From Buttiauxella agrestis ATCC 33320 (GTDB lineage Bacteria > Pseudomonadota > Gammaproteobacteria > Enterobacterales > Enterobacteriaceae): a DNA stretch of 64,000 bases. A program made the position numbers and the translations under genes. The stretch spans positions 62,001 to 126,000 of the forward strand of contig NZ_JMPI01000011.1 in assembly GCF_000735355.1 (NCBI RefSeq), in the 5' to 3' direction. Shown one piece after another: positions 1 through 64,000 of the stretch; the first letter of the stretch is position 1; every line of letters begins with the position of its first letter. The notes under the pieces were generated by a model. It ran no database searches. It was not told the origin of the DNA and saw only the letters and a program-made list of their open reading frames with translations.

Positions 1-2
1 AC

Positions 3-986
3 TACAACTTATTGACAGATAAGCAATTGCACGCTGATTTGCTTACCCATATCAAAACCATGATCACCCGGGTGCGGTATCAGATAAACATTCCGAATCC
101 GCTGCTCGACAACATTAAACAGCACTATCCGATGGCCTATGACATGACGCTGGCGGCGGTGTCGAGCTGGGGGAAGTACACTCCTTATGTCATCAGCGAA
201 AACGAAATTGGTTTTCTGGTGCTGCATATTGGCGTCGGGCTGGAGCGGCATTACAACATTGGTTATCAGCGCCATCCGCGTGTGCTACTGGTTTGTGACA
301 CCGGCAATTCCACGGTGCGTATGATTCAGGCGATGCTGTTGCGTAAATACCCGCAAATTGAAGTGACGCGGATTATCTCGTTGCGCGATTACGAACAGCT
401 CGCCTGCGTTGAAGAAGATTTTGTGATTTCCACGGCGCGCGTAACGGATAAACAAAAACCGACGGTGGTCGTCGCCCCGTTCCCAACGGAGTATCAGCTC
501 GAACAGCTTGGCAAGCTGGTGTTGGTGGATAGAACCCGCCCGTACATGCTGGAAAAATTCTTTGATGCCAGTCACTTCCGAGTGATTGATGAGCCTGTCA
601 CACAGCAGGAGTTGTTCAGTTCGTTGTGCCAGCAACTTGAGCAGGAAGGGTTTGTCGGTGCGGACTTTTATCCGTCAGTCGTTGAGCGCGAGGCAATAGT
701 CAGTACGGTGTTGGGCGAGGGGATTGCGCTTCCGCACTCATTGGGACTCATGGCCAACAAAACCGTGGTTTATACCGTTCTTGCCCCGCAGGGAATTGGC
801 TGGGGTGACGAAACGGCGCACGTCATCTTCCTGCTCGCTATCAGCAAAAGTGAGTACGAAGAGGCGATGGCAATTTACGATTTGTTTGTGACTTTTCTGC
901 GTGAACGGGCGATGCCGCGCTTGCGGGACAGCAGGAGTTTTGACGAGTTTAAAGCGGTGGCAATGGATTGTTTGAGTCGGTTTTAA
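3..986 (+). CDS. BglG/MtlR-type PTS-regulated transcriptional activator/antiterminator, C-terminal part
   Basis: The reading frame is open to the left window edge, so the N-terminus (normally DNA- or RNA-binding domains and the first PRD) is missing. About 327 residues are visible. They start in a PTS regulation domain (His in LERHYN), continue into a Gat/Bgl-type EIIB domain with the phosphorylatable Cys in VCDTGNST, and end in a mannitol/fructose-type EIIA domain with the His in IALPHS. This order is that of MtlR/LicR/BglG regulators, whose activity is set by PTS phosphorylation. The gene it controls lies to the left of the window, so the sugar is unknown. A TTG at 12 is a start only in appearance; codons upstream of it stay open. 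The family is clear, the target is not. Confidence 0.85.
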   Translation, partial: YNLLTDKQLHADLLTHIKTMITRVRYQINIPNPLLDNIKQHYPMAYDMTLAAVSSWGKYTPYVISENEIGFLVLHIGVGLERHYNIGYQRHPRVLLVCDTGNSTVRMIQAMLLRKYPQIEVTRIISLRDYEQLACVEEDFVISTARVTDKQKPTVVVAPFPTEYQLEQLGKLVLVDRTRPYMLEKFFDASHFRVIDEPVTQQELFSSLCQQLEQEGFVGADFYPSVVEREAIVSTVLGEGIALPHSLGLMANKTVVYTVLAPQGIGWGDETAHVIFLLAISKSEYEEAMAIYDLFVTFLRERAMPRLRDSRSFDEFKAVAMDCLSRF

Positions 987-999
987 GGGGAAGCCACCC

Positions 1000-1081
1000 T
1001 TATCCCAACCTTCTCCCTGAGGGAGAAGGGGAACACCGTATAATTCCCTCTCCCTTAGGGAGAGGGTTAGGGTGAGGGGAA
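1000..1081. repeat. Long palindromic intergenic repeat, copy 1
   Basis: Two G/C-rich palindromes built on CTCCCTGAGGGAG and CTCCCTTAGGGAG are separated by a short AT-richer stretch and end in GGTGAGGGGAAAAGT. A second copy with the same plan lies at 32050-32143. Both sit between the 3' ends of convergent genes, here the regulator and dolP, so they could also end transcription. Confidence 0.8.
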
Positions 1082-1084
1082 AAG

Positions 1085-1660
1085 TTACTTCAGAATCGTA
1101 AACGCAGTGGTTACATGCTTCACGCCACTGACCCGACTGGCAATATCTGCCGCGGCTTTGGCTTCTCTGTCAGTCAGCAAACCTAACAGGAACACTTCGC
1201 CATTTTCGGTCGTGACTTTCACATTCGTCGATTTCACCTGATCGCTTGTCAGCAACTGCGAACGCACTTTGGTCGTTATCCAGGTGTCATTTGACGCTGT
1301 ACCCAGGCCAATTGGTGCCATGTTACGGATTTCGTTATACACCTCGGTGGTGCCATCAACGCCCAACGCAATTTGTTTGGCACGCGATGAGAGTTCTGAG
1401 TTCGGCGACTGCCCAACTAGCAACACTTTGCCCTGGTATGCACTGACGTTGATACGTGTTTCTTTCTTGATTTGTTCGTCTTTAGCCAATGCGCTGTTTA
1501 CGCGCAATTCCAGCGTACCATCGTCAACCTGAGTACCGACTGAGCGCGGATCTGTCGCCGTTTTAGTGGCAACTGCGGCGGTACCCACTACTGCGGCAGC
1601 AACACAACCTTGTAGCAGTAACGCAGTAATAAGGACTGCAAGTGGCTTATATGCCTTCAT
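1085..1660 (-). CDS. dolP: Outer-membrane lipoprotein DolP (YraP), two BON domains
   Basis: The protein has 191 residues. It begins with a lipoprotein signal ending in the lipobox LLQGC (Cys19), then carries two BON domains (about residues 45-115 and 125-191) typical of DolP. DolP is a division-associated outer-membrane lipoprotein that binds anionic phospholipid and supports envelope integrity and BamA function. In E. coli it belongs to the sigma-E regulon. Its place downstream of diaA, yraN and lpoA on the same strand matches the E. coli order. The length matches the family, and nothing looks damaged. Confidence 0.95.
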   Translation of the reverse strand: MKAYKPLAVLITALLLQGCVAAAVVGTAAVATKTATDPRSVGTQVDDGTLELRVNSALAKDEQIKKETRINVSAYQGKVLLVGQSPNSELSSRAKQIALGVDGTTEVYNEIRNMAPIGLGTASNDTWITTKVRSQLLTSDQVKSTNVKVTTENGEVFLLGLLTDREAKAAADIASRVSGVKHVTTAFTILK

Positions 1661-1669
1661 CTGTACTCC

Positions 1670-2260
1670 TTAATCGTCCTGGTGAGGGAATAACGTATTA
1701 TCAATCAGATCGCATAAGCAGTTTACCGTCAGCATATGCATTTCCTGAATGCGTGCGCTGCGGTGAGAAGGGATGCGAATTTCCACATCCTGCGGACCTA
1801 ACAGTCCTGCCAGTTCCCCGCCATCGTAGCCTGTGAGCGCAACGATAGTCATGTCACGTGTCACAGCGGCTTCTACCGCTTTGACAATATCACGACTGTT
1901 GCCGCGGGTCGAAATGGCGAGCAAAACATCACCGGCATGACCTAGCGCACGTACTTGTTTGGCATACACTTCTTCGTGTAAACGATCGTTTGCGATCGCG
2001 GTTAAGACCACATTATCAGCATTAAGTGCAATGGCAGGTAAACTCGGGCGCTCAGTTTCAAAGCGGTTGATCATGCTGGCGGCAAAATGCTGGGCATTCG
2101 CCGCAGATGTGCCGTTACCACAGCACAAGATTTTATTGCCGTTGAGCAGTGACTGAACCAGCGTCATGGCTGCACGGGAGATAGCATCTGGCAGAGCTTC
2201 CGCTGCGGCAATCTGGGTTTGAATACTTTCCGTGAAGCAGACTTTGATTCTTTCGAGCAC
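1670..2260 (-). CDS. diaA: DnaA initiator-associating protein DiaA
   Basis: The protein has 196 residues forming a single SIS domain (sugar-isomerase fold), with the motifs [15 protein letters not shown] and AISTRGNS. DiaA forms tetramers that bind several DnaA molecules and promote ordered initiation at oriC. It is related to GmhA, but the context (yraN upstream, dolP 9 bases downstream) and the sequence fit DiaA. The length is that of the E. coli protein. Confidence 0.95.
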
Positions 2261-2279
2261 GTTTATTTACCTGGTTTCT

Positions 2280-2675
2280 TTAAACATCTGCGGTGAACGC
2301 GTTGGTTAACCACTCTATTTCATTGCCGGTGAAGGCTAACACATCGAAACGGCAATCCACAGTATCAAAACTTCCTGATGTGCGGGCTAGCCAATACGAA
2401 GCGGCATGTAACAATTTTTGTTGCTTGCGGTGTGTGACGCTGGCGGCGGCATCACCAAAGTGATTTGAGCGGCGGTATCGCACTTCAACAAACACGATAA
2501 CGTTGCCATGTCGCATGATAAGGTCGATTTCGCCGCCGCGGGAATGCACGTTGGCGGCGATAAAACGCAGTCCTTTGCGTTCAAGAAAACGGCGCGCGGC
2601 TAACTCGTAGTGCGCGCCAGTTTGTTGACGGGTCAGGATGCCGGAACGATTTGCCCCTGACGGAATTGCAGCCAA
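2280..2675 (-). CDS. yraN: UPF0102 family protein YraN, TTG start
   Basis: The protein has 131 residues and belongs to the UPF0102 family, a predicted nuclease-fold (PD-D/ExK-like) group with the conserved segments GGEIDLIMR and FVEVRYR. Its cellular role is not established. No ATG fits: the TTG at 2675 is preceded by AGGAAG with a 5-base spacing and gives the same length as E. coli YraN. The 5' end overlaps the 3' end of lpoA by 43 bases, so translation of the two genes is probably coupled. Confidence 0.9.
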
Positions 2676-4711
2676 TTTAACTTCCTGTTAATGACACAGT
2701 CCTGATTTGCAGACAGCGTGCCGGTATTGCCATTCACCTGATAACCCGGTACCTGGCGCATTTGAGAGAAGTGGTTTGCCAGTGACCAGGCATCAACGCC
2801 CATCGCGTACAGTCGCGCTAACGAGTAATCGTTATGCACGTTGCTGAGTGCTTGCTGCATCAGTGACGGATTGTTGCCCGCGAGCATTGGGATCTCACTA
2901 AATTGCAAACCTTCCATTTCCAGGCGGAAATCCGGGCCGTTCACACCCTGAGAACTGCGTGAGCTGGCATACAGTTGCGCCGGGCTGCGGCTGCCGGTAC
3001 GCATGGCAATCATCGGTTTGATCAGTGCGACTTCGTCAGATGTCGCCACAATGTAGGCTGCATCTACGCCGCCGGAAGTGGCACCTGTAATTTGCGCATC
3101 CGTTGGCGGTGGTGGAATTGTCAGCCCGCCAATGGTCACGCCTGCGGGTTGAGCGCTGGCTGGCGTGACTGGCGTGCCGCTTAACGCGATGCCTGAACCG
3201 CTGTTAATGCCTTGCTTGAGTTCAGCCGTTGAACCGAACTTCTGCTGTAGGACTGTACCGCCGCCAAGCTTCACCCATTCTTCGGCAAAGGCTTTGGTCA
3301 CTCGGTCGCCCAAGGCGTTACGCGGCACCAGTATCAGCGGCGCACGGTGGCCTTGCTGCCAGATATGATCTGCGGCATCACGGGCTTCATCTTCTGGCGA
3401 CAGCGCGAAATAGCAGATATTGGCGCGGTTCTGAACGGATTCCGGCTGGTTGAGTGCCAGGATATTCAGTGGCGAGGTGCTGGTGGCCAGTTCATCTACG
3501 TTGTTTTTAAGCAGCGGGCCGACGACCAGCGTTGCGCCATCTTGCTGTGCCTGAGCCAGCAACTGAGCGAGCGGTTGCGAGGTGGTATCGTAGACTTTCA
3601 CTTCCGCTGAAGGATTCGCCGGAGCGGCTGGCGCTGGCGCCGTTTGTGTTGCCGTTTGTGGAGCCTGAACCGGAGCAGCCGTTGTTTCTGCTGGCTGCTG
3701 CGTTAAATCATCAACCGATGCTGCCGAAGGCGCTGCCACCATATTAGGATCGGTTGGCTGCGGTAATGCTGCCTGGGTGGTATCAACAGGCTGTGCGTTA
3801 GCATCTGGCATTTGCGCAGGTGCAGTCGTTTGTGCAACCGGGGCAGAACCCATATTTTTGGCGGCTTCAAAACCTTGCTGGATGGTGCGACCAAATACTG
3901 CCGCCTGGCCGCTCAACGGCAGCAGAAGGGCGATTTTCTCGGTCGATGCCGCTTTGTAATTCTGCATATTGCTTAGCTGAGTTGGCAGCGTTTTAGCACC
4001 CGGATTTTGCGGGTAACGCGTTTGCCAGTCTTTGATCCCGGCTTTCAACATTTCCGGATCGTTGCGGTTATCGTTCCATACTCGTTGCAGATCCAGCCAG
4101 CCTTGCAGCGTGTTTTCGTCGGCATTAATGACCAGCGCATTCATCTGTTCTGGCGTCATCTGAGATAATGCCTGCCAGGTACCGTCGATATTTTTCTGAT
4201 GCGCAGGGCCGGTCAACATAGGCTCCTGGGCAATATAAGCACGCAGCAGCTCCAGCGACGGGCGATTCTGGCTGGCGTCGATAAAGGACTGGTAATAGCG
4301 GGCCTGCTGGTTTTTGTTCAACTCGGCCAGATTGATTTTTGCCAGCGCGGCATTCGCGGCGGCGTAATCTTTCTGCGCGACTTTGATTTCAGGCACCAGC
4401 AACTGTTGTTCACGGCGTTGTTCGTCATTCATCTCTTTTGGCAGCTGATTGTAGAGATCAACGGCTTGCTGAGTTTTGCCTTCTTTCACCAGCGCATGAA
4501 TGGCGAGTAATTGCCAGGTGGTCTTGCTATCATCACCGCTTTGCTGCATCTGTTGCAGATAATAGGCGGAATCCGCTGTGGCTTCGCCCTGCATATGCGC
4601 GGTTGCCTGATCTGGTGCTTTTGTCGTGGTACAGCCAGCGAATATTAGCGCGGCCAGTACAACCGGCAGACAGCGCCCGGCTTTAGAACGAATAATTTTA
4701 GACGGTACCAT
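2633..4711 (-). CDS. lpoA: Penicillin-binding protein activator LpoA
   Basis: The protein has 692 residues and is an outer-membrane lipoprotein (lipobox FAGC, Cys27). It has an N-terminal TPR-like region (about 40-260), a low-complexity linker rich in Ala, Pro, Gln and Thr (about 285-370), and a C-terminal periplasmic-binding-protein-like domain that stimulates PBP1A. The linker is variable in length among enterobacteria and is long here. The gene is divergent from rsmI with 62 bases between them and heads the lpoA-yraN-diaA-dolP group. Confidence 0.95.
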
Positions 4712-4773
4712 TCTGTATCCAGTGTAATTTTTATCTCAGTGTTCAATATTAAATCGGCAATACGGATGAAACA

Positions 4774-5640
4774 ATGAAACAACTCGAAACGGCGGCTATT
4801 TCTGCCAGCACGCTCTACATCGTTCCGACACCCATCGGTAACCTCGGCGATATCACACAGCGGGCGTTATCCGTGTTGCAAAGCGTTGACCTGATTGCTG
4901 CCGAAGATACTCGCCATACCGGTTTGCTGCTGCAACATTTTGCGATAAATGCGCGGATGTTCGCATTGCACGATCATAACGAGCAGCAAAAATCCGAAAC
5001 TTTGCTGGCTAAGCTGCAAGAAGGGCAGAGCATCGCGTTAGTTTCTGACGCAGGAACGCCGTTAATTAACGATCCTGGCTACCATTTAGTGCGTACTTGC
5101 CGTGAAGCGGGTATCCGCGTGGTGCCGTTGCCGGGTCCATGCGCCGCGATTGCTGCATTAAGCGCAGCCGGTTTGCCTTCAGACCGTTTCTGCTACGAAG
5201 GCTTTTTGCCTGCAAAATCCAAAGGTCGCCGCGACGCGCTTAAAGCGATTGAGCAAGAACCCCGCACGCTCATCTTCTATGAGTCTACGCATCGCCTGCT
5301 CGATAGTTTAGACGATATATGCGCTGTGCTGGGGGAATCGCGTTATGTGGTGCTGGCGCGCGAGCTGACGAAAACCTGGGAATCAATCCATGGTGCGCCG
5401 ATTGGCGAATTGGCGGCGTGGGTGAAAGAAGACGAAAACCGCCGTAAAGGTGAGATGGTGCTGATTGTCGAAGGCTTCAAAGCACCCGCCGATGACGCGC
5501 TTCCGGCCGATGCGTTGCGCACTTTGGCACTACTGCAAACTGAATTGCCACTGAAGAAAGCGGCTGCGCTGGCGGCTGAAATCCACGGTGTTAAGAAAAA
5601 TGCGCTGTACAAATATGCTTTAGAAAACAGCGAGAAATAG
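4774..5640 (+). CDS. rsmI: 16S rRNA (cytidine-1402-2'-O)-methyltransferase RsmI
   Basis: The protein has 288 residues (286 in E. coli) and belongs to the tetrapyrrole-methylase superfamily. It shows the N-terminal signature [14 protein letters not shown], the AEDTRHT motif, and [13 protein letters not shown], where SAM binds. RsmI methylates the ribose 2'-OH of C1402 in the decoding centre of the 30S subunit, acting with RsmH. It is transcribed away from lpoA, as in E. coli. Confidence 0.96.
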
Positions 5641-5782
5641 AGATTTTCGAGTAGCCTCGCACTCTGTTGTTACAGGTATCACTATTGTTAGTATGGTTTT
5701 AATAAGCGATGGTAGTTTGCTCATTCTTTAGTCTGTTCAGGATGAGTAAATTATGCCGGTGTTGTATCAGGGAGATTCATAT

Positions 5783-6066
5783 ATGATTCTTTACCCTATC
5801 AGCGATAGCCCTTCCGCTCTGGAACGTGCATTTGATGTGTCTGGGACTACCGATATTCTCGGCGTGCCAGCATGGATTGTATTGCGAAAGGATAAAACAG
5901 CTGCGGCTATTGTTTATGCAGAACCTTCGTTGGATGGAGAGGCGAGCTTCGTCATCTCGTTGCAGCAAAACTGGATTTGATTCCACGCAAAAGCGCTGAG
6001 CAGAGAGAGTCCATCCTGGCCGTTAAACGCTACTGGGAGTCTGCTGCTGTTTCACAAAATGTATGA
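5783..6066 (+). pseudogene. Small gene, apparently frameshifted (about 94 residues if restored)
   Basis: The ATG at 5783 has GGGAG eight bases upstream and opens a 65-residue frame ending at 5980 (an in-frame ATG at 5753 would add 10 residues). In the +1-position frame, protein-like sequence continues past that stop, from about 5940 (GELRHLVAAKLDLIP) to a TGA at 6064-6066, directly before a terminator hairpin. The two parts would join as one polypeptide if two bases were lost or one gained near 5938-5945. I do not recognise the family. It could be a decayed gene, a sequencing error, or programmed frameshifting. Confidence 0.5.
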
Positions 6067-6092
6067 AAACCCGCTTTCGCGGGTTTTTTGTT
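6067..6092. terminator. Bidirectional intrinsic terminator
   Basis: The stem AAACCCGC/GCGGGTTT has a TTTC loop and is followed by TTTTG. It sits between the small gene ending at 6066 and the glycosidase gene ending at 6113, and can serve both strands. Confidence 0.85.
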
Positions 6093-6112
6093 TTAAGCAC
6101 AGTGACTAAACG

Positions 6113-8011
6113 CTATTTCTTCCCGGCCATTGGCATGGCTTCTATCACCAGTGTTTCCAGCGGTTTCAGCATCACAATGACCGGTTTGCTGTAATCACTC
6201 GGCAGAGTGGTATTTGCGCCATAGACGGGTTTGAGTGCGAATTGTGTCGCTTCGCCATCAGGAATTTCAAAGCTCTTTGTCAAATCGAGATAGTAGCTTT
6301 GTTCTTTATCAGACGGATTACGTAAACCAAGGATAGCTTTATCTTTGCTCCACGATGCCCAGCCATATACTTCCAGCGCTGTCGGGTCGCCACCAATCCA
6401 GTGGGTATCAACTAACACTGCACTATTTGCTCGCGACCATTTCGCAGCGTCGGCCAGTGTGTCCCATTTTGCACTGTTGAGCATGGATGGCGTGATATAC
6501 AGCTCTTGTAGCTGAGTTCCGGTAGCAAAGTAGCTCCAGACCTGGTCGGCAAAATCACTGTCAGTTTGTACTTTTTCAAGCCCGAAGTAGGCATTTTCAG
6601 CACTCACAATACCGTGATACATCAGCGAGTTGATTGGGAACAGCGGGCCTTTACGTACAATAGAACGGTAAGTTTCAGCATCGCGGTAGGTCATCCATTG
6701 TTGAACCGGCGATCCTTTGCCATATACGTTGATATCATCGCCCTGGCGCCAGATAGAGTCGGCATAAAATAGCCACGAAGGGCTGGCGTCTGTACCGGTG
6801 GTCAGGTTAATAAACAGGTCTTTATTCGCTACCCGCATGTTTTTAATCAGCTCAATTGAGGCATCAAAATCCGAAGCGAACTGGCTACCCTGAATCCAGT
6901 TATTGGCATTACCCATGCCATCTAATTTGAACGAGGTAATATGTTCGTTCTTAATGAGCTTAATAATCTGTTCATTAAAGTTGCGGAAGTAATTGGGTCC
7001 GGAAAGGGCAAATTTACCGTCTACGGTTTCAAATCCATTTTCTTTGGCGTGAGAAACGCGGATATCACGCGGTTTGTTATAACCTCCCCATGGCGATAAC
7101 CATAAACCGACAGAGGTATTTAAGCTGTCAGCCTTTTCTTTTACAACGCCAAATCCATTGCTGAACGCCGGGCCAAATAACCATTTTCCTGTGCGGTCAT
7201 CCCAGCCGTCATCGAGTAAAAATCCGTCCAGTTTTACGCCACGTTTTTTAATTAATTCATTGGCGTAGGCATCCATCCGGTTAAGGACATCTTGTTCGGT
7301 ATACGTCGTAAAGAAGCCGATATCCATCCAGCTGTTGTAGTGCAAATACGGCTGATACGGGCGCGGGCGCATCGCGTTAATGAATTCATTAAAGCTGCGG
7401 CGTAGCTGATTTGTCGCCTCGAAGGTGCCGAAATAGGTGGTGTAGGTTACTGGCGCATCGGTTTTAATGGGGGTTTTCAGGCCGACATTCAGATTGGTTG
7501 TGGTTTCGTACGCGTAGGTATTAACGATAGGTTTTTCCGGCAGAATAAAGAAGCTGTCGGCAATAATCGGTGAGCTATTAATCGCGCCATCAACATAAGG
7601 TGCTTGCGATTGCCCTTTGGTCGGGAAGAAGGTGATTTTCGCGACATCCTGCGCTTTGCCTTTTGCTTTAATCGTGTAATCGATGCTGGCGTATTTTCCT
7701 TTCAGAACATTCAACACGACAGTAACTGAAAAATCTTTGTGGTCGTAATCAATATGAATAGCGTCATCTTTTTGGCTAACGTTTTTGATTTTAAAATCGG
7801 CAGCGTGGATAATATCTTCGTTCGGGAGCGTTAAAAAGAACAACTCTTTAGGCGCGAGTTTGCTCTGGGAAAGTTTGTCCTTAATTAAGACCGCAGAATT
7901 GGTATCGTCAAATGAGATGGAGATATTGTTGTTATTGAGCAGATATTCGGAAGCCAATGCGCCATTGCTGACCAGTAAAAGTAATAACGAGCTTTTAATC
8001 ATTCTATTCAT
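6113..8011 (-). CDS. Exported clan GH-D (GH36/GH27-like) glycoside hydrolase, candidate alpha-galactosidase or alpha-N-acetylgalactosaminidase
   Basis: The protein has 632 residues with a clear Sec signal peptide (Met-Lys start, Leu-rich core, cleavage near ALA-SE at 20/21), so it should act in the periplasm or outside. A beta-rich N-terminal domain is followed by a TIM barrel with LDGFLLDDGWDD (about 260-270), FKLDGMGN (Asp near 364, the position of the clan GH-D nucleophile) and IWRQGDDIN (Asp near 425-426, the acid/base position), then a C-terminal beta domain. The gene is last in the agaS-kbaY unit, 76 bases after kbaY, which suggests release of galactose or GalNAc from alpha-linked glycans such as mucin or blood-group sugars. 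The substrate is inferred from context only. Confidence 0.72.
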   Translation of the reverse strand: MNRMIKSSLLLLLVSNGALASEYLLNNNNISISFDDTNSAVLIKDKLSQSKLAPKELFFLTLPNEDIIHAADFKIKNVSQKDDAIHIDYDHKDFSVTVVLNVLKGKYASIDYTIKAKGKAQDVAKITFFPTKGQSQAPYVDGAINSSPIIADSFFILPEKPIVNTYAYETTTNLNVGLKTPIKTDAPVTYTTYFGTFEATNQLRRSFNEFINAMRPRPYQPYLHYNSWMDIGFFTTYTEQDVLNRMDAYANELIKKRGVKLDGFLLDDGWDDRTGKWLFGPAFSNGFGVVKEKADSLNTSVGLWLSPWGGYNKPRDIRVSHAKENGFETVDGKFALSGPNYFRNFNEQIIKLIKNEHITSFKLDGMGNANNWIQGSQFASDFDASIELIKNMRVANKDLFINLTTGTDASPSWLFYADSIWRQGDDINVYGKGSPVQQWMTYRDAETYRSIVRKGPLFPINSLMYHGIVSAENAYFGLEKVQTDSDFADQVWSYFATGTQLQELYITPSMLNSAKWDTLADAAKWSRANSAVLVDTHWIGGDPTALEVYGWASWSKDKAILGLRNPSDKEQSYYLDLTKSFEIPDGEATQFALKPVYGANTTLPSDYSKPVIVMLKPLETLVIEAMPMAGKK

Positions 8012-8087
8012 CTGAGTTTCCTGTCAGGGTATTTTCAAACGTAGGGTATTACCCGCATTCGCAGGCAATACCCTGAAGGGAAAGGAT

Positions 8088-8978
<891 letters not shown>

Positions 8979-10133
8979 TCAGCCTTTCCACGGATGAATA
9001 ATCACACCTTTCACAACACGGTTAACCGTGCCGCTGGCAGATGGCGTGTCAGGGGTAATGCCTGCTTTGATTGATTCGGTCAGTGCGAAAATCTGCGCAT
9101 ACATCAAGAAGCAGAAAGCCTGCTCGACGTCGATAAAATCGCGGGAAGGGGGCAGCCAGATGTGTGGCCCTGTTTCCACTTCAGGGCAAGGTGAAGCGCA
9201 GATAGCCACAACGCGTAGCGCCTGTTGATCACGACGCAGTTCAGCCAGCAAATCCAGGTCGTACTGGCGTGTGTATGGGTGGCTTGAGACAAAGACCACG
9301 ACTAACGTTTCGTTATTGACCAGTGATTTTGGACCGTGGCGAAAACCCGTTGGGGAGTCATAAAACGCGGCTAATTTTCCTGCTGTTAGTTCGAGAACTT
9401 TCAGCGCGGATTCACGCGCAACACCCTGTAAACCGCCACTGCCGAGGTAGACGACACGTTTGAAAGGAAGGTCGCCAAACACGCTTTCGCTGAGGTCACA
9501 TTGCGAGGTAATAATTTGTTCGCAGCGTTCGGCGACATCCTGGAAAGTAGCGCTATTGATGACGTCGGGCGCAAACACCGCAAGGCAGCTCGCCATCATG
9601 GTGGTAATACTGCTGGTCATCGCGAAACCGCGATCGTGGGTTTCTGGCGGCATTAACAATGCCAGCGAATTGCCACTGGTCGCGGCGTTTTGATACAGGC
9701 TACCGGCTTCGTTACAGGTAATTATCAGGTGGTAGCAGTCCTTCACGACCTGGTTGACTAAATCGACCGCCGCCACACTTTCCGGGCTGTTGCCTGAGCG
9801 TGCAAACGAAACCAGTAGCGTCGGCTCTTGCTCGGTTAAATAGTCCACCGGGTTGGTCACGAGGTCCGTGGTCGGCACGGCAACAAAATTTTTCCCGGTG
9901 TGGCGCGAAAGCCATGGCGTAATAATGTCGCCAATAAATGCGGAGGTTCCTGCACCCGTCAGGATGATTTTTAATGAGGTGTTTTGTAGCAAAGGCGCCA
10001 GGAACGCGTCGATGTTGCTACGTTGATGGCCAATATTTTTTAGTGACTGGATCCAGCTTGCCGGTTGTTGGCGGATCTCTTTTTCAGTCCAGGTTGATGT
10101 GCCGGAAAGACAGGCAGATTGGGTTTCGCTCAT
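8979..10133 (-). CDS. agaS: Galactosamine-6-phosphate deaminase/isomerase AgaS
   Basis: The protein has 384 residues and two SIS domains (LTGAGTSAFIGDI near 58-70 and YLGSGGLQGVARES near 235-250). In E. coli, AgaS converts galactosamine 6-phosphate to tagatose 6-phosphate and ammonia. The gene begins a second transcription unit with kbaY, separated from agaA by 303 bases that hold AgaR-type operators. The start has AAGGA upstream. Confidence 0.94.
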   Translation of the reverse strand: MSETQSACLSGTSTWTEKEIRQQPASWIQSLKNIGHQRSNIDAFLAPLLQNTSLKIILTGAGTSAFIGDIITPWLSRHTGKNFVAVPTTDLVTNPVDYLTEQEPTLLVSFARSGNSPESVAAVDLVNQVVKDCYHLIITCNEAGSLYQNAATSGNSLALLMPPETHDRGFAMTSSITTMMASCLAVFAPDVINSATFQDVAERCEQIITSQCDLSESVFGDLPFKRVVYLGSGGLQGVARESALKVLELTAGKLAAFYDSPTGFRHGPKSLVNNETLVVVFVSSHPYTRQYDLDLLAELRRDQQALRVVAICASPCPEVETGPHIWLPPSRDFIDVEQAFCFLMYAQIFALTESIKAGITPDTPSASGTVNRVVKGVIIHPWKG

Positions 10134-10190
10134 AACTCAGTCCTTAGCAGTGCAAGATCATCGGAAGTAGCACAAAGCAGTACAGGACAA

Positions 10191-10287
10191 TCTTTCGTTT
10201 TGTTTCATTTACTCAACTTCATGCTTAAATAAAATCTATAGAAAAGAAAACGAAAGGTCAATGTAAGAAAAACAATAAAACGAAAAA
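10191..10287. promoter_or_regulatory. AgaR-type operators in front of agaS
   Basis: At least three copies of the AgaR motif (CTTTCGTTTTGTTTCATTT or its complement) are present: 10191-10210 in one orientation, 10241-10260 in the opposite one, and a weaker copy at 10267-10287. The E. coli AgaR consensus is a run of TTTCRTTTYRTTT type. The AT-rich stretch 10300-10360 beside them probably contains the agaS promoter. Confidence 0.7.
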
Positions 10288-10388
10288 TGTGATCTCTAAA
10301 TCGATATAATTTAATTAATTATTTGATTTAAATAGTAATATATAAAAAAATAATAGTGCTCGCAGATTTAATCGAAAGGAAAAGAAAG

Positions 10389-10415
10389 GTCTGCCACGGG
10401 GTGGTTAGCAGACCA
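10389..10415 (-). terminator. Candidate terminator after agaA
   Basis: Read on the minus strand, GGTCTGC and GCAGACC form a 7-bp stem around a 13-base loop and are followed by TTTCTTTTCC. It lies 22 bases after the agaA stop and would separate the kbaZ-agaA unit from agaS-kbaY. Confidence 0.55.
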
Positions 10416-10436
10416 AAACGGAGCACAATGAAAGAA

Positions 10437-11570
10437 CTACAGGAGGACAGCCTGGCCGTTAATCCAGATGTTTTGCAGTAAAAGCTGCGGGTTAAGCGCA
10501 TTCAGGTTGGCGCGTTTTCCCACCGCCAGGGAGCCAAGAGAGTTATCCAGGCCGAGCATTTTTGCAGGATGCAGCGAAGCCATGTGAATGGCATCTTCAG
10601 CGGTAACGCCAGCGCTGTTGACCAGATTGCGCACCGCCGCATCAAGCGAGAGCGTGCTTCCGGCAAGCCCGCCGCTTCCAGTTCTCACAATGCCATTTTG
10701 CATGGTCACTGGATGCCCACAAATCGAATAGTCGCCATCTGGCATTCCGGCGGCACTCATGGCATCGGTGATAAGCACAATTTGCGATTTCGCGCAGTGA
10801 CAACAAATATTCATTACAGCAGGGTGAACATGGTGCCCATCGGCAATGAGTTCCAGCCACGCACGTTTATCGCTTAAACCCGCTCCCACCATGCCTGGAT
10901 TACGATGGTGCAGGCCCGTCATGCCGTTAAAGCAATGCACCAGCCCGTCGGCTCCGGCATCAAACGCCATTATGGTTTCTTCATAACTGGCGGCACTGTG
11001 GCCAAGCATCACGCGCACATCACGACTTTTCAGATGCTTGATGGTTTCCAGCGCTGTGGGTTTTTCCGGTGCCAGAGCAACTACGCGCAAGGTGTTTTGC
11101 GATACCTCTATCAACCTGTCCAGCTCGGCAATATCTAACTCGCGGAACAATTCTGGCGGATGAGCGCCTTTGTTCTGCGGTGTAAAATACGGCCCTTCAA
11201 GATAGCTGCCCAGCACACTGGCTCCCTGTCCGCCGCGATAATAGCGCTGTGCAATTCGCTGCAATGCCCGCTCGATATCCGCAAGCGGAGCGGTAACGGT
11301 GGTGGGCAGCCAGCCACCCACACCTTCACGCGCTTTGTGTATTGCCAGCCGCTCGAGGACGCCGGGGTCGTCATCCATCACATCAACCCCGTCGCCGCCG
11401 TGAACATGAATGTCGATGTAAGCTGGGCAAAGCAGTTCAGCATCACGCGTCAGAGTGCCCGCAGGAATCGGCTCTATGGCGACAATCGTTTCGTTTTCAA
11501 TGCGTAACTGATGATCGTCCAGCCAGCCTTGTTCGGTCAGAACACGCCTGGCGCGCAGCAGCGTGGTCAT
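10437..11570 (-). CDS. agaA: N-acetylgalactosamine-6-phosphate deacetylase AgaA
   Basis: The protein has 377 residues and belongs to the NagA/AgaA family of the amidohydrolase superfamily. Metal and substrate motifs are DIHVHGGDG (near 51-60), EGPYF, LGHSAAS and HCFNGM. It removes acetate from GalNAc-6-P brought in by the PTS. Its ATG overlaps the agaF stop (ATGA). AgaA and NagA are similar in sequence; the aga context decides the name. Confidence 0.94.
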   Translation of the reverse strand: MTTLLRARRVLTEQGWLDDHQLRIENETIVAIEPIPAGTLTRDAELLCPAYIDIHVHGGDGVDVMDDDPGVLERLAIHKAREGVGGWLPTTVTAPLADIERALQRIAQRYYRGGQGASVLGSYLEGPYFTPQNKGAHPPELFRELDIAELDRLIEVSQNTLRVVALAPEKPTALETIKHLKSRDVRVMLGHSAASYEETIMAFDAGADGLVHCFNGMTGLHHRNPGMVGAGLSDKRAWLELIADGHHVHPAVMNICCHCAKSQIVLITDAMSAAGMPDGDYSICGHPVTMQNGIVRTGSGGLAGSTLSLDAAVRNLVNSAGVTAEDAIHMASLHPAKMLGLDNSLGSLAVGKRANLNALNPQLLLQNIWINGQAVLL

Positions 11571-12001
11571 ATTCCTTCCTCAACCGCCTGCGTTTCACGG
11601 TAACGCCCCATTTCATCGACCAGGCTGGTTAACCCACGATGGCCGCATTCCAGTGCCTGAAGACGAAACTCTTTACTGCTCAGGCCATCGCGCTCCAGCA
11701 CCATTTCCAGCAGCAGTTGCAGGTTGATGCCGGTAATGACTTCACGCCCTGGCTTCTCTAGCGCCATGGTTGAAGCCACGCGGAACGGCGTGCCGCCGAG
11801 TAAATCGGTTAAAAAAACCAGGTCTTCACTTTCATCTAATGCGCCGATCGCTTCTTCAAACTGTGCCGTCAGGAGTGCTGTTGAAGAGGTTTCAGGGAAA
11901 TCAATGGCGATAAATTGTTCCTGTTCACCGAGGATCTGCTTCATCGCTTTTTCCAGCCCGGTGGCAAAGCCACCGTGACCGCTGAGAATAATACTTAACA
12001 T
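11567..12001 (-). CDS. agaF: PTS EIIA component AgaF (mannose family)
   Basis: The protein has 144 residues and is a mannose-family EIIA with the phospho-accepting His in SGHGGFA (His9) and the conserved LTDLLGGTPF. It passes phosphate from HPr to AgaV during uptake of N-acetylgalactosamine (or galactosamine). It overlaps agaA by four bases, so the two are translationally coupled. E. coli K-12 lost agaE and agaF; strains such as C and O157 keep them, as here. Confidence 0.93.
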   Translation of the reverse strand: MLSIILSGHGGFATGLEKAMKQILGEQEQFIAIDFPETSSTALLTAQFEEAIGALDESEDLVFLTDLLGGTPFRVASTMALEKPGREVITGINLQLLLEMVLERDGLSSKEFRLQALECGHRGLTSLVDEMGRYRETQAVEEGI

Positions 12002-12030
12002 ATTGTTTTATCTCGCTTACAGGGACTCAT

Positions 12031-12906
12031 TTACAGGAAGTGGGCAAACTTCCCGACAACACCCAGAATGACCGTGATACCGATAAGGCGCAGTGGACTC
12101 CAGCCGCGGCGCACCAGTGCATACATGCACAGGGTATAAACCAGTGGCAAAAATGCTGGCATCAGTTTGTCGATAACATCAGTTTGCAGTTTTACCACCG
12201 CATCGCCGGCGGTGATTTCAAGTGTGGTAGAGAGGCGAACGTAAGTGGCTACCAGTGCGCCAATCACCGTCATCCCCACAATAGATGCGGCATGGCCGAC
12301 TTTGCGAGTGTTGGCTTTGATCAATGGGATGGCGGCCACACCCATGCGGTAGGCGTAATGTGCCAGGCCAAAACGCAGGCCGAGATGCACGACGTTAAAC
12401 AGTACGATGAAGATAACTGCGCCAAGTATCGAACCTTGTAAGGCCAGGCTTGCCCCGATACCGCCGCAAATAGGCAGCAGGGTCAGCCAGAACATGGCGT
12501 CGCCAATCCCGCCCAGCGGCGCACCGACGGCAATTTTCGTGCTCTGGATGCTGTTCACATCCTGCTTTGAGCGCTCCATCGCCAGGATAATGCCGATAAC
12601 AAAGGTCACGAGGAATGGGTGAGTATTGAAGAATCCCATGTGACCTTTCATGGCGCGAGCCAGGTCGTTTTTGTTGGTATGGATTTTTTTCAGCGCGGGC
12701 AACAAACCGTAAAGCCAGCCGGATGCCTGCATACGTTCATAGTTAAACGACGCCTGTAACAGCATGGAACGCCATGCCACACGGTTAATATCCTGTTTAG
12801 TCAGTTCCGCACCAATACGCTGATCTTCATAGACATTATCATTTTTATCGACCTCGGCGGTGTCAGCGACGTTAACGCCTGGCAGAGTCTGTTCGTTAGA
12901 TCCCAT
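12031..12906 (-). CDS. agaE: PTS EIID component AgaE (mannose family)
   Basis: The protein has 291 residues from the ATG at 12906, which has AGAGGA upstream; a TTG two codons earlier is possible. The family core begins at about residue 35 (DINRVAWRSMLLQASFNYERMQ), with several membrane helices in the C-terminal half. With AgaW it forms the membrane channel that takes up N-acetylgalactosamine. The first 35 residues are a polar extension of no known role. It overlaps the agaW stop by 11 bases. Confidence 0.93.
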   Translation of the reverse strand: MGSNEQTLPGVNVADTAEVDKNDNVYEDQRIGAELTKQDINRVAWRSMLLQASFNYERMQASGWLYGLLPALKKIHTNKNDLARAMKGHMGFFNTHPFLVTFVIGIILAMERSKQDVNSIQSTKIAVGAPLGGIGDAMFWLTLLPICGGIGASLALQGSILGAVIFIVLFNVVHLGLRFGLAHYAYRMGVAAIPLIKANTRKVGHAASIVGMTVIGALVATYVRLSTTLEITAGDAVVKLQTDVIDKLMPAFLPLVYTLCMYALVRRGWSPLRLIGITVILGVVGKFAHFL

Positions 12907-13678
12907 CTTCAAATTCCTCTTGCTTCACGTGTGTAGGTTGCTGCGGTGCCGGGTCTTTGCGTAAGAAATCAATCAGCGCCATGGCTAATGCTGCGGCGGC
13001 AATGGCCAGCACTGGCAGTTTCAGCCAGGCGGCAGCCACGAAGCCGAGAATGAAATAAGGAATGTAGACATTCTTCATCATTATTTTCAGCAACACGGCA
13101 AAACCGATGGCTGGCATGATGCCGCCCGCCACACCGAGGCCGTCAATCAGGCGAGCAGGTAGCAAGTCGATAGCGGTTTTGGCGTGTTCCGCGCCGAAAT
13201 AAATGGGCAGGAAGGCGCACAAGAAATAGAAGATACCGAGTGCGAGTAATGCCAGGTAATTCACGCGTTCAATGCCGTCGGTGTCGGCGTTGGCCGCCAT
13301 GCGATCGCAGCGCGCCATCACGCCGGACATAATTGAGAACAGGAAGGTAATCCCCATTTGCACGGCCACGGCGAACGGCACCGCAACACCCACTGCGACT
13401 TCAGGTTTTACACCTGTTGTGATGGCAAATGTGGTGCCAACAATGGTGCCGATAATCACGTTAGGTGGCTGTGCGCCTGCCAATGGTGCAAGGCCCATCC
13501 ACACCAGTTCCAGCGTACCGCCACATAAAATACCGGTATGAAGATCGCCAAGAATCAAGCCAACCAGCGGCCCCAGGACGACAGGGCGGTGCATATGAGT
13601 CAGGCCGTTGAACATATCCAGACCCGCAATAAAGGCCAGAATACCCAACGCTAACGCCTGTAATAAGCTAATTTCCAT
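12896..13678 (-). CDS. agaW: PTS EIIC component AgaW (mannose family)
   Basis: The protein has 260 residues and is a hydrophobic mannose-family EIIC (MEISLLQALALGI start; THMHRPVVLGPLVGL; GGTLELVWMGLAPL). The ATG at 13678 has GAGGGA upstream. A longer frame back to 13795 overlaps agaV and is not needed. It forms the sugar channel with AgaE. In E. coli K-12 agaW is truncated; here it is full length. Confidence 0.93.
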   Translation of the reverse strand: MEISLLQALALGILAFIAGLDMFNGLTHMHRPVVLGPLVGLILGDLHTGILCGGTLELVWMGLAPLAGAQPPNVIIGTIVGTTFAITTGVKPEVAVGVAVPFAVAVQMGITFLFSIMSGVMARCDRMAANADTDGIERVNYLALLALGIFYFLCAFLPIYFGAEHAKTAIDLLPARLIDGLGVAGGIMPAIGFAVLLKIMMKNVYIPYFILGFVAAAWLKLPVLAIAAAALAMALIDFLRKDPAPQQPTHVKQEEFEDGI

Positions 13679-13688
13679 AGAAAATCCC

Positions 13689-14162
13689 TCAGAGGAGTTT
13701 GTAGAGATCCTGCGCGGATTCCGTCGGCACACCCTGAACAAAACATTCCACTCCGGCCTTTTGTAGGCCATCAAAAGCGGCAATATCCTGGTCATCTATA
13801 GAGACGGTTTTCGCGATTTGTTTTTTGCCTTCTGCGTAGTGCATGTTGCCGACGTTGATCCGCGAAACAGGCACATCACCTTTTACTAACGTCAGAAAAT
13901 CATTAGGGTTTTTGCAAACCAAAAGGATCTTCTGGCGGTCGGCTGCGCGGTGAATATTGTCGATAACTTTTTGCAGCGACCAGAAACGCACGGCAATTCC
14001 TTCCGCCAGAACCATCTCCATCAAATTTTGCTGTACCGTATCTTCGGCAACTTCGTCGTTAGCCACGAGGACGAGGTTTGCTCCGGAAAATCCGACCCAT
14101 TGAACGCCTACCTGGCCGTGAATCAGTCGCTCATCAATGCGGCTTAATACAATGTTTGGCAT
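13689..14162 (-). CDS. agaV: PTS EIIB component AgaV (mannose family)
   Basis: The protein has 157 residues and is a mannose-family EIIB with the active His in SRIDERLIHGQVGVQW (His15). It transfers phosphate from AgaF to the incoming sugar. It follows kbaZ by 18 bases and precedes agaW by 10. The length equals that of E. coli AgaV. Confidence 0.94.
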   Translation of the reverse strand: MPNIVLSRIDERLIHGQVGVQWVGFSGANLVLVANDEVAEDTVQQNLMEMVLAEGIAVRFWSLQKVIDNIHRAADRQKILLVCKNPNDFLTLVKGDVPVSRINVGNMHYAEGKKQIAKTVSIDDQDIAAFDGLQKAGVECFVQGVPTESAQDLYKLL

Positions 14163-14180
14163 GTTTTTTTCCTCTTATTA

Positions 14181-15482
14181 TCATTGTGTTAATGGAGATT
14201 GCTGTGTGCCATGGCAGGCACAATGGTACTGATGCAACACGTCCTGGATATGGTCGATAATCAGCTCATGCGGCGTGGCCGCGATTTTTCCTTCACGGAC
14301 CTTAGCGTATTGAAGTGGCAGATACTGACTGATGAGCGGCAAAGGAATAGATTCACCGGCCAGATTAGTAACAAGGTTTGAATATGCTTCGTCAATCTCA
14401 CGATCCGGCCAGTAATAGCGGACGCGGTCAGAGAAGCTGTAGCCACGTGCCAGACGGCAGTCGCTGGTATTGCCGTGATAATGGTGTTTCCAGTATTCGG
14501 GCTGTTCGAGCATGACGTTTTCCAGCACTTCCCGAAGACCTGAGCATTTATGTACCGGGCGTAGTTCATGCTCGATAGCGGCCAGTGAGAACAGCGCTTC
14601 ACGGAGTGCGAAGGTCAGCGCCGGGCCGACTTTCAGAATCGCAAAGTGGTTCTGAACCAGCTGCTGCAATGCCTGCGGGGTCTGGTAATCGGTGGAATGC
14701 GCTTCAAACACCAGGGTGTCGAACGCTTCAATCATCTGACTCAGGAAAAGTGATTTTTCCGGCTGATAATCGATAACTTGCGTGTGGTCGAACTCAACGC
14801 CTGGCTGAACGACCAGGCCAATGATCCGCGGCCAGATATCCCTTAAACCTTGTAATTCAAAAGCGTGACGGTGAGCTTCCAGTGTGGCTTTTGCGGCCTG
14901 CGGTGTTGTCACCGCGAGTTCCGCCAGCGTTTCGTGCGCGCCGCCGGGAACCGGAACTTCAGTGCCGATAACGTAAACTAAATCGGACTCGCCGAATTTC
15001 TCAGCACAGGTTTGTTCGGCAATTTTCGCCAGTCTTGCGGCGCGCATCGCAACAATAGTATCGGTCAACGGCACCGGGTCATCAGCGCAGGACATACTGC
15101 AATCGAGATGGATCTTTTTAAAACCTGCGGCGACATAGTAACGAATCAACTCATCTGCATTGCGCATGGCTTCTTCTGCGTTCAGTCCCTGCCAGCGGTT
15201 TGGGCCAAGGTGATCGCCGCCCAGAATCAGGTTTTCGTGTGGAAAGTGATACTGGTCTGCCATTGACTCAACAAACTCGCGGAAGTGTTGCGGCGTCATT
15301 CCGGTGTAACCGCCATGCTGATCGACCTGGTTGGACGTCGCTTCAATCAATAAGAGAGATTTGGCTTCTCTTGCATGGCGCATTGCCGCTTCGAGAACCA
15401 TTGGGTGAGCGGAACAGACGGCAAAAATGCCACATCGTGAGTCCTGTTTATGGTCGGCCACAAACGCGGTTAAATGTTTCAC
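14181..15482 (-). CDS. kbaZ: Tagatose-1,6-bisphosphate aldolase subunit KbaZ, GTG start
   Basis: The protein has 433 residues. KbaZ is the non-catalytic (chaperone-like) partner of KbaY. Landmarks are [41 protein letters not shown] and the C-terminal [16 protein letters not shown]. The frame is open to 15632, but homology starts at VKHLTAFV, encoded by the GTG at 15482 with a strong AGAGGA six bases upstream, so that is the start. It is the first gene of the kbaZ-agaVWEF-agaA unit and is divergent from agaR. Confidence 0.94.
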
Positions 15483-15515
15483 TTTCCTCTCCGTATGAGT
15501 TGGGGAACTATTTGT

Positions 15516-15715
15516 CTTTCGATTTGTTTCATTTAATAGTGGTGTATCGTGCGATAAAAACAAAACGAAAGATAATAGAATTGCGATCTGTTTCGCAAAA
15601 GAAACATAATGAAAGCCTATTTGACACGACAACAGTGAATGCAGCAGGCGATGTAAAGGCTTGCTTTCCGCGAAAAGAAAGGTGTTAATAGGCGAAGTGA
15701 AATGAAACGAAAGGT
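15516..15715. promoter_or_regulatory. Cluster of AgaR-type operators between kbaZ and agaR
   Basis: Motifs of the CTTTCG-TTTCATTT type occur at 15516-15534 (CTTTCGATTTGTTTCATTT), on the other strand at 15555-15573 (AACAAAACGAAAG) and at 15699-15715 (AATGAAACGAAAGG), with weaker copies near 15591-15615 and 15664-15682. They flank both starts, which fits repression of kbaZ and autoregulation of agaR. Confidence 0.7.
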
Positions 15716-15733
15716 TTTATGAAAGGATCTATT

Positions 15734-16546
15734 ATGAGCAATACCGACGCAGCAACGGACAAGCGTGTAACAGGTACAAGTGAAAGACGCGAACACATTA
15801 TTCAGCGTCTTCGCCAGCAGGGAAGTGTGCAGGTTAATGATCTCTCTTCATTTTTTGGTGTTTCGACGGTGACGATCCGTAACGATCTGGCTTTCCTTGA
15901 AAAGCAGGGCGTGGCGGTGCGTGCTTACGGCGGGGCGCTGGTCTGCGATTCAGGGACGGCGGCGGTTGAACCGACGGTTGAAGATAAAAGCTCTCTGAAT
16001 ACCTCGCTGAAACGCAGCATCGCGCGCGCGGCGGCAGATCTTATTAAACCGGGCCACCGCGTTATTCTTGACTCCGGCACCACGACTTATGAAATTGCGC
16101 GCCACCTGCGCAACCATAAAGAAGTCATCGCCATGACTAACGGTTTGAACGTGGCGAATGCATTGCTTGAAGCAGAAGGCGTGGAATTGCTGATGACCGG
16201 CGGGCATTTGCGCCGCCAGTCGCTGTCATTCTACGGCGATCAGGCCGATCAATCGCTGCAAAACTATCACTTCGACATGCTATTCCTCGGCGTTGATGCC
16301 ATCGATCTTGAACGCGGTGTCAGCACGCATAATGAAGATGAAGCGCGACTCAACCGCCGCATGTGTGAAGTGGCTGAACGCGTAATTGTAGTCACGGACT
16401 CTACGAAATTTAACCGCTCCAGCCTGCATAAGATCATTGATACCCAACGGATCCATATGGTGATCACCGACGCGGGTATTCCTGAAGAGAGCCTGAAGGG
16501 GCTGCGTAAAGGCGGCATTGAAGTCGTTTTGGTGGGCGAAGCCTAA
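15734..16546 (+). CDS. agaR: Aga regulon repressor AgaR (DeoR family)
   Basis: The protein has 270 residues. It has an N-terminal DeoR winged helix-turn-helix (about 15-70, [19 protein letters not shown]) and a C-terminal sugar-phosphate-sensing domain with DSGTTTYE and LFLGVDAID. The ATG at 15734 with AAGGA upstream matches the E. coli MSNTDA start; an ATG five codons earlier is possible. AgaR represses the aga genes until GalNAc-6-P or GalN-6-P builds up. Confidence 0.95.
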
Positions 16547-16556
16547 TCGTATAAGC

Positions 16557-16587
16557 GGTGGATGGCGCTTGCGCTTATCCACCCTAC
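16557..16587 (-). repeat. REP-like short palindrome, copy A
   Basis: On the minus strand it reads GTAGGGTGGATAAGCG then CGCCATCCACC. It shares this form with 19064-19094 and 45040-45070. It lies between the convergent agaR and the MFS gene, where REP elements often sit. Confidence 0.75.
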
Positions 16588-16597
16588 TTAACTCATC

Positions 16598-17992
16598 TCA
16601 CCCCGCCGCTAATTTATATCCCCGCAACCGACTCACACTCAGCACGATAGCTAACACCGTCGCAATCACCGCCAGCCATAGGCTGATATGTATGGCGCTG
16701 CTCTGCGCATAAATCGACATCAACACGCCAACAAAGGCAGCACCCAGGCACTGACCAAAGGTGCGCATAATCGCCAGCACGCCTGAGGCGTAGCCGCTGT
16801 TTTCGCGTGAGGCATTGGACAGCATTTCTCGGTTGTTCGGGCTTTGGAAGCAGCCAAAACCGATGCCGCATAACAGGCTACGCAGGCAGATATCCCACGC
16901 CTGAGCGTGTTCCGGGAGCATCGCCAGTAATGCCAGGCCAACCGCAAAAATACTCAAGCCAATGGTGGAAATGATCGCCGCTGAATAGCGGTCGGCAAGG
17001 CGCCCGGCATGGGGTGCGGCCAGAATGATGCCGATGGGCCACGGTGTGAAAAGCAGTGCTGAAACCAGCGCGCTGTAACCGTAAACGCTCTGAAACAGGA
17101 AGGGCAGTGCGATAAAGGTTATTCCCTGGCTGACAAAAGACGCCAAAGAAGTGAGCGCGGCCAGCGAAAATCGGGAAGAGGCAAAAATGTTGAGCGGCAG
17201 CAGCGGTTTTGTTGCGCGGCGTTGAACCCAGACGAACGCCATTCCGGTGAATATTGCGATGCCACCATAAATCAATGCGGTTATCAGGTCGCTATTTCCC
17301 TGATGTGTAAAAGCATCGGCGGCCATCACCAGTGCGCCTAACGCAACGGCGGAAAGCACAGCTCCTGCGTAATCAAACGGTTCACGCTTTAACGCCGGAT
17401 TATGTGGCACCACACGCAAGGCGAGTAGCATCGCGATAATGCCCAGTGGAATGTTAATCGCAAACAGCCATTGCCAGCTCAATGTCGAGAGTATGGTTCC
17501 CCCGAGAATGGGCGCGATAGCGGTGCTGGTGCCTATCAATAAGGCATTGAGACCAAGGACGCGCCCTAACAGGCGGTTAGGGAAAACCGAGCGCAGAATG
17601 GCCGGGCCAATACTTAACGTGGCAGCCCCGCCAATCCCTTGTAAGACGCGCATGGCGATTAACATATCCAGTGATGTCGATAACGCACAACCCACAGAGG
17701 CGAGCGTGAAAACGCTCAGGCCAAAAATGAAAACGGAGCGGAACCCGAGGCGGCTGGAAAGTGCGGCGAAGATCGCCAGCGTCATTGCCGCCGATAGCAG
17801 GTAGCCATTCGCCACCCAGACGGTAGCGCCAACGGAGGCGTTAAGTGACCGGGCGATCTGCGGCAGCGCGATGTTAATCATCGAGCCGTCGAACACCACC
17901 ATTGCCGCCATTGTCATGACGGCAGCCATCGCTAAACCACGCTCGAAGCCGGGTAAACCTTCATCGCCGGGTTGACTGGAAAATAACGCCAT
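16598..17992 (-). CDS. MFS drug-efflux-type transporter (DHA2 family)
   Basis: The protein has 464 residues with about 14 hydrophobic segments, the DHA2 (14-TMS) layout. Conserved parts are FDGSMINIALPQIARSL (motif D1 region), VANGYLLSAAM, and the motif C-like GPAILRSV/LGGTILSTLSWQWLFAINIP. It is a proton-driven exporter of the inner membrane; the substrate cannot be read from the sequence. A LysR regulator is transcribed divergently from 18120 and probably controls it. E. coli K-12 has prlF-yhaV in this position. Confidence 0.85.
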   Translation of the reverse strand: MALFSSQPGDEGLPGFERGLAMAAVMTMAAMVVFDGSMINIALPQIARSLNASVGATVWVANGYLLSAAMTLAIFAALSSRLGFRSVFIFGLSVFTLASVGCALSTSLDMLIAMRVLQGIGGAATLSIGPAILRSVFPNRLLGRVLGLNALLIGTSTAIAPILGGTILSTLSWQWLFAINIPLGIIAMLLALRVVPHNPALKREPFDYAGAVLSAVALGALVMAADAFTHQGNSDLITALIYGGIAIFTGMAFVWVQRRATKPLLPLNIFASSRFSLAALTSLASFVSQGITFIALPFLFQSVYGYSALVSALLFTPWPIGIILAAPHAGRLADRYSAAIISTIGLSIFAVGLALLAMLPEHAQAWDICLRSLLCGIGFGCFQSPNNREMLSNASRENSGYASGVLAIMRTFGQCLGAAFVGVLMSIYAQSSAIHISLWLAVIATVLAIVLSVSRLRGYKLAAG

Positions 17993-18119
17993 TTGTGGAA
18001 ACTCTATTTTACGGGTTGATAGCGGAAATATAGCGGTGTATTAGATATGGCGGAAGGCGCAGCATTTGCACTTTAAAGATGCATGAAACGCCTTCTCTCA
18101 TTTTCAATGACGAGTGACC

Positions 18120-19058
18120 ATGCTGAATATGAATGAACCCGATTTGAACTTACTCATTGCGCTTGATGTGCTTCTGGCTGAAGGAAGTGTGGCGGGTGCT
18201 GCGCGTCGTTTGGGACTCAGCGCGTCGGCCATGAGTCGTACGTTAAGCCGCCTGCGCAATACTACGGGTGACCCTTTACTGGTGCGCGCCGGGCGCAATA
18301 TGGTGCTCACACCTTACGCAGAGGAGATTCGGCCGCGTACGCAAAACGCAGTGTTTGAGGCCCGTGCGATTCTGCGTCCGGCAAAAGCCGCGCTCAATCT
18401 TGCTACGCTTGAGCGCCGTTTCACCCTGCGCACCAATGCGGGATTCATCGAGATTTTTGGTGCCGCGTTGATTGCGGCGGTGGCCACTGTCGCACCTTTC
18501 GTGCAACTGCGTTTTATGCCTAAACCGGAGAAAACGGCGAAGTATTTACGCGAGGGGCAGATTGATTTTGAAGTCGGCGTACTCGGGGAAATGGGGCCAG
18601 AAATTCGTATTACGGCGTTGTATCGCGACAAGTTCGTCGGTGTGGTCAGAAAGGATCATCCGCTTGAGCAAGAAAGTGAAATTACCCCTGCGAGGTATGC
18701 TGCGTTGGGGCATGTGGTGGTGTCGCGTCACGATCGCGGAATCGGCCCGGTTGATATGCTGCTGGCAGAGCTGAATTTAGAACGCAAGATTGCCGCGTTG
18801 GTGCCGGGTTTTCCTGCTGCGTTAGCAGTGGCTCAGGCGTCTGATTTAGTGGCTTTGGTGCCAGCGACTTTCTTGCTCAATCAGCCGGGGTTATATGGCA
18901 ATTCCGGGGAAGCGCGGCTTCATGTTTTTGAGCTGCCGGTGAAAACCAATGAGATTACGGTGTCGTTGATGTGGCACCCGCGTTCGGAAGCAGATCCGGC
19001 GCATCGCTGGCTGCGGCAGTTGGTGTTGCAGGTTTGCCGCGAGAAAGTGCCGGGATAG
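18120..19058 (+). CDS. LysR-family transcriptional regulator
   Basis: The protein has 312 residues. It has an N-terminal winged HTH (EGSVAGAARRLGLSASAMSRTLSRLR, about 20-50) and a C-terminal LysR effector domain. A GTG at 18114 and an ATG at 18129 are alternative starts; the ATG at 18120 has GACGAG at a suitable distance. It is divergent from the MFS transporter with about 127 bases between, the usual arrangement for a regulator and its target. No effector can be assigned. Confidence 0.85.
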   Translation: MLNMNEPDLNLLIALDVLLAEGSVAGAARRLGLSASAMSRTLSRLRNTTGDPLLVRAGRNMVLTPYAEEIRPRTQNAVFEARAILRPAKAALNLATLERRFTLRTNAGFIEIFGAALIAAVATVAPFVQLRFMPKPEKTAKYLREGQIDFEVGVLGEMGPEIRITALYRDKFVGVVRKDHPLEQESEITPARYAALGHVVVSRHDRGIGPVDMLLAELNLERKIAALVPGFPAALAVAQASDLVALVPATFLLNQPGLYGNSGEARLHVFELPVKTNEITVSLMWHPRSEADPAHRWLRQLVLQVCREKVPG

Positions 19059-19063
19059 CGGTT

Positions 19064-19094
19064 GTAGGGCGGATAAGCGTTAGCGTCATCCGCC
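19064..19094 (+). repeat. REP-like short palindrome, copy B
   Basis: It reads GTAGGGCGGATAAGCG, TTA, then GCGTCATCCGCC. It lies between the convergent LysR gene and garD and is the best match to the consensus of the three copies. Confidence 0.8.
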
Positions 19095-19108
19095 ATTTGT
19101 GAATCAAA

Positions 19109-20680
19109 TCAGGTCACTGGTGCCGGGTTGAAAACGGCTAATGCGTTGTGAAGCCCCCACTGATCCGAGAAGGTTTTCTTGCGTCCGCTCGCCACATCCA
19201 GAATAAATTTGAACAACTCCCAGCCGACATCCTCAATGGTCGCCTCACCGGTGGCGATGGTGCCTGCGTTGATATCCATTAAGTCGTACCAACGGTTTGC
19301 CAGTGCGGTGCGGGTGGCCATTTTAATCACCGGGACTGCCAGCAAGCCGTATGGCGTTCCGCGACCGGTAGTGAACACTTGCACTGTAATGCCGGAAGCC
19401 ACCTGCTGTGTGCCACAAACGAAATCACTGGCTGGTGTGGCGGCGTAAATCAGGCCGCGTTTGGTTGGGCGTTGACCTGGCGAAAGCACTTCGACAATCG
19501 CGCTCTGGCCAGATTTAGCAATGGAGCCGAGGGCTTTTTCCACCACGTTGGCCAGGCCGCCTTTTTTGTTGCCTGGAGAGGGGTTGGCGCTACGGTCGGT
19601 TTTGCCCATGTCCAGATAGTTATCATACCATTCCATCTCTTCGAGCAGACGCTTGCCGACTTCTTCGTTGATGGCACGTGGCGTTAACAGGTGGATGGCA
19701 TCGCGCACTTCCGTCACTTCCGAGAACATGACTGTTGCGCCGCAGCGCACTAATAAATCTGATGCGTAACCGACCGCCGGGTTTGCGGTCACGCCGGAGA
19801 ACGCATCGCTGCCGCCGCACTGCATACCGACAACCAGTTCTGATGCCGGGCAGGTTTCGCGCTGGCGTTTGTTCAGATTGGCGAGATGGCGCTCGGCGAC
19901 GTTAAGAATGTCATCGACCATTGATTTAAAGCCGACGTGGTGTTCGTCTTGCAGACGCACAATACTGGCGTCGCCAACATTAATCGGCTGCACGTCATCG
20001 GTGCCTTCCAGCAGGCGCTCCGGTTGCAACTTCTCGCAGCCGAGGCCAATGACCATAATTTCGCCACCAAAATTCGGGTTCAGGGCGATGTTATGGATGG
20101 TGCGAATGGGAATGACTGCCGCAGGTGCGTTGATCGCCACACCACAGCCGTACAGGTGATTCAGCCCGACCACGCCGTCCACATTGGGGTATTTCGGCAG
20201 TAAATCACGTTCAATAATTTTGATGACGTAATCCACCACGCCTGCGACGCAATGCACGCTGGTGGTGATGCCAAGCAGGTTTTTGGTGCCGACGCTGCCA
20301 TCCGCGTTGCGATAGCCTTCAAAAGTGTAGCCTTCCAGCGGTGGCAATGGCTCAGGCACTTTGGTCGCTAATGGCAGGGTGTGAAGCGGTGGGGCTTTTG
20401 GCAATTCCACCAATGATTCGTCAATCCAGCTACCGCGTGGAATATCCCTTACTGCGTAGCCGATCACTTCCCCATAACGAATGATTTCACCGTGGGCAGG
20501 AATATCGACCAGAGCGGCTTTGTGACCTTGCGGGATATGTTCGATGAGTTCCAAACCATCCGGGAAACGCGTACCCGCTTTCAGGCCATTGTCATTAACA
20601 ATAATAGCGACATTATCTGTCTCATGAACTTTTATATAAAACGACCCAGGGGGTTGTTGTTTAATTTCTATATTTGACAT
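19109..20680 (-). CDS. garD: Galactarate dehydratase GarD
   Basis: The protein has 523 residues (523 in E. coli). It belongs to the UxaA/GarD family of iron-dependent dehydratases, with an N-terminal SAF-like domain (about 15-90) and the core motifs [31 protein letters not shown] and [10 protein letters not shown]. It dehydrates galactarate to 5-keto-4-deoxy-D-glucarate, the substrate of GarL. It is divergent from garPLRK across a 397-base control region. Confidence 0.96.
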
Positions 20681-20783
20681 CGTCGCTATTCTCCAGAATC
20701 AACCTGAATGTTAATTAAATAATTTTCTAATCGTGATTGTCTCACAAGCTAAATAAAGAATGTCAGGACACGAGAAATAAAAA

Positions 20784-20799
20784 TGTGACGTTGATCACT
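20784..20799. promoter_or_regulatory. CRP-cAMP site in the garD-garP control region
   Basis: TGTGACGTTGATCACT fits the TGTGA-N6-TCACA consensus with one mismatch. It lies about 104 bases from the garD start and 279 from garP, as expected for catabolite control of galactarate genes. Confidence 0.65.
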
Positions 20800-20843
20800 T
20801 AATATCATGACGCCATATTGCATAGGGGGAGCAATCTATAAAA

Positions 20844-20917
20844 TTGTGCAATACACCCCACAAACATGTGCATAGGTTTAACTATTAGATGTTTTTAATG
20901 TTATCTATTGTGCATAT
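20844..20917. promoter_or_regulatory. Repeated TGTGCA motifs, candidate CdaR operators
   Basis: Three near-identical words, TTGTGCAATA (20844-20853), ATGTGCATAG (20866-20875) and TTGTGCATAT (20908-20917), occur in the divergent gar control region, with a looser ATTGCATAGG at 20817-20826. CdaR is the known activator of gar genes. The match to its site is inferred from position and repetition, not from a consensus I can verify. Confidence 0.4.
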
Positions 20918-21077
20918 GCCTAATGTCCATTTGTTCTGTGCTGGCTATACTGTGTTGCGAATGACAAACACCAGGTAAATTTCCAGAGCGGTATTATCCG
21001 AACAAATATTCGTGAGATAACGCTTTATATAAATAAAAAATCCTTGAATTAAGTACCCGCAACAGAGGATGTAGAAA

Positions 21078-22409
21078 ATGATTTTAGATACAGCTGTGGA
21101 AGCAAAAAAAGGGAAGCACACCCGCTACTTAATATTATTAATTATATTTATTGTGACGACGATTAACTATGCCGATCGCGCTACTCTTTCTATTGCGGGT
21201 ACTGAAGTTGCTAAAGAATTACAGCTCAGTGCAATCTCAATGGGCTATATTTTCTCAGCTTTCGGCTGGGCTTACCTGCTGATGCAAATCCCTGGCGGAT
21301 GGTTACTTGACCGCTACGGTTCGAAGAAAGTGTATACCTACAGTCTGTTCTTCTGGTCGCTGTTTACGTTCATGCAAGGTTTTGTGGATATGGTGCCGCT
21401 GGCGTATGCGGGTATTTCCATGTTCATCATGCGCTTTATGCTCGGTTTCTCCGAGGCGCCATCATTCCCGGCTAACGCCCGTATTGTGGCGGCCTGGTTC
21501 CCAACCAAAGAACGCGGTACTGCTTCTGCGATTTTTAACTCCGCACAGTATTTCTCCCTGGCACTGTTCTCTCCATTACTCGGCTGGCTGACCTTCGCAT
21601 GGGGTTGGGAGCATGTCTTTACAGTGATGGGCGGAATCGGTTTTGTGCTGACTTTCCTGTGGGTGAAGTTTATTCACAACCCAACTGACCACCCTCGTAT
21701 GTCTAAAGAAGAACTGGACTACATCACGAAAGGTGGCGCCGTGGTTGATATGGACCACAAAAAACCAGGTGCAGTGGTTGAAGGGCCAAAACTTCATTAC
21801 ATCAAGCAGTTGCTGACTAACCGCATGATGCTGGGCGTGTTCTTCGGTCAGTACTTTATCAATACCATCACCTGGTTCTTCCTGACATGGTTCCCGATTT
21901 ACCTGGTGCAAGATAAAGGTATGTCGATTCTGAAAGTAGGCATGGTTGCTTCCATCCCGGCGCTGTGTGGTTTCGCCGGTGGCGTGTTGGGCGGCGTGTT
22001 CTCTGATTCGTTAATCAAACGCGGTTACTCACTGACCGTAGCTCGTAAGATACCGATTGTGCTCGGGATGCTACTCGCTTCCACCATCATTTTGTGTAAC
22101 TACACCGATAGCACGGCACTGGTTGTCACGCTGATGGCATTCGCTTTCTTCGGTAAAGGTTTCGGTGCGCTGGGTTGGCCGGTTATCGCGGATACGGCAC
22201 CAAAAGAGATGGTTGGCCTGTGCGGTGCAGTATTCAACGTGTTTGGTAACGTAGCGTCTATCGTGACTCCACTGGTGATTGGTTACCTGGTTTCTGAACT
22301 TCACTCCTTCAATGCGGCGCTGATCTTTGTTGGCTGTTCGGCGCTGATGGCAATGGTTTGTTATCTGTTCGTAGTGGGTGACATTAAACGTATGGAATTG
22401 CAGAAGTAA
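21078..22409 (+). CDS. garP: Galactarate/glucarate/glycerate MFS transporter GarP
   Basis: The protein has 443 residues and about 12 hydrophobic segments. It belongs to the anion:cation symporter (ACS) branch of MFS, with ITTINYADRATLSIAG at the first helix and GGWLLDRYGSKKV after the second. It imports galactarate and related hexarates with protons. It is the first gene of garPLRK; garL follows after 37 bases. An AGAGGA-type site precedes the ATG. Confidence 0.95.
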   Translation: MILDTAVEAKKGKHTRYLILLIIFIVTTINYADRATLSIAGTEVAKELQLSAISMGYIFSAFGWAYLLMQIPGGWLLDRYGSKKVYTYSLFFWSLFTFMQGFVDMVPLAYAGISMFIMRFMLGFSEAPSFPANARIVAAWFPTKERGTASAIFNSAQYFSLALFSPLLGWLTFAWGWEHVFTVMGGIGFVLTFLWVKFIHNPTDHPRMSKEELDYITKGGAVVDMDHKKPGAVVEGPKLHYIKQLLTNRMMLGVFFGQYFINTITWFFLTWFPIYLVQDKGMSILKVGMVASIPALCGFAGGVLGGVFSDSLIKRGYSLTVARKIPIVLGMLLASTIILCNYTDSTALVVTLMAFAFFGKGFGALGWPVIADTAPKEMVGLCGAVFNVFGNVASIVTPLVIGYLVSELHSFNAALIFVGCSALMAMVCYLFVVGDIKRMELQK

Positions 22410-22446
22410 TTCACTCAACGGATAACTGGATAAATAAGGGCAACAG

Positions 22447-23217
22447 ATGAATACCAACGTTTTCCCCAATAAATTCAAAGCAGCGCTGGCAGCACACCAG
22501 ACGCAAATTGGTTGCTGGTCAGCGCTGGCAAACCCTATCAGCACCGAAGTGCTGGGCCTGGCCGGGTTTGACTGGATTGTGCTGGATGGCGAACATGCGC
22601 CAAACGATATCACCACTTTTATTCCACAACTGATGGCGTTAAAAGGCAGCGAAAGTGCGGCAGTGGTTCGTGCGCCAACCAACGACCCGGTGGTCATCAA
22701 GCGTTTGCTGGATATCGGTTTCTACAACTTCCTGATTCCGTTTGTTGAAACTCAGGAAGAGGCGGCGCTGGCAGTGTCTTCAACCCGCTATCCGCCAGAA
22801 GGCATTCGCGGCGTGTCCGTTTCTCACCGCGCCAATATGTTTGGCACCGTGCCGGATTATTTTGCGCAGTCGAATAAGAACATCACGATTCTGGTGCAAA
22901 TCGAGAGCCAGCAGGGCGTGGACAACGTTGATGCGATTGCCGCAACAGATGGCGTGGACGGGATTTTTGTTGGCCCAAGCGACCTGGCGGCGGCATTAGG
23001 ACATTTAGGAAATGCCTCGCATCCGGAAGTGCAGCAATGCATCAAACACATCTTTGCCCGTGCTAAAGCTCACGGTAAACCGGCTGGCATTCTGGCTCCG
23101 GTTGAAGCCGACGCGCGTCGTTATATGGAATGGGGCGCCACCTTTGTGGCTGTGGGCAGTGATTTAGGCTGCTTCCGTTCAGCAACCCAGAAATTGGCTG
23201 ATTCCTTTAAAAAATAA
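22447..23217 (+). CDS. garL: 5-keto-4-deoxy-D-glucarate aldolase GarL
   Basis: The protein has 256 residues and belongs to the HpcH/HpaI class II aldolases. Metal- and substrate-binding segments are [24 protein letters not shown] and [14 protein letters not shown]. It splits 5-keto-4-deoxyglucarate (or the 2-keto form) to pyruvate and tartronate semialdehyde, which GarR then reduces. Confidence 0.96.
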
Positions 23218-23244
23218 CCACCACCTGAAAAGAGAGACTGAATT

Positions 23245-24135
23245 ATGACACTGAAAGTTGGGTTTATTGGCCTTGGCATCATGGGCAAACCAATGAGTAA
23301 AAACCTCATCAAAGCCGGTTATTCACTGGTGGTTGCCGACCGTAATCCAGAGGTGATTGCTGAAATTATCGCAGCCGGTGCAGAAACTGCTGCTACCCCG
23401 AAAGAGATTGCCGAGCAGTGTGATGTGATTATCACCATGCTGCCAAACTCCCCGCACGTGAAAGAAGTGGCGCTGGGCGAAAACGGCATTATCGAAGGGG
23501 CAAAACCGGGCACCGTGGTTATCGACATGAGTTCGATCGCACCGCTGGCGAGCCGCGAAATTAGCGAAGCGCTGAAAGCCAAAGGCATCGACATGCTGGA
23601 TGCGCCAGTGAGCGGCGGCGAGCCAAAAGCGATTGAAGGCACCCTATCTGTAATGGTTGGCGGCGACAAAGCGATTTTCGACAAGTATTACGACCTGCTG
23701 AAATCTATGGCTGGTTCCGTGGTGCACACCGGTGATATCGGCGCAGGCAACGTCACCAAACTGGCAAACCAGGTGATTGTGGCGCTGAACATTGCGGCGA
23801 TGTCTGAAGCACTGGTGCTGGCGACCAAAGCAGGTGTAAACCCAGAATTAGTCTTCCAGGCGATTCGTGGCGGCCTTGCGGGCAGCACCGTTCTGGAAGC
23901 GAAAGCGCCAATGGTTCTGGATCGTAACTTCAAGCCAGGTTTCCGCATCGATCTGCACATTAAAGATTTGGCAAACGCACTGGATACTTCCCACGGCGTG
24001 GGCGCGCAACTGCCACTGACGGCGGCGGTCATGGAAATGATGCAGGCGCTGCGTGCAGACGGCCACGGTAACGATGACCACAGCGCAATCGCGTGCTACT
24101 ACGAAAAACTGGCGAAAGTAGAAGTCAGCAAATAA
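23245..24135 (+). CDS. garR: Tartronate semialdehyde reductase GarR
   Basis: The protein has 296 residues and belongs to the 3-hydroxyisobutyrate dehydrogenase family. It has an N-terminal Rossmann fold (FIGLGIMGKPMSKNL) and a substrate loop DAPVSGGEPKAIEGTL. It reduces tartronate semialdehyde to D-glycerate with NAD(P)H. It follows garL after 27 bases, with AGAGAG before the ATG. Confidence 0.96.
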   Translation: MTLKVGFIGLGIMGKPMSKNLIKAGYSLVVADRNPEVIAEIIAAGAETAATPKEIAEQCDVIITMLPNSPHVKEVALGENGIIEGAKPGTVVIDMSSIAPLASREISEALKAKGIDMLDAPVSGGEPKAIEGTLSVMVGGDKAIFDKYYDLLKSMAGSVVHTGDIGAGNVTKLANQVIVALNIAAMSEALVLATKAGVNPELVFQAIRGGLAGSTVLEAKAPMVLDRNFKPGFRIDLHIKDLANALDTSHGVGAQLPLTAAVMEMMQALRADGHGNDDHSAIACYYEKLAKVEVSK

Positions 24136-24141
24136 AGAGAT

Positions 24142-24164
24142 GGGCACCTCTGGTGCCCGATTTT
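24142..24164 (+). terminator. Hairpin between garR and garK, possible attenuator
   Basis: GGGCACC-TCT-GGTGCCC forms a perfect 7-bp stem followed by GATTTTC. The tract is weak, so it may slow or partly stop polymerase before garK, or protect upstream mRNA, rather than fully terminate. Confidence 0.5.
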
Positions 24165-24192
24165 CTCGGCACTTTTTTGGCATGGACACACT

Positions 24193-25338
24193 ATGAAAAT
24201 CGTAATCGCACCCGACTCTTATAAAGAAAGCCTCTGCGCGGTTGATGTGGCTAAAGCCATTGAAAAAGGTTTCCGCGAAATATTTCCTGATGCGGAATAT
24301 ATATCGGTCCCGGTTGCAGATGGCGGGGAAGGTACGGTCGATGCCATGATCAGTGCCACGCAGGGCAGGAAAATTACCACAACGGTGACTGGCCCGTTGG
24401 GCGAGCCGGTGAGCGCCTATTGGGGAATGTCTGGTGACGGTAAAACCGCGTTTATCGAAATGGCAGAAGCCAGTGGTTTAGCGCTGGTGCCGATTGAGGA
24501 ACGCAACCCTCTGATTACCACGTCGCATGGAACCGGAGAGCTGATTTTGCGCGCTCTGGATAACGGTGCGCGCAACATTATTATTGGCATCGGCGGCAGT
24601 GCGACCAATGATGGTGGCGCGGGCATGGTGCAGGCGCTGGGGGCCAAACTGTGCGACGCGACAGGCAAAGAGATTAGCCACGGCGGCGGCAGTTTAATGA
24701 GTTTAAACAGCATTGATGTGTCAGGACTCGACGGTCGGCTGGCGGATTGTGTGATCAACGTGGCCTGTGATGTCACCAATCCACTCATTGGCGACAATGG
24801 TGCTTCGCGCGTTTTCGGGCCGCAAAAAGGGGCCAGTGAAGCGATGATAGTTGAGCTAGACGCCAACCTTGCTCACTTTGCTGATGTGATTAAAAAAGAC
24901 TTACATGTTGATGTGAAAAATGCAGAAGGTGCCGGAGCAGCAGGCGGTATGGGCGCTGCATTAATGGCATTCCTCGGCGCAGATTTACGCAGCGGCGTAG
25001 AGATCGTGACCGAAGCACTACATCTTGAAGAGCATATTCACGACTGTTCGCTGGTGGTGACGGGTGAAGGGCGCATGGACAGCCAGAGCATTCGTGGCAA
25101 AGTCCCGGTGGGCGTGGCTGCGGTCGCCAAAAAGTACCACAAACCGGTGATTGGGATCGCCGGTTCGCTGACCAGTGATGTCGCTATTGTTCATCAGTAC
25201 GGCATTGATGCTGTGTTTAGCGTGCTCAATAGTATCGGCACATTGGAAGACGCGCTGAAAAATGCATTCGATAATATTTATCGTGCCTCGCGTGATATTG
25301 CAGCAACCGTTGAGATTGGGATGAACATCACTCGTTAA
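24193..25338 (+). CDS. garK: Glycerate 2-kinase GarK
   Basis: The protein has 381 residues and belongs to glycerate kinase family 1 (IAPDSYKESLCAVDVAKAIEKG at the N-terminus; PVADGGEGTVDAM; IGGSATNDGGAGM; VTGEGRMDSQS). It phosphorylates D-glycerate to 2-phosphoglycerate, linking galactarate breakdown to glycolysis. It is the last gene of garPLRK. The rnpB promoter begins seven bases after its stop, as in E. coli. Confidence 0.95.
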   Translation: MKIVIAPDSYKESLCAVDVAKAIEKGFREIFPDAEYISVPVADGGEGTVDAMISATQGRKITTTVTGPLGEPVSAYWGMSGDGKTAFIEMAEASGLALVPIEERNPLITTSHGTGELILRALDNGARNIIIGIGGSATNDGGAGMVQALGAKLCDATGKEISHGGGSLMSLNSIDVSGLDGRLADCVINVACDVTNPLIGDNGASRVFGPQKGASEAMIVELDANLAHFADVIKKDLHVDVKNAEGAGAAGGMGAALMAFLGADLRSGVEIVTEALHLEEHIHDCSLVVTGEGRMDSQSIRGKVPVGVAAVAKKYHKPVIGIAGSLTSDVAIVHQYGIDAVFSVLNSIGTLEDALKNAFDNIYRASRDIAATVEIGMNITR

Positions 25339-25344
25339 GCATGC

Positions 25345-25373
25345 GTGACATGGGGGGGCAAACCCTCTATAAT
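25345..25373 (+). promoter_or_regulatory. rnpB promoter
   Basis: GTGACA (25345-25350), a 17-base spacer and TATAAT (25368-25373) precede the first base of the RNA (25381) by seven bases. The discriminator CCGCGCC is G/C-rich, as in stringently controlled stable-RNA promoters. Confidence 0.85.
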
Positions 25374-25380
25374 CCGCGCC

Positions 25381-25759
<379 letters not shown>

Positions 25760-25770
25760 ATTCAACAATA

Positions 25771-25797
25771 ACCCCGCTTCGGCGGGGTTTTTGTTTT
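25771..25797 (+). terminator. rnpB terminator
   Basis: ACCCCGC-TTCG-GCGGGGT is followed by TTTTGTTTTT. It is a strong intrinsic terminator 11 bases after the mature RNA. Confidence 0.92.
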
Positions 25798-25801
25798 TGG
25801 G

Positions 25802-25830
25802 TTGGGATGAGCGCAAACAATTGCCATAAT
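25802..25830 (+). promoter_or_regulatory. Candidate promoter for the ATPase gene
   Basis: TTGGGA (25802-25807), 17 bases, CATAAT (25825-25830). It lies just after the rnpB terminator and 33 bases before the ATG at 25864. Only the hexamer match supports it. Confidence 0.35.
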
Positions 25831-25863
25831 ACGACTCTCGCCATCACCGGATCCCACACCGCC

Positions 25864-26961
25864 ATGATCAAGTCCCTGTACATCGACAATTACCGCTCAG
25901 TGCGCAAACTCTCCATCGATCTCGGTCGCCTGAACGTCGTTTTCGGCCCGAATGGCTGCGGAAAATCCAACATTTATAAGGCGATTCACCTGATTCACGG
26001 TGCTGCAACCGGGCAGCTTTCACACTGGTTGTCAGATGAGGGTGGGATCCAGAAGGTTATGTGGGCAGGCTCCCGCGCCAAAGGCTATGCCAGCGCGCCT
26101 CGGCGGATGACGCTTGCGGTGGATACCGACGATTTCGAGTACGAATTGCAGGTCGGATTCCCAGATAAACTGCCGTATCCGACCATGTTCGATCTCGATC
26201 CTATCGTGAAAGAGGAGCAAATCTGGCTGAGTGGTTTTCGTCGCCGCCCTTCGTCATCCATTATGCATCGCCGCAACCAGGCGGTTTTTCTCAACGATGT
26301 CAACGGCGAGAAAGTGACGCATGCAGCGACGCTTTACGAAAATGAATCGTTATTTGGTCAATTGGGCGAACCGCATCTTTATCCGGAAGTCTCCAGCGCT
26401 AGAGAAACGTTACGCAACTGGCGCTTTTATCACGAATTCGACATTACTAAAGGTGCGGGTCTGCGTTTGCCGCAGGTGGGTTATCGCTCGCCCGTTTTGT
26501 CTGGAGACGGTTTGAATCTGGCCGCGGCCTTCCAGACCATCGTTGAGATTGGCGATAGCGAATTGCTGTTCGAGGTGTTGGCTGAGGCGTTTCCGGAATG
26601 CCTGTTTTTCTGTGATAACAGCAATGGGCGTTTCCAGATGATGATGCACCGGCAGGGTATTAATCGCCCGCTGGAGTCAGCTGAGTTTTCTGACGGCACG
26701 CTGCGATTTCTCTGCCTGACTGTGGCATTACTCAGTCCGCGTCCGCCACGTTTTATTGCCTTGAATGAGCCGGAAAACAGCCTGCATCCGCAGATGCTGC
26801 CTGCGCTGGCTCGCCTGATTGCCGAAGCGAGTCGTTACACGCAAATCTGGCTCACCAGCCATTCGCCTGAACTGGCGACACTTATCGAAAAACACACACC
26901 ATTTACGCTCTACCAACTGGGGATTGAGAACGGGGAAACTTGCGTTAACCGTCTCTCGTGA
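25864..26961 (+). CDS. Predicted AAA ATPase (COG4637-like, RecF/SMC-related)
   Basis: The protein has 365 residues. The N-terminus (MIKSLYIDNYRSVRKLSIDL) leads to Walker A FGPNGCGKSN. The ABC-like signature FSDGTLRFL, Walker B RFIALNEPENSLHPQ and the switch His in LTSHSPELA lie in the last third. This is the OLD/RecF-like ATPase head without an attached nuclease. A longer frame starts at 25807, but homology begins at the ATG at 25864. It stands alone between rnpB and cyuPA, the slot of yhaC/yhaB-tdc in E. coli. Its function is unknown; DNA repair or defence is only a guess. Confidence 0.8.
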   Translation: MIKSLYIDNYRSVRKLSIDLGRLNVVFGPNGCGKSNIYKAIHLIHGAATGQLSHWLSDEGGIQKVMWAGSRAKGYASAPRRMTLAVDTDDFEYELQVGFPDKLPYPTMFDLDPIVKEEQIWLSGFRRRPSSSIMHRRNQAVFLNDVNGEKVTHAATLYENESLFGQLGEPHLYPEVSSARETLRNWRFYHEFDITKGAGLRLPQVGYRSPVLSGDGLNLAAAFQTIVEIGDSELLFEVLAEAFPECLFFCDNSNGRFQMMMHRQGINRPLESAEFSDGTLRFLCLTVALLSPRPPRFIALNEPENSLHPQMLPALARLIAEASRYTQIWLTSHSPELATLIEKHTPFTLYQLGIENGETCVNRLS

Positions 26962-27469
26962 TCGTTAACTGTATGGAAATGTCTTAATAGCAGTGAAAAA
27001 ATCTCAACCTTAACCTTATTGAAACAATAATCAGAGGTTCGTGCTAAAGCTCTGCCAGAGTGTGAAGTGCATCAAAATACATTTGGTCTAATGTCACAGG
27101 CTATTAACCTCGCTTGTTGCGTCAGCTCACATTGCCTTGTTGAGAATCAATTCCGCTTTAGGGAAACAATTGAAAGAAAATCTTTTAAAAACAACAAATT
27201 AAGATATTACTCAAACAGCTTTGATAATTATTTCCTACTCAAAATGCAAAACGTGAATCAAAACTGAAGATATTTCTCTGAATGGAGAATTATTTACTCT
27301 TTTATCCCGAATGTGCAGAGTGAGTAGCAAATTTTTTCTCCTCCGCTCGCGCTATTCTTTTTACATTCGAATAAGACCAGAAAACACATCTCAGGTTTTT
27401 AATGGTCTGGAAAATCACTCTGTAATTAACACTCACAATTAAAACCTACACATTAAAGCGAGCATTTTT
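26962..27469. other. 508-base intergenic region before cyuP
   Basis: The region is AT-rich and holds no convincing gene. A 66-codon frame at 27067-27267 has no ribosome site and unlikely composition. The cyuPA promoter must be here; an imperfect repeat pair of CTCTGAATGGAGA type near 27277-27289 could bind a regulator. In E. coli the tdc operon lies in this interval; no trace of it is visible. Confidence 0.5.
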
Positions 27470-28792
27470 ATGGAAACAGGAAGCATTACTGCCGTTAATA
27501 TTCCGGCATCGAATCGCGCAGGAATGACGGAAAGTGAATGGCAAGCCGCCACCAAATTTGACAGCACTGATGTCGGCTGGATTATTATGAGTATTGGCAT
27601 GGCAATTGGGGCGGGAATAGTATTTTTACCCGTTCAGGTTGGGTTGATGGGATTATGGGTTTTCCTTCTTTCCTCGATAGTCGGCTACCCAGCCATGTAT
27701 CTGTTTCAGCGTTTATTTATTAATACGCTGGCGGAATCCCCGGAGTGTAAAGATTACCCGAGTGTGATAAGCGGTTATTTGGGTAAAAACTGGGGGGTAT
27801 TATTGGGTTTACTCTACTTCATTATGCTGGTTATCTGGATGTTTGTTTACTCCACGGCCATCACTAATGACAGCGCCTCTTATTTACATACCTTTGGCGT
27901 CACGGAAGGGCTGCTATCGGATAATCCCTTCTACGGCCTGGTGCTGATTTGTATTCTGGTCGCCATCTCATCGCGCGGTGAAAAGCTCTTATTTAAAGTT
28001 TCAAGATACATGGTGCTAACCAAGCTTTTAGTCGTCGCCGCACTGGGTGTTTCAATGGTCGGGATGTGGCACTTGTATAACGCAGGCACGCTGCCGCCCA
28101 TGGGCTTGCTGCTGAAGAATGCGATTATTACGCTGCCCTTTACGCTGACGTCTATTCTGTTTATCCAGACGCTTAGCCCGATGGTTATCTCGTACCGTTC
28201 TAAAGAAAAATCACGCGAAGTGGCTCGTTTTAAAGCGCTGCGTGCGATGAATATCGCTTTCGGTATTCTGTTTGTGACCGTGTTCTTTTATGCCGTCTCT
28301 TTCACTCTGGCGATGGGGCATGACGAAGCGGTAAAAGCGTATGAACAAAATATTTCAGCGTTGGCTATTGCCGCCCAGTTTATTAACGGAAATGCCGGTG
28401 CATGGGTCACAGTGGTCAGCGTGATATTAAATATCTTCGCTGTTATGACCGCCTTCTTTGGGGTTTATCTCGGGTTCCGTGAAGCCACCCAAGGTATCGT
28501 GATTAATATTCTGCGTCGTAAAATGCCTGCGGAAAAAATTAATGAGAAATGGGTACAGCGCGGAATTATGGTTTTCGCCATATTACTGGCGTGGAGTGCG
28601 ATTGTACTGAATGCCCCGGTATTAAGTTTTACCTCAATCTGTAGCCCAATATTTGGCATGGTTGGGTGCTTAATTCCAGCGTGGCTGGTCTATAAAGTCC
28701 CGGCATTGCATAAATATAAAGGTGTCTCACTGGTCATTATTGTTATCACTGGCCTCTTATTGTGTATTTCTCCATTCCTTGCATTCTCCTGA
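27470..28792 (+). CDS. cyuP: Cysteine (serine/threonine) permease CyuP, HAAAP family
   Basis: The protein has 440 residues and about 11 membrane helices, and belongs to the hydroxy/aromatic amino-acid permease family (GWIIMSIGMAIGAGIVFLPVQVG in helix 1). It is the homologue of E. coli YhaO/DlsT/CyuP, a transporter that feeds the cysteine desulfidase encoded next to it. The ATG follows AAGCGAG. cyuA begins 43 bases downstream, so the two form an operon. Confidence 0.92.
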   Translation: METGSITAVNIPASNRAGMTESEWQAATKFDSTDVGWIIMSIGMAIGAGIVFLPVQVGLMGLWVFLLSSIVGYPAMYLFQRLFINTLAESPECKDYPSVISGYLGKNWGVLLGLLYFIMLVIWMFVYSTAITNDSASYLHTFGVTEGLLSDNPFYGLVLICILVAISSRGEKLLFKVSRYMVLTKLLVVAALGVSMVGMWHLYNAGTLPPMGLLLKNAIITLPFTLTSILFIQTLSPMVISYRSKEKSREVARFKALRAMNIAFGILFVTVFFYAVSFTLAMGHDEAVKAYEQNISALAIAAQFINGNAGAWVTVVSVILNIFAVMTAFFGVYLGFREATQGIVINILRRKMPAEKINEKWVQRGIMVFAILLAWSAIVLNAPVLSFTSICSPIFGMVGCLIPAWLVYKVPALHKYKGVSLVIIVITGLLLCISPFLAFS

Positions 28793-28835
28793 GTGCAGGC
28801 GTGTGTTTTCTGGATATAAGCGTTAAGGCTAAAAA

Positions 28836-30143
28836 ATGGCAAATTCTTCAATTAACCCGGCATGGGCTGAACTCATCCTTGCTGTGAAACAAAATGTGAA
28901 GCCCGCAGTGGGCTGCACAGAACCTATTTCGCTGGCGCTGGCAAGCGCATTGGCCGCCTCGCATCTCGCGGGGCCAGTGATACGCATCGAGGCTCGCGTT
29001 TCACCGAATCTAATGAAAAATGGTATGGGTGTTACCGTTCCGGGAACCGGGATGGTCGGCCTGCCTATCGCTGCCGCGGTGGGTGCGCTCGGGGGCGACC
29101 CGCTTGCGGGACTGGAAGTGCTCAAAGGCGCGCCGGTTGAGGCGATTGCCGCCGCGAAGTTACTGTTGGCGCGTGGTGATGTGAAGGTCAGCATTCAACA
29201 ACCGTGCGATGAGATTTTATATACCTGTGTGACGGTATTTACCGCCAAAGAGTCGGCAACGGTGGTCATCGCGGGCGAACACACGCGAGTCATCAGAATC
29301 GAGAAAGACGGTGATGTGCTGTTTGATGCCGCTGAAGATTGCCAGGTAGAAGGGAAGGCGCAAACCTGCTCTATGGAAAAGGTAAGTCTTGAGCAGATTG
29401 TTGAGTTTGCGCAGTGTGTCCCCTTTGATGAGATTGGTTTTATTCTCGATGCGGCCTTGTTGAATAACGAGCTTTCCCGTGAAGGTTTGCGGGCGCAGTA
29501 CGGTTTGCATATCGGTTCGACGTTACAGCGCCAGCTGGATCGTGGCCTGATGGCAAAGGATCTGTTGAGCGATATTATGATTCGCACTGCCGCCGCTTCT
29601 GATGCGCGTATGGGAGGCGCGTGTCTTCCGGCAATGAGCAACTCAGGATCTGGCAATCAGGGTATCGCCGCAACAATGCCGGTGGTTGTCGTGGCTGAAC
29701 ATCTCGCCTGTGACAGTGAAAAACTGGCGCGGGCGCTGATACTGTCGCATCTGACGGCGATTTATATTCACCATCAGTTGCCGTCACTCTCTGCGTTATG
29801 CGCGGCAACTACCGCAGCAATGGGGGCGGCGGCAGGGATCACCTGGTTAATCGACGGCAGCTACAAGAGTATCTCAATGGCTATCAGCAATATGATTGGT
29901 GATGTTAGCGGGATGATTTGTGATGGTGCTTCAAACAGTTGCGCGATGAAAGTGTCTACCAGCGCCGCTTCGGCATGGAAAGCGGTGCTGATGGCGCTCG
30001 ATAATACGTCGGTCAGCGGAAATGAAGGGATCGTTGCTCACGATGTGGAGCAGTCGATCCGTAATCTTTGTGCCCTGGCAAGCCAGGCGATGCAGCACAC
30101 CGATCGTCAGATCATTGCGATAATGGCGAATAAGGTCGCGTAA
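28836..30143 (+). CDS. cyuA: L-cysteine desulfidase CyuA (YhaM), 4Fe-4S enzyme
   Basis: The protein has 435 residues and belongs to the UPF0597/cysteine desulfidase family. Cluster-ligand Cys candidates sit in [21 protein letters not shown] and [17 protein letters not shown]. It converts L-cysteine to pyruvate, ammonia and hydrogen sulfide, mainly under anaerobic conditions in E. coli. It lies downstream of cyuP. Its stop is one base from the stop of the convergent yhaL. Confidence 0.93.
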
Positions 30144-30144
30144 T

Positions 30145-30315
30145 TCAGAGGCTGGCTTCTTCTTCCGCCAGCCGTACATCTGCTTCGACAACAATCGCTT
30201 CCAGTTCGTTGAGCATCTCGTCGTAACTCAGCTCGACATCAGCGGTTGTTGTCGCAACCACAACCGCTGACACTGCTTTTTTGGTCGTTTTCTTCGTCGA
30301 TGATTTCTTGCTCAC
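30145..30315 (-). CDS. yhaL: Small protein YhaL, GTG start
   Basis: The protein has 56 residues with a Lys/Thr-rich N-terminus (SKKSSTKKTTKK) and the conserved C-terminus YDEMLNELEAIV, matching E. coli YhaL (54 residues). The GTG at 30315 has AGGAG seven bases upstream; a longer frame from an ATG at 30336 includes that ribosome site and is unlikely. The function is unknown. It is cotranscribed with yhaK. Confidence 0.8.
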   Translation of the reverse strand: MSKKSSTKKTTKKAVSAVVVATTTADVELSYDEMLNELEAIVVEADVRLAEEEASL

Positions 30316-30348
30316 GGATAACTCCTGTTGGTCCATTCCTGATACTGG

Positions 30349-31050
30349 TCAGACCGGTAAATCTATCAGTAATGCTCGCAATGGGGTATCTGCAACCAGC
30401 GTAATGTTAGCCTCGTCACGGATAAAAGCACCATCGCCACAGGTCAGCCCTTCTTTTTCCTCGGTGGCGGTGACCGCGTGAACGGTTCCGTGAATCGACT
30501 GCAAATAAGCGCGTGGCCCATGTAACTGGAAACTCAACTGCTGACCTTTTTCCAGTTCAATCTGGTGAATCCACACTTGCTGGCGCAGTTGCAGGCTGTC
30601 ATTGCGTCCATCAGGTGAGGCCAGTAATTGCTGCGGCCCATCTGAAAGCGTGAGTTTTTGTACCAGCGGGTTTTCGCGCTCCGGGCAGGCATCTAACCAC
30701 AGCTGCATGCGCGTGAGAGATTGCTCTTTGCTGAGGTTATGCTCGCTGTAACTCAGCCCCGGTTGAGTCGAAAGCAGTAAGGCTTCACCCGCTTTGGCCT
30801 GAACGTGGTTGCCTTCGCTGTCGCGATATTCCGCTTCACCTTCGAGAATCAGATTAAGAATATCGACCTTTGGATAGGTACGCGGCTGGAACGATGCGCC
30901 GGGCGCTAACACTTCCTGGTTGAGAACGCGCAATGAAGCATAGCCCAGCAATTTCGGGTCGAAATAGTGACCGAAGGAAAACGTATAGCGGGCTTGCAGC
31001 CATCCATAGTCCGCTTTCCCACATTGTTTGGCAGTTCTTGGCGTAATCAT
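30349..31050 (-). CDS. yhaK: Pirin-like bicupin YhaK
   Basis: The protein has 233 residues, the length of E. coli YhaK, and is a pirin-family bicupin (FSFGHYFDP, RTYPKVDILNLILEGEAEYRDSEG). The ATG at 31050 has AAAGAGGT upstream; the frame runs open to 31209 without homology. E. coli YhaK has been linked to redox sensing and is under YhaJ control. It is divergent from yhaJ with about 106 bases between them. Confidence 0.92.
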   Translation of the reverse strand: MITPRTAKQCGKADYGWLQARYTFSFGHYFDPKLLGYASLRVLNQEVLAPGASFQPRTYPKVDILNLILEGEAEYRDSEGNHVQAKAGEALLLSTQPGLSYSEHNLSKEQSLTRMQLWLDACPERENPLVQKLTLSDGPQQLLASPDGRNDSLQLRQQVWIHQIELEKGQQLSFQLHGPRAYLQSIHGTVHAVTATEEKEGLTCGDGAFIRDEANITLVADTPLRALLIDLPV

Positions 31051-31156
31051 AATTTTTTGACCTCTTTTTACACTATGACCATGGTAAAACTCTGGACGCT
31101 TCATTGTTAGCCAGTTAATCTGCTTGGTATGTTCAAATTTCCTGAATGAGAACGAG

Positions 31157-32047
31157 ATGGCTAAAGAGAGAGCATTGACGCTGGAAGCATTGCGGGTCAT
31201 GGATGCCATTGACCGACGCGGAAGTTTTGCCGCAGCCGCTGATGAGCTGGGGCGCGTGCCGTCGGCACTGAGTTACACCATGCAGAAACTGGAAGAAGAG
31301 CTGGATGTCGTACTGTTTGACCGTTCAGGCCATCGCACCAAATTTACTAACGTCGGGCGCATGTTGCTCGAACGCGGGCGAGTTTTGCTCGAAGCGGCTG
31401 AAAAACTCACTACCGATGCGGAAGCGCTGGCGCGCGGTTGGGAAACGCATCTCACCATTGTGACCGAGGCGCTGGTGCCTACGGCGAAACTGTATCCGTT
31501 AGTAGAAAAGCTAGCCGACAAAGCCGACACGCAGCTTTCGATTATTACAGAAGTGCTGGCAGGTTCGTGGGAGCGTTTAGAGCAAGGGCGTGCGGATATC
31601 GTGATTGCGCCGGATATGCATTTTCGTTCGTCGTCAGAAATTAACTCGCGCAAGTTGTACAAAATATTGAGCGTGTATGTCGCGGCACCTGATCACCCGA
31701 TCCACAACGAGCCGGAGCCACTTTCGGAAGTCACACGTGTGAAATATCGCGGTATTGCGGTCGCGGATACGGCGCGTGAACGCCCGGTCATCACGGTGCA
31801 GTTGCTGGATAAACAGCCGCGCCTGACGGTGAGCAGCATGGAAGATAAACGCCAGGCGCTGCTGGCAGGTTTGGGTGTGGCGACGATGCCTTATCCTCTG
31901 GTGGAGCAGGATATTGCCGAGGGACGTTTGCGCGTGGTGAGTCCTGAATATACCAATGAAATTGACATTATTATGGCGTGGCGACGCGATAGTATGGGTG
32001 AGGCGAAAGCCTGGTGCTTGCGTGAAATTCCAAAATTATTGAAGTAG
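31157..32047 (+). CDS. yhaJ: LysR-family regulator YhaJ
   Basis: The protein has 296 residues and is nearly identical in its N-terminal half to E. coli YhaJ (MAKERALTLEALRVMDAIDRR-type start, HTH in FAAAADELGRVPSALSYTMQ). The ATG at 31157 is preceded by GAACGAG. YhaJ in E. coli controls yhaK and affects virulence genes and the response to nitrotoluene compounds. An upstream ATG at 31124 overlaps the divergent promoter and is unlikely. Confidence 0.94.
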   Translation: MAKERALTLEALRVMDAIDRRGSFAAAADELGRVPSALSYTMQKLEEELDVVLFDRSGHRTKFTNVGRMLLERGRVLLEAAEKLTTDAEALARGWETHLTIVTEALVPTAKLYPLVEKLADKADTQLSIITEVLAGSWERLEQGRADIVIAPDMHFRSSSEINSRKLYKILSVYVAAPDHPIHNEPEPLSEVTRVKYRGIAVADTARERPVITVQLLDKQPRLTVSSMEDKRQALLAGLGVATMPYPLVEQDIAEGRLRVVSPEYTNEIDIIMAWRRDSMGEAKAWCLREIPKLLK

Positions 32048-32049
32048 TG

Positions 32050-32143
32050 GGTATGCCCTCACCCCGGCCCTCTCCCTGAGGGAGAGGGGGAAAACCGGAC
32101 AATTCCCTCTCCCTCAGGGAGAGGGGTGGGGTGAGGGGAAAAG
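32050..32143. repeat. Long palindromic intergenic repeat, copy 2
   Basis: It has the same design as 1000-1081: CTCCCTGAGGGAG and CTCCCTCAGGGAG palindromes joined by GGGGGAAAACCGGACAATT, ending in GGGTGAGGGGAAAAGT. It starts with CCCTCACCCC, so the whole unit is a large inverted repeat. It lies between the convergent yhaJ and yhaH. Confidence 0.85.
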
Positions 32144-32145
32144 TA

Positions 32146-32529
32146 TTATTCGCTAACGAGCCGGGTATCTAATGCTTTCGGGTCGGAACCAAAGCGATTC
32201 TCACCCGGCGTGCCGTTCTGGCAGTTAAACGCCAGAATAATCAGCCAGCCGACAATCGGGATTAACAGCAACAACAGCCACCATGCTGAACGATCGGTAT
32301 CGTGCAGGCGGCGGAACTGCACGGCCCAGTAAGGCAGGAATATCAGCACACCATAAATGGTCGTGAGCAGACCTTCATCTTTCGCAATCCGCAGCCCTAA
32401 CATTTTGTCCAGAATGCTCAATACGCCAGTCAGCACAAGGTTGACGAGGATGAACATCCAGAACTCTTTACGGCGCGCACGTCCACTGAAGCCAACATAA
32501 TTTCTTAATACTTTGAAATACCAATCCAT
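32146..32529 (-). CDS. yhaH: DUF805 inner-membrane protein YhaH
   Basis: The protein has 127 residues and belongs to the DUF805 family (YVGFSGRARRKEFWMFILVN at the start, RRLHDTDRSAWWLL in the middle), with four hydrophobic segments. The function is unknown. The position between yhaJ and yqjG matches E. coli. Confidence 0.92.
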   Translation of the reverse strand: MDWYFKVLRNYVGFSGRARRKEFWMFILVNLVLTGVLSILDKMLGLRIAKDEGLLTTIYGVLIFLPYWAVQFRRLHDTDRSAWWLLLLLIPIVGWLIILAFNCQNGTPGENRFGSDPKALDTRLVSE

Positions 32530-32633
32530 TTTTAGCCTGCCTTAAAAGTAATCAATTACTTGATCTGTAAGCGATCTAATTCAAGAATAGCCGTGAATGG
32601 ATTTTACGTAAATCATAGCTTGGGTGAATTTTA

Positions 32634-33626
32634 TCAACCCTGGTTAAACCGCTCGTCGCGCCCGTGTGGCTCATTTAAATCCTGAGCAGGCCCGATAGAA
32701 ATAATGCCGGTTGGGTTAATGGTTTTGTGGCTGCGATAATAATGGTTACGGATATGTGCGAAATCGACGGTCTCCGCAATGCCAGGCATCTGATAAATAT
32801 CGCGCAGGAACCCGTAGATATTCAGGTAATCGCTAATGCGGTGTTTGTCGCATTTAAAATGTGTGACATAGACCGGGTCGAAACGCACCAGTGTTGTCCA
32901 CAGGCGAATATCGGCCTCTGTGAGCTGGTTGCCCGTTAAATAACGATGCTGACCGAGGATTTGCTCGACGCGCGCCAGGGATTCAAACACTTTGGTCACG
33001 GCTTCGTCGTAGGCTTCTTGCGAAGTGGCAAAACCTGCTTTATACACACCGTTATTGATGGTGTCGTAAATCCAGCCATTCAGCTCGTCAATCTTGCCGC
33101 GTAATGCCGTTGGGTAGTAATCCCCGGCGCGAGCGCCTTTGGCATCAAATGCAGTATTTAGCATACGGATGATTTCAGCGGATTCGTTGCTGACAATCGT
33201 CTGCGTTTTCTTATCCCATAAAACGGGAACGGTGACGCGCCCGGTGTAATCGGGGTCGGCTTGCAGATAAAGCTGATAAAGATATTCGTGCTGATACAAG
33301 CCATCGCCGGTGGCATTCGGGAAATCGTCGTCAAACGTCCAGCCATCTTGCAGCATTAGCGGGTTAACCACGGATACAGAAATGAAAGACTCGAGGCCTT
33401 TCAAGGCGCGCATGATTAACGTGCGGTGCGCCCAGGGGCAGGCGAGGGAAACATACAGATGGTAGCGGTCTTTCTCAGCGGAAAAACCACCTTTACCGCT
33501 CGGGCCCGGCTCACCATCTGCGGTCAGCCAGTTACGAAATGCTGACTCCGAACGTTTGAAGCTGCCACCGGTCGATTTGGTGTCATACCAGACATCGTGC
33601 CAGACGCCGTCAATTAGCTGTCCCAT
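32634..33626 (-). CDS. yqjG: Glutathionyl-hydroquinone reductase YqjG
   Basis: The protein has 330 residues (328 in E. coli) and belongs to the Xi-class glutathione transferases (ECM4 family) with the catalytic Cys in LACPWAHRTLI (about residue 63). It reduces glutathionyl-hydroquinones and protects against quinone stress. The ATG at 33626 (MGQLIDG) is chosen by homology and an AGGAAT site; the frame extends to 33659. Confidence 0.94.
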   Translation of the reverse strand: MGQLIDGVWHDVWYDTKSTGGSFKRSESAFRNWLTADGEPGPSGKGGFSAEKDRYHLYVSLACPWAHRTLIMRALKGLESFISVSVVNPLMLQDGWTFDDDFPNATGDGLYQHEYLYQLYLQADPDYTGRVTVPVLWDKKTQTIVSNESAEIIRMLNTAFDAKGARAGDYYPTALRGKIDELNGWIYDTINNGVYKAGFATSQEAYDEAVTKVFESLARVEQILGQHRYLTGNQLTEADIRLWTTLVRFDPVYVTHFKCDKHRISDYLNIYGFLRDIYQMPGIAETVDFAHIRNHYYRSHKTINPTGIISIGPAQDLNEPHGRDERFNQG

Positions 33627-33657
33627 GTTTTCATTCCTCTTCGTAGACGTTAAAAAC

Positions 33658-33687
33658 AAAAAAGCGAAGGGATTAACCTTCGCTTTT
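33658..33687 (-). terminator. Terminator after yqjF
   Basis: On the minus strand AAAAGCGAAGG and CCTTCGCTTTT pair around a TTAAT loop and run into a T-rich stretch. It separates yqjF from yqjG. Confidence 0.8.
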
Positions 33688-33708
33688 AGTGAAACTAAGT
33701 ATAGAGCC

Positions 33709-34101
33709 TTACCAGTTTTTCTTCAGCAGGCGGTCGATGCTGTATGCACCCGGTCCGAAGATTGCCAGCAACAGATAACCACCGGCAATGGTGAAGTTCT
33801 TCATAAACATGGTTGAGTTCATGCCCTGGCTGAAATCACCGTGGAACAAGAATGCTGTCAGAATCGTGAATACCGCGGTAATAATCGCTGTAGTACGAGT
33901 AAAGAAACCGAACAGAATCGCCAGGCCGCCGCCAAACTCAAGCAGAATGGTCAGTGGCAGTAAGAACCCCGGAACGCCCATCGCTTCCATATATTGTTGA
34001 GTGCCGGCATAACCATTAATTTTGCCCCAGCCTGCAACGATGAACAGAATCGGCATCAGGACACGAGCTAACAGTACACCTGCATCATCTAATTTTTTCA
34101 T
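33709..34101 (-). CDS. yqjF: DoxX-family membrane protein YqjF
   Basis: The protein has 130 residues with four membrane segments and belongs to the DoxX family (RVLMPILFIVAGWGKINGYAG, LEFGGGLAILFGFFTR). In E. coli, yqjF responds to nitroaromatic compounds through YhaJ and is a neighbour of that gene. The exact reaction is unknown. Confidence 0.92.
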   Translation of the reverse strand: MKKLDDAGVLLARVLMPILFIVAGWGKINGYAGTQQYMEAMGVPGFLLPLTILLEFGGGLAILFGFFTRTTAIITAVFTILTAFLFHGDFSQGMNSTMFMKNFTIAGGYLLLAIFGPGAYSIDRLLKKNW

Positions 34102-34268
34102 TTTACTCTCCAGCGAATCTCTTGTGGGTGCTATCAGCCCAGGGATGTTTGTCTTTGCAATTTCCGGTAGTTACCGGTGACTGCGTTTGATGTGGGGAAT
34201 AATAAGCGGGGCGTTAAGGGATTGTTAGCAAGGAATTCTGTCGATGTTCTTCAATATTACTGATTAAT

Positions 34269-34297
34269 AAAAACGCCGCCTGAAAAGGCGGCGTTTT
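34269..34297 (-). terminator. Terminator after yqjK
   Basis: AAAACGCCGCC and GGCGGCGTTTT form a perfect 11-bp stem around TGAAAA, four bases from the yqjK stop. It ends the yqjCDEK unit. Confidence 0.88.
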
Positions 34298-34300
34298 AGA

Positions 34301-34591
34301 TTAATGCGTTTGCTGCTGGATAGTGTTGCGAACCAGGCGCCATGCGCTCCAGGCACCAAATCCGCGTCTGGCCCAGCGCATAAAGAAGCTGGGATGCTTC
34401 ACTGTCCAGATAGCCATCACGCTGCTGGCAATCAACGCATAACTGCGCAGGCTCATAAATGTGAGCCAGCCCCGGTCATACGAGCCTGTCGCTTCAAGCC
34501 AGTCGCGTTTACCCGCACTTAAATCCAGCCGCTGTTGTTGAATTTGGCTGAGTAAAAATGCTTTGCGTCTATTCAGCTTGCGGTCACTCAT
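34301..34591 (-). CDS. yqjK: YqjK-like small protein
   Basis: The protein has 96 residues (99 in E. coli), with a basic N-terminus (RKLNRRKAFLLSQIQQQR) and one hydrophobic helix near 50-65. It overlaps the end of yqjE by four bases, so translation is coupled. The role is unknown; it is part of the yqjCDEK group. Confidence 0.9.
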   Translation of the reverse strand: MSDRKLNRRKAFLLSQIQQQRLDLSAGKRDWLEATGSYDRGWLTFMSLRSYALIASSVMAIWTVKHPSFFMRWARRGFGAWSAWRLVRNTIQQQTH

Positions 34592-34986
34592 GGCTTGTCA
34601 TCTTCCAGCAATGCGCGGTCGTTTTCTAGCTCGCGTCGGGTATGGCGTAGGAGCGTGGACTGGCGCGATTTATGGAGCGTCCAGATCCCGCCAATAAAGG
34701 CTAATGCCAGCAATACGACGGTTGTCGCAATCATGGCATTCAGACGATATTGCGGTTCGACCGCCCAGAAAACCAACACCACCAGACTCATTAAGCCAAA
34801 TGCGGCAAATAGCATGGTTAACCCAAGCATTAGCAGCAACTGGACGAGATGCGCTTTCTCCTCTTCCAGTTCGACAACGGCAAGTCGCACGCGCGTCTCC
34901 ACCATCCCAACGATGATGGTGACGAGGCGCTGACCGATTCCGAGGACGCCTTTTCCCGGCCCTTGAGGTTGATGGGATTCAGGCAT
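34588..34986 (-). CDS. yqjE: Phage-holin-family (DUF1469) inner-membrane protein YqjE
   Basis: The protein has 132 residues, with two hydrophobic helices in the middle (LLMLGLTMLFAAFGLMSLVV and a second one near 80-100) flanked by charged ends. The ATG at 34986 gives the E. coli length; the longer frame to 35055 overlaps yqjD in another frame. It begins two bases after the yqjD stop. Confidence 0.9.
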   Translation of the reverse strand: MPESHQPQGPGKGVLGIGQRLVTIIVGMVETRVRLAVVELEEEKAHLVQLLLMLGLTMLFAAFGLMSLVVLVFWAVEPQYRLNAMIATTVVLLALAFIGGIWTLHKSRQSTLLRHTRRELENDRALLEDDKP

Positions 34987-34988
34987 AA

Positions 34989-35294
34989 TTAACGGCGTGT
35001 CAGTAGGACACCGAGCACGACGCCAATCGCCGCCCCAATGCCAACGCCAGTCCATGGATTTTCACGAACGTAATCGTCAGCTTTTGCCGCAGCTTCTCGG
35101 GTTTGTTTGGCAATCACATCACCAGTATCACCCAGGCGCACACGGCTTTCTTTCAGGGCTTTTTCCGCTTTGCCACGCAATTTTTCGAGTTCGGACTTCG
35201 ACTTATCCGTTGAGGCACTTAGCACCTCTTCAAGGGTATCTGCCAGGGATTTCAACTCAGCGCGCAAATGTTCTGAAGTAGTATCTTTAGACAT
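34989..35294 (-). CDS. yqjD: Ribosome-associated membrane protein YqjD (DUF883/ElaB family)
   Basis: The protein has 101 residues. A helical, charged N-terminal part (about 1-75) is followed by GVGIGAAIGVVLGVLLTRR, a C-terminal membrane anchor. E. coli YqjD tethers stationary-phase ribosomes to the inner membrane through this tail and is RpoS-dependent. It belongs to the same family as ElaB and YgaM. The position between yqjC and yqjE is conserved. Confidence 0.93.
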   Translation of the reverse strand: MSKDTTSEHLRAELKSLADTLEEVLSASTDKSKSELEKLRGKAEKALKESRVRLGDTGDVIAKQTREAAAKADDYVRENPWTGVGIGAAIGVVLGVLLTRR

Positions 35295-35337
35295 AGTTCT
35301 CTCCTGGTTTTTTATTAAGTCTTCTCAGTTGGAATGC

Positions 35338-35706
35338 TTAGTAATCACGGGCCTGCAAGGTCTTCAGCTCATGTTCAGCTTCGGCCAGTTTTTGCTCCCG
35401 CTTTGAAATTTTATCCGCGTCGCCTTTCGCGCGCGCTTCGTTCAGGTCGGCTTTACGCTCGGTGATTTCGGCTTTTTGTTCGGTGATTTTTTTCTGATGC
35501 GCTGCACGTAAACTGCTGTCTGTGCAATTGGCGCGGACTTCTTTCAACGCTTTATTAAGCCCATCAACACGACTCTGGTTCTGGTGTTTCTCCGCATAGC
35601 CAATTTCTCGCTGGATATCTTGTTCTTTTTCACTGCACAGCGAGCTAGCTTGCGCGGCAGATGTCAGAGATAACAAGGCGATAGCCAATACGGTACGAGT
35701 GTTCAT
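35338..35706 (-). CDS. yqjC: Periplasmic DUF1090 protein YqjC
   Basis: The protein has 122 residues with a signal peptide (LAIALLSLTSAAQA, cleavage near residue 20). The mature part is a charged, helical, coiled-coil-like DUF1090 domain with one Cys pair (Cys24 and a Cys near 61). The function is unknown. It is the first gene of the yqjCDEK group. Confidence 0.92.
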   Translation of the reverse strand: MNTRTVLAIALLSLTSAAQASSLCSEKEQDIQREIGYAEKHQNQSRVDGLNKALKEVRANCTDSSLRAAHQKKITEQKAEITERKADLNEARAKGDADKISKREQKLAEAEHELKTLQARDY

Positions 35707-35875
35707 GATAAAAAACCTTCCATTGTGAATGTACGTTTAGCCGCAAGGTAAAGCACACAAAGATCCAGAAATCAGACGAAAATGATGATTTGTAGCGATT
35801 TAAGTCAAAACAAGCATAGTCAGAAACTGAGTAAAAACCCAATTCCTGTTAACAAATTAGGATTTCAGGAAAGGG

Positions 35876-36259
35876 CTAACCAATGCGGATGTTTTCATTC
35901 AGGACGCGAGTAAGCCAGGCACTGGCGCTGTCAGCTTCTTCTTGTTGAGCGATGACATAGCCATGCGGCAGTGTCTTGTACAACACGGCTTTGGCGGCTT
36001 CACTTTGCGCGCTTGAATCAAATTTGATCAATAAAGAATTGTTTTCAGGGGTAATGCTTTTAAAGCGAATACCGTTGGCATCCAGGTGATGCCAGACAAA
36101 AAAGCCATCAGGCATGCTGATACCCTGCTGGCTTGAGCGTATTTCAAGTGTAGATTCAGAGCGTTGCATGCCAGACCAGATAAGCAAGGCACCCAGCGCA
36201 ATGGCACTGACTAACATCGTGGCCCGAAAGCCACGAAAAAAGCGTGTATTCATCGTCAT
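35876..36259 (-). CDS. mzrA: EnvZ/OmpR-modulating protein MzrA
   Basis: The protein has 127 residues with one N-terminal transmembrane helix ([19 protein letters not shown]) and a periplasmic domain. MzrA links the Cpx and EnvZ/OmpR systems by binding EnvZ. It lies six bases after yqjA and forms an operon with it, as in E. coli, where the operon is CpxR-controlled. Confidence 0.93.
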
Positions 36260-36265
36260 CCCTCT

Positions 36266-36928
36266 CTAACTGCGGTTACCGTATTTTTTACGCCAGAGCA
36301 CAATCAACGAACCGAACAGGCCAATGACCAGTAACACCACTGGCAACAGCATCAGGCAGGACATCAATGCATCTTCATATTTCAGGAATACCGGCGTCTT
36401 TCCGAGCAGATATCCCAGCGTGGTGAGGATCAGTACCCATAACAGGCCACTCATCCAGTTAAAAAACTGGAAGCGCGCATTATTCAGACCCGATAAACCC
36501 GCAATAGTCGGTAACAGGGTGCGAACAAATGCAATGAAACGACCAATCAGTAATGCGGACAGGCCATGTTTATGGAACAGGTTGTGTGCACGCTGGTGAT
36601 AGTGAGCGGGGAGGTGCGAAAGCCAGTTTTGTACGATTCGCGTATTCCCAAGCCAGCGCCCTTGAATATAACTGAGCCAGCAACCGAGACTCGCTGCGGT
36701 TGTTAACAGTAAAACAGTTTCCGGAAAACCCATTGCTCCTTTGGCAATCAGCACGCCAACCAGGACCAGTAAGCTATCACCAGGCAGGAAAGCTGCCGGT
36801 AACAGGCCGTTTTCAAGGAATAAAATCATGAATAAAACGAAGTAAAGCATGCCAATCATTCCTGGATTGGCGAGCGTTTCAAAATCCTGGCTCCACAGAG
36901 CATTCAGTAGTTGCGTCAAAAGTTCCAT
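36266..36928 (-). CDS. yqjA: DedA-family membrane protein YqjA
   Basis: The protein has 220 residues and belongs to the DedA/VTT family: [20 protein letters not shown] near residues 40-60, then [17 protein letters not shown] with the functional Arg residues. DedA proteins are proton-dependent transporters, implicated in undecaprenyl-phosphate recycling and alkaline and drug tolerance. It is the first gene of yqjA-mzrA. Confidence 0.94.
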
Positions 36929-37263
36929 TCAGTGTTCCTGGCACATCGGTTAAGACCGCTGATCAAAGTCAGCCTGGCTGAACTCGGCTTTTTTGTTGTG
37001 TTTCTTGTGTAGTTGCCGATATGCATTCCATTATTAATCGCCTGCTCGTGGCACCACTCCGTGTGAATACGACCAGACTGGTGAAAGGCAAAGCTTACAC
37101 CGACAATGAAATTGCATCTAATTGTAACAAAGCTCGGGCTCATGCGTCACAGTATTTGTGCTTTGTTGAGGATTGATTTTGATGACTCGCAGAGGGGCTG
37201 GCGAGGGTATTTACAAACGCTGACACTATTGGTTGGTTTGCTTACCCTCGCGCGGGAAAATGA
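36929..37263. other. 335-base intergenic region between exuR and yqjA
   Basis: No gene is supported; a 75-codon frame at 36916-37143 overlaps yqjA and has no ribosome site. An inverted repeat GCGAGGGTA/TACCCTCGC (37201-37209 and 37243-37251, 33 bases apart) lies just after exuR without a T tract. The yqjA-mzrA promoter should be in 36930-37140. Confidence 0.5.
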
Positions 37264-38040
37264 CTATTTTTGACCGTTTGCTGCAGTATCGAGATGAATG
37301 ACAGGATTATCTGCAAATAAATAACGGTCAGCATTGAATTCGAAATCGTCGCTGGTTGCGTCAAACAGCATCTGTTTGGTGTTTTCAAGATGCTGCCACA
37401 TTGCCAGTTTAGCGGCATGAGGGTCTTTACGAATCAGCGCTTTAAGAATTTGGTCATGATCGTCACACCAGTTATCTGCGGTGCGCTTATCAATGTGCTC
37501 GTGAAGTTTTTTCCAGTACGGGTTATGAATTCGCTGGCTCCACATTTTCTCAACGATAGCGGCCAGGGCGCTATTTTGCGACGCTAAAGCCACTTGTGTG
37601 TGGAAATGAAGGTCCCACTCTGAATCCTGGAAATTGTGCTCATTACGCGCCATTTCCTGAATTTCCATGAGCTTCACGATATCTTGTTTCGTGACCTGGG
37701 TGGCGGCAAATTCTGCAATATTGCTTTCGATTAACTGACGCGCTTGCAGCAACTCAAAAGGCCCAAAACTTGCGAATTCAAACTGTTCATCAGGAAGGTT
37801 GGTGTATTTAGCCTGGTTTGACATCACGTGAATGCCAGAGCCTTTGCGGACTTCGACGTAACCTTCCACTTCCAGCATGATAATCGCTTCACGAACCACA
37901 GTGCGGCTCACGTTCTTCTCTTCAGCAATAAAACGCTCTGCCGGGAGTTTTTCCCCAACGAGATAAACACCGTTTTCGATGCGTTGTTTAAGTTCAGCGG
38001 CCAATTGCTGATAAAGACGACGTGGTTCCATAACTTCCAT
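37264..38040 (-). CDS. exuR: GntR-family repressor of hexuronate genes ExuR
   Basis: The protein has 258 residues, as in E. coli. It has an N-terminal GntR winged HTH ([30 protein letters not shown]) and a C-terminal FadR-type ligand domain (FCD). ExuR represses exuT, uxaCA and itself and is released by galacturonate or its derivatives. It follows exuT on the same strand after a terminator. Confidence 0.95.
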
Positions 38041-38074
38041 CTGTAGCTCCGGGAAAAGTCCTGCGGGTAACCCT

Positions 38075-38090
38075 ATTTGTTATACCACTT
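38075..38090. promoter_or_regulatory. Candidate ExuR operator before exuR
   Basis: ATTTGTTATACCACTT (complement AAGTGGTATAACAAAT) resembles the ExuR/UxuR half-site family AATTGGTATNACCAATT and lies 35 bases before the exuR start, as expected for autoregulation. Confidence 0.5.
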
Positions 38091-38121
38091 TTCAAAGTTA
38101 GGCTCTACATTGCGCAGACAG

Positions 38122-38146
38122 AAAAGCCGCCAGAGCGGCGGCTTTT
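38122..38146 (-). terminator. exuT terminator
   Basis: AAAAGCCGCC-AGAGC-GGCGGCTTTT forms a perfect 10-bp stem, 22 bases after the exuT stop. It separates exuT from exuR. Confidence 0.9.
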
Positions 38147-38167
38147 GTATATAAATTGCGAGTCCGA

Positions 38168-39475
38168 TTACGCTAACGCTTGTTTCGGCTTCTGCGAGTC
38201 GTTCAACTCGCTGATGGGTTTGTTTTGCAGCACGGTCCAGATAACGATAGCACCGAGGATATCGAACACGGCCAGCGCGGCAAACAGTGGGCTGAAGCCA
38301 AGGGTATCAGCCAGTGCGCCAACAACTAGTGCAAACAGGGTGCTCGCAGTCCAGGCCGCCATGCCGGTCAGACCGTTTGCGGTTGCCACTTCGTTACGAC
38401 CAAACACGTCAGAAGACAGAGTGATCAGTGCGCCAGACAGTGACTGGTGAGCAAAGCCACCCACGCACAGCAGGGCGATTGCAACGTACGGGCTGGTGAA
38501 CAGGCCGATAGTCCCTGGAGCAATCATCAGAATCGCACCCATGGTCACAACCAGTTTACGAGACACAATCAGGTTTACGCCGAACACACGCTGGAACAGC
38601 GGTGGCAGGTAGCCGCCTACGATACAACCCAGGTCAGCAAACAGCATTGGCATCCAGGCAAACATCGCAATGTGTTTCAGGTCGAAGCCGTAAGCTTTAA
38701 ACATGAACAATGGGATCCAGGCGTTGAAAGTCCCCCACGCTGGTTCTGCCAGGAAACGTGGCAGGGCGATACCCCAGAACTGACGGTTCTGCAGGATTTT
38801 CCATGCGCTCATTTTTTTGCTGTTGTTGGTCTGGTGATGAGCTTCCTGACCGCCAATGATGTATTCACGTTCTTCTTCGGAAAGACGTTTCTGGTCGCGT
38901 GGGTGTTTATAGAAAATCAACCAGCACATTGCCCATGCAAAGCTCAGGACACCAGAGATGATGAATGCCATCTGCCAGCTGTGCATCACAATCGCCCAGA
39001 CCACTAATGGAGGAGCAATCATACCGCCGATAGAGGAACCCACGTTGAAGTAACCTACGGCGATAGAACGCTCTTTAGCCGGGAACCATTCGCTACTGGC
39101 TTTCAGGCCCGCAGGAATCATCGCTGCTTCAGCAGCACCGACCGCGCCACGAGCGATAGCCAGACCGCCCCAGCTCCCTGCTAGTGCAGTTGCACCGCAG
39201 AAGATTGCCCATGCGACAGCAAAGAAAGCGTAACCGACTTTTGTACCCAACACGTCAAGCGCATAACCCGCAACAGGCTGCATAATGGTGTAGCAAGCAG
39301 AGTAAGCAGCGATAATGTAGGAATATTGCTGAGTAGAGATATGCAGCTCTTGCATCAATGTTGGTGCAGCAGCAGCAATAGTATTACGTGTCAGATAACC
39401 CAGTATGGTACCCATAGTTACCAGAGCTATCATGTACCAGCGCAAGCCTTTAATCTTTCCCATTTGGAATCTCAT
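38168..39475 (-). CDS. exuT: Hexuronate MFS transporter ExuT
   Basis: The protein has 435 residues from the ATG at 39475, which aligns with the E. coli MRKIKGL start; an ATG at 39463 (MGKIKGL) is equally possible and the frame is open to 39520. It has about 12 helices in the ACS branch of MFS (YMIALVTMGTILGYLTRNT, GAVGAAEAAMIPAGLKASSEWFP). It imports galacturonate and glucuronate with protons. It is divergent from uxaCA. Confidence 0.95.
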   Translation of the reverse strand: MRFQMGKIKGLRWYMIALVTMGTILGYLTRNTIAAAAPTLMQELHISTQQYSYIIAAYSACYTIMQPVAGYALDVLGTKVGYAFFAVAWAIFCGATALAGSWGGLAIARGAVGAAEAAMIPAGLKASSEWFPAKERSIAVGYFNVGSSIGGMIAPPLVVWAIVMHSWQMAFIISGVLSFAWAMCWLIFYKHPRDQKRLSEEEREYIIGGQEAHHQTNNSKKMSAWKILQNRQFWGIALPRFLAEPAWGTFNAWIPLFMFKAYGFDLKHIAMFAWMPMLFADLGCIVGGYLPPLFQRVFGVNLIVSRKLVVTMGAILMIAPGTIGLFTSPYVAIALLCVGGFAHQSLSGALITLSSDVFGRNEVATANGLTGMAAWTASTLFALVVGALADTLGFSPLFAALAVFDILGAIVIWTVLQNKPISELNDSQKPKQALA

Positions 39476-39480
39476 CCCGT

Positions 39481-39711
39481 CTATAAACAACCACATATCA
39501 TGTGGTCGTACGTCCGGCACTGCTGCCAGAGCGTTTGTTCGTTAGAGGGTTCATATCCGGGGGTATCACCCGGTACGACCCGTACCTTGCCATGTAAAAA
39601 ACTGCCAGTGGCAATTCCGGTTTCCGTACCGTGATGCGCTGTTATTGATATCAGCGTCTGAAGTAAATCCATTACATGTGTATTGCGACGGCAGGAAAGA
39701 TAACTTGTCAT
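39481..39711 (-). CDS. Possible 76-codon upstream frame coupled to exuT
   Basis: An ATG at 39711 opens a frame (MTSYLSCRRNTHVMDLL...) whose TAG ends five bases before the ATG at 39475. The RNA over it can fold into two strong hairpins (around GGTACGACCCGTACC at 39571-39585 and CCGGGGGTATCACCCGG at 39556-39572). I do not recognise the peptide. It may be a leader that tunes exuT translation, or a chance frame. Confidence 0.25.
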   Translation of the reverse strand: MTSYLSCRRNTHVMDLLQTLISITAHHGTETGIATGSFLHGKVRVVPGDTPGYEPSNEQTLWQQCRTYDHMICGCL

Positions 39712-39880
39712 ACAGCTTCAAAAGTTGAGTGATATCACAAAAGTGTCGATCAGCTCACTCTTAGGGGGTAGGGGCTTTCGGGCCAGAACTGGCGCGGGAT
39801 AAGGGTTCTTTTTAAACACTATATTAACAATAAAAGTATGGTTTTTGTGACGTGCACCTCAAAAATCCACTCGGCCTCAA

Positions 39881-39900
39881 GAAATTGGTGTGATAACTTT
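39881..39900. promoter_or_regulatory. Candidate ExuR operator in the exuT-uxaC control region
   Basis: GAAATTGGTGTGATAACTTT resembles the ExuR/UxuR site and lies about 51 bases before uxaC. A CRP-like half site TGTGACGTGCACCTC lies upstream at 39846-39860 and another imperfect one near 39725-39741 (GAGTGATATCACAAA). Together they fit dual control by ExuR and CRP. Confidence 0.45.
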
Positions 39901-39950
39901 ATTTGCATTATGCGCAAGCATCGAACTGCTATGAACAGAGGAACCCTACA

Positions 39951-41360
39951 ATGGCCCAGTTTATGACTGAAGATTTTCTCCTTGATACCGAATTCGCTCG
40001 CCGTTTGTACCATGAGTTTGCAGCCGATCAGCCAATCTTTGACTATCACTGCCACTTGCCACCACAGCAGGTTGCTGAAGATTATCGTTTTAAAAACCTG
40101 TATGACATCTGGTTAAAAGGCGATCACTACAAGTGGCGCGGCATGCGTGCAAACGGTGTGGAAGAGCGTCTGTGTACTGGCGATGCGTCTGACCGTGAGA
40201 AATTCGATGCCTGGGCTGCGACTGTTCCGCACACTATCGGTAACCCGCTCTACCATTGGACTCACCTCGAACTGCGTCGTCCTTTCGGCATCACTGGCAA
40301 ACTGCTTTCCCCAACTACTGCCGATGAAATCTGGAACGAATGTAACGAGTTGCTGACTCAGGACAGCTTCTCTGCGCGTGGCATCATGAAGCAGATGAAC
40401 GTGAAAATGGTCGGTACAACGGATGATCCAATCGACGACCTGCGTTTCCATCGCCAAATCGCGCTCGACGCGTTTGAAACCAAAGTGCTGCCAAGCTGGC
40501 GCCCGGACAAAGCGTTCAACATCGAGCAAGGCACTTTCGTTGAATACATGGGCAAACTGGCTGAAGTTTCTGATACCGACATCCGTCGTTTCAGCGACCT
40601 GCAAACTGCACTGAGCAAGCGTCTGGACCACTTCGCAGCACACGGCTGTAAAGTATCCGACCACGCATTAGACGTTGTTTTGTTTGCAGAAGCAGACGAA
40701 GCGACTCTGGATGGTATCCTGGCGCGTCGTCTTTCCGGTGCGACTCCAACTGACCACGAAACTGCACAGTTCAAAACTGCGGTTCTGGTTTGGCTGGCGG
40801 CTGAATACACCCGTCGCGGCTGGGTTCAGCAGTACCACATCGGTGCGCTGCGTAACAACAACCTGCGTCAGTTCAAACTGCTGGGGCCTGATGTGGGCTT
40901 TGACTCCATCAACGACCGTCCAATGGCTGAAGAACTATCTCGCCTGCTCAGCAAGCAAAATGAAAACAACGAACTGCCAAAAACAATTCTGTATTGCCTG
41001 AACCCACGCGATAACGAAGTGTTGGGCACCATGATTGGCAACTTCCAGGGCGAAGGTATGCCTGGAAAAATGCAGTTTGGTTCCGGTTGGTGGTTCAACG
41101 ACCAGAAAGATGGCATGGAGCGTCAAATGACGCAGCTCGCGCAACTGGGTCTGTTAAGCCGCTTTGTGGGCATGCTGACTGACAGCCGTAGCTTCCTGTC
41201 ATACACCCGCCACGAATACTTCCGTCGCATTCTGTGCCAGATGATTGGCCGTTGGGTGGAAGCGGGCGAAGCGCCAGCAGACATCAAACTGCTGGGCAGC
41301 ATGGTAGAAAACATCTGCTTTAACAACGCCCGAGACTACTTTGGCATTGAACTGAACTAA
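39951..41360 (+). CDS. uxaC: Uronate isomerase UxaC
   Basis: The protein has 469 residues (470 in E. coli) and belongs to the amidohydrolase superfamily, with the metal motif FDYHCHLPP near residue 30 and [11 protein letters not shown] in the middle. It isomerises galacturonate to tagaturonate and glucuronate to fructuronate. The ATG at 39951 has AGAGGA upstream; the frame is open 16 codons earlier. uxaA follows after 18 bases. Confidence 0.96.
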
Positions 41361-41378
41361 TCAGGCTTTGAGGTTGAT

Positions 41379-42866
41379 ATGCAATACATCAAGATCCATA
41401 CGCAAGATAACGTCGCTGTTGCGTTAGTGGACCTGGCCGAAAGTGAAGTCGTTACCGTAGAAGGTGCAGAGGTAACTCTGCGCCAGCCGGTGCTTCGCGG
41501 CCATAAATTTGCGCTGGTTACCATTGCGCAAGGTGAGAACGTTGTTAAATACGGTTTACCGATTGGCCATGCTTTGGCGAAGATCGAAGCCGGGGAGCAC
41601 ATTCACTCACACAACGCGCGTACTAATCTGAACGATTTGGATGAGTATAGCTATCAACCTGATTTCCAGTCTCTTGCAAGCCAGGCGGCAGACCGCGAAG
41701 TGAGCGTTTACCGCCGTGAAAACGGCAATGTGGGTGTGCGTAACGAGTTGTGGATCCTGCCGACCGTAGGCTGTGTTAACGGTATCGCGCGTCAGATCCA
41801 GAACCGTTTCCTGAAACAGAACAACGATGCCGAAGATATCGACGGTGTGTTCCTGTTCAGTCATCCGTTTGGTTGTTCACAGCTGGGTGAAGATCACATT
41901 AACACCCGCACCATGCTGCAAAACATGGTGCATCACCCGAATGCGGGTGCGGTGCTGGTGATTGGCCTGGGTTGTGAAAACAACCAGGTGAGCGCCTTCC
42001 GTGAAACGCTGGGTGAGTTCGATGAGTCCCGCGTGAAGTTTATGGTTTGCCAGCAGCAGGATGACGAAGTTGAAGCCGGGCTTGAGCAACTGCAAGCCCT
42101 GTACGAAGTCATGCGTAACGACAAGCGTGAACCAGGCAAAATCAGCGAGCTGAAGTTCGGCCTGGAATGCGGCGGTTCAGACGGTTTGTCCGGCATTACG
42201 GCGAACCCAATGCTTGGCCGTTTCTCCGACTACATGGTGGCTAATGGCGGCACGACTGTGCTGACAGAAGTCCCGGAAATGTTTGGCGCTGAACGCATTC
42301 TGATGAGCCACTGTCGCGATGAAGCGACGTTTGAAAAAACCGTCACCATGGTGAACGATTTCAAACAATACTTCATCGAACACAACCAGCCGATCTACGA
42401 GAATCCATCACCAGGGAACAAAGCTGGCGGTATCACGACGCTCGAAGAAAAATCCCTCGGCTGTACGCAAAAAGCCGGTGAGAGCGAAGTGGTTGATGTC
42501 CTGCGTTATGGCGAGCGCCTGAAAACGCCTGGCCTGAACTTGTTAAGTGCACCTGGTAACGATGCAGTTGCCACCAGTGCATTGGCTGGCGCAGGTTGCC
42601 ACATGGTGCTGTTCAGTACCGGGCGCGGTACACCGTACGGCGGTTTTGTGCCAACGGTTAAAATCGCAACCAACAGTGAACTGGCCACTAAAAAGCCACA
42701 CTGGATCGATTTTGATGCAGGCAAACTGTTGCATGGCAGTGACATGAACACCTTGCTGACTGAGTTTATCGACACCATTGTTGATATCGCTAACGGCAAG
42801 AAAACCTGTAACGAACGTAATGATTTCCGCGAGTTGGCTATCTTTAAGAGCGGCGTCACGTTGTAA
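41379..42866 (+). CDS. uxaA: Altronate dehydratase UxaA
   Basis: The protein has 495 residues, as in E. coli. It has an N-terminal SAF domain (about 10-85) and the UxaA/GarD catalytic part (VGCVNGIARQ, SHPFGCSQLGED, LECGGSDGLSGITANP, NPSPGNKAGGITTLEEK). It is an iron-dependent dehydratase converting altronate to 2-keto-3-deoxygluconate. It is a distant paralogue of GarD in this same window. It forms an operon with uxaC. Confidence 0.96.
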   Translation: MQYIKIHTQDNVAVALVDLAESEVVTVEGAEVTLRQPVLRGHKFALVTIAQGENVVKYGLPIGHALAKIEAGEHIHSHNARTNLNDLDEYSYQPDFQSLASQAADREVSVYRRENGNVGVRNELWILPTVGCVNGIARQIQNRFLKQNNDAEDIDGVFLFSHPFGCSQLGEDHINTRTMLQNMVHHPNAGAVLVIGLGCENNQVSAFRETLGEFDESRVKFMVCQQQDDEVEAGLEQLQALYEVMRNDKREPGKISELKFGLECGGSDGLSGITANPMLGRFSDYMVANGGTTVLTEVPEMFGAERILMSHCRDEATFEKTVTMVNDFKQYFIEHNQPIYENPSPGNKAGGITTLEEKSLGCTQKAGESEVVDVLRYGERLKTPGLNLLSAPGNDAVATSALAGAGCHMVLFSTGRGTPYGGFVPTVKIATNSELATKKPHWIDFDAGKLLHGSDMNTLLTEFIDTIVDIANGKKTCNERNDFRELAIFKSGVTL

Positions 42867-42889
42867 AGCGTTAAGCAGGTGCTAACATG

Positions 42890-42925
42890 AAACGGCATTT
42901 TGATATTTGGAATGCCGTTTTTTTT
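42890..42925 (+). terminator. uxaCA terminator
   Basis: AAACGGCATT and AATGCCGTTT form a 10-bp stem around an 11-base loop and are followed by TTTTT. It lies 23 bases after the uxaA stop. Confidence 0.92.
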
Positions 42926-42954
42926 CGCCTCATGTTTACTCACAAGGATTTGTC

Positions 42955-43500
42955 ATGACCGCGTATTGGGTTGCCCAGGGCGTCGGGGTTCTCGCCTTTG
43001 TGGTTGGTATTACCACGTTCGTTAACCGTGATGAACGGCGCTTCAAGTTACAGTTGGCGGGTTACAGCGCCATTATCGGTATTCATTTCTTCTTGATGGG
43101 CGCAAGCCCGGCGGGCATGAGCGCGGAACTTAACGCAATCCGAACCGTAATTTCCCTGCGCACTCGTAGTCTGTGGGTGATGGGGATTTTTATCGCGCTG
43201 ACGCTTGGGTTGGGACTATCTAAATTTAACCACGCCATGGAATTGCTGCCGATATTCGGCACCGTCGCCAGTACCTGGGCATTATTCCGTTGCAAAGGGC
43301 TGACCACTCGCTGCGTGATGTGGTGCTCTACCGCTTGCTGGGTAACGCATAACTTCTGGCTTGGCTCGATTGGCGGAACGTTAATCGAAGGGAGTTTTCT
43401 GGTGATGAACGGCCTGAATATTATTCGTTTCTGGCGTATGCAGAGGCGAGGAATTGATCCGTTTAAAGTCGAAAAAGAAGTGCAGCAACAAGAGGGATAA
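42955..43500 (+). CDS. ygjV: YgjV family inner-membrane protein
   Basis: The protein has 181 residues (183 in E. coli) and several hydrophobic segments, and belongs to the YgjV/Imp family. The ATG at 42955 has AAGGA upstream; the longer frame to 42907 includes the uxaA terminator and is rejected. The function is unknown. Its stop is 34 bases from the convergent sstT stop. Confidence 0.92.
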   Translation: MTAYWVAQGVGVLAFVVGITTFVNRDERRFKLQLAGYSAIIGIHFFLMGASPAGMSAELNAIRTVISLRTRSLWVMGIFIALTLGLGLSKFNHAMELLPIFGTVASTWALFRCKGLTTRCVMWCSTACWVTHNFWLGSIGGTLIEGSFLVMNGLNIIRFWRMQRRGIDPFKVEKEVQQQEG

Positions 43501-43527
43501 CTCCCTGCCTCGCAAGACAGGGAGCTT
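43501..43527. terminator. Hairpin between ygjV and sstT
   Basis: CTCCCTG and CAGGGAG pair around a 10-base loop, followed by CTTTAAG. It sits between convergent stops; the T tract is poor, so its strength is uncertain. Confidence 0.5.
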
Positions 43528-43533
43528 TAAGCA

Positions 43534-44778
43534 TTAACCGCGTAACGGATTATTGTCCGCCAGGCGTGCATCTTCAGCCTGGCAAGCCGCTGCGGTAAAC
43601 AGCACGTCGGTGGAGGAGTTCAGTGCGGTTTCGCAAGAGTCCTGCAACACGCCGATGATAAAGCCGACGGCAACCACCTGCATGGCAATCTCATTCGGAA
43701 TACCGAACATGCCGCATGCCAGTGGGATCAGCAGTAAAGAACCCCCCGCCACACCAGACGCTCCGCAAGCACACAATGAAGCCACAACGCTCAGCAGAAG
43801 TGCGGTTGGTAAATCCACCGGCACGCCCAGAGTATTCACCGCCGCCAGAGTCAGAACGGTAATGGTGATTGCTGCGCCCGCCATGTTGATGGTTGCGCCT
43901 AACGGGATGGATACAGAATAGGTATCACGGTCCAGATTCAGCTTCTCGCACAGCGCCATGTTCACGGGAATGTTGGCCGCAGAACTACGTGTGAAGAAGG
44001 CGGTTACGCCACTCTCACGCAGGCAAGCGAACACCAGTGGGTACGGGTTGCGCCGAATTTTGATGAACACCAGTAGTGGGTTGATGATCAGCGCCACGCC
44101 GAACATACAGCCAACCAGCACCAGCAGCAGTTGCGCATAGCTCCACAGCGTTTCGAAGCCTGTCGTTGCAAGTGTTGATGCCACCAGGCCGAAGATACCG
44201 ATTGGGGCAAAGCGAATCACCACTCTCACGATGAACGTCACCGCATCGGAAACATCGTTAATCAGGTTTTTGGTGCTTTCATTGCCGTGACGTAGCGCGA
44301 AGCCCAAACCTACAGCCCACACCAGAATCCCGATGTAGTTGGCTTTCAGCAGAGCATCAATTGGGTTGGAAACCATGCTCAACAACAGGCCGCGCAGAAC
44401 CTCAACAATGCCTGACGGTGGCGTGATATCTGTCGCGCCAGTCACCAGATGCAAGGTAGAAGGGAACACGAAACTCACGACCACGGCGGTTAGCGCGGCG
44501 GTGAATGTTCCCAGAAGATAGAGCACCAGAATCGGACGGATGCTAGTTTTCTGGCCGTGCTTATGGTTGGCGATTGACGCCATCACCAGCATCAGAACCA
44601 GCACCGGTGCGACAGCCTTCAGTGCGCCGACGAACAGTGTTCCGAGCAAGCCGACAGCAATAGCCGCAGGTTTTGAAATTGCCGCCAGTGCGATACCCAG
44701 CACCAGACCGACGAGAATCTGTTTTACCAGACTGCCTTGTGCCAGGCGTTTAAGAATACCCGGAGATTGTGTAGCCAT
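43534..44778 (-). CDS. sstT: Serine/threonine:sodium symporter SstT
   Basis: The protein has 414 residues (414 in E. coli) and belongs to the dicarboxylate/amino-acid:cation symporter (DAACS) family. Helical-hairpin motifs are [14 protein letters not shown] and [16 protein letters not shown], where sodium and substrate bind. It takes up serine and threonine with sodium. It is transcribed alone. Confidence 0.95.
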
Positions 44779-44994
44779 GAATAACCTTCCTGTGTTGTAT
44801 GTCGTCCCATCCTGTGTCGGTACTCTGAGGTACTTTTCTGACCGGATGTAAAGAAATGTGTTTGCCTGGTCGAGTATAAGGAAATGTCGCGGGGTAGTAA
44901 GTAGTAATCACTGATTATTTCGACGCAGGCTAGGTTTTATAACTAATAATTAACAAATTCGTGACATTAGCAACATTTCTCACAGCGGATGCTA

Positions 44995-45026
44995 TAAAAA
45001 GAAAAACCCTGCCACCAGGGCAGGGT
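44995..45026 (-). terminator. alx terminator
   Basis: On the minus strand ACCCTGCC and GGCAGGGT pair around CTGGT and are followed by TTTTCTTTTT. It lies about 50 bases beyond the alx stop, past a REP element. Confidence 0.88.
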
Positions 45027-45039
45027 CATGAAGCTTTTC

Positions 45040-45070
45040 GTAGGTCGGATAAGCGATAGCGTCATCCGAC
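45040..45070 (+). repeat. REP-like short palindrome, copy C
   Basis: It reads GTAGGTCGGATAAGCG, ATA, then GCGTCATCCGAC, between the alx stop and its terminator. It has the same form as 19064-19094. Confidence 0.8.
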
Positions 45071-45078
45071 AAAAAATA

Positions 45079-46047
45079 TTATTTCGCCAGTCTTTTCTGA
45101 TCGTTACGGTAGTTCACAATAGCGTTAATAATTAACGTCAACGCCAGAATACCGCCCACCACGCCAAGCGAAATCGCGATTGGGATGTGGTAGAAATCGA
45201 CAATCATCATCTTCACGCCGATGAACACCAGGATAATCGACAGGCCGTACTTAAGCATGGAGAAGCGTTCAGCCACGCCAGCCAATAAGAAGTACATCGC
45301 ACGCAAGCCGAGGATGGCAAACAAGTTCGACGTCAGCACAATGAACGGGTCGGTCGTTACCGCGAAGATTGCCGGAATACTATCGACCGCGAAAATCACG
45401 TCGCTCAGTTCAACCAGAATCAGCACCAGCAGCAATGGCGTTGCGAACAAAATACCGTTCTTACGAATAAAGAAGTGCTCGCCTTCAATTTTATCCGTCA
45501 TACGCAGGTGGCTGCGAATCCAACGCACCAGCGGTTTATCGCCAATGCCGCCTTCATCTTCTTTCGCCAGCGCCATTTTGATACCGGTGAACAGCAAGAA
45601 CGCGCCGAACACATACAGCAGCCATTCGAACTGGGAAATCAACCAGCTGCCCGCGAAGATCATAATGGTACGCAGTACAATCGCGCCCAGCACGCCGTAG
45701 ACCAGCACGCGGCGCTGCAATGCAGCAGGAACAGCGAAGTAGCTGAACAGCATCAGCCAGACGAAGACGTTATCCACCGCCAGCGCTTTTTCAATCAGAT
45801 AACCGGTGAGGAAGGCGAGGGCTTGTGTGTCTGCCACTTCGCGGCCAGATGTCCCGGTGAGATACCACCAGAATGCTGCGTTAAACAGCAGCGAAAGCGA
45901 AACCCAGACCAGGGACCAGACGGCCGCCTGCTTCATGGACATGGTGTGCGAGCCTTTACGTCCCTGAAGAAGGAGGTCGATAGCCAGCATGATGACGACC
46001 ACGACGGCAAAACCGCCCCACAGTAATGGAGTGCCGACACTATTCAT
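45079..46047 (-). CDS. alx: TerC-family membrane protein Alx (manganese export)
   Basis: The protein has 322 residues and about nine membrane segments, and belongs to the TerC family, with [18 protein letters not shown] and [19 protein letters not shown] carrying the conserved Asp residues. E. coli Alx is linked to manganese export and is induced at high pH and by manganese through its leader RNA. The leader is conserved here. Confidence 0.94.
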
Positions 46048-46054
46048 AAAATTA

Positions 46055-46240
46055 TTCCTATAAAAACAAAAACGGCCAACGTCGGAAGACGCCAGCCGCT
46101 AATGCTTGCAACAGGGATCTCGCCTTCCGGCAAGGTCTCACTTACAACGTTTTGAACGTTGCTCGGTAACCGGGTGCTTTCACACCGTAATGACGATTAA
46201 CCGACAATGAAGTTACTCCCCTTTGCGGGTAACAAAATAT
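46055..46240 (-). ncRNA. alx leader: yybP-ykoY manganese riboswitch / pH-responsive element
   Basis: The alx transcript leader contains the yybP-ykoY hallmark GGGGAGTAAC (complement of 46213-46222), a GACCTTGCCGGAAGGCGAGATCC hairpin region (complement of about 46110-46132), and a GTTGGCCGTTTTTG segment that can act as terminator or hide the ribosome site close to the alx ATG. E. coli alx carries the same element (PRE, formerly sraF), which binds manganese and senses alkaline pH during transcription. Exact ends are estimates. Confidence 0.75.
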
Positions 46241-46290
46241 TACGAATGCTACAATCCGTCAACATGCTGCTACCCCGCTTTTACACACCT

Positions 46291-47289
46291 TTACGCCGGT
46301 AGCTGTACAGAGACGTCATCTGCCGGGAATTTCACGCCGGTTTGTGCGCGGATCTCGGTACTCAATGCCGCAGTAGAACGCGATGTCACCAGACCTGGAT
46401 GATTCACTTCGTTGTCATTGACCAGACGAGCAAAGACTTCGGCTTCATAAAGCATAGTATTAATATGCTGTGGCAGCGTCAGATCCTGCGGTTTGCCGCC
46501 GCGTGGAATAAAGGTAATGCGCTGGCATTCAGAGATTTTCTCAATCACCAGCGAACCGCCTTCGCCCTGAATTTCGCTTGAGATAGTTGAGTCGCTCACT
46601 TTCGAGTGCAGCAGATTCACATCAAAATCGCCGTAATTCATCTGCACCGAACCGTGCGCATCGACACCGCTTTCCAGCAGGCTTGCGGTTGCGTGAACCG
46701 AATACGGTTCGCCCCACAGCGCAACCGCCGAGGCCAGCGTATAAAACCCGATATCCATAATCGAGCCGTTGGAAAACGCCGGATTAAAGGTGTTTGGGTT
46801 CTCGCCATCGAGATAACGCTGATAGCGCGAGGAATACTGGCAATAGTTGAGCAGCACTTTGCGGATCTTGCCCACTTTCGGCAATGCTTGTTGCAGCGCA
46901 ATAAAGTTCGGCAGGCTGGCCGTTTTAAACGCTTCGAACAAAACCACCTGGTTTTCACGCGCGCAGGCAATCGCTGCTTCCACTTCACGCAAATTAGATG
47001 CCAGGGGCTTCTCGCAAATCACATGCTTTTTATGACTGAGAAACAACAACGTTTGCGGGGAGTGCAGAGAATTTGGGCTGGCGATGTACACCGCATCAAT
47101 GGCATCACTCTTCGCCATCGCATTCAGATCGGTAAAGAGATGTTCTACCGGATAGTCGCTGGCAAAACTTTGCGCCTGTTCCAGCGAGCGGGAGTAGACC
47201 GCGGTGAGTTTATATTTGCCACTTTCGTGGGCAGCATCGACGAACTGACGGGTGATCCAGTTAGTTCCAATAACAGCGAGGCGTATCAT
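46291..47289 (-). CDS. ygjR: Gfo/Idh/MocA-family oxidoreductase YgjR
   Basis: The protein has 332 residues. It has an N-terminal Rossmann fold (IRLAVIGTNWITRQFVDAA) with the family motif VICEKPLASN near residues 90-99 and the C-terminal alpha/beta domain, including DIGFYTLASAVALWG. It is an NAD(P)-dependent dehydrogenase of unknown substrate. The length agrees with E. coli YgjR. It is the last conserved chromosomal protein gene before leuX and the island. Confidence 0.93.
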   Translation of the reverse strand: MIRLAVIGTNWITRQFVDAAHESGKYKLTAVYSRSLEQAQSFASDYPVEHLFTDLNAMAKSDAIDAVYIASPNSLHSPQTLLFLSHKKHVICEKPLASNLREVEAAIACARENQVVLFEAFKTASLPNFIALQQALPKVGKIRKVLLNYCQYSSRYQRYLDGENPNTFNPAFSNGSIMDIGFYTLASAVALWGEPYSVHATASLLESGVDAHGSVQMNYGDFDVNLLHSKVSDSTISSEIQGEGGSLVIEKISECQRITFIPRGGKPQDLTLPQHINTMLYEAEVFARLVNDNEVNHPGLVTSRSTAALSTEIRAQTGVKFPADDVSVQLPA

Positions 47290-47482
47290 AAACGGGTGCT
47301 ATCTCCGAAGGCGGGGTGTGTTTGAAAGACTATCACGATGTATGGGGAAAACCAGTGGTGAGCACCGCAGATTTTGTTGGCTTTTGGTGCCGTGATTTGG
47401 CTTCCGCACAGGCTTAAGGGTACAACCAACTGATGATGCGCTGGTTTTTTCAGCACTTAGCACGTAATCGGTAGAATGGTGC

Positions 47483-47510
47483 TTGCAAGGTGGTCTGTGA
47501 CAGGTATAAT
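47483..47510 (+). promoter_or_regulatory. leuX promoter
   Basis: TTGCAA (47483-47488), a 16-base spacer and TATAAT (47505-47510) lie 29 bases before the tRNA, so a short 5' leader is removed from the transcript. Confidence 0.75.
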
Positions 47511-47538
47511 CCCCAACGTTTTCCGCATACCTCTTCGT

Positions 47539-47623
47539 GCCGAAGTGGCGAAATCGGTAGACGCAGTTGATTCAAAATCAACCGTTGAAAGACGTGCCGG
47601 TTCGAGTCCGGCCTTCGGCACCA
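47539..47623 (+). tRNA. leuX: tRNA-Leu, anticodon CAA
   Basis: The 85-base gene runs from GCCGAAG to CTTCGGCACCA with an encoded CCA. The anticodon arm GTTGA-TTCAAAA-TCAAC gives CAA, reading UUG. A long variable arm (CGTTGAAAGACG) is typical of class II tRNA-Leu, and TTCGAGT is the T-loop. It is nearly identical to E. coli leuX, a frequent integration site for genomic islands. Confidence 0.97.
47599..47623 (+). other. Probable attL within the 3' end of leuX
   Basis: P4-type integrases recombine in the T-arm and acceptor stem of tRNA genes. The integrase gene lies 186 bases away and points away from the tRNA, the usual order. No second copy of this tRNA 3' end was found in the rest of the window, so attR should lie to the right of 64000. 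Confidence 0.6.
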
Positions 47624-47636
47624 TCGGAACATCAAT

Positions 47637-47660
47637 AGACGTCAACGGACGTCTTTTTTT
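47637..47660 (+). terminator. leuX terminator
   Basis: AGACGT-CAACGG-ACGTCT is followed by TTTTTTG, 14 bases after the tRNA. Confidence 0.85.
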
Positions 47661-47737
47661 GTGCCTGAAATCCAGTATTTACCCATCATTCCCGCTATAT
47701 TAACTCTCTCAAGGTCAACCGACTTCAACGTACATCT

Positions 47738-47795
47738 ACCAACAGATGTTGGTACAGATGATGGTATTTCCGGTTCGATAATGCTTGTACCAACA
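47738..47795. repeat. ACCAACA repeats before the integrase gene
   Basis: The word ACCAACA occurs at 47738-47744 and 47789-47795, and its complement TGTTGGT at 47747-47753, all within 75 bases of the integrase start. The first two form an inverted repeat separated by GA. They may be arm sites for the integrase or sites for the AlpA/Vis-type regulator encoded at 62437. Confidence 0.5.
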
Positions 47796-47809
47796 GGGAG
47801 GGGATAAGC

Positions 47810-49063
47810 ATGGCTCTAACAGATATCAAAGTCAGAACAGCCAAGCCAACAGATAAGCAATATAAGCTGACCGATGGCAACGGTATGCACCTTCTTGTTC
47901 ATCCAAATGGCTCTAAGTACTGGCGTTTGCAGTACCGATTTAGCGGAAAGCAAAAGATGCTGGCTCTGGGTGTTTACCCTGATGTGTCACTCGCTGATGC
48001 AAGGGCTCGCCGTGATGAAGCTCGTAAGCTTTTGGCAAACAGCATTGATCCGGGAGATAAAAAGAAAAATGATAAAGTTGAGCAGGAAGAAGCACGTACT
48101 TTCGAACAACTTGCTATTGAGTGGCATGCCACAAATAAAAAGTGGTCGGAAGAACATAGTCGTCGGGTGCTGAAAAGCCTAGAGGACAATCTCTTTCCCG
48201 CCATTGGTAAGCGGAATATTATTGATCTCAAAACTCGAGACCTGCTGGCCCCAATCAAAGCGGTAGAGTTGTCGGGGCGACTTGAGGTGGCTTCCCGTCT
48301 ACAGCAGCGTACTACCGCAATTATGCGCTATGCGGTACAGAGTGGTTTGCTTGATTATAACCCGGCACAGGAGATGGCCGGTGCCGTTGCTTCAAGTAAC
48401 AGGCAGCATAGGCCTGCGTTAGAGTTGAGACGTACTCCCGAACTGCTTCAGCGCATTGATAGCTATACCGGCAGGCCTTTGACTCGTCTTGCCGTTGAGC
48501 TAACTCTTCTTGTCTTCATCCGCTCCAGCGAATTGCGTTTTGCTCGTTGGTCTGAGATCGATTTTGAAACATCAATGTGGACCATACCCGCAGAGCGCGA
48601 GGCTATTGAAGGGATAAAGCACTCCCAGCGCGGCTCAAAAATGCGTACACCTCATTTGGTGCCGTTATCTCGTCAGGCGTTAGCAATCCTTAAACAGGTA
48701 CACAAACTTAGTGGCGATCGCGATTTTGTTTTCATTGGCGATCACGACCATCGCAAACCGATGAGTGAAAACACGGTGAACAAATCTTTGCGAGTGATGG
48801 GATATGACACACAGGTTGAAGTCTGCGGTCACGGTTTCAGGACAATGGCGTGTAGTTCGTTGATTGAGTCAGGGTTGTGGTCGAGAGATGCAGTGGAACG
48901 GCAGATGAGCCATATGGAGCGTAACTCTGTGCGAGCGGCTTACATTCACAAAGCTGAGCATCTTGATGAGCGCAAACTGATGCTGCAATGGTGGGCTGAT
49001 TTTCTGGATGCGAATAGGGATAAGGCGGTGAGTCCGTTTGACTTTGCCAAGCTTGGGCGGTGA
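47810..49063 (+). CDS. P4-type tyrosine integrase
   Basis: The protein has 417 residues. It has an N-terminal DUF4102 arm-binding domain (KLTDGNGMHLLVHPNGSKYW, about 20-90), a core-binding SAM-like domain (about 95-200), and a catalytic domain with Arg in FIRSSELRFARW, HxxR in HGFRTMA, His in QMSHMERN and the nucleophile Tyr in RAAYIH. It belongs to the P4/CP4-57 integrase family that inserts satellites and islands into tRNA genes. It has a GGGAGGGG-type ribosome site. The full set of catalytic residues suggests it is active. Confidence 0.94.
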   Translation: MALTDIKVRTAKPTDKQYKLTDGNGMHLLVHPNGSKYWRLQYRFSGKQKMLALGVYPDVSLADARARRDEARKLLANSIDPGDKKKNDKVEQEEARTFEQLAIEWHATNKKWSEEHSRRVLKSLEDNLFPAIGKRNIIDLKTRDLLAPIKAVELSGRLEVASRLQQRTTAIMRYAVQSGLLDYNPAQEMAGAVASSNRQHRPALELRRTPELLQRIDSYTGRPLTRLAVELTLLVFIRSSELRFARWSEIDFETSMWTIPAEREAIEGIKHSQRGSKMRTPHLVPLSRQALAILKQVHKLSGDRDFVFIGDHDHRKPMSENTVNKSLRVMGYDTQVEVCGHGFRTMACSSLIESGLWSRDAVERQMSHMERNSVRAAYIHKAEHLDERKLMLQWWADFLDANRDKAVSPFDFAKLGR

Positions 49064-49402
49064 TTAGCCGCGGTTTCTCCCACAACATGCGGAGTGGGGA
49101 CTTTGCATAAGTTAAAGCAGTCTATCCAAAGGAGACCAACAGTGCCAGCAGTGATGCTGGTGCTGCTAGTTAATAACGCTGCTTATTTTTTGTCTATTTT
49201 GCAATATGCGTTATGTCTCTCGAGAGTAACCCTGTGTTAAATATCGATAGGGCCAGTCTGCCGCAATGAAGAATCGAAAGAAGGTATTGATTTAAGTGGG
49301 GGAGTGTTTACTTACCTTTTCTGACCGGTTTTTTTCGATACAATGCTACCAAGTATTTAACTAATTCTAAGCACAGGCGCTTTATAATCGAGAGGCGATT
49401 GA
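49064..49402. other. 339-base gap between integrase and hsdR
   Basis: No gene is supported. The AT-rich second half (about 49300-49400) probably holds the hsdR promoter; GAGAGGCGATTGA precedes the ATG. No repeat or tRNA remnant is visible. Confidence 0.5.
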
Positions 49403-52400
49403 ATGGATGCTTTAAGGGCTACAACATCGACAAATTTCAGTTTTCTCGCTGAACATGACCCGCTGTTTCTACAAATCGCCGCTGCTGCAGAAAATGCCTT
49501 CTCAGGCGATCCCAACACCACCTTGATTAAATTGCGCCAACTAGGTGAAGCCTTAGCACAACATATTGCTGCGCTGGTCGGGCTCACGTTTGATGAACCG
49601 CCCACTCAGGCTGATTTACTCTACCGCCTCAATCGCGAGCTAAAATTTGAACCAACGGTACGCGAGCTATTTCATCTATTGCGGATAGAGGGCAACAAGG
49701 CCACTCACCAGTTCAAAACCAAGCACAAAGAGGCGCTGGATGGCTTAAAAGTGGCGCGAGCGCTAGCTATCTGGTTCCACCAATCTTTCGGCAAGCAGGG
49801 CGCGGCCTTTAAACCCGGCGCTTTTATTGCTCCCCCAGACCCGAGCAATCAGCTCAGGCAACTCCAAACGGAAATCGATCGCCTCAAAAGTGAGCTCACT
49901 ACCGCCAACATACAGCTAGATTCCAGCCAACAGCTGCAAAATTTGCTGGTGCAGGAAAAGAGTGAATATGAAACGCTGGCGCTAGCCATGGATGATGAAA
50001 CTAAGGTGTTAGCATCGCAGGCGAAAGAGCAGGAAATTGCACTCGAACAGCTTCGACAGCAATACGAAGAAAATTTAAAAATCCTGCAAGCGCAGCTGAC
50101 CGAAAAAGATGAAAAGCAGGCCCGAACACAACGGCAAGAGTTTGCCCAGAAGAGCCGCCGTGCCAGCCAACATATCGCGTTAAATGAAGAACTCACTCGT
50201 ATACTGATTGACCAAAACTTAAATGATGCGGGCTGGCTTGCTGACAGTCAGGAACTGACCTGGGCTAACGGAACTCGCCCTGAAAAGGGGATAAACAAAG
50301 CCATTGCCGAATGGCCTACGGAGCATCAGGGTAAAAAAGGTCGCGCTGATTACGTTCTGTTTTGCGGCTTAACTCCGCTGGCCACGGTCGAAGCCAAAAA
50401 AGAAAATACCGATGTTGCGGGAAAAATTCCGCAGGCAGAACGCTACAGCAAAGGCTTCAAAATCACTTCCCCCATGATCGGCGCATGGGAGCGGGAAGGC
50501 CGAACCATTGCATGGGCGGATGAAACTGACGGGCATTACATTATCCCGTTTGTATACTCCTGCAACGGTCGCCCCTACGTGCCACAGTTGGCCGAGTCAT
50601 CAGGAACTTGGTTCAGGGACGTGCGCGAACCGTCCAACATCCGCCGTGCGCTGCAAAAGTTTCATACCCCGCAAGGCTTGCTGGATAAACTCGAACGCAG
50701 CAAAGACAGCGCCGAACAGAAGCTAAAGCAAGAAGGCTTCGCTTACCTCCGGTTACGCGATTATCAGCAAAAGGCCATTCTCGCCGTTGAAAGCACATTG
50801 GCGCAAAACATCCGCAATGCCCTGCTGGCGATGGCGACCGGCACCGGGAAAACACGCACCATTGTTGGCCTGATGTACCGTTTTCTGAAAACTGAACGCT
50901 TCAAGCGCATCCTGTTTCTGGTTGACCGCACGGCTTTGGGCGACCAAGCCACGGACACCTTCAAAGAAGCGCCGCTGGAGCAAAACCAGACGCTGTCTCA
51001 GATTTACAATATCGCTGAGCTCGGCGATATGGCTACACAGGCAGAAACCCGAGTACAGGTCGCGACGGTACAGGCCATGGTTAGCCGCATTTTTTCCTCG
51101 GACACACCACCGCCGGTGGATGAATTTGACTGCATCATCGTTGATGAAGCCCACCGAGGCTACACCTTAGATCAGGAAATGACGGAAGGGGAGCTCTCGA
51201 CCCGCGACGCCAGCCAATACATCTCCAGCTACCGTCGAGTGCTCGATTATTTCGACGCGGTAAAAATCGGCCTTACCGCCACACCGGCGAAACACACCAG
51301 CGATATCTTCGGCAAACCGATTTACATCTACTCCTACCGTGAAGCCGTGGCGGATGATTGGCTCATCGATCATGAACCCCCGATCCGTTATGAAACGCTG
51401 CTGACGCAAAATGGCATCCACTTTGACAAAGGGAGCCAGGTGCATGCCATTAATATCCACACCGGAGAGGTTGAGATTGACCAGCTAGAAGACGAGGTGG
51501 ATTTCAACGTCGATGCATTTAACCGTGGCGTCATCAGTGAAAACTTTAACCGGGTTATTTGCCAACAGCTCGTGAAAGAGCTCGACCCCTTTGGCGAAGA
51601 GAAAACACTGGTTTTCTGCGTCACGGACAAACATGCCGACATGGTCAAACGCCTGCTGGATGAAGCGTTCTCTGCCGAATATGAAAACTATAATCAAGCG
51701 GCCGTCGAGAAAATCACCGGTGAAAGTGACAAAGTCAAACAGCTGATCAAACAGTATAAAAATGAGCGCTACCCGAATATTGCCGTCACCGTTGATTTGC
51801 TCAGCACCGGCATTGACGTGCCGAAGATTTGTAATCTGGTTTTCATGCGTAGGGTGAAGTCACGTATTTTATTTGAACAAATGATCGGTCGCGCAACGCG
51901 CCGCTGTGATGATATTGGCAAAACGGTCTTCCGTATTTACGATCCGGTGGATATTTATGAGGCCCTCAGCGACGTCAACACCATGAAACCGCTGGTCAAA
52001 GACCCCAATATCACGCTTGAACAATTGGTCAGCGAGCTAACAGATACTGAACAGCTTGAAAAAGCGCTTAATAGTCCCGGCGAACAGGCCGGGGAAACTC
52101 AAGCTGATGTGGTACTCAGCCAGTTAAGCCAAAAGGTGATGCGTATTTTGCGTAAAGCGGAAAAACGCGCAGAAAGTCGTCCGGCGGTGAAACAAAAGTT
52201 GGCTGACCTTCACCAGATTTGGGGTGTAGAACCTAAACAACTGCATCAACACCTGCATCATTTAGGGCCGCGTCAGGCGGCTGCCTTCATCCAACAACAG
52301 CAAGGGTTAATCAGTCAGCTCAACGAGATAGCTACATTACTCGGCAGTGAATACCGGCCGATTATTTCTGAGCATCATGACCAACTAGAGGAACGTAACC

Positions 52401-52927
52401 AGAGCTACGGTAGCCATCAACGGCCAGAAGATTACTTGGAAAGCTTTGCGGATTTTATTCAGCAGCAGCTTAACCAATCCACTGCGCTGGCCGTGGTTGT
52501 CAACAAACCCCGCGACCTCACTCGTGAACAGCTTAAAGAGATCCGCTTATTATTAGACGGTGCGGGCTATTCCGAAGCTAAACTACAAACCGCCGTGCGT
52601 AATCAAACCAATCAGGATATCGCCGCCAGTATTGTCGGCCATATTCGCCGTGCTGCACTAGGGGAACCGCTTATGCCTTTTGCGCAGCGCGTATCACAGG
52701 CAATGATCAACATTTATAACAGCCACGCATGGACAACCCAGCAACGAAAATGGCTGGATCGTTTGGCAAAACAGCTGGTTCATGAAGTGATCATTGACCA
52801 CCAATTTATTAACAGTAGTTTTGCTGATGACGGCGGCGTAAAACAGCTTAATAAGATATTGGTAGACCAACTGGACAGCGTGCTGGATGAACTTAACAGT
52901 GCGATCTGGCCACAACAAAGCGCCTGA
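49403..52927 (+). CDS. hsdR: Type I restriction enzyme, R subunit (HsdR)
   Basis: The protein has 1174 residues. The N-terminus (about 1-120) is DUF4145-like, followed by a coiled-coil stretch (about 150-260, Gln/Glu-rich). The PD-(D/E)xK nuclease follows (KGRADYVLFCG, then ATVEAKKEN, about 311-335), then SF2 helicase motors with Walker A ATGTGKT (about 476-482), DEAH (about 580) and motif VI QMIGRATRR, and an EcoEI-type C-terminal domain that docks to the methylase. It cuts unmodified DNA after ATP-driven translocation. All catalytic motifs are present. It is first in the hsd operon. Confidence 0.95.
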   Translation: MDALRATTSTNFSFLAEHDPLFLQIAAAAENAFSGDPNTTLIKLRQLGEALAQHIAALVGLTFDEPPTQADLLYRLNRELKFEPTVRELFHLLRIEGNKATHQFKTKHKEALDGLKVARALAIWFHQSFGKQGAAFKPGAFIAPPDPSNQLRQLQTEIDRLKSELTTANIQLDSSQQLQNLLVQEKSEYETLALAMDDETKVLASQAKEQEIALEQLRQQYEENLKILQAQLTEKDEKQARTQRQEFAQKSRRASQHIALNEELTRILIDQNLNDAGWLADSQELTWANGTRPEKGINKAIAEWPTEHQGKKGRADYVLFCGLTPLATVEAKKENTDVAGKIPQAERYSKGFKITSPMIGAWEREGRTIAWADETDGHYIIPFVYSCNGRPYVPQLAESSGTWFRDVREPSNIRRALQKFHTPQGLLDKLERSKDSAEQKLKQEGFAYLRLRDYQQKAILAVESTLAQNIRNALLAMATGTGKTRTIVGLMYRFLKTERFKRILFLVDRTALGDQATDTFKEAPLEQNQTLSQIYNIAELGDMATQAETRVQVATVQAMVSRIFSSDTPPPVDEFDCIIVDEAHRGYTLDQEMTEGELSTRDASQYISSYRRVLDYFDAVKIGLTATPAKHTSDIFGKPIYIYSYREAVADDWLIDHEPPIRYETLLTQNGIHFDKGSQVHAINIHTGEVEIDQLEDEVDFNVDAFNRGVISENFNRVICQQLVKELDPFGEEKTLVFCVTDKHADMVKRLLDEAFSAEYENYNQAAVEKITGESDKVKQLIKQYKNERYPNIAVTVDLLSTGIDVPKICNLVFMRRVKSRILFEQMIGRATRRCDDIGKTVFRIYDPVDIYEALSDVNTMKPLVKDPNITLEQLVSELTDTEQLEKALNSPGEQAGETQADVVLSQLSQKVMRILRKAEKRAESRPAVKQKLADLHQIWGVEPKQLHQHLHHLGPRQAAAFIQQQQGLISQLNEIATLLGSEYRPIISEHHDQLEERNQSYGSHQRPEDYLESFADFIQQQLNQSTALAVVVNKPRDLTREQLKEIRLLLDGAGYSEAKLQTAVRNQTNQDIAASIVGHIRRAALGEPLMPFAQRVSQAMINIYNSHAWTTQQRKWLDRLAKQLVHEVIIDHQFINSSFADDGGVKQLNKILVDQLDSVLDELNSAIWPQQSA

Positions 52928-52944
52928 TTCTGGTAAAATTCGCT

Positions 52945-52962
52945 GGCGAAACTCGCCTTTTT
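52945..52962 (+). terminator. Small hairpin with T tract between hsdR and hsdM
   Basis: GGCGA-AAC-TCGCC is followed by TTTTT, 17 bases after the hsdR stop. It looks like a short intrinsic terminator or attenuator that could set the ratio of restriction to methylation transcripts, or separate hsdR from an hsdM promoter. Confidence 0.45.
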
Positions 52963-53006
52963 AATCGCGCTTGCGGCATGTTCCGTGAGTGAATGCAGGA
53001 AAAATA

Positions 53007-54575
53007 ATGAGTAATAATAACGATATCGTACAAAAACTTTGGAACCTGTGTGACGTACTGCGTGACGACGGCATCAACTATAGCGATTACGTCACCGAAC
53101 TAGTGCTACTGCTGTTTATCAAAATGGTGCATGAAAATACCGAAGCAGAATTATTAGATCAGCACACCTTACCGCAGGGCTGCCGCTGGGGCGATCTCAA
53201 CAGTTTATCGGGCCTCAACCTGCTCAACCATTACAAACAAATGCTGTTGAAGCTCTCCAGCGGCAAAGACGCTGAAGGTAATTCGGTTCATGCCGATCCG
53301 CTGATTAGCGCCATTTATGCCGATGCGCAAACTCGCCTGCGTGAGCCTCGTCATCTCGAACAGATGATCCGCACTCTCGACCAGATTGACTGGTTCAGTG
53401 CCAAAAAAGACGGACTTGGCGATCTTTATGAAGGTCTGCTGGAGAAAAACGCCGGAGAAACAAAATCTGGCGCAGGACAATATTTTACGCCGCGAGCCTT
53501 AATTAACAGCATGGTACGCTGTATCAAGCCACAGCCCGGAGAAGTGATCCAAGATCCAGCTGCGGGCACCGCAGGCTTTTTGATTGCCGCCGATCAATAC
53601 ATTAAGCAACAAACCGACAACCTCTACGACCTGACGGCCAAAGCGAGAACCTTTCAAAAAAATAAAGCCTTTGTTGGTGTGGAACTGGTTCCGTCTACGC
53701 GCCGCCTGGCATTGATGAACTGCTTGCTGCACGGCATGGAAGGGGATGACGAAGGCGTCGTGCATCAGGGCAACGCGCTGGGTATGGCGGGCGCTAGCTT
53801 GCCCAAGGCTGATATCATTCTTGCTAACCCGCCGTTCGGTACGGCGAAAGGCGGTGAAGCCAGCATTACTCGTGATGACTTAACCTACCCAACCAGTAAC
53901 AAACAGCTAGCTTTTTTACAGCACATCTACCGTAACTTAAAACCGGGTGGACGTGCAGCCGTGGTGCTACCCGACAACGTCCTGTTTGAAGCGGGCGTTG
54001 GCACCGATGTACGCCGCGACCTTATGAACAAATGCAACCTGCACACCATTTTACGTTTACCCACCGGGATTTTTTACGCCCAAGGGGTGAAAACCAACGT
54101 TTTGTTCTTCACCAAAGGCAGCGCCAACGATAATCATCAGGATGTAAATTGTACCGAAAATGTCTGGGTTTATGATCTGCGTAGTAACATGCCAAGCTTT
54201 GGCAAACGCACCCCGTTTGGTGAGCAACATTTAAAACCCTTTGAAGCGGTTTACGGTGACGATGCCAACGGTCAAAGCCAGCGCAGTGAAGGGGAATGGA
54301 GCTTTAACTCCGACGAACTCGACGCGCCCGATAACACCGAAAATCAGCACGTTGACGACCGCATGGCGACCAGCCGCTGGCGCACATTCAGCCGCGAATG
54401 GATCCGCGATGTTAAAAGTGATTCATTAGATATTGCATGGCTGAAAGATAACAACAACGTTGATGCGACTAACCTGCCTGAACCTAGCGTATTAGCGATT
54501 GAAGCAAAAGAAGAATTAACCACTGCTTTAGCAGAATTGGATGCTTTATTGACTGTATTAGGAGCAACTCGCTGA
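53007..54575 (+). CDS. hsdM: Type I restriction-modification system, N6-adenine methyltransferase subunit (HsdM)
   Basis: The protein has 522 residues. It has an N-terminal HsdM helical domain (KLWNLCDVLRDDGINYSDYV), a SAM-binding motif I region DPAAGTAGFLIAAD (about 185-200) and the catalytic ILANPPFGTAKGG (NPPF, about 273-285). It methylates adenine in the recognition site as part of M2S and R2M2S complexes. The ATG at 53007 has AGGA upstream; a GTG at 52989 is in frame but less likely. The stop overlaps the hsdS ATG by one base (TGATG). Confidence 0.95.
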   Translation: MSNNNDIVQKLWNLCDVLRDDGINYSDYVTELVLLLFIKMVHENTEAELLDQHTLPQGCRWGDLNSLSGLNLLNHYKQMLLKLSSGKDAEGNSVHADPLISAIYADAQTRLREPRHLEQMIRTLDQIDWFSAKKDGLGDLYEGLLEKNAGETKSGAGQYFTPRALINSMVRCIKPQPGEVIQDPAAGTAGFLIAADQYIKQQTDNLYDLTAKARTFQKNKAFVGVELVPSTRRLALMNCLLHGMEGDDEGVVHQGNALGMAGASLPKADIILANPPFGTAKGGEASITRDDLTYPTSNKQLAFLQHIYRNLKPGGRAAVVLPDNVLFEAGVGTDVRRDLMNKCNLHTILRLPTGIFYAQGVKTNVLFFTKGSANDNHQDVNCTENVWVYDLRSNMPSFGKRTPFGEQHLKPFEAVYGDDANGQSQRSEGEWSFNSDELDAPDNTENQHVDDRMATSRWRTFSREWIRDVKSDSLDIAWLKDNNNVDATNLPEPSVLAIEAKEELTTALAELDALLTVLGATR

Positions 54576-56068
54576 TGGGTGAGATTATTCTACCTGAAGG
54601 GTGGTCCAATTGTACTCTTGCAGATATTGCTGAAGTTAACCCTAAAAAAATAGAGGCTGAACAAGACCTAAATGCAGGCTTTGTTCCTATGTCCCATGCC
54701 CCAACAAATTATAATGGGAAATTAGAGTTTGAAGAAAAAACGTGGGGTGAGATTGGTAAGTCTTACACTAACTTTAAAAATGATGATGTGATTTTTGCAA
54801 AAGTAACACCCTGTTTTGAAAATGGCAAAGCAGCAATTGTAAAAGACATGCCAAATAATATCGGTGCAGGCAGCTCTGAATTTTATGTTCTACGCGCTCG
54901 TAATCAAGAGATACCAGCCAGTTATTTACTTGGGATTATTAAGACCAGAAAATTTATGCAGGAAGGTGCAGGAAATATGACAGGTGCTGTTGGTCTGCGC
55001 CGTGTTCCAAGGGCTTTCGTTGAAAGTTTTCCTTTGATACTTCCCCCTCTTGCAGAACAAAAAGTAATCGCCGATAAACTCGATGCTCTGTTAGCACAGG
55101 TCGATAGCGCCAAAGCACGTCTTGAGCAAATACCACAAATCCTAAAGCGTTTTCGTCAGGCGGTATTGGCGGCAGCTGTGAGTGGAAAATTAACTGAAAC
55201 ATGGCGAACAAGAAATCCTAATAAAACAACACAAAATTTATTAAAAAATCATATTCCTTTACCAAGGCCAGCACGCTGGAAAACACGTTCTACTTCCTTA
55301 ATACAGGGTGTGCATGCAACAGCTGTAGGTAATCCCAAAGAATCACCTGTAGCAGAGTGGGAGTGGGTTCCCTTGGTTGATGTTGCCCGCATGGAGTCCG
55401 GCCACACTCCTAGTCGTAACAAACCAGAATATTGGGGGGGGGAAGTTTGCTGGATTGGAATCCGAGACGCTAACAGAAATCACTCGTCAACTATATTAGA
55501 TACTGAGCAGAAAACTAATGAACTTGGTCTTGCAAACTCTGCAAGTAGGTTGTTACCAAAAGGGACCGTTTGTATAAGCAGAACAGCATCTGTCGGTTAT
55601 GTCGTCAAAATGGGGAAACCCATGGCAACCAGTCAGGATTTCGTAAACTGGGTTCCCTCCGATGTGATTGATGCTGATTGGTTAAAATGGCTTTTTGTCT
55701 CAGAAAGAGAGTCATTATTTAGATTTGGTAAGGGGTCAACACATACAACTATCTATTTTCCTGAATGGCTTTCGTTACACATTTTATTGCCACATCTATT
55801 GGAACAACAAGAAATAGTCCGCCGAGTAGAACAACTTTTCGCCTACGCCGACACCATCGAAAAGCAGGTACAAAATGCCCTTGAGCGCGTCAACAACCTC
55901 ACACATTCGATCTTAGCTAAAGCATTTCGTGGAGAACTTACGGCACAGTGGCGGGCAGAAAATCCCGAATTAATCAGCGGTGAAAATAGCGCACAATCAT
56001 TGCTGGTGAAAATTCAACAGCAGCGTACAAGTATAAAAACTATCAAGCACAGAAAAGGTAACACTTAA
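54575..56068 (+). CDS. hsdS: Type I restriction-modification system, specificity subunit (HsdS)
   Basis: The protein has 497 residues: two target-recognition domains (about 1-155 and 255-410), each followed by a conserved helical repeat (LPPLAEQKVIADKLDALLAQ near 160-215; LPHLLEQQEIVRRVEQLFAY near 405-460). It sets the split recognition sequence of the enzyme. The start overlaps hsdM (TGATG) with AGGAG upstream. Base composition becomes more AT-rich than in hsdR and hsdM from here on, as usual for exchanged TRDs. A run of nine G lies in the second TRD. The stop overlaps the next gene (TAATG). Confidence 0.94.
   Translation: MGEIILPEGWSNCTLADIAEVNPKKIEAEQDLNAGFVPMSHAPTNYNGKLEFEEKTWGEIGKSYTNFKNDDVIFAKVTPCFENGKAAIVKDMPNNIGAGSSEFYVLRARNQEIPASYLLGIIKTRKFMQEGAGNMTGAVGLRRVPRAFVESFPLILPPLAEQKVIADKLDALLAQVDSAKARLEQIPQILKRFRQAVLAAAVSGKLTETWRTRNPNKTTQNLLKNHIPLPRPARWKTRSTSLIQGVHATAVGNPKESPVAEWEWVPLVDVARMESGHTPSRNKPEYWGGEVCWIGIRDANRNHSSTILDTEQKTNELGLANSASRLLPKGTVCISRTASVGYVVKMGKPMATSQDFVNWVPSDVIDADWLKWLFVSERESLFRFGKGSTHTTIYFPEWLSLHILLPHLLEQQEIVRRVEQLFAYADTIEKQVQNALERVNNLTHSILAKAFRGELTAQWRAENPELISGENSAQSLLVKIQQQRTSIKTIKHRKGNT
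55434..55442 (+). repeat. Homopolymeric G9 tract inside hsdS
   Basis: Nine G encode the end of Trp and Gly-Gly in the conserved YWGGE motif that opens TRD2 (about residue 286). Loss or gain of one G gives a stop within about 12-22 codons, leaving a product of about 300 residues with TRD1 and the central repeat. Such tracts are typical slippage sites. Confidence 0.85.
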
Positions 56069-57771
56069 TGAGACTGATATCTTTAAACTTGAGTGGCGGC
56101 TACAAAGGCTTGAAAGATCAGTTCTTTGATTTTAGTTATGCCCAAGATAATATATTTGCATTGATTGGTCTCAATGGTTCTGGTAAATCGCAATTACTTG
56201 AGTTAATCGGAGAAACTTTTGCTTATCTAGAGCGATGGCAACGTGTAGAGTTCAAAACTAAAACATCGTTAGGTTTTAGTGTGACGGTACACTATCAATG
56301 GGATCTTAAAAATGATAGTGATGCTCTATCTTACCCAGACGAACTCATTATCCATGGTGATAGTATTGAGTTAAAGGTAACTATTGAGCTTGACGGTGAT
56401 GTGGTTATAAATGTTCGCGCTGCTGATGAGTGGCATGTATTAGAGCTTGGTGAGCGTCAGTTTCCCATCCCTCTCGTAGTTGGTTATGCTTCGGGGCTAA
56501 ACGAAAATTTACAGCGAAGTTTTATGAAAAATGCTGTTCAATATTTTGAAGTTCGCCGAATTAGTAGCCAGCGTCACAAAACTCTATCGCGAGAAATTAG
56601 TGATGATCAATTGGCTGAAATTAATAAAAATTATCTAGAAAAATATCCATATATATTTAGCCCTTTATCAGAAGGTGATTTTGTTCCGAATTATCATCTG
56701 GATTTGAGAGAAGTGAATCCAGCCTCTAGTAATTTTAACTACCTTGATTACGATAATGTTGGGCTCTTAATTTTATCGCTATCGATTCTTCCGACAGAGA
56801 CAGTATTTCAACTGTTGGATGAAATAACATATAAACATCCCGTAAAAGCCGTACTTCATTATGACTTTCGTTCTGGCATCATAGAAGATGATGCCATTCG
56901 TGATGTGAAAATGTTGATCCGTATAGCAGGCTCCGATCAAGTAAGGCCAACAGGAGGCCGAACTACAGATAACCAGTTTGAGCTTTATGAGTTAGAGTAT
57001 CTGTCTGGAGAAATCACTCTCGAATTAAGCGATGAGGCTGTTTTAAACCGACTTCGTGAAGATAACTACCATAATTCTTTTGCATTGTTTAAAAGACTTA
57101 ATAATATTCAACAGCTTGGTATAAAAAACTGGGCTCGTACATCTCGTTTGAAGTTGATGATAGATGATTTTATAGGTACGGTAAAAAAACCGCTCCAGTC
57201 AAGATTACCTTTATCTGTTGTTGAGTTATTAATGGCTAATGAAAAGGGTGATACCGTAAAGTTTGATGATTTATCTGACGGTGAAGCTCAATTGATTCAG
57301 GTTATCGCGGCCACAAGGATATTCAGCCAGGTTCAAGCACTATTTCTTTTTGATGAGCCAGAAACACACCTTAATCCATCTTGGCGGACTTATTTTCACC
57401 AGCGTTTAACCAACGCATTTACACCTGAAAACGAGAGAAAAGGTCAATCGCAGTTCTTTTTATCTACTCACTCACCATTCATGATTTCCTCGCTTAAACG
57501 CGAGAATGTATTTTTCTTCGAGCGTAATGATATGGGTTGTATCAGTATGGAACCGGTCTCCAGCCAGACTTATGGTACCTCATTTGATATCTTGGTTAAG
57601 AACCACTATGGTTTACGTTCCCTTATTTCACAAACAGTGGTAGAGGATGTTAAACATAGATTACCAGAGGGTAATGATCCTGAAGCTATTATAGCTGCGC
57701 GACGCTGGATTGAGGAAAACTTGGGAGAGTCAATGGAAAAGGCTTATCTGTTAAGGAAATTAGAGAGCTAA
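56068..57771 (+). CDS. AAA ATPase coupled to hsdS, PtuA (Septu)-like
   Basis: The protein has 567 residues and an ABC/SMC-type ATPase head. It has Walker A IGLNGSGKSQ (34-41), a long middle region (about 70-400) of helical and insert character, the signature DLSDGEAQLIQVIAATR, Walker B ALFLFDEPETHLNPS and the switch His in LSTHSPFMISSL, then a C-terminal extension of about 100 residues. It overlaps hsdS by one base (TAATG) and the HNH gene by one base. An ATPase of this class paired with an HNH nuclease is the layout of Septu (PtuA-PtuB), including the pair attached to retron Ec78. The family is clear; assignment to Septu is inference. Confidence 0.75.
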   Translation: MRLISLNLSGGYKGLKDQFFDFSYAQDNIFALIGLNGSGKSQLLELIGETFAYLERWQRVEFKTKTSLGFSVTVHYQWDLKNDSDALSYPDELIIHGDSIELKVTIELDGDVVINVRAADEWHVLELGERQFPIPLVVGYASGLNENLQRSFMKNAVQYFEVRRISSQRHKTLSREISDDQLAEINKNYLEKYPYIFSPLSEGDFVPNYHLDLREVNPASSNFNYLDYDNVGLLILSLSILPTETVFQLLDEITYKHPVKAVLHYDFRSGIIEDDAIRDVKMLIRIAGSDQVRPTGGRTTDNQFELYELEYLSGEITLELSDEAVLNRLREDNYHNSFALFKRLNNIQQLGIKNWARTSRLKLMIDDFIGTVKKPLQSRLPLSVVELLMANEKGDTVKFDDLSDGEAQLIQVIAATRIFSQVQALFLFDEPETHLNPSWRTYFHQRLTNAFTPENERKGQSQFFLSTHSPFMISSLKRENVFFFERNDMGCISMEPVSSQTYGTSFDILVKNHYGLRSLISQTVVEDVKHRLPEGNDPEAIIAARRWIEENLGESMEKAYLLRKLES

Positions 57772-58931
57772 TGTTATTCTCACTCAACCTACAGACTCCA
57801 CAATGCTCTGTATTTGCGTTGCTTAACGCTGAGTTTCTTCACTTTCTGGACTCCAGTGTTAATACAGATGTTTTCTCAGAGGCATTGTTTCGAACTTTTC
57901 CTGAAATGATAGAAGATGTAGAAGTAGAAGTTCCTAGCGTATGTTGGAATAATAAACCCACAAGAGAGAAATTTCATAGCTTATGGGAAGCACTGCCTAC
58001 AACTATTGCTGAACGTCAGAGGTTGTCGGATCAAATAAGTCAGGCTCAGGATGTTATTGTATTCTTTAACAATACACAAACAGTGTTGCCAGAATTAGAG
58101 CCAGCTTCTTTGTTCGAAGCATGTAAGGCATTAACAACTCATCTGTTTACGCGTACCAAAGACTTGGTTCAAGCAAAGTCACAATCAAATAACTCTATTG
58201 AAATACACTACCAGAGTTTTGTTAGAGGAAATAATAATAGTCATCTTTGCCCTATTTGTGGCACGGCACTTCTTTCTCAAAATAGGGTAAGTGTAGCGGA
58301 TGAAGATCAGTGGCGTTCAGATTATGACCATGTGCTTTGCAAAGACAAGTATCCAGTTTACAGTGTCCATCCAGGCAATTTTATTCCTACCTGCCACATC
58401 TGTAATAGCAAGGCAAAAGGGGCTAAGGATGTACTGAGAGCTCAAAGCGGCCAACGGAGAACAGCATTTTATCCACTTCCACCAGCACAAGAGTCATGTG
58501 AACCATATATATCAGTGACACCCCAGCTAAGTAGTCGTGGCGATTTAGTTACAGACTCTTGGGAAACGCCTTTAACATCAGTTTCAATTTCATATGTAAA
58601 TGCTCCGGCAGAAGTATTGAACAAGATAGAAGTTTGGAAAGAGATCTATCAAGTACCTGAAAGAGTTGAGCAACATCTTAAGGCTAATTTTTTCACACGC
58701 ATAGCATCTGATCTTCAGCCAACAAATTTTGATGACTTCTGTCAACAATTACAAAGACATACAAGAAATACTCCACCAGATTATAAGCAGTCAGAATGGA
58801 GATTTTGGTGGCAGAAAGTTTATGAATTCTTAGGAAACCAAAATCAACTCTATTTGCATGATGTATGGTTAATGGTTGAGTGGAAACAAAGACAATCAAA
58901 TGATGCTGATATGGCACATGAATTTAGTTAA
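57771..58931 (+). CDS. HNH nuclease coupled to the ATPase, PtuB-like effector
   Basis: The protein has 386 residues. The HNH core lies near 158-225: CPICGTAL, DYDHVLCKDKYPVYS (catalytic His in DYDH), NFIPTCHICNSKAKG with the second zinc Cys pair. The N-terminal 155 residues and the C-terminal 150 are unassigned, so it is much longer than a minimal PtuB. It overlaps the ATPase stop by one base (TAATG). The DYDH-x-KYP-N-CxxCN-K pattern is that of HNH effectors next to ATPases in Septu and retron defence modules. The target could be DNA or tRNA. Confidence 0.75.
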   Translation: MLFSLNLQTPQCSVFALLNAEFLHFLDSSVNTDVFSEALFRTFPEMIEDVEVEVPSVCWNNKPTREKFHSLWEALPTTIAERQRLSDQISQAQDVIVFFNNTQTVLPELEPASLFEACKALTTHLFTRTKDLVQAKSQSNNSIEIHYQSFVRGNNNSHLCPICGTALLSQNRVSVADEDQWRSDYDHVLCKDKYPVYSVHPGNFIPTCHICNSKAKGAKDVLRAQSGQRRTAFYPLPPAQESCEPYISVTPQLSSRGDLVTDSWETPLTSVSISYVNAPAEVLNKIEVWKEIYQVPERVEQHLKANFFTRIASDLQPTNFDDFCQQLQRHTRNTPPDYKQSEWRFWWQKVYEFLGNQNQLYLHDVWLMVEWKQRQSNDADMAHEFS

Positions 58932-58970
58932 TAAATGCTATTGGACTTATGCGCATTATCCTTGAGTTAA

Positions 58971-59104
58971 TTGGATGGTTATATTAATCTTCCGCTTGAA
59001 GAAATGTCAGAAAAATGTCCAAATGAAATTGTTTTTTTAGCACGTACAGTAAATATTAATAACACTGCCGCCCAATTCTATTATTTGCAAGGAGTTGTAC
59101 ATTG
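58971..59104 (+). pseudogene. Possible gene remnant after the HNH gene
   Basis: A 44-codon frame without a good start (TTG at 58971; ATG at 59004) reads as plausible protein (LDGYINLPLEEMSEK, then FLARTVNIN, then FYYLQGVVH) and ends at 59102-59104. It could be the 3' end of a lost cargo gene. No family was recognised. Confidence 0.25.
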
Positions 59105-59168
59105 ATATAATGATTTTTTGGATAGAAATGAACATGATATCTAATGCTTTACAAGGTCGGCAGCTGTT

Positions 59169-59198
59169 AAAAACATGGTAAATAGTTACCATGTTTTT
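59169..59198. terminator. Bidirectional terminator between the hsd-HNH operon and the Xre gene
   Basis: AAAAACATGGTAA and TTACCATGTTTTT form a perfect 13-bp stem around ATAG. It lies four bases from the Xre-ImmA/IrrE stop and can end transcripts from both sides. Confidence 0.88.
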
Positions 59199-59202
59199 AG
59201 AT

Positions 59203-60315
59203 CTATTTAACCAAACTTAAATGTGGAGGACGTTTACCTGATTTTTGCTCAGTCAAGCCTTCCCCAGTGATGGAGCCCATAAAGAAGCTATTGCTAAACG
59301 TAAGGGCACTTACTTCATCCGCAGGGAACCGTAGTTGTTCGAGGATCGTACTACGTTTGATCCCATTTGAACGTAGTGCTGAAAACACCTTTTCTAATAC
59401 AAGTGATCTCTCACGATCGTCCATACCTTGTGGTTCGCTGGTTCGATACCCCCGTCGAGCTAATTCAATTGATAACTGTCGATAATGCCATTCGGTAGAT
59501 AAACCCACATCGAATGTGCGACGGACCAAAGCTGCAAGTGACACTTTCCAATTTTTTTTCAATGAGATAAGTAGATCCAGCGATGGCATTCTTGGGACCG
59601 TAGCCAAAACACTACGTTCAGGCATCAGAAAAGCTGATGCAAAGCGGTCGGCATCTAGTTCAGCTTGTCTGCCATTATTGCTTGAATGTTTGTGAAGAAC
59701 TAAATGACCTAATTCATGAGCTGCATCGAAGCGGCTACGCTCCGGTGTTTTCATTGTGTTCAGAAGAACAAATGGTTTTTCGTCAATCCAAAACGAAAAA
59801 GCATCAACTTCAACGCAATTTTCAGCGAGCGAGAATACACGTACACCATTAGCCTCCAGAAGGTGAATTAAGTTAGAAATCGATAGTTCACCGACTCCCC
59901 AGTGTTCTCTCACTGCTCGGGCGGCACGATCAGGTTCCGAATAACCATCGAAGCTACAATCAGGAATATTGGGTTTCGGTAGTTTGAATTGTTCTTCAAT
60001 CCAGATTGATAACTCTTGGGCAAGTTTGCCTGCTCCAAGCGCGGAATCTCTCTTCTGTGCACTTAGCTTAGTCATTGCACGAAAACTAACCGATTCAGGA
60101 GCAAGAGAAGGGACGTCTCTGTCGAGGAAAAATTCAACAGGGTAACCAAGAACAGCAGAGATTTTATCCATACTGTCACTGGCTACAGCATCAAAGATAC
60201 CAGCCTTCTCATAGTTAGAAATCGTTCTGCTGGTCAATTCAGCTGCTTCGGCTAAAGCTCTTTGTGTCAGACCTCTTCGTTCTCTTGCTATACGTAAACG
60301 CTCTGAATTAAACAT
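59203..60315 (-). CDS. Xre-family regulator with ImmA/IrrE metallopeptidase domain
   Basis: The protein has 370 residues. The Xre HTH is at the N-terminus (RIARERRGLTQRALAEAAELTSRTISNYEK, about 7-36), a linker follows, then a COG2856 zinc peptidase domain with AAHELGHLVLH (HExxH, about 199-204) and the downstream LDADRFASAFLMP with the third zinc ligand. Proteins of this type cleave a repressor or partner after a stress signal, and some act as antitoxins in two-gene modules. It starts nine bases after the partner gene, so both form an operon. Confidence 0.88.
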   Translation of the reverse strand: MFNSERLRIARERRGLTQRALAEAAELTSRTISNYEKAGIFDAVASDSMDKISAVLGYPVEFFLDRDVPSLAPESVSFRAMTKLSAQKRDSALGAGKLAQELSIWIEEQFKLPKPNIPDCSFDGYSEPDRAARAVREHWGVGELSISNLIHLLEANGVRVFSLAENCVEVDAFSFWIDEKPFVLLNTMKTPERSRFDAAHELGHLVLHKHSSNNGRQAELDADRFASAFLMPERSVLATVPRMPSLDLLISLKKNWKVSLAALVRRTFDVGLSTEWHYRQLSIELARRGYRTSEPQGMDDRERSLVLEKVFSALRSNGIKRSTILEQLRFPADEVSALTFSNSFFMGSITGEGLTEQKSGKRPPHLSLVK

Positions 60316-60324
60316 GGTACATAC

Positions 60325-61044
60325 TTAGCCTACTTTTAAAATGTCGAGGTCGATATCCGGCGTAAATAGTGGTGCATCATTACTCTGGATAATCGGCTCA
60401 GGTCCGTTAATATCAAGTATCAAACGCGTAGAAAAGCTATTGACTACATTTTTATCGTTGTACGAGATCGGTCGAGAAAGCTCTGCACGGATACCTACAC
60501 GGTGAAAGTCATCGATTTCATAAAAATCGTAGAGTAAAAACCATAAGTCCATTCCGATTTTATTCGGCAGGAGAGGTACAACATCACCTTCGGGTAGATC
60601 AAGGTCCAACTTAAGTTGGGTATCGTCGAACTTGAGGTCTCCTTGTCCTGGGGTATTGTTGTGAATCAACCCCATCAGATCGCAAGTAAAGTCACCTTTC
60701 TTCAGGCGAGATTCGGGGTATCCATGAAGAAGCCCAGTTTGATCGCAGCCACGGCATAGGTAAATTGCAACATTATCGCTAACGGTTAATTCAACATTTC
60801 GAATAGATAGCCGTTTGTACCCTTTTGGCGCAAGAATCTCACGAGCGCCGCTAACTCCCTCACCATAAAAATACTGCCCACGTGAAATTGCAGGGTGGTT
60901 TTGGGTTGTTGAGTAACGGCCTGATAACCCTCTTTCGAGGATTCGACCAAGATCACTTTGGCTGAGATTCATAGGCTGTAGATAGGACTCAACGTCACTA
61001 GGGTCAGCCAGCACGACAGTTTTTGCGAGATTGTGAGAGTACAT
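60325..61044 (-). CDS. Unknown 239-residue partner of the Xre-ImmA/IrrE gene
   Basis: The ATG at 61044 has AGAGG eight bases upstream and is preferred over the ATG at 61050, which lies only two bases from that site. The protein is soluble and acidic in its C-terminal half, with a CxxC pair in YLCRGCDQTG and no signal peptide or membrane helix. I do not recognise the family. It precedes the Xre-ImmA/IrrE gene by nine bases and has a palindromic operator upstream. It may be the toxin or substrate of the peptidase, or a defence effector. Confidence 0.75.
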   Translation of the reverse strand: MYSHNLAKTVVLADPSDVESYLQPMNLSQSDLGRILERGLSGRYSTTQNHPAISRGQYFYGEGVSGAREILAPKGYKRLSIRNVELTVSDNVAIYLCRGCDQTGLLHGYPESRLKKGDFTCDLMGLIHNNTPGQGDLKFDDTQLKLDLDLPEGDVVPLLPNKIGMDLWFLLYDFYEIDDFHRVGIRAELSRPISYNDKNVVNSFSTRLILDINGPEPIIQSNDAPLFTPDIDLDILKVG

Positions 61045-61072
61045 TGGCATTGCCTCTTATGTATTTTCTGTT

Positions 61073-61098
61073 TTTTATACCTCAATTGAGGTGTAAAA
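61073..61098. promoter_or_regulatory. 26-base palindromic operator of the Xre module
   Basis: A near-perfect palindrome is centred on CCTCAATTGAGG (one mismatched pair within 26 bases), 29 bases before the unknown gene and overlapping its likely promoter. It is a natural binding site for the Xre domain. Confidence 0.7.
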
Positions 61099-61280
61099 AC
61101 AAGAAAATTACTGGATGCAATGCCAGTGGAAGCGTATTGCTAACCTGACTATTAAAGTGCGTGAAAAGCAAAAAAATTCGGAAAGTAATACCCTAAATAA
61201 TAGTGAGAAAAGTGACCTTTACCTATATCTGAGGCAGAATAGAGTTAGTCAATTGCTGCGCCTCAGGAGTCTGCACCGCC

Positions 61281-62249
61281 ATGATTAGCCTTGTTTTTTC
61301 TTATTCTCATGTAGATGAAGCACTACGCAATGAGCTCGAGAAACATCTTTCGCCCCTCAAGCGGATGGGGAAGATCACTACATGGCATGACCGCCGCATC
61401 GATCCTGGGTTGGAATTTGAACATCAGATTGATCATTATTTTTCCGAAGCCGATATTATTCTTTTGCTCATCAGTAGCGATTTCATCGCCTCCGATTACT
61501 GCTATCAGGTTGAAATGGCCAACGCGATGGAACGTCACAAGCGGGGTGAGGCAGTGGTCATTCCGGTGATCTTAAGAGAATGCGCTTGGCACCAGTTACC
61601 GTTCGGCAGCATTATGGCGGCGACAATCGACGGTAAGCCTATCACCAAATTTGCTAGCCACGATGAAGGTTATGTTCAGGTCGTCGATGCCGTCTCACGT
61701 GCTATTGCCAGTATGGAAGCGAAAAGACCACAACAGAGTGCGCATATCCCTTCTCCTGTTCTGGGGAATCCAGTAACAGAGACGGTTTTTAATCCACGCT
61801 CCAATAATCTTTTTTTGCCAAAAATCTTTACCGACCTTGATAAGGATCGAGCCCGGCGCGAAGGTTTTGAGTATGTCGCTCGTTATTTTGAGAACTCGTT
61901 GGATGAGCTCAGGAAGCGCCATGCTGGGTTAGACTTTGATTTTCAACGGCCTGATGCAGATTCTTTCACCTGTGCGGTGTACATCAACGGAAGCAAGGTT
62001 GGTCAGTGCGGAATCTGGTGTGGCAGTCGTAATATGGGATTTGGGGATATCTGCTACAGCCAAAGCGGTGTGACTCGCAATAGTTGCAATGAAAGTCTTA
62101 GTGTTGCGGATAATGGGCAAACACTTGGCTTCCGCGCCCTGATGGCATTTGGTTACAGCAATTCAAGGGACTCGTTGCTTACTAACGAAGGTATGGCAGA
62201 GCATCTATGGGATATGTTCTTTAGCCCCATTAAACAGCGTAATCGCTAA
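61281..62249 (+). CDS. TIR-domain protein with unassigned C-terminal domain
   Basis: The protein has 322 residues. Residues 1-145 form a TIR domain: SLVFSYSHVD at the first strand, DIILLLISSDFIASDYC in the BB/DD region, and the Glu in CYQVEMANAM at the position of the catalytic Glu of TIR NADases. Residues 175-322 form a separate Cys- and Gly-rich domain (FDFQRPDADSFTCAVYING, QCGIWCGSRNMGFGDICY) that I cannot assign. AGGAG is 11 bases from the ATG. Bacterial TIR proteins often deplete NAD after phage sensing; the C-terminal domain would be the sensor. It is transcribed alone, divergent from the Xre module. Confidence 0.82.
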   Translation: MISLVFSYSHVDEALRNELEKHLSPLKRMGKITTWHDRRIDPGLEFEHQIDHYFSEADIILLLISSDFIASDYCYQVEMANAMERHKRGEAVVIPVILRECAWHQLPFGSIMAATIDGKPITKFASHDEGYVQVVDAVSRAIASMEAKRPQQSAHIPSPVLGNPVTETVFNPRSNNLFLPKIFTDLDKDRARREGFEYVARYFENSLDELRKRHAGLDFDFQRPDADSFTCAVYINGSKVGQCGIWCGSRNMGFGDICYSQSGVTRNSCNESLSVADNGQTLGFRALMAFGYSNSRDSLLTNEGMAEHLWDMFFSPIKQRNR

Positions 62250-62436
62250 ATGTAACCCGTATCAGTTCAACTGATACGGCCATGCTTATAACCAGCCAAA
62301 CTCATCCCGGCTAAGGTAATGGCAGATTTCTAATTTTCGCTGTCGGATGGCTACTCGTCGTGTTCCTCTGTAATCTTATCTACGATGAATAGCAATTGAT
62401 GTTGACTATGCTGAGCATAAGATTGCTGGATTTAAT

Positions 62437-62643
62437 TTATGTCCGGGATTCGTAGATACGATAATATAACCATTCTTCCAGATCGCTTTTTAACCAACGG
62501 GAAGCTCTGCCTGGCTTAATCGGTTTAGGGAATGCCCCATCCTGTATCAGCTTATAGAACCATTTATCGCTCAGGCCAGTAAGCTGGGTAATGAATTTCA
62601 TATCAATGAATTGATCTTCAAGTAGTGCAGGTTTTGTATACAT
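62437..62643 (-). CDS. AlpA-family transcriptional regulator
   Basis: The protein has 68 residues and is a small excisionase-like winged HTH of the AlpA/MerR type (MKFITQLTGLSDKWFYKLIQ, FPKPIKPGRASRWLKSDLEEWL). In P4-like satellites such proteins (AlpA, Vis) regulate integrase or late genes and help excision. Hairpin TCCGGTT/AACCGGA (62653-62677) and the palindrome TTAGTTAACTAA (62682-62693) lie in its leader and could be binding sites. Confidence 0.9.
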   Translation of the reverse strand: MYTKPALLEDQFIDMKFITQLTGLSDKWFYKLIQDGAFPKPIKPGRASRWLKSDLEEWLYYRIYESRT

Positions 62644-62764
62644 GATGATGTGTTCCGGTTAAGGATGAATAACCGGAGCCGTTAGTTAACTAATGGTTAC
62701 TGCCAGCCCCTCCACATCAATGGCTTCTGTTGTAAAAAAACTTCGGCTCAATGTTTACCTGTTG

Positions 62765-63343
62765 CTATTCCTTCCTGGGCCTGCCTCTACGGCTGCGTGG
62801 TGGTATAGCATTCATACCTGCAATAACACCCCGGGACTTCTGTTCAGACTTGGCCAAGTAACTGATTACGTAACGTAGTTCATCTACTGCTTGCCTATTG
62901 CGGTGATCCACTATCGTTCCGGAATTAGCAACGAAATGTTTTTTCCGTACACACAGATGAAAGAGACCTTCATCGTCAGTCAATCTGCGCCATTCTTCCC
63001 CTATCGCACGCGAAGTTGGATAACATTTCCGATGCTTCTGCCCATCAAGATAAATCATGGCATGCACATGCAATCCCTTACGCTGCCTGTATTCAATTAC
63101 CCAGTAGTACCCAATAACCATCTTTCGGCCAATTACCACGTCCATCAGGTGCTGTATCTCGCCCTCCATCTCATCCATGAGATTACGCTGCGAGCGTTCA
63201 CTTCCTTGTTTCCAGCCAAAATCCATACGAAAAGCCAGTAAGCGGGAATAACGCTCAAACATTTCATCCAGGTGGTGGTTTATATCTTCGAGAAGAAAAC
63301 GATGCATAGGGTAATTAGGGTTGGCATTGTAGGGTTCTTTCAT
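62765..63343 (-). CDS. YagK/YfjJ-domain (inovirus Gp2-like) protein, possible replication initiator
   Basis: The protein has 192 residues. The motif KGLHVHAMIYLDG (His-x-His, the HUH-like pair) and the later YVISYLAKSEQ place it in the YagK/YfjJ C-terminal (inovirus Gp2) family, common in P4-like islands next to alpA. A basic tail (RSRRGRPRKE) ends the protein. It is related to rolling-circle initiators, but the nickase Tyr was not identified with confidence. It is upstream of alpA on the same strand. Confidence 0.8.
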   Translation of the reverse strand: MKEPYNANPNYPMHRFLLEDINHHLDEMFERYSRLLAFRMDFGWKQGSERSQRNLMDEMEGEIQHLMDVVIGRKMVIGYYWVIEYRQRKGLHVHAMIYLDGQKHRKCYPTSRAIGEEWRRLTDDEGLFHLCVRKKHFVANSGTIVDHRNRQAVDELRYVISYLAKSEQKSRGVIAGMNAIPPRSRRGRPRKE

Positions 63344-63601
63344 GATCTATCCTCAAACTAAATGGGGTTCAATAGATAGATGTGTGATGTATTTTTTATA
63401 CAGGGATGAGTATTGATTACAGGAGGGGGATGGTTAACTCCGGGTGATAATACTAATTAACCTTAATTCAGTAAGAACAGATGGTTTCAGGGATTCTCTC
63501 GCAGGTTCGCAGGGTGGTCTTACACGGGAAGAAATGTGTGCGCGAAATCTGAAGTATTGCAGTGCGATCTGGCGCTTTACTGGCCTCCGTGATAGGTTGT
63601 T

Positions 63602-63625
63602 ATGCATAATCAACAAAATGCATAA
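63602..63625. promoter_or_regulatory. Direct repeats before the ribbon-helix-helix gene
   Basis: ATGCATAA is repeated at 63602-63609 and 63618-63625, six bases before the ATG at 63631. Tandem short words at this distance suit autoregulation by a ribbon-helix-helix protein. Confidence 0.4.
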
Positions 63626-63630
63626 CAATT

Positions 63631-64000
63631 ATGATAAAGAGAATAACATTTAACACCGATGATAATTTAACGATTGATTCAATCGACAGGTATGCCGAAT
63701 CCAATGGCACGTCACGTTCGAAAGTAATATGTGAGTTATTACGATCCACTGCACCTATTCTTGATTTTGTGACATATCAAAATAGAATTACTCAGGAGGT
63801 TGAAAGCAGGCTTTTTAGCATGTTTTATCATGAGGTCCGTCACTTCGAAACGCAGCAGCATAAAGATGATTCCACGCTGAAGTATCTTCATTTGCTGTCT
63901 GAGAAACTTGTTTTTCGTATTCGATCTGAACCAATAATGTCCTTTTCTCTTCCAATGTTTGATGAATGGGATTCTTACAAAAAAGAATTTAAGGCAAAGA
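63631..64000 (+). CDS. Ribbon-helix-helix protein, N-terminal part (cut by window edge)
   Basis: The frame from the ATG at 63631 stays open to the right edge (123 codons). Residues 1-45 (RITFNTDDNLTIDSIDRYA, then SNGTSRSKVICELLRST) have the beta-helix-helix pattern of CopG/Arc-type DNA-binding proteins. The remainder is charged and unassigned. It is likely a regulator of the satellite, as in many P4-like islands. Confidence 0.6.
   Translation, partial: MIKRITFNTDDNLTIDSIDRYAESNGTSRSKVICELLRSTAPILDFVTYQNRITQEVESRLFSMFYHEVRHFETQQHKDDSTLKYLHLLSEKLVFRIRSEPIMSFSLPMFDEWDSYKKEFKAK

Follow-up and report, generated by a model that had tools for sequence, protein, structure and literature searches.

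The gene at 61281-62249 (+) of a 64-kb window of Buttiauxella agrestis DNA, the window being the whole stretch that was analysed, raises the question of whether a TIR protein with an unfamiliar second half can serve as a defence on its own, and what that second half may be sensing. TIR NADases are common to bacterial, plant and animal immunity, and phage sensing by the bacterial ones is known for few systems. An ATG-started open reading frame of 322 aa occupies exactly the positions given for a TIR protein in the preliminary description of this DNA, and its product matched Pfam TIR_2. The protein is laid out as a TIR domain (residues ~6-113), a variable linker (144-168) and a C-terminal domain (~169-322). 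The features of the gene are as follows.

61281..62249, + strand, protein of 322 aa with a TIR and a C-terminal domain (open reading frame; Pfam TIR_2; PADLOC PDLC00420; homologues in many genomes)
61281..61710, + strand, TIR domain, residues ~1-143, probable NADase as judged from sequence (Pfam TIR_2; PDB matches)
61512..61514, + strand, putative catalytic Glu78 codon (unchanged in all 22 diverse relatives; in register with the Glu of solved bacterial TIRs)
61785..62246, + strand, C-terminal domain, residues 169-322, modelled as a putative sensor or autoinhibitory domain (AlphaFold2; no PDB fold match; no Pfam family)
62257..62279, no strand assigned, perfect 10-bp inverted repeat, terminator-like, just 3' of the TIR stop codon (from the sequence)

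The N-terminal half was matched by the Pfam families TIR_2 (1.2e-12, residues 6-113) and TIR (1e-6). Foldseek matched its fold with plant, animal and bacterial TIRs, and the PDB matches to the domain were Cat1, AbTIR, BtTIR and plant and animal TIRs. The helix following SSDFIASDYCYQVEM had been said to keep a Glu, and the alignment bore this out. The residue is E78, which lies within SDYCYQVEM, and E78, W35, Y73 and C74 are shared by all 22 of the diverse relatives compared, down to ~25% identity. E78 is aligned with the helix Glu of the solved bacterial TIR NADases, and the equivalent Glu is the catalytic residue in AbTIR and SARM1. Loss of this position, named beforehand as an outcome that would speak against the proposal, was seen in none of the 22. 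As Glu78 is invariant in such diverse relatives, NAD+ cleavage by the TIR domain is plausible on sequence grounds. The median dN/dS among the enterobacterial copies was ~0.04 for the TIR part versus ~0.10 for the C-terminal domain, both ratios being rough with dS near saturation, and the median identity was 89% versus 71%. Both domains are under purifying selection, so the gene is not a chance open reading frame.

The C-terminal domain was described beforehand as distinct and as matching no known domain, and the searches upheld this. No convincing Pfam match to it was obtained in any of the 22 members. The AlphaFold2 model of residues 169-322, built with 16 relatives in the alignment, was good (pLDDT 84.4, pTM 0.81) and predicted a 29-residue helix, then six strands, then a 20-residue helix; the full-length model was poor (pLDDT 60). 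The Foldseek search of solved structures with the C-terminal model returned nothing convincing (best E 0.3, TM <0.4), and the search of viral models returned poor matches only (best E 0.009, TMq <=0.43), so that the fold search proposed earlier yielded a confident model and no known fold. The search for stand-alone homologues, also proposed earlier, found none, whether 398 genomes were searched with the domain by itself or 210 genomes with a profile; every place found in these searches has a TIR preceding the domain, including one frameshifted copy. A profile of the C-terminal domain was too variable for the viral scan. The domain is conserved family-wide at a lower level than the TIR part, and its conserved features are F203, E209-L210, F229, N270-E271 and W310. 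The label Cys-rich had to be withdrawn. The second Cys of CGIWC, C247, is Arg in nine and His in one of 14 close relatives, the C269 position is Tyr as often among relatives, and the wider family conserves none of C231, C243, C247, C258 and C269. A zinc or Cys-rich domain was ruled out by this variation, and a metal site is unlikely because the cysteines are not conserved.

Full two-domain copies of the protein were found in many Enterobacterales, in other Gammaproteobacteria and in other classes. Plasmid copies occur in rhizobia, roseobacters, Pseudomonas aeruginosa and Desulfosarcina, and in Lactiplantibacillus the plasmid copy is frame-broken. On the plasmids and chromosomes of many bacteria the protein is encoded by a single gene amid unrelated neighbours. 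The phage records gave no match to it; the viral contigs gave none in the first scan and two full-length relatives in later scans. Among 5,426 complete E. coli genomes, 125 have at least 80% of the TIR gene, and many E. coli genomes retain only a 77-bp piece of its 3' end. Such remnants were read fully at two loci (L060:7001-7077 and L061:6959-7087, one of them a DH5alpha record), where they lie beside an intact or truncated hsdR, and they suggest that the TIR gene was lost while the restriction-modification (RM) genes were kept. Since E. coli has frequently lost the gene or kept only a remnant of it, with the RM operon still present, the benefit of the gene appears to be conditional. The gene can be dispensed with and may be costly, which would be expected of a suicide effector. 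For the E. coli matches covering query 10-491 only, exchange of the C-terminal domain behind a conserved TIR was also considered, and was rejected when L056, the one fully read, proved to carry an internal deletion.

The gene of the window lies in a leuX-type island with the following genes before it.

47539..47623, + strand, tRNA-Leu (CAA), leuX-type island anchor (ARAGORN)
47810..49063, + strand, island integrase (PHROG integrase 1.6e-61)
49403..52927, + strand, HsdR, type I restriction subunit (PADLOC REase_I 7e-269)
52989..54575, + strand, HsdM, type I modification subunit (Pfam N6_Mtase 1.9e-76, HsdM_N)
54575..56068, + strand, HsdS, type I specificity subunit (Pfam Methylase_S 4.9e-38)
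56068..57771, + strand, AAA ATPase, Septu PtuA-like (PADLOC PtuA 2.8e-44; Pfam AAA_21)
57771..58931, + strand, putative HNH-type partner of the ATPase (weak PADLOC PDC-M62B and PtuB matches, 6.4e-12 and 2e-6)
59203..60315, - strand, RmrA-like antitoxin of RosmerTA with an HTH and an ImmA/IrrE protease (PADLOC PDLC03949 1.8e-149; Pfam Peptidase_M78 and HTH_3)
60325..61050, - strand, RmrT-like toxin of RosmerTA, divergent from the TIR gene (PADLOC PDLC03935 8.7e-50)

The pair of the ATPase and the putative HNH-type gene directly follows hsdS and resembles Septu PtuA with a very divergent partner, the PADLOC matches of the second gene being split and weak. RosmerTA is a phage-defence toxin-antitoxin system (PMC10440598). 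In the window, and also in L006 and L007, its pair has the RM operon on one side and the TIR gene on the other, and in the viral contig L091 a TIR relative is directly preceded by a different RmrT-RmrA pair of the same orientation. The gene had been described as standing alone. This holds for its transcription, as the neighbour is divergent and the inverted repeat at 62257-62279 follows it, and does not hold for its company, as type I RM and RosmerTA genes adjoin.

The linkage to type I RM was then counted across loci. Of the 22 enterobacterial loci, 21 have an operon of this type on the 5' side of the TIR gene and no more than ~8 kb away, most commonly with the RM genes directly divergent from the TIR gene and 120-220 bp between the open frames. 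The sole exception is the Brenneria locus L008, for which the 5' flank examined was 2.3 kb. Among the non-enterobacterial loci, type I RM was nearby in 4 of 31 within the flanks examined. In Enterobacterales RM is common without the TIR gene, and the TIR gene is rare without RM. The linkage is strong in Enterobacterales, recurrent elsewhere and not obligatory. The open-access literature searched gave no report of an association between this TIR family and type I RM, and no description of the TIR and C-terminal protein either. Defence genes are numerous among the neighbours across loci and comprise type I RM, RosmerTA, Septu-like genes, SspE and a DUF1156 methylase island.

Some further neighbours were recorded. 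Among the neighbours outside Enterobacterales are three with matches to pAgo-associated REase-PNTD models and two with matches to SspE. A small protein of ~107 aa is encoded 20-80 bp after the TIR gene in seven enterobacterial loci (L012:10348-10668, L057:9984-10304, and L006, L007, L009, L016 and L073) and is absent in the window; the copy in L057 is matched by neither Pfam nor PADLOC. A protein of 171 aa is encoded ~85 bp upstream of the TIR gene, adjoining a WYL-domain regulator (L057:8399-8911, L012:8763-9275 and L016:9404-9916), and its L057 copy has no family match.

From these results it appears fairly probable that the protein is a single-gene abortive-infection NADase with a C-terminal sensor, which is often deployed as a backup to RM. 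The N-terminal TIR would be a latent NADase acting through Glu78, and the C-terminal helix-strand-helix domain would hold it off until an infection cue is met. The TIR domains would then assemble and destroy NAD+, and the cell would stop before phage release. In Enterobacterales the gene is kept beside type I RM, where it would probably form a second line when restriction fails. Counted for this reading were the invariant E78 and W35, the likeness to Cat1, the unrelated neighbours, the defence company, the purifying selection, the occurrence of the C-terminal domain only with a TIR, and the RM linkage at 21 of 22 loci. Counted against it were the weak full-length model (pLDDT 60), the PADLOC ThsB label and the frequent loss in E. 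coli; the TIR could also act instead by producing a signal for an effector encoded elsewhere. The one-gene proposal of the preliminary description is therefore kept in part. The unrelated neighbours elsewhere, the invariant Glu and the lack of a visible partner agree with it, while the tie to type I RM in Enterobacterales and the RosmerTA genes of the window qualify it.

The first alternative, which is possible and clearly less likely, is that the protein is a stand-alone TIR of the ordinary kind, found near RM in Enterobacterales only because leuX-type islands are modular in make-up. The leuX site is the most highly occupied defence hotspot of E. coli, and defence genes generally abound in its islands (PMC12707154). 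The low linkage outside Enterobacterales (4 of 31) points the same way. This alternative is however weakened by two distant lineages in which the TIR gene lies inside the RM operon. In L085:4189-14321 an apparent operon of mixed type I and type IV character reads hsdR-hsdS-TIR-hsdM-mcrB-mcrC, with gaps of ~6 and 0 bp, and in L079 the order is hsdM-hsdS-TIR, with the TIR gene a few bases after hsdS. It is also weakened by the nearly total linkage in the face of repeated exchange of the RM class. The RM operons beside the TIR gene fall into clearly distinct classes. Mapped on the TIR tree, these require at least eight changes, versus a minimum of three if each class arose once, and are still somewhat clustered compared with shuffled labels. 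Even the sisters L004 and L017 (support 100/98) carry different classes.

A second alternative, rather unlikely as a general account, is that the sensor of the TIR protein watches the restriction enzyme in the manner of PrrC. In its specific form, to which slightly less weight was given, the C-terminal domain would sense the state of HsdRMS or its DNA substrates, and the TIR NADase would kill the cell when phage antirestriction disables HsdRMS. The 5' placement of RM within ~8 kb at all but one of the 22 enterobacterial loci, its persistence through the class changes noted above, the in-operon genes of L085 and L079 and the rarity of the TIR gene without RM in Enterobacterales are all counted in its favour. 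The junctions between hsd and TIR genes add to this, since queries covered to at least 80% found them in 7, 53 and 100 E. coli genomes for three kinds of RM; these three sets may overlap, and the set of 100 includes TIR genes with an internal deletion. Guardians of RM are moreover an established class (PMC12707154). The opposing evidence is that 27 of the 31 non-enterobacterial loci have no type I RM in the flanks examined, and neither has the 2.3-kb 5' flank of Brenneria L008. The family therefore does not need RM, and the many relatives lacking it suggest that the C-terminal domain can respond to something else. The general richness of leuX islands in defence genes also tells against a guardian role. 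The likelihoods given to the single-gene NADase and to these two alternatives overlap, because both alternatives are compatible with an NADase effector.

A Thoeris role was considered improbable. Here the TIR would be ThsB and would answer infection with a cyclic ADP-ribose signal, NAD+ then being depleted by a ThsA whose gene lies elsewhere. The label fits: the PADLOC model PDLC00420 (ThsB1|ThsB, Thoeris) was matched with 541 bits over residues 1-322 (model 1-319) and by 22 of 22 relatives, and weak Pfam ThsB_TIR matches were obtained in 13 of 22. The family is thus already catalogued by a full-length PADLOC model, and it is functionally undescribed in the literature searched. A close match to a described TIR defence protein had been named as an outcome that would count against novelty; the label goes part of the way there, and the ThsA partner is missing here. 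The neighbours of the TIR gene include no ThsA, either in the window or in those homologous loci that were annotated or profiled, and Thoeris identity was disfavoured on this ground. The STALD domain of ThsA gave no match in 26 genomes or records, a search whose control was likewise silent, and only one SIR2-like gene was found in the host genome, on a different contig and with weak matches to generic SIR2 models only. The CBASS TIR-SAVED type was ruled out, as the SAVED_TIR match of PADLOC is limited to the TIR part (residues 6-94) and the scanned window neighbours include no CD-NTase cyclase. The earlier statement that neither ThsA nor a CBASS cyclase is nearby is in accordance with these results, and a ThsB label in a database can hide an apparently distinct one-gene system. 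That the protein serves outside defence, for example as a host-directed virulence protein, is very improbable: some bacterial TIRs act on hosts, but the carriers here are soil, marine, rhizobial and plasmid ones, and defence genes are frequent neighbours.

The protein thus pairs a TIR with a domain whose fold has no known match, and in enterics, more than 100 complete E. coli genomes among them, it is tied to type I RM, which changes what the C-terminal domain may be sensing. Among known entries, PDLC00420 has the same full-length two-domain architecture; it is a model only, giving no function for the C-terminal half, and its system is defined by ThsA, not found here. The closest solved TIR sequence is Cat1, a type III CRISPR-associated TIR (PDB 9mud), which matched the family profile at 1.6e-13 over residues 1-100. 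Its TIR is reported to degrade NAD+, according to a reference cited in PMC13174449, and it is fused to another domain, as is the candidate architecture here. Cat1 differs in being CRISPR-associated, and the C-terminal halves do not match. Swarozyc and the DUF4062 TIR-like NADases (PMC13174449) likewise combine a TIR-like NADase with an auxiliary C-terminal domain in defence islands, but DUF4062 is another TIR-like family and the Buttiauxella protein matches the classic TIR_2. PrrC of EcoprrI is a guardian of RM (PMC12707154; PMC3874168), and with it and the other guardians the present gene shares the arrangement of a suicide gene beside or inside type I RM, which was found in the window, in 21 of 22 enterobacterial loci and within the operons of L085 and L079, and the commonness of RM without the suicide gene. 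PrrC differs in being an anticodon nuclease and not a TIR, and a shared relation to the trigger would be by analogy. If the TIR protein does guard restriction, NAD+ depletion would join PrrC and PARIS among the few answers to antirestriction.
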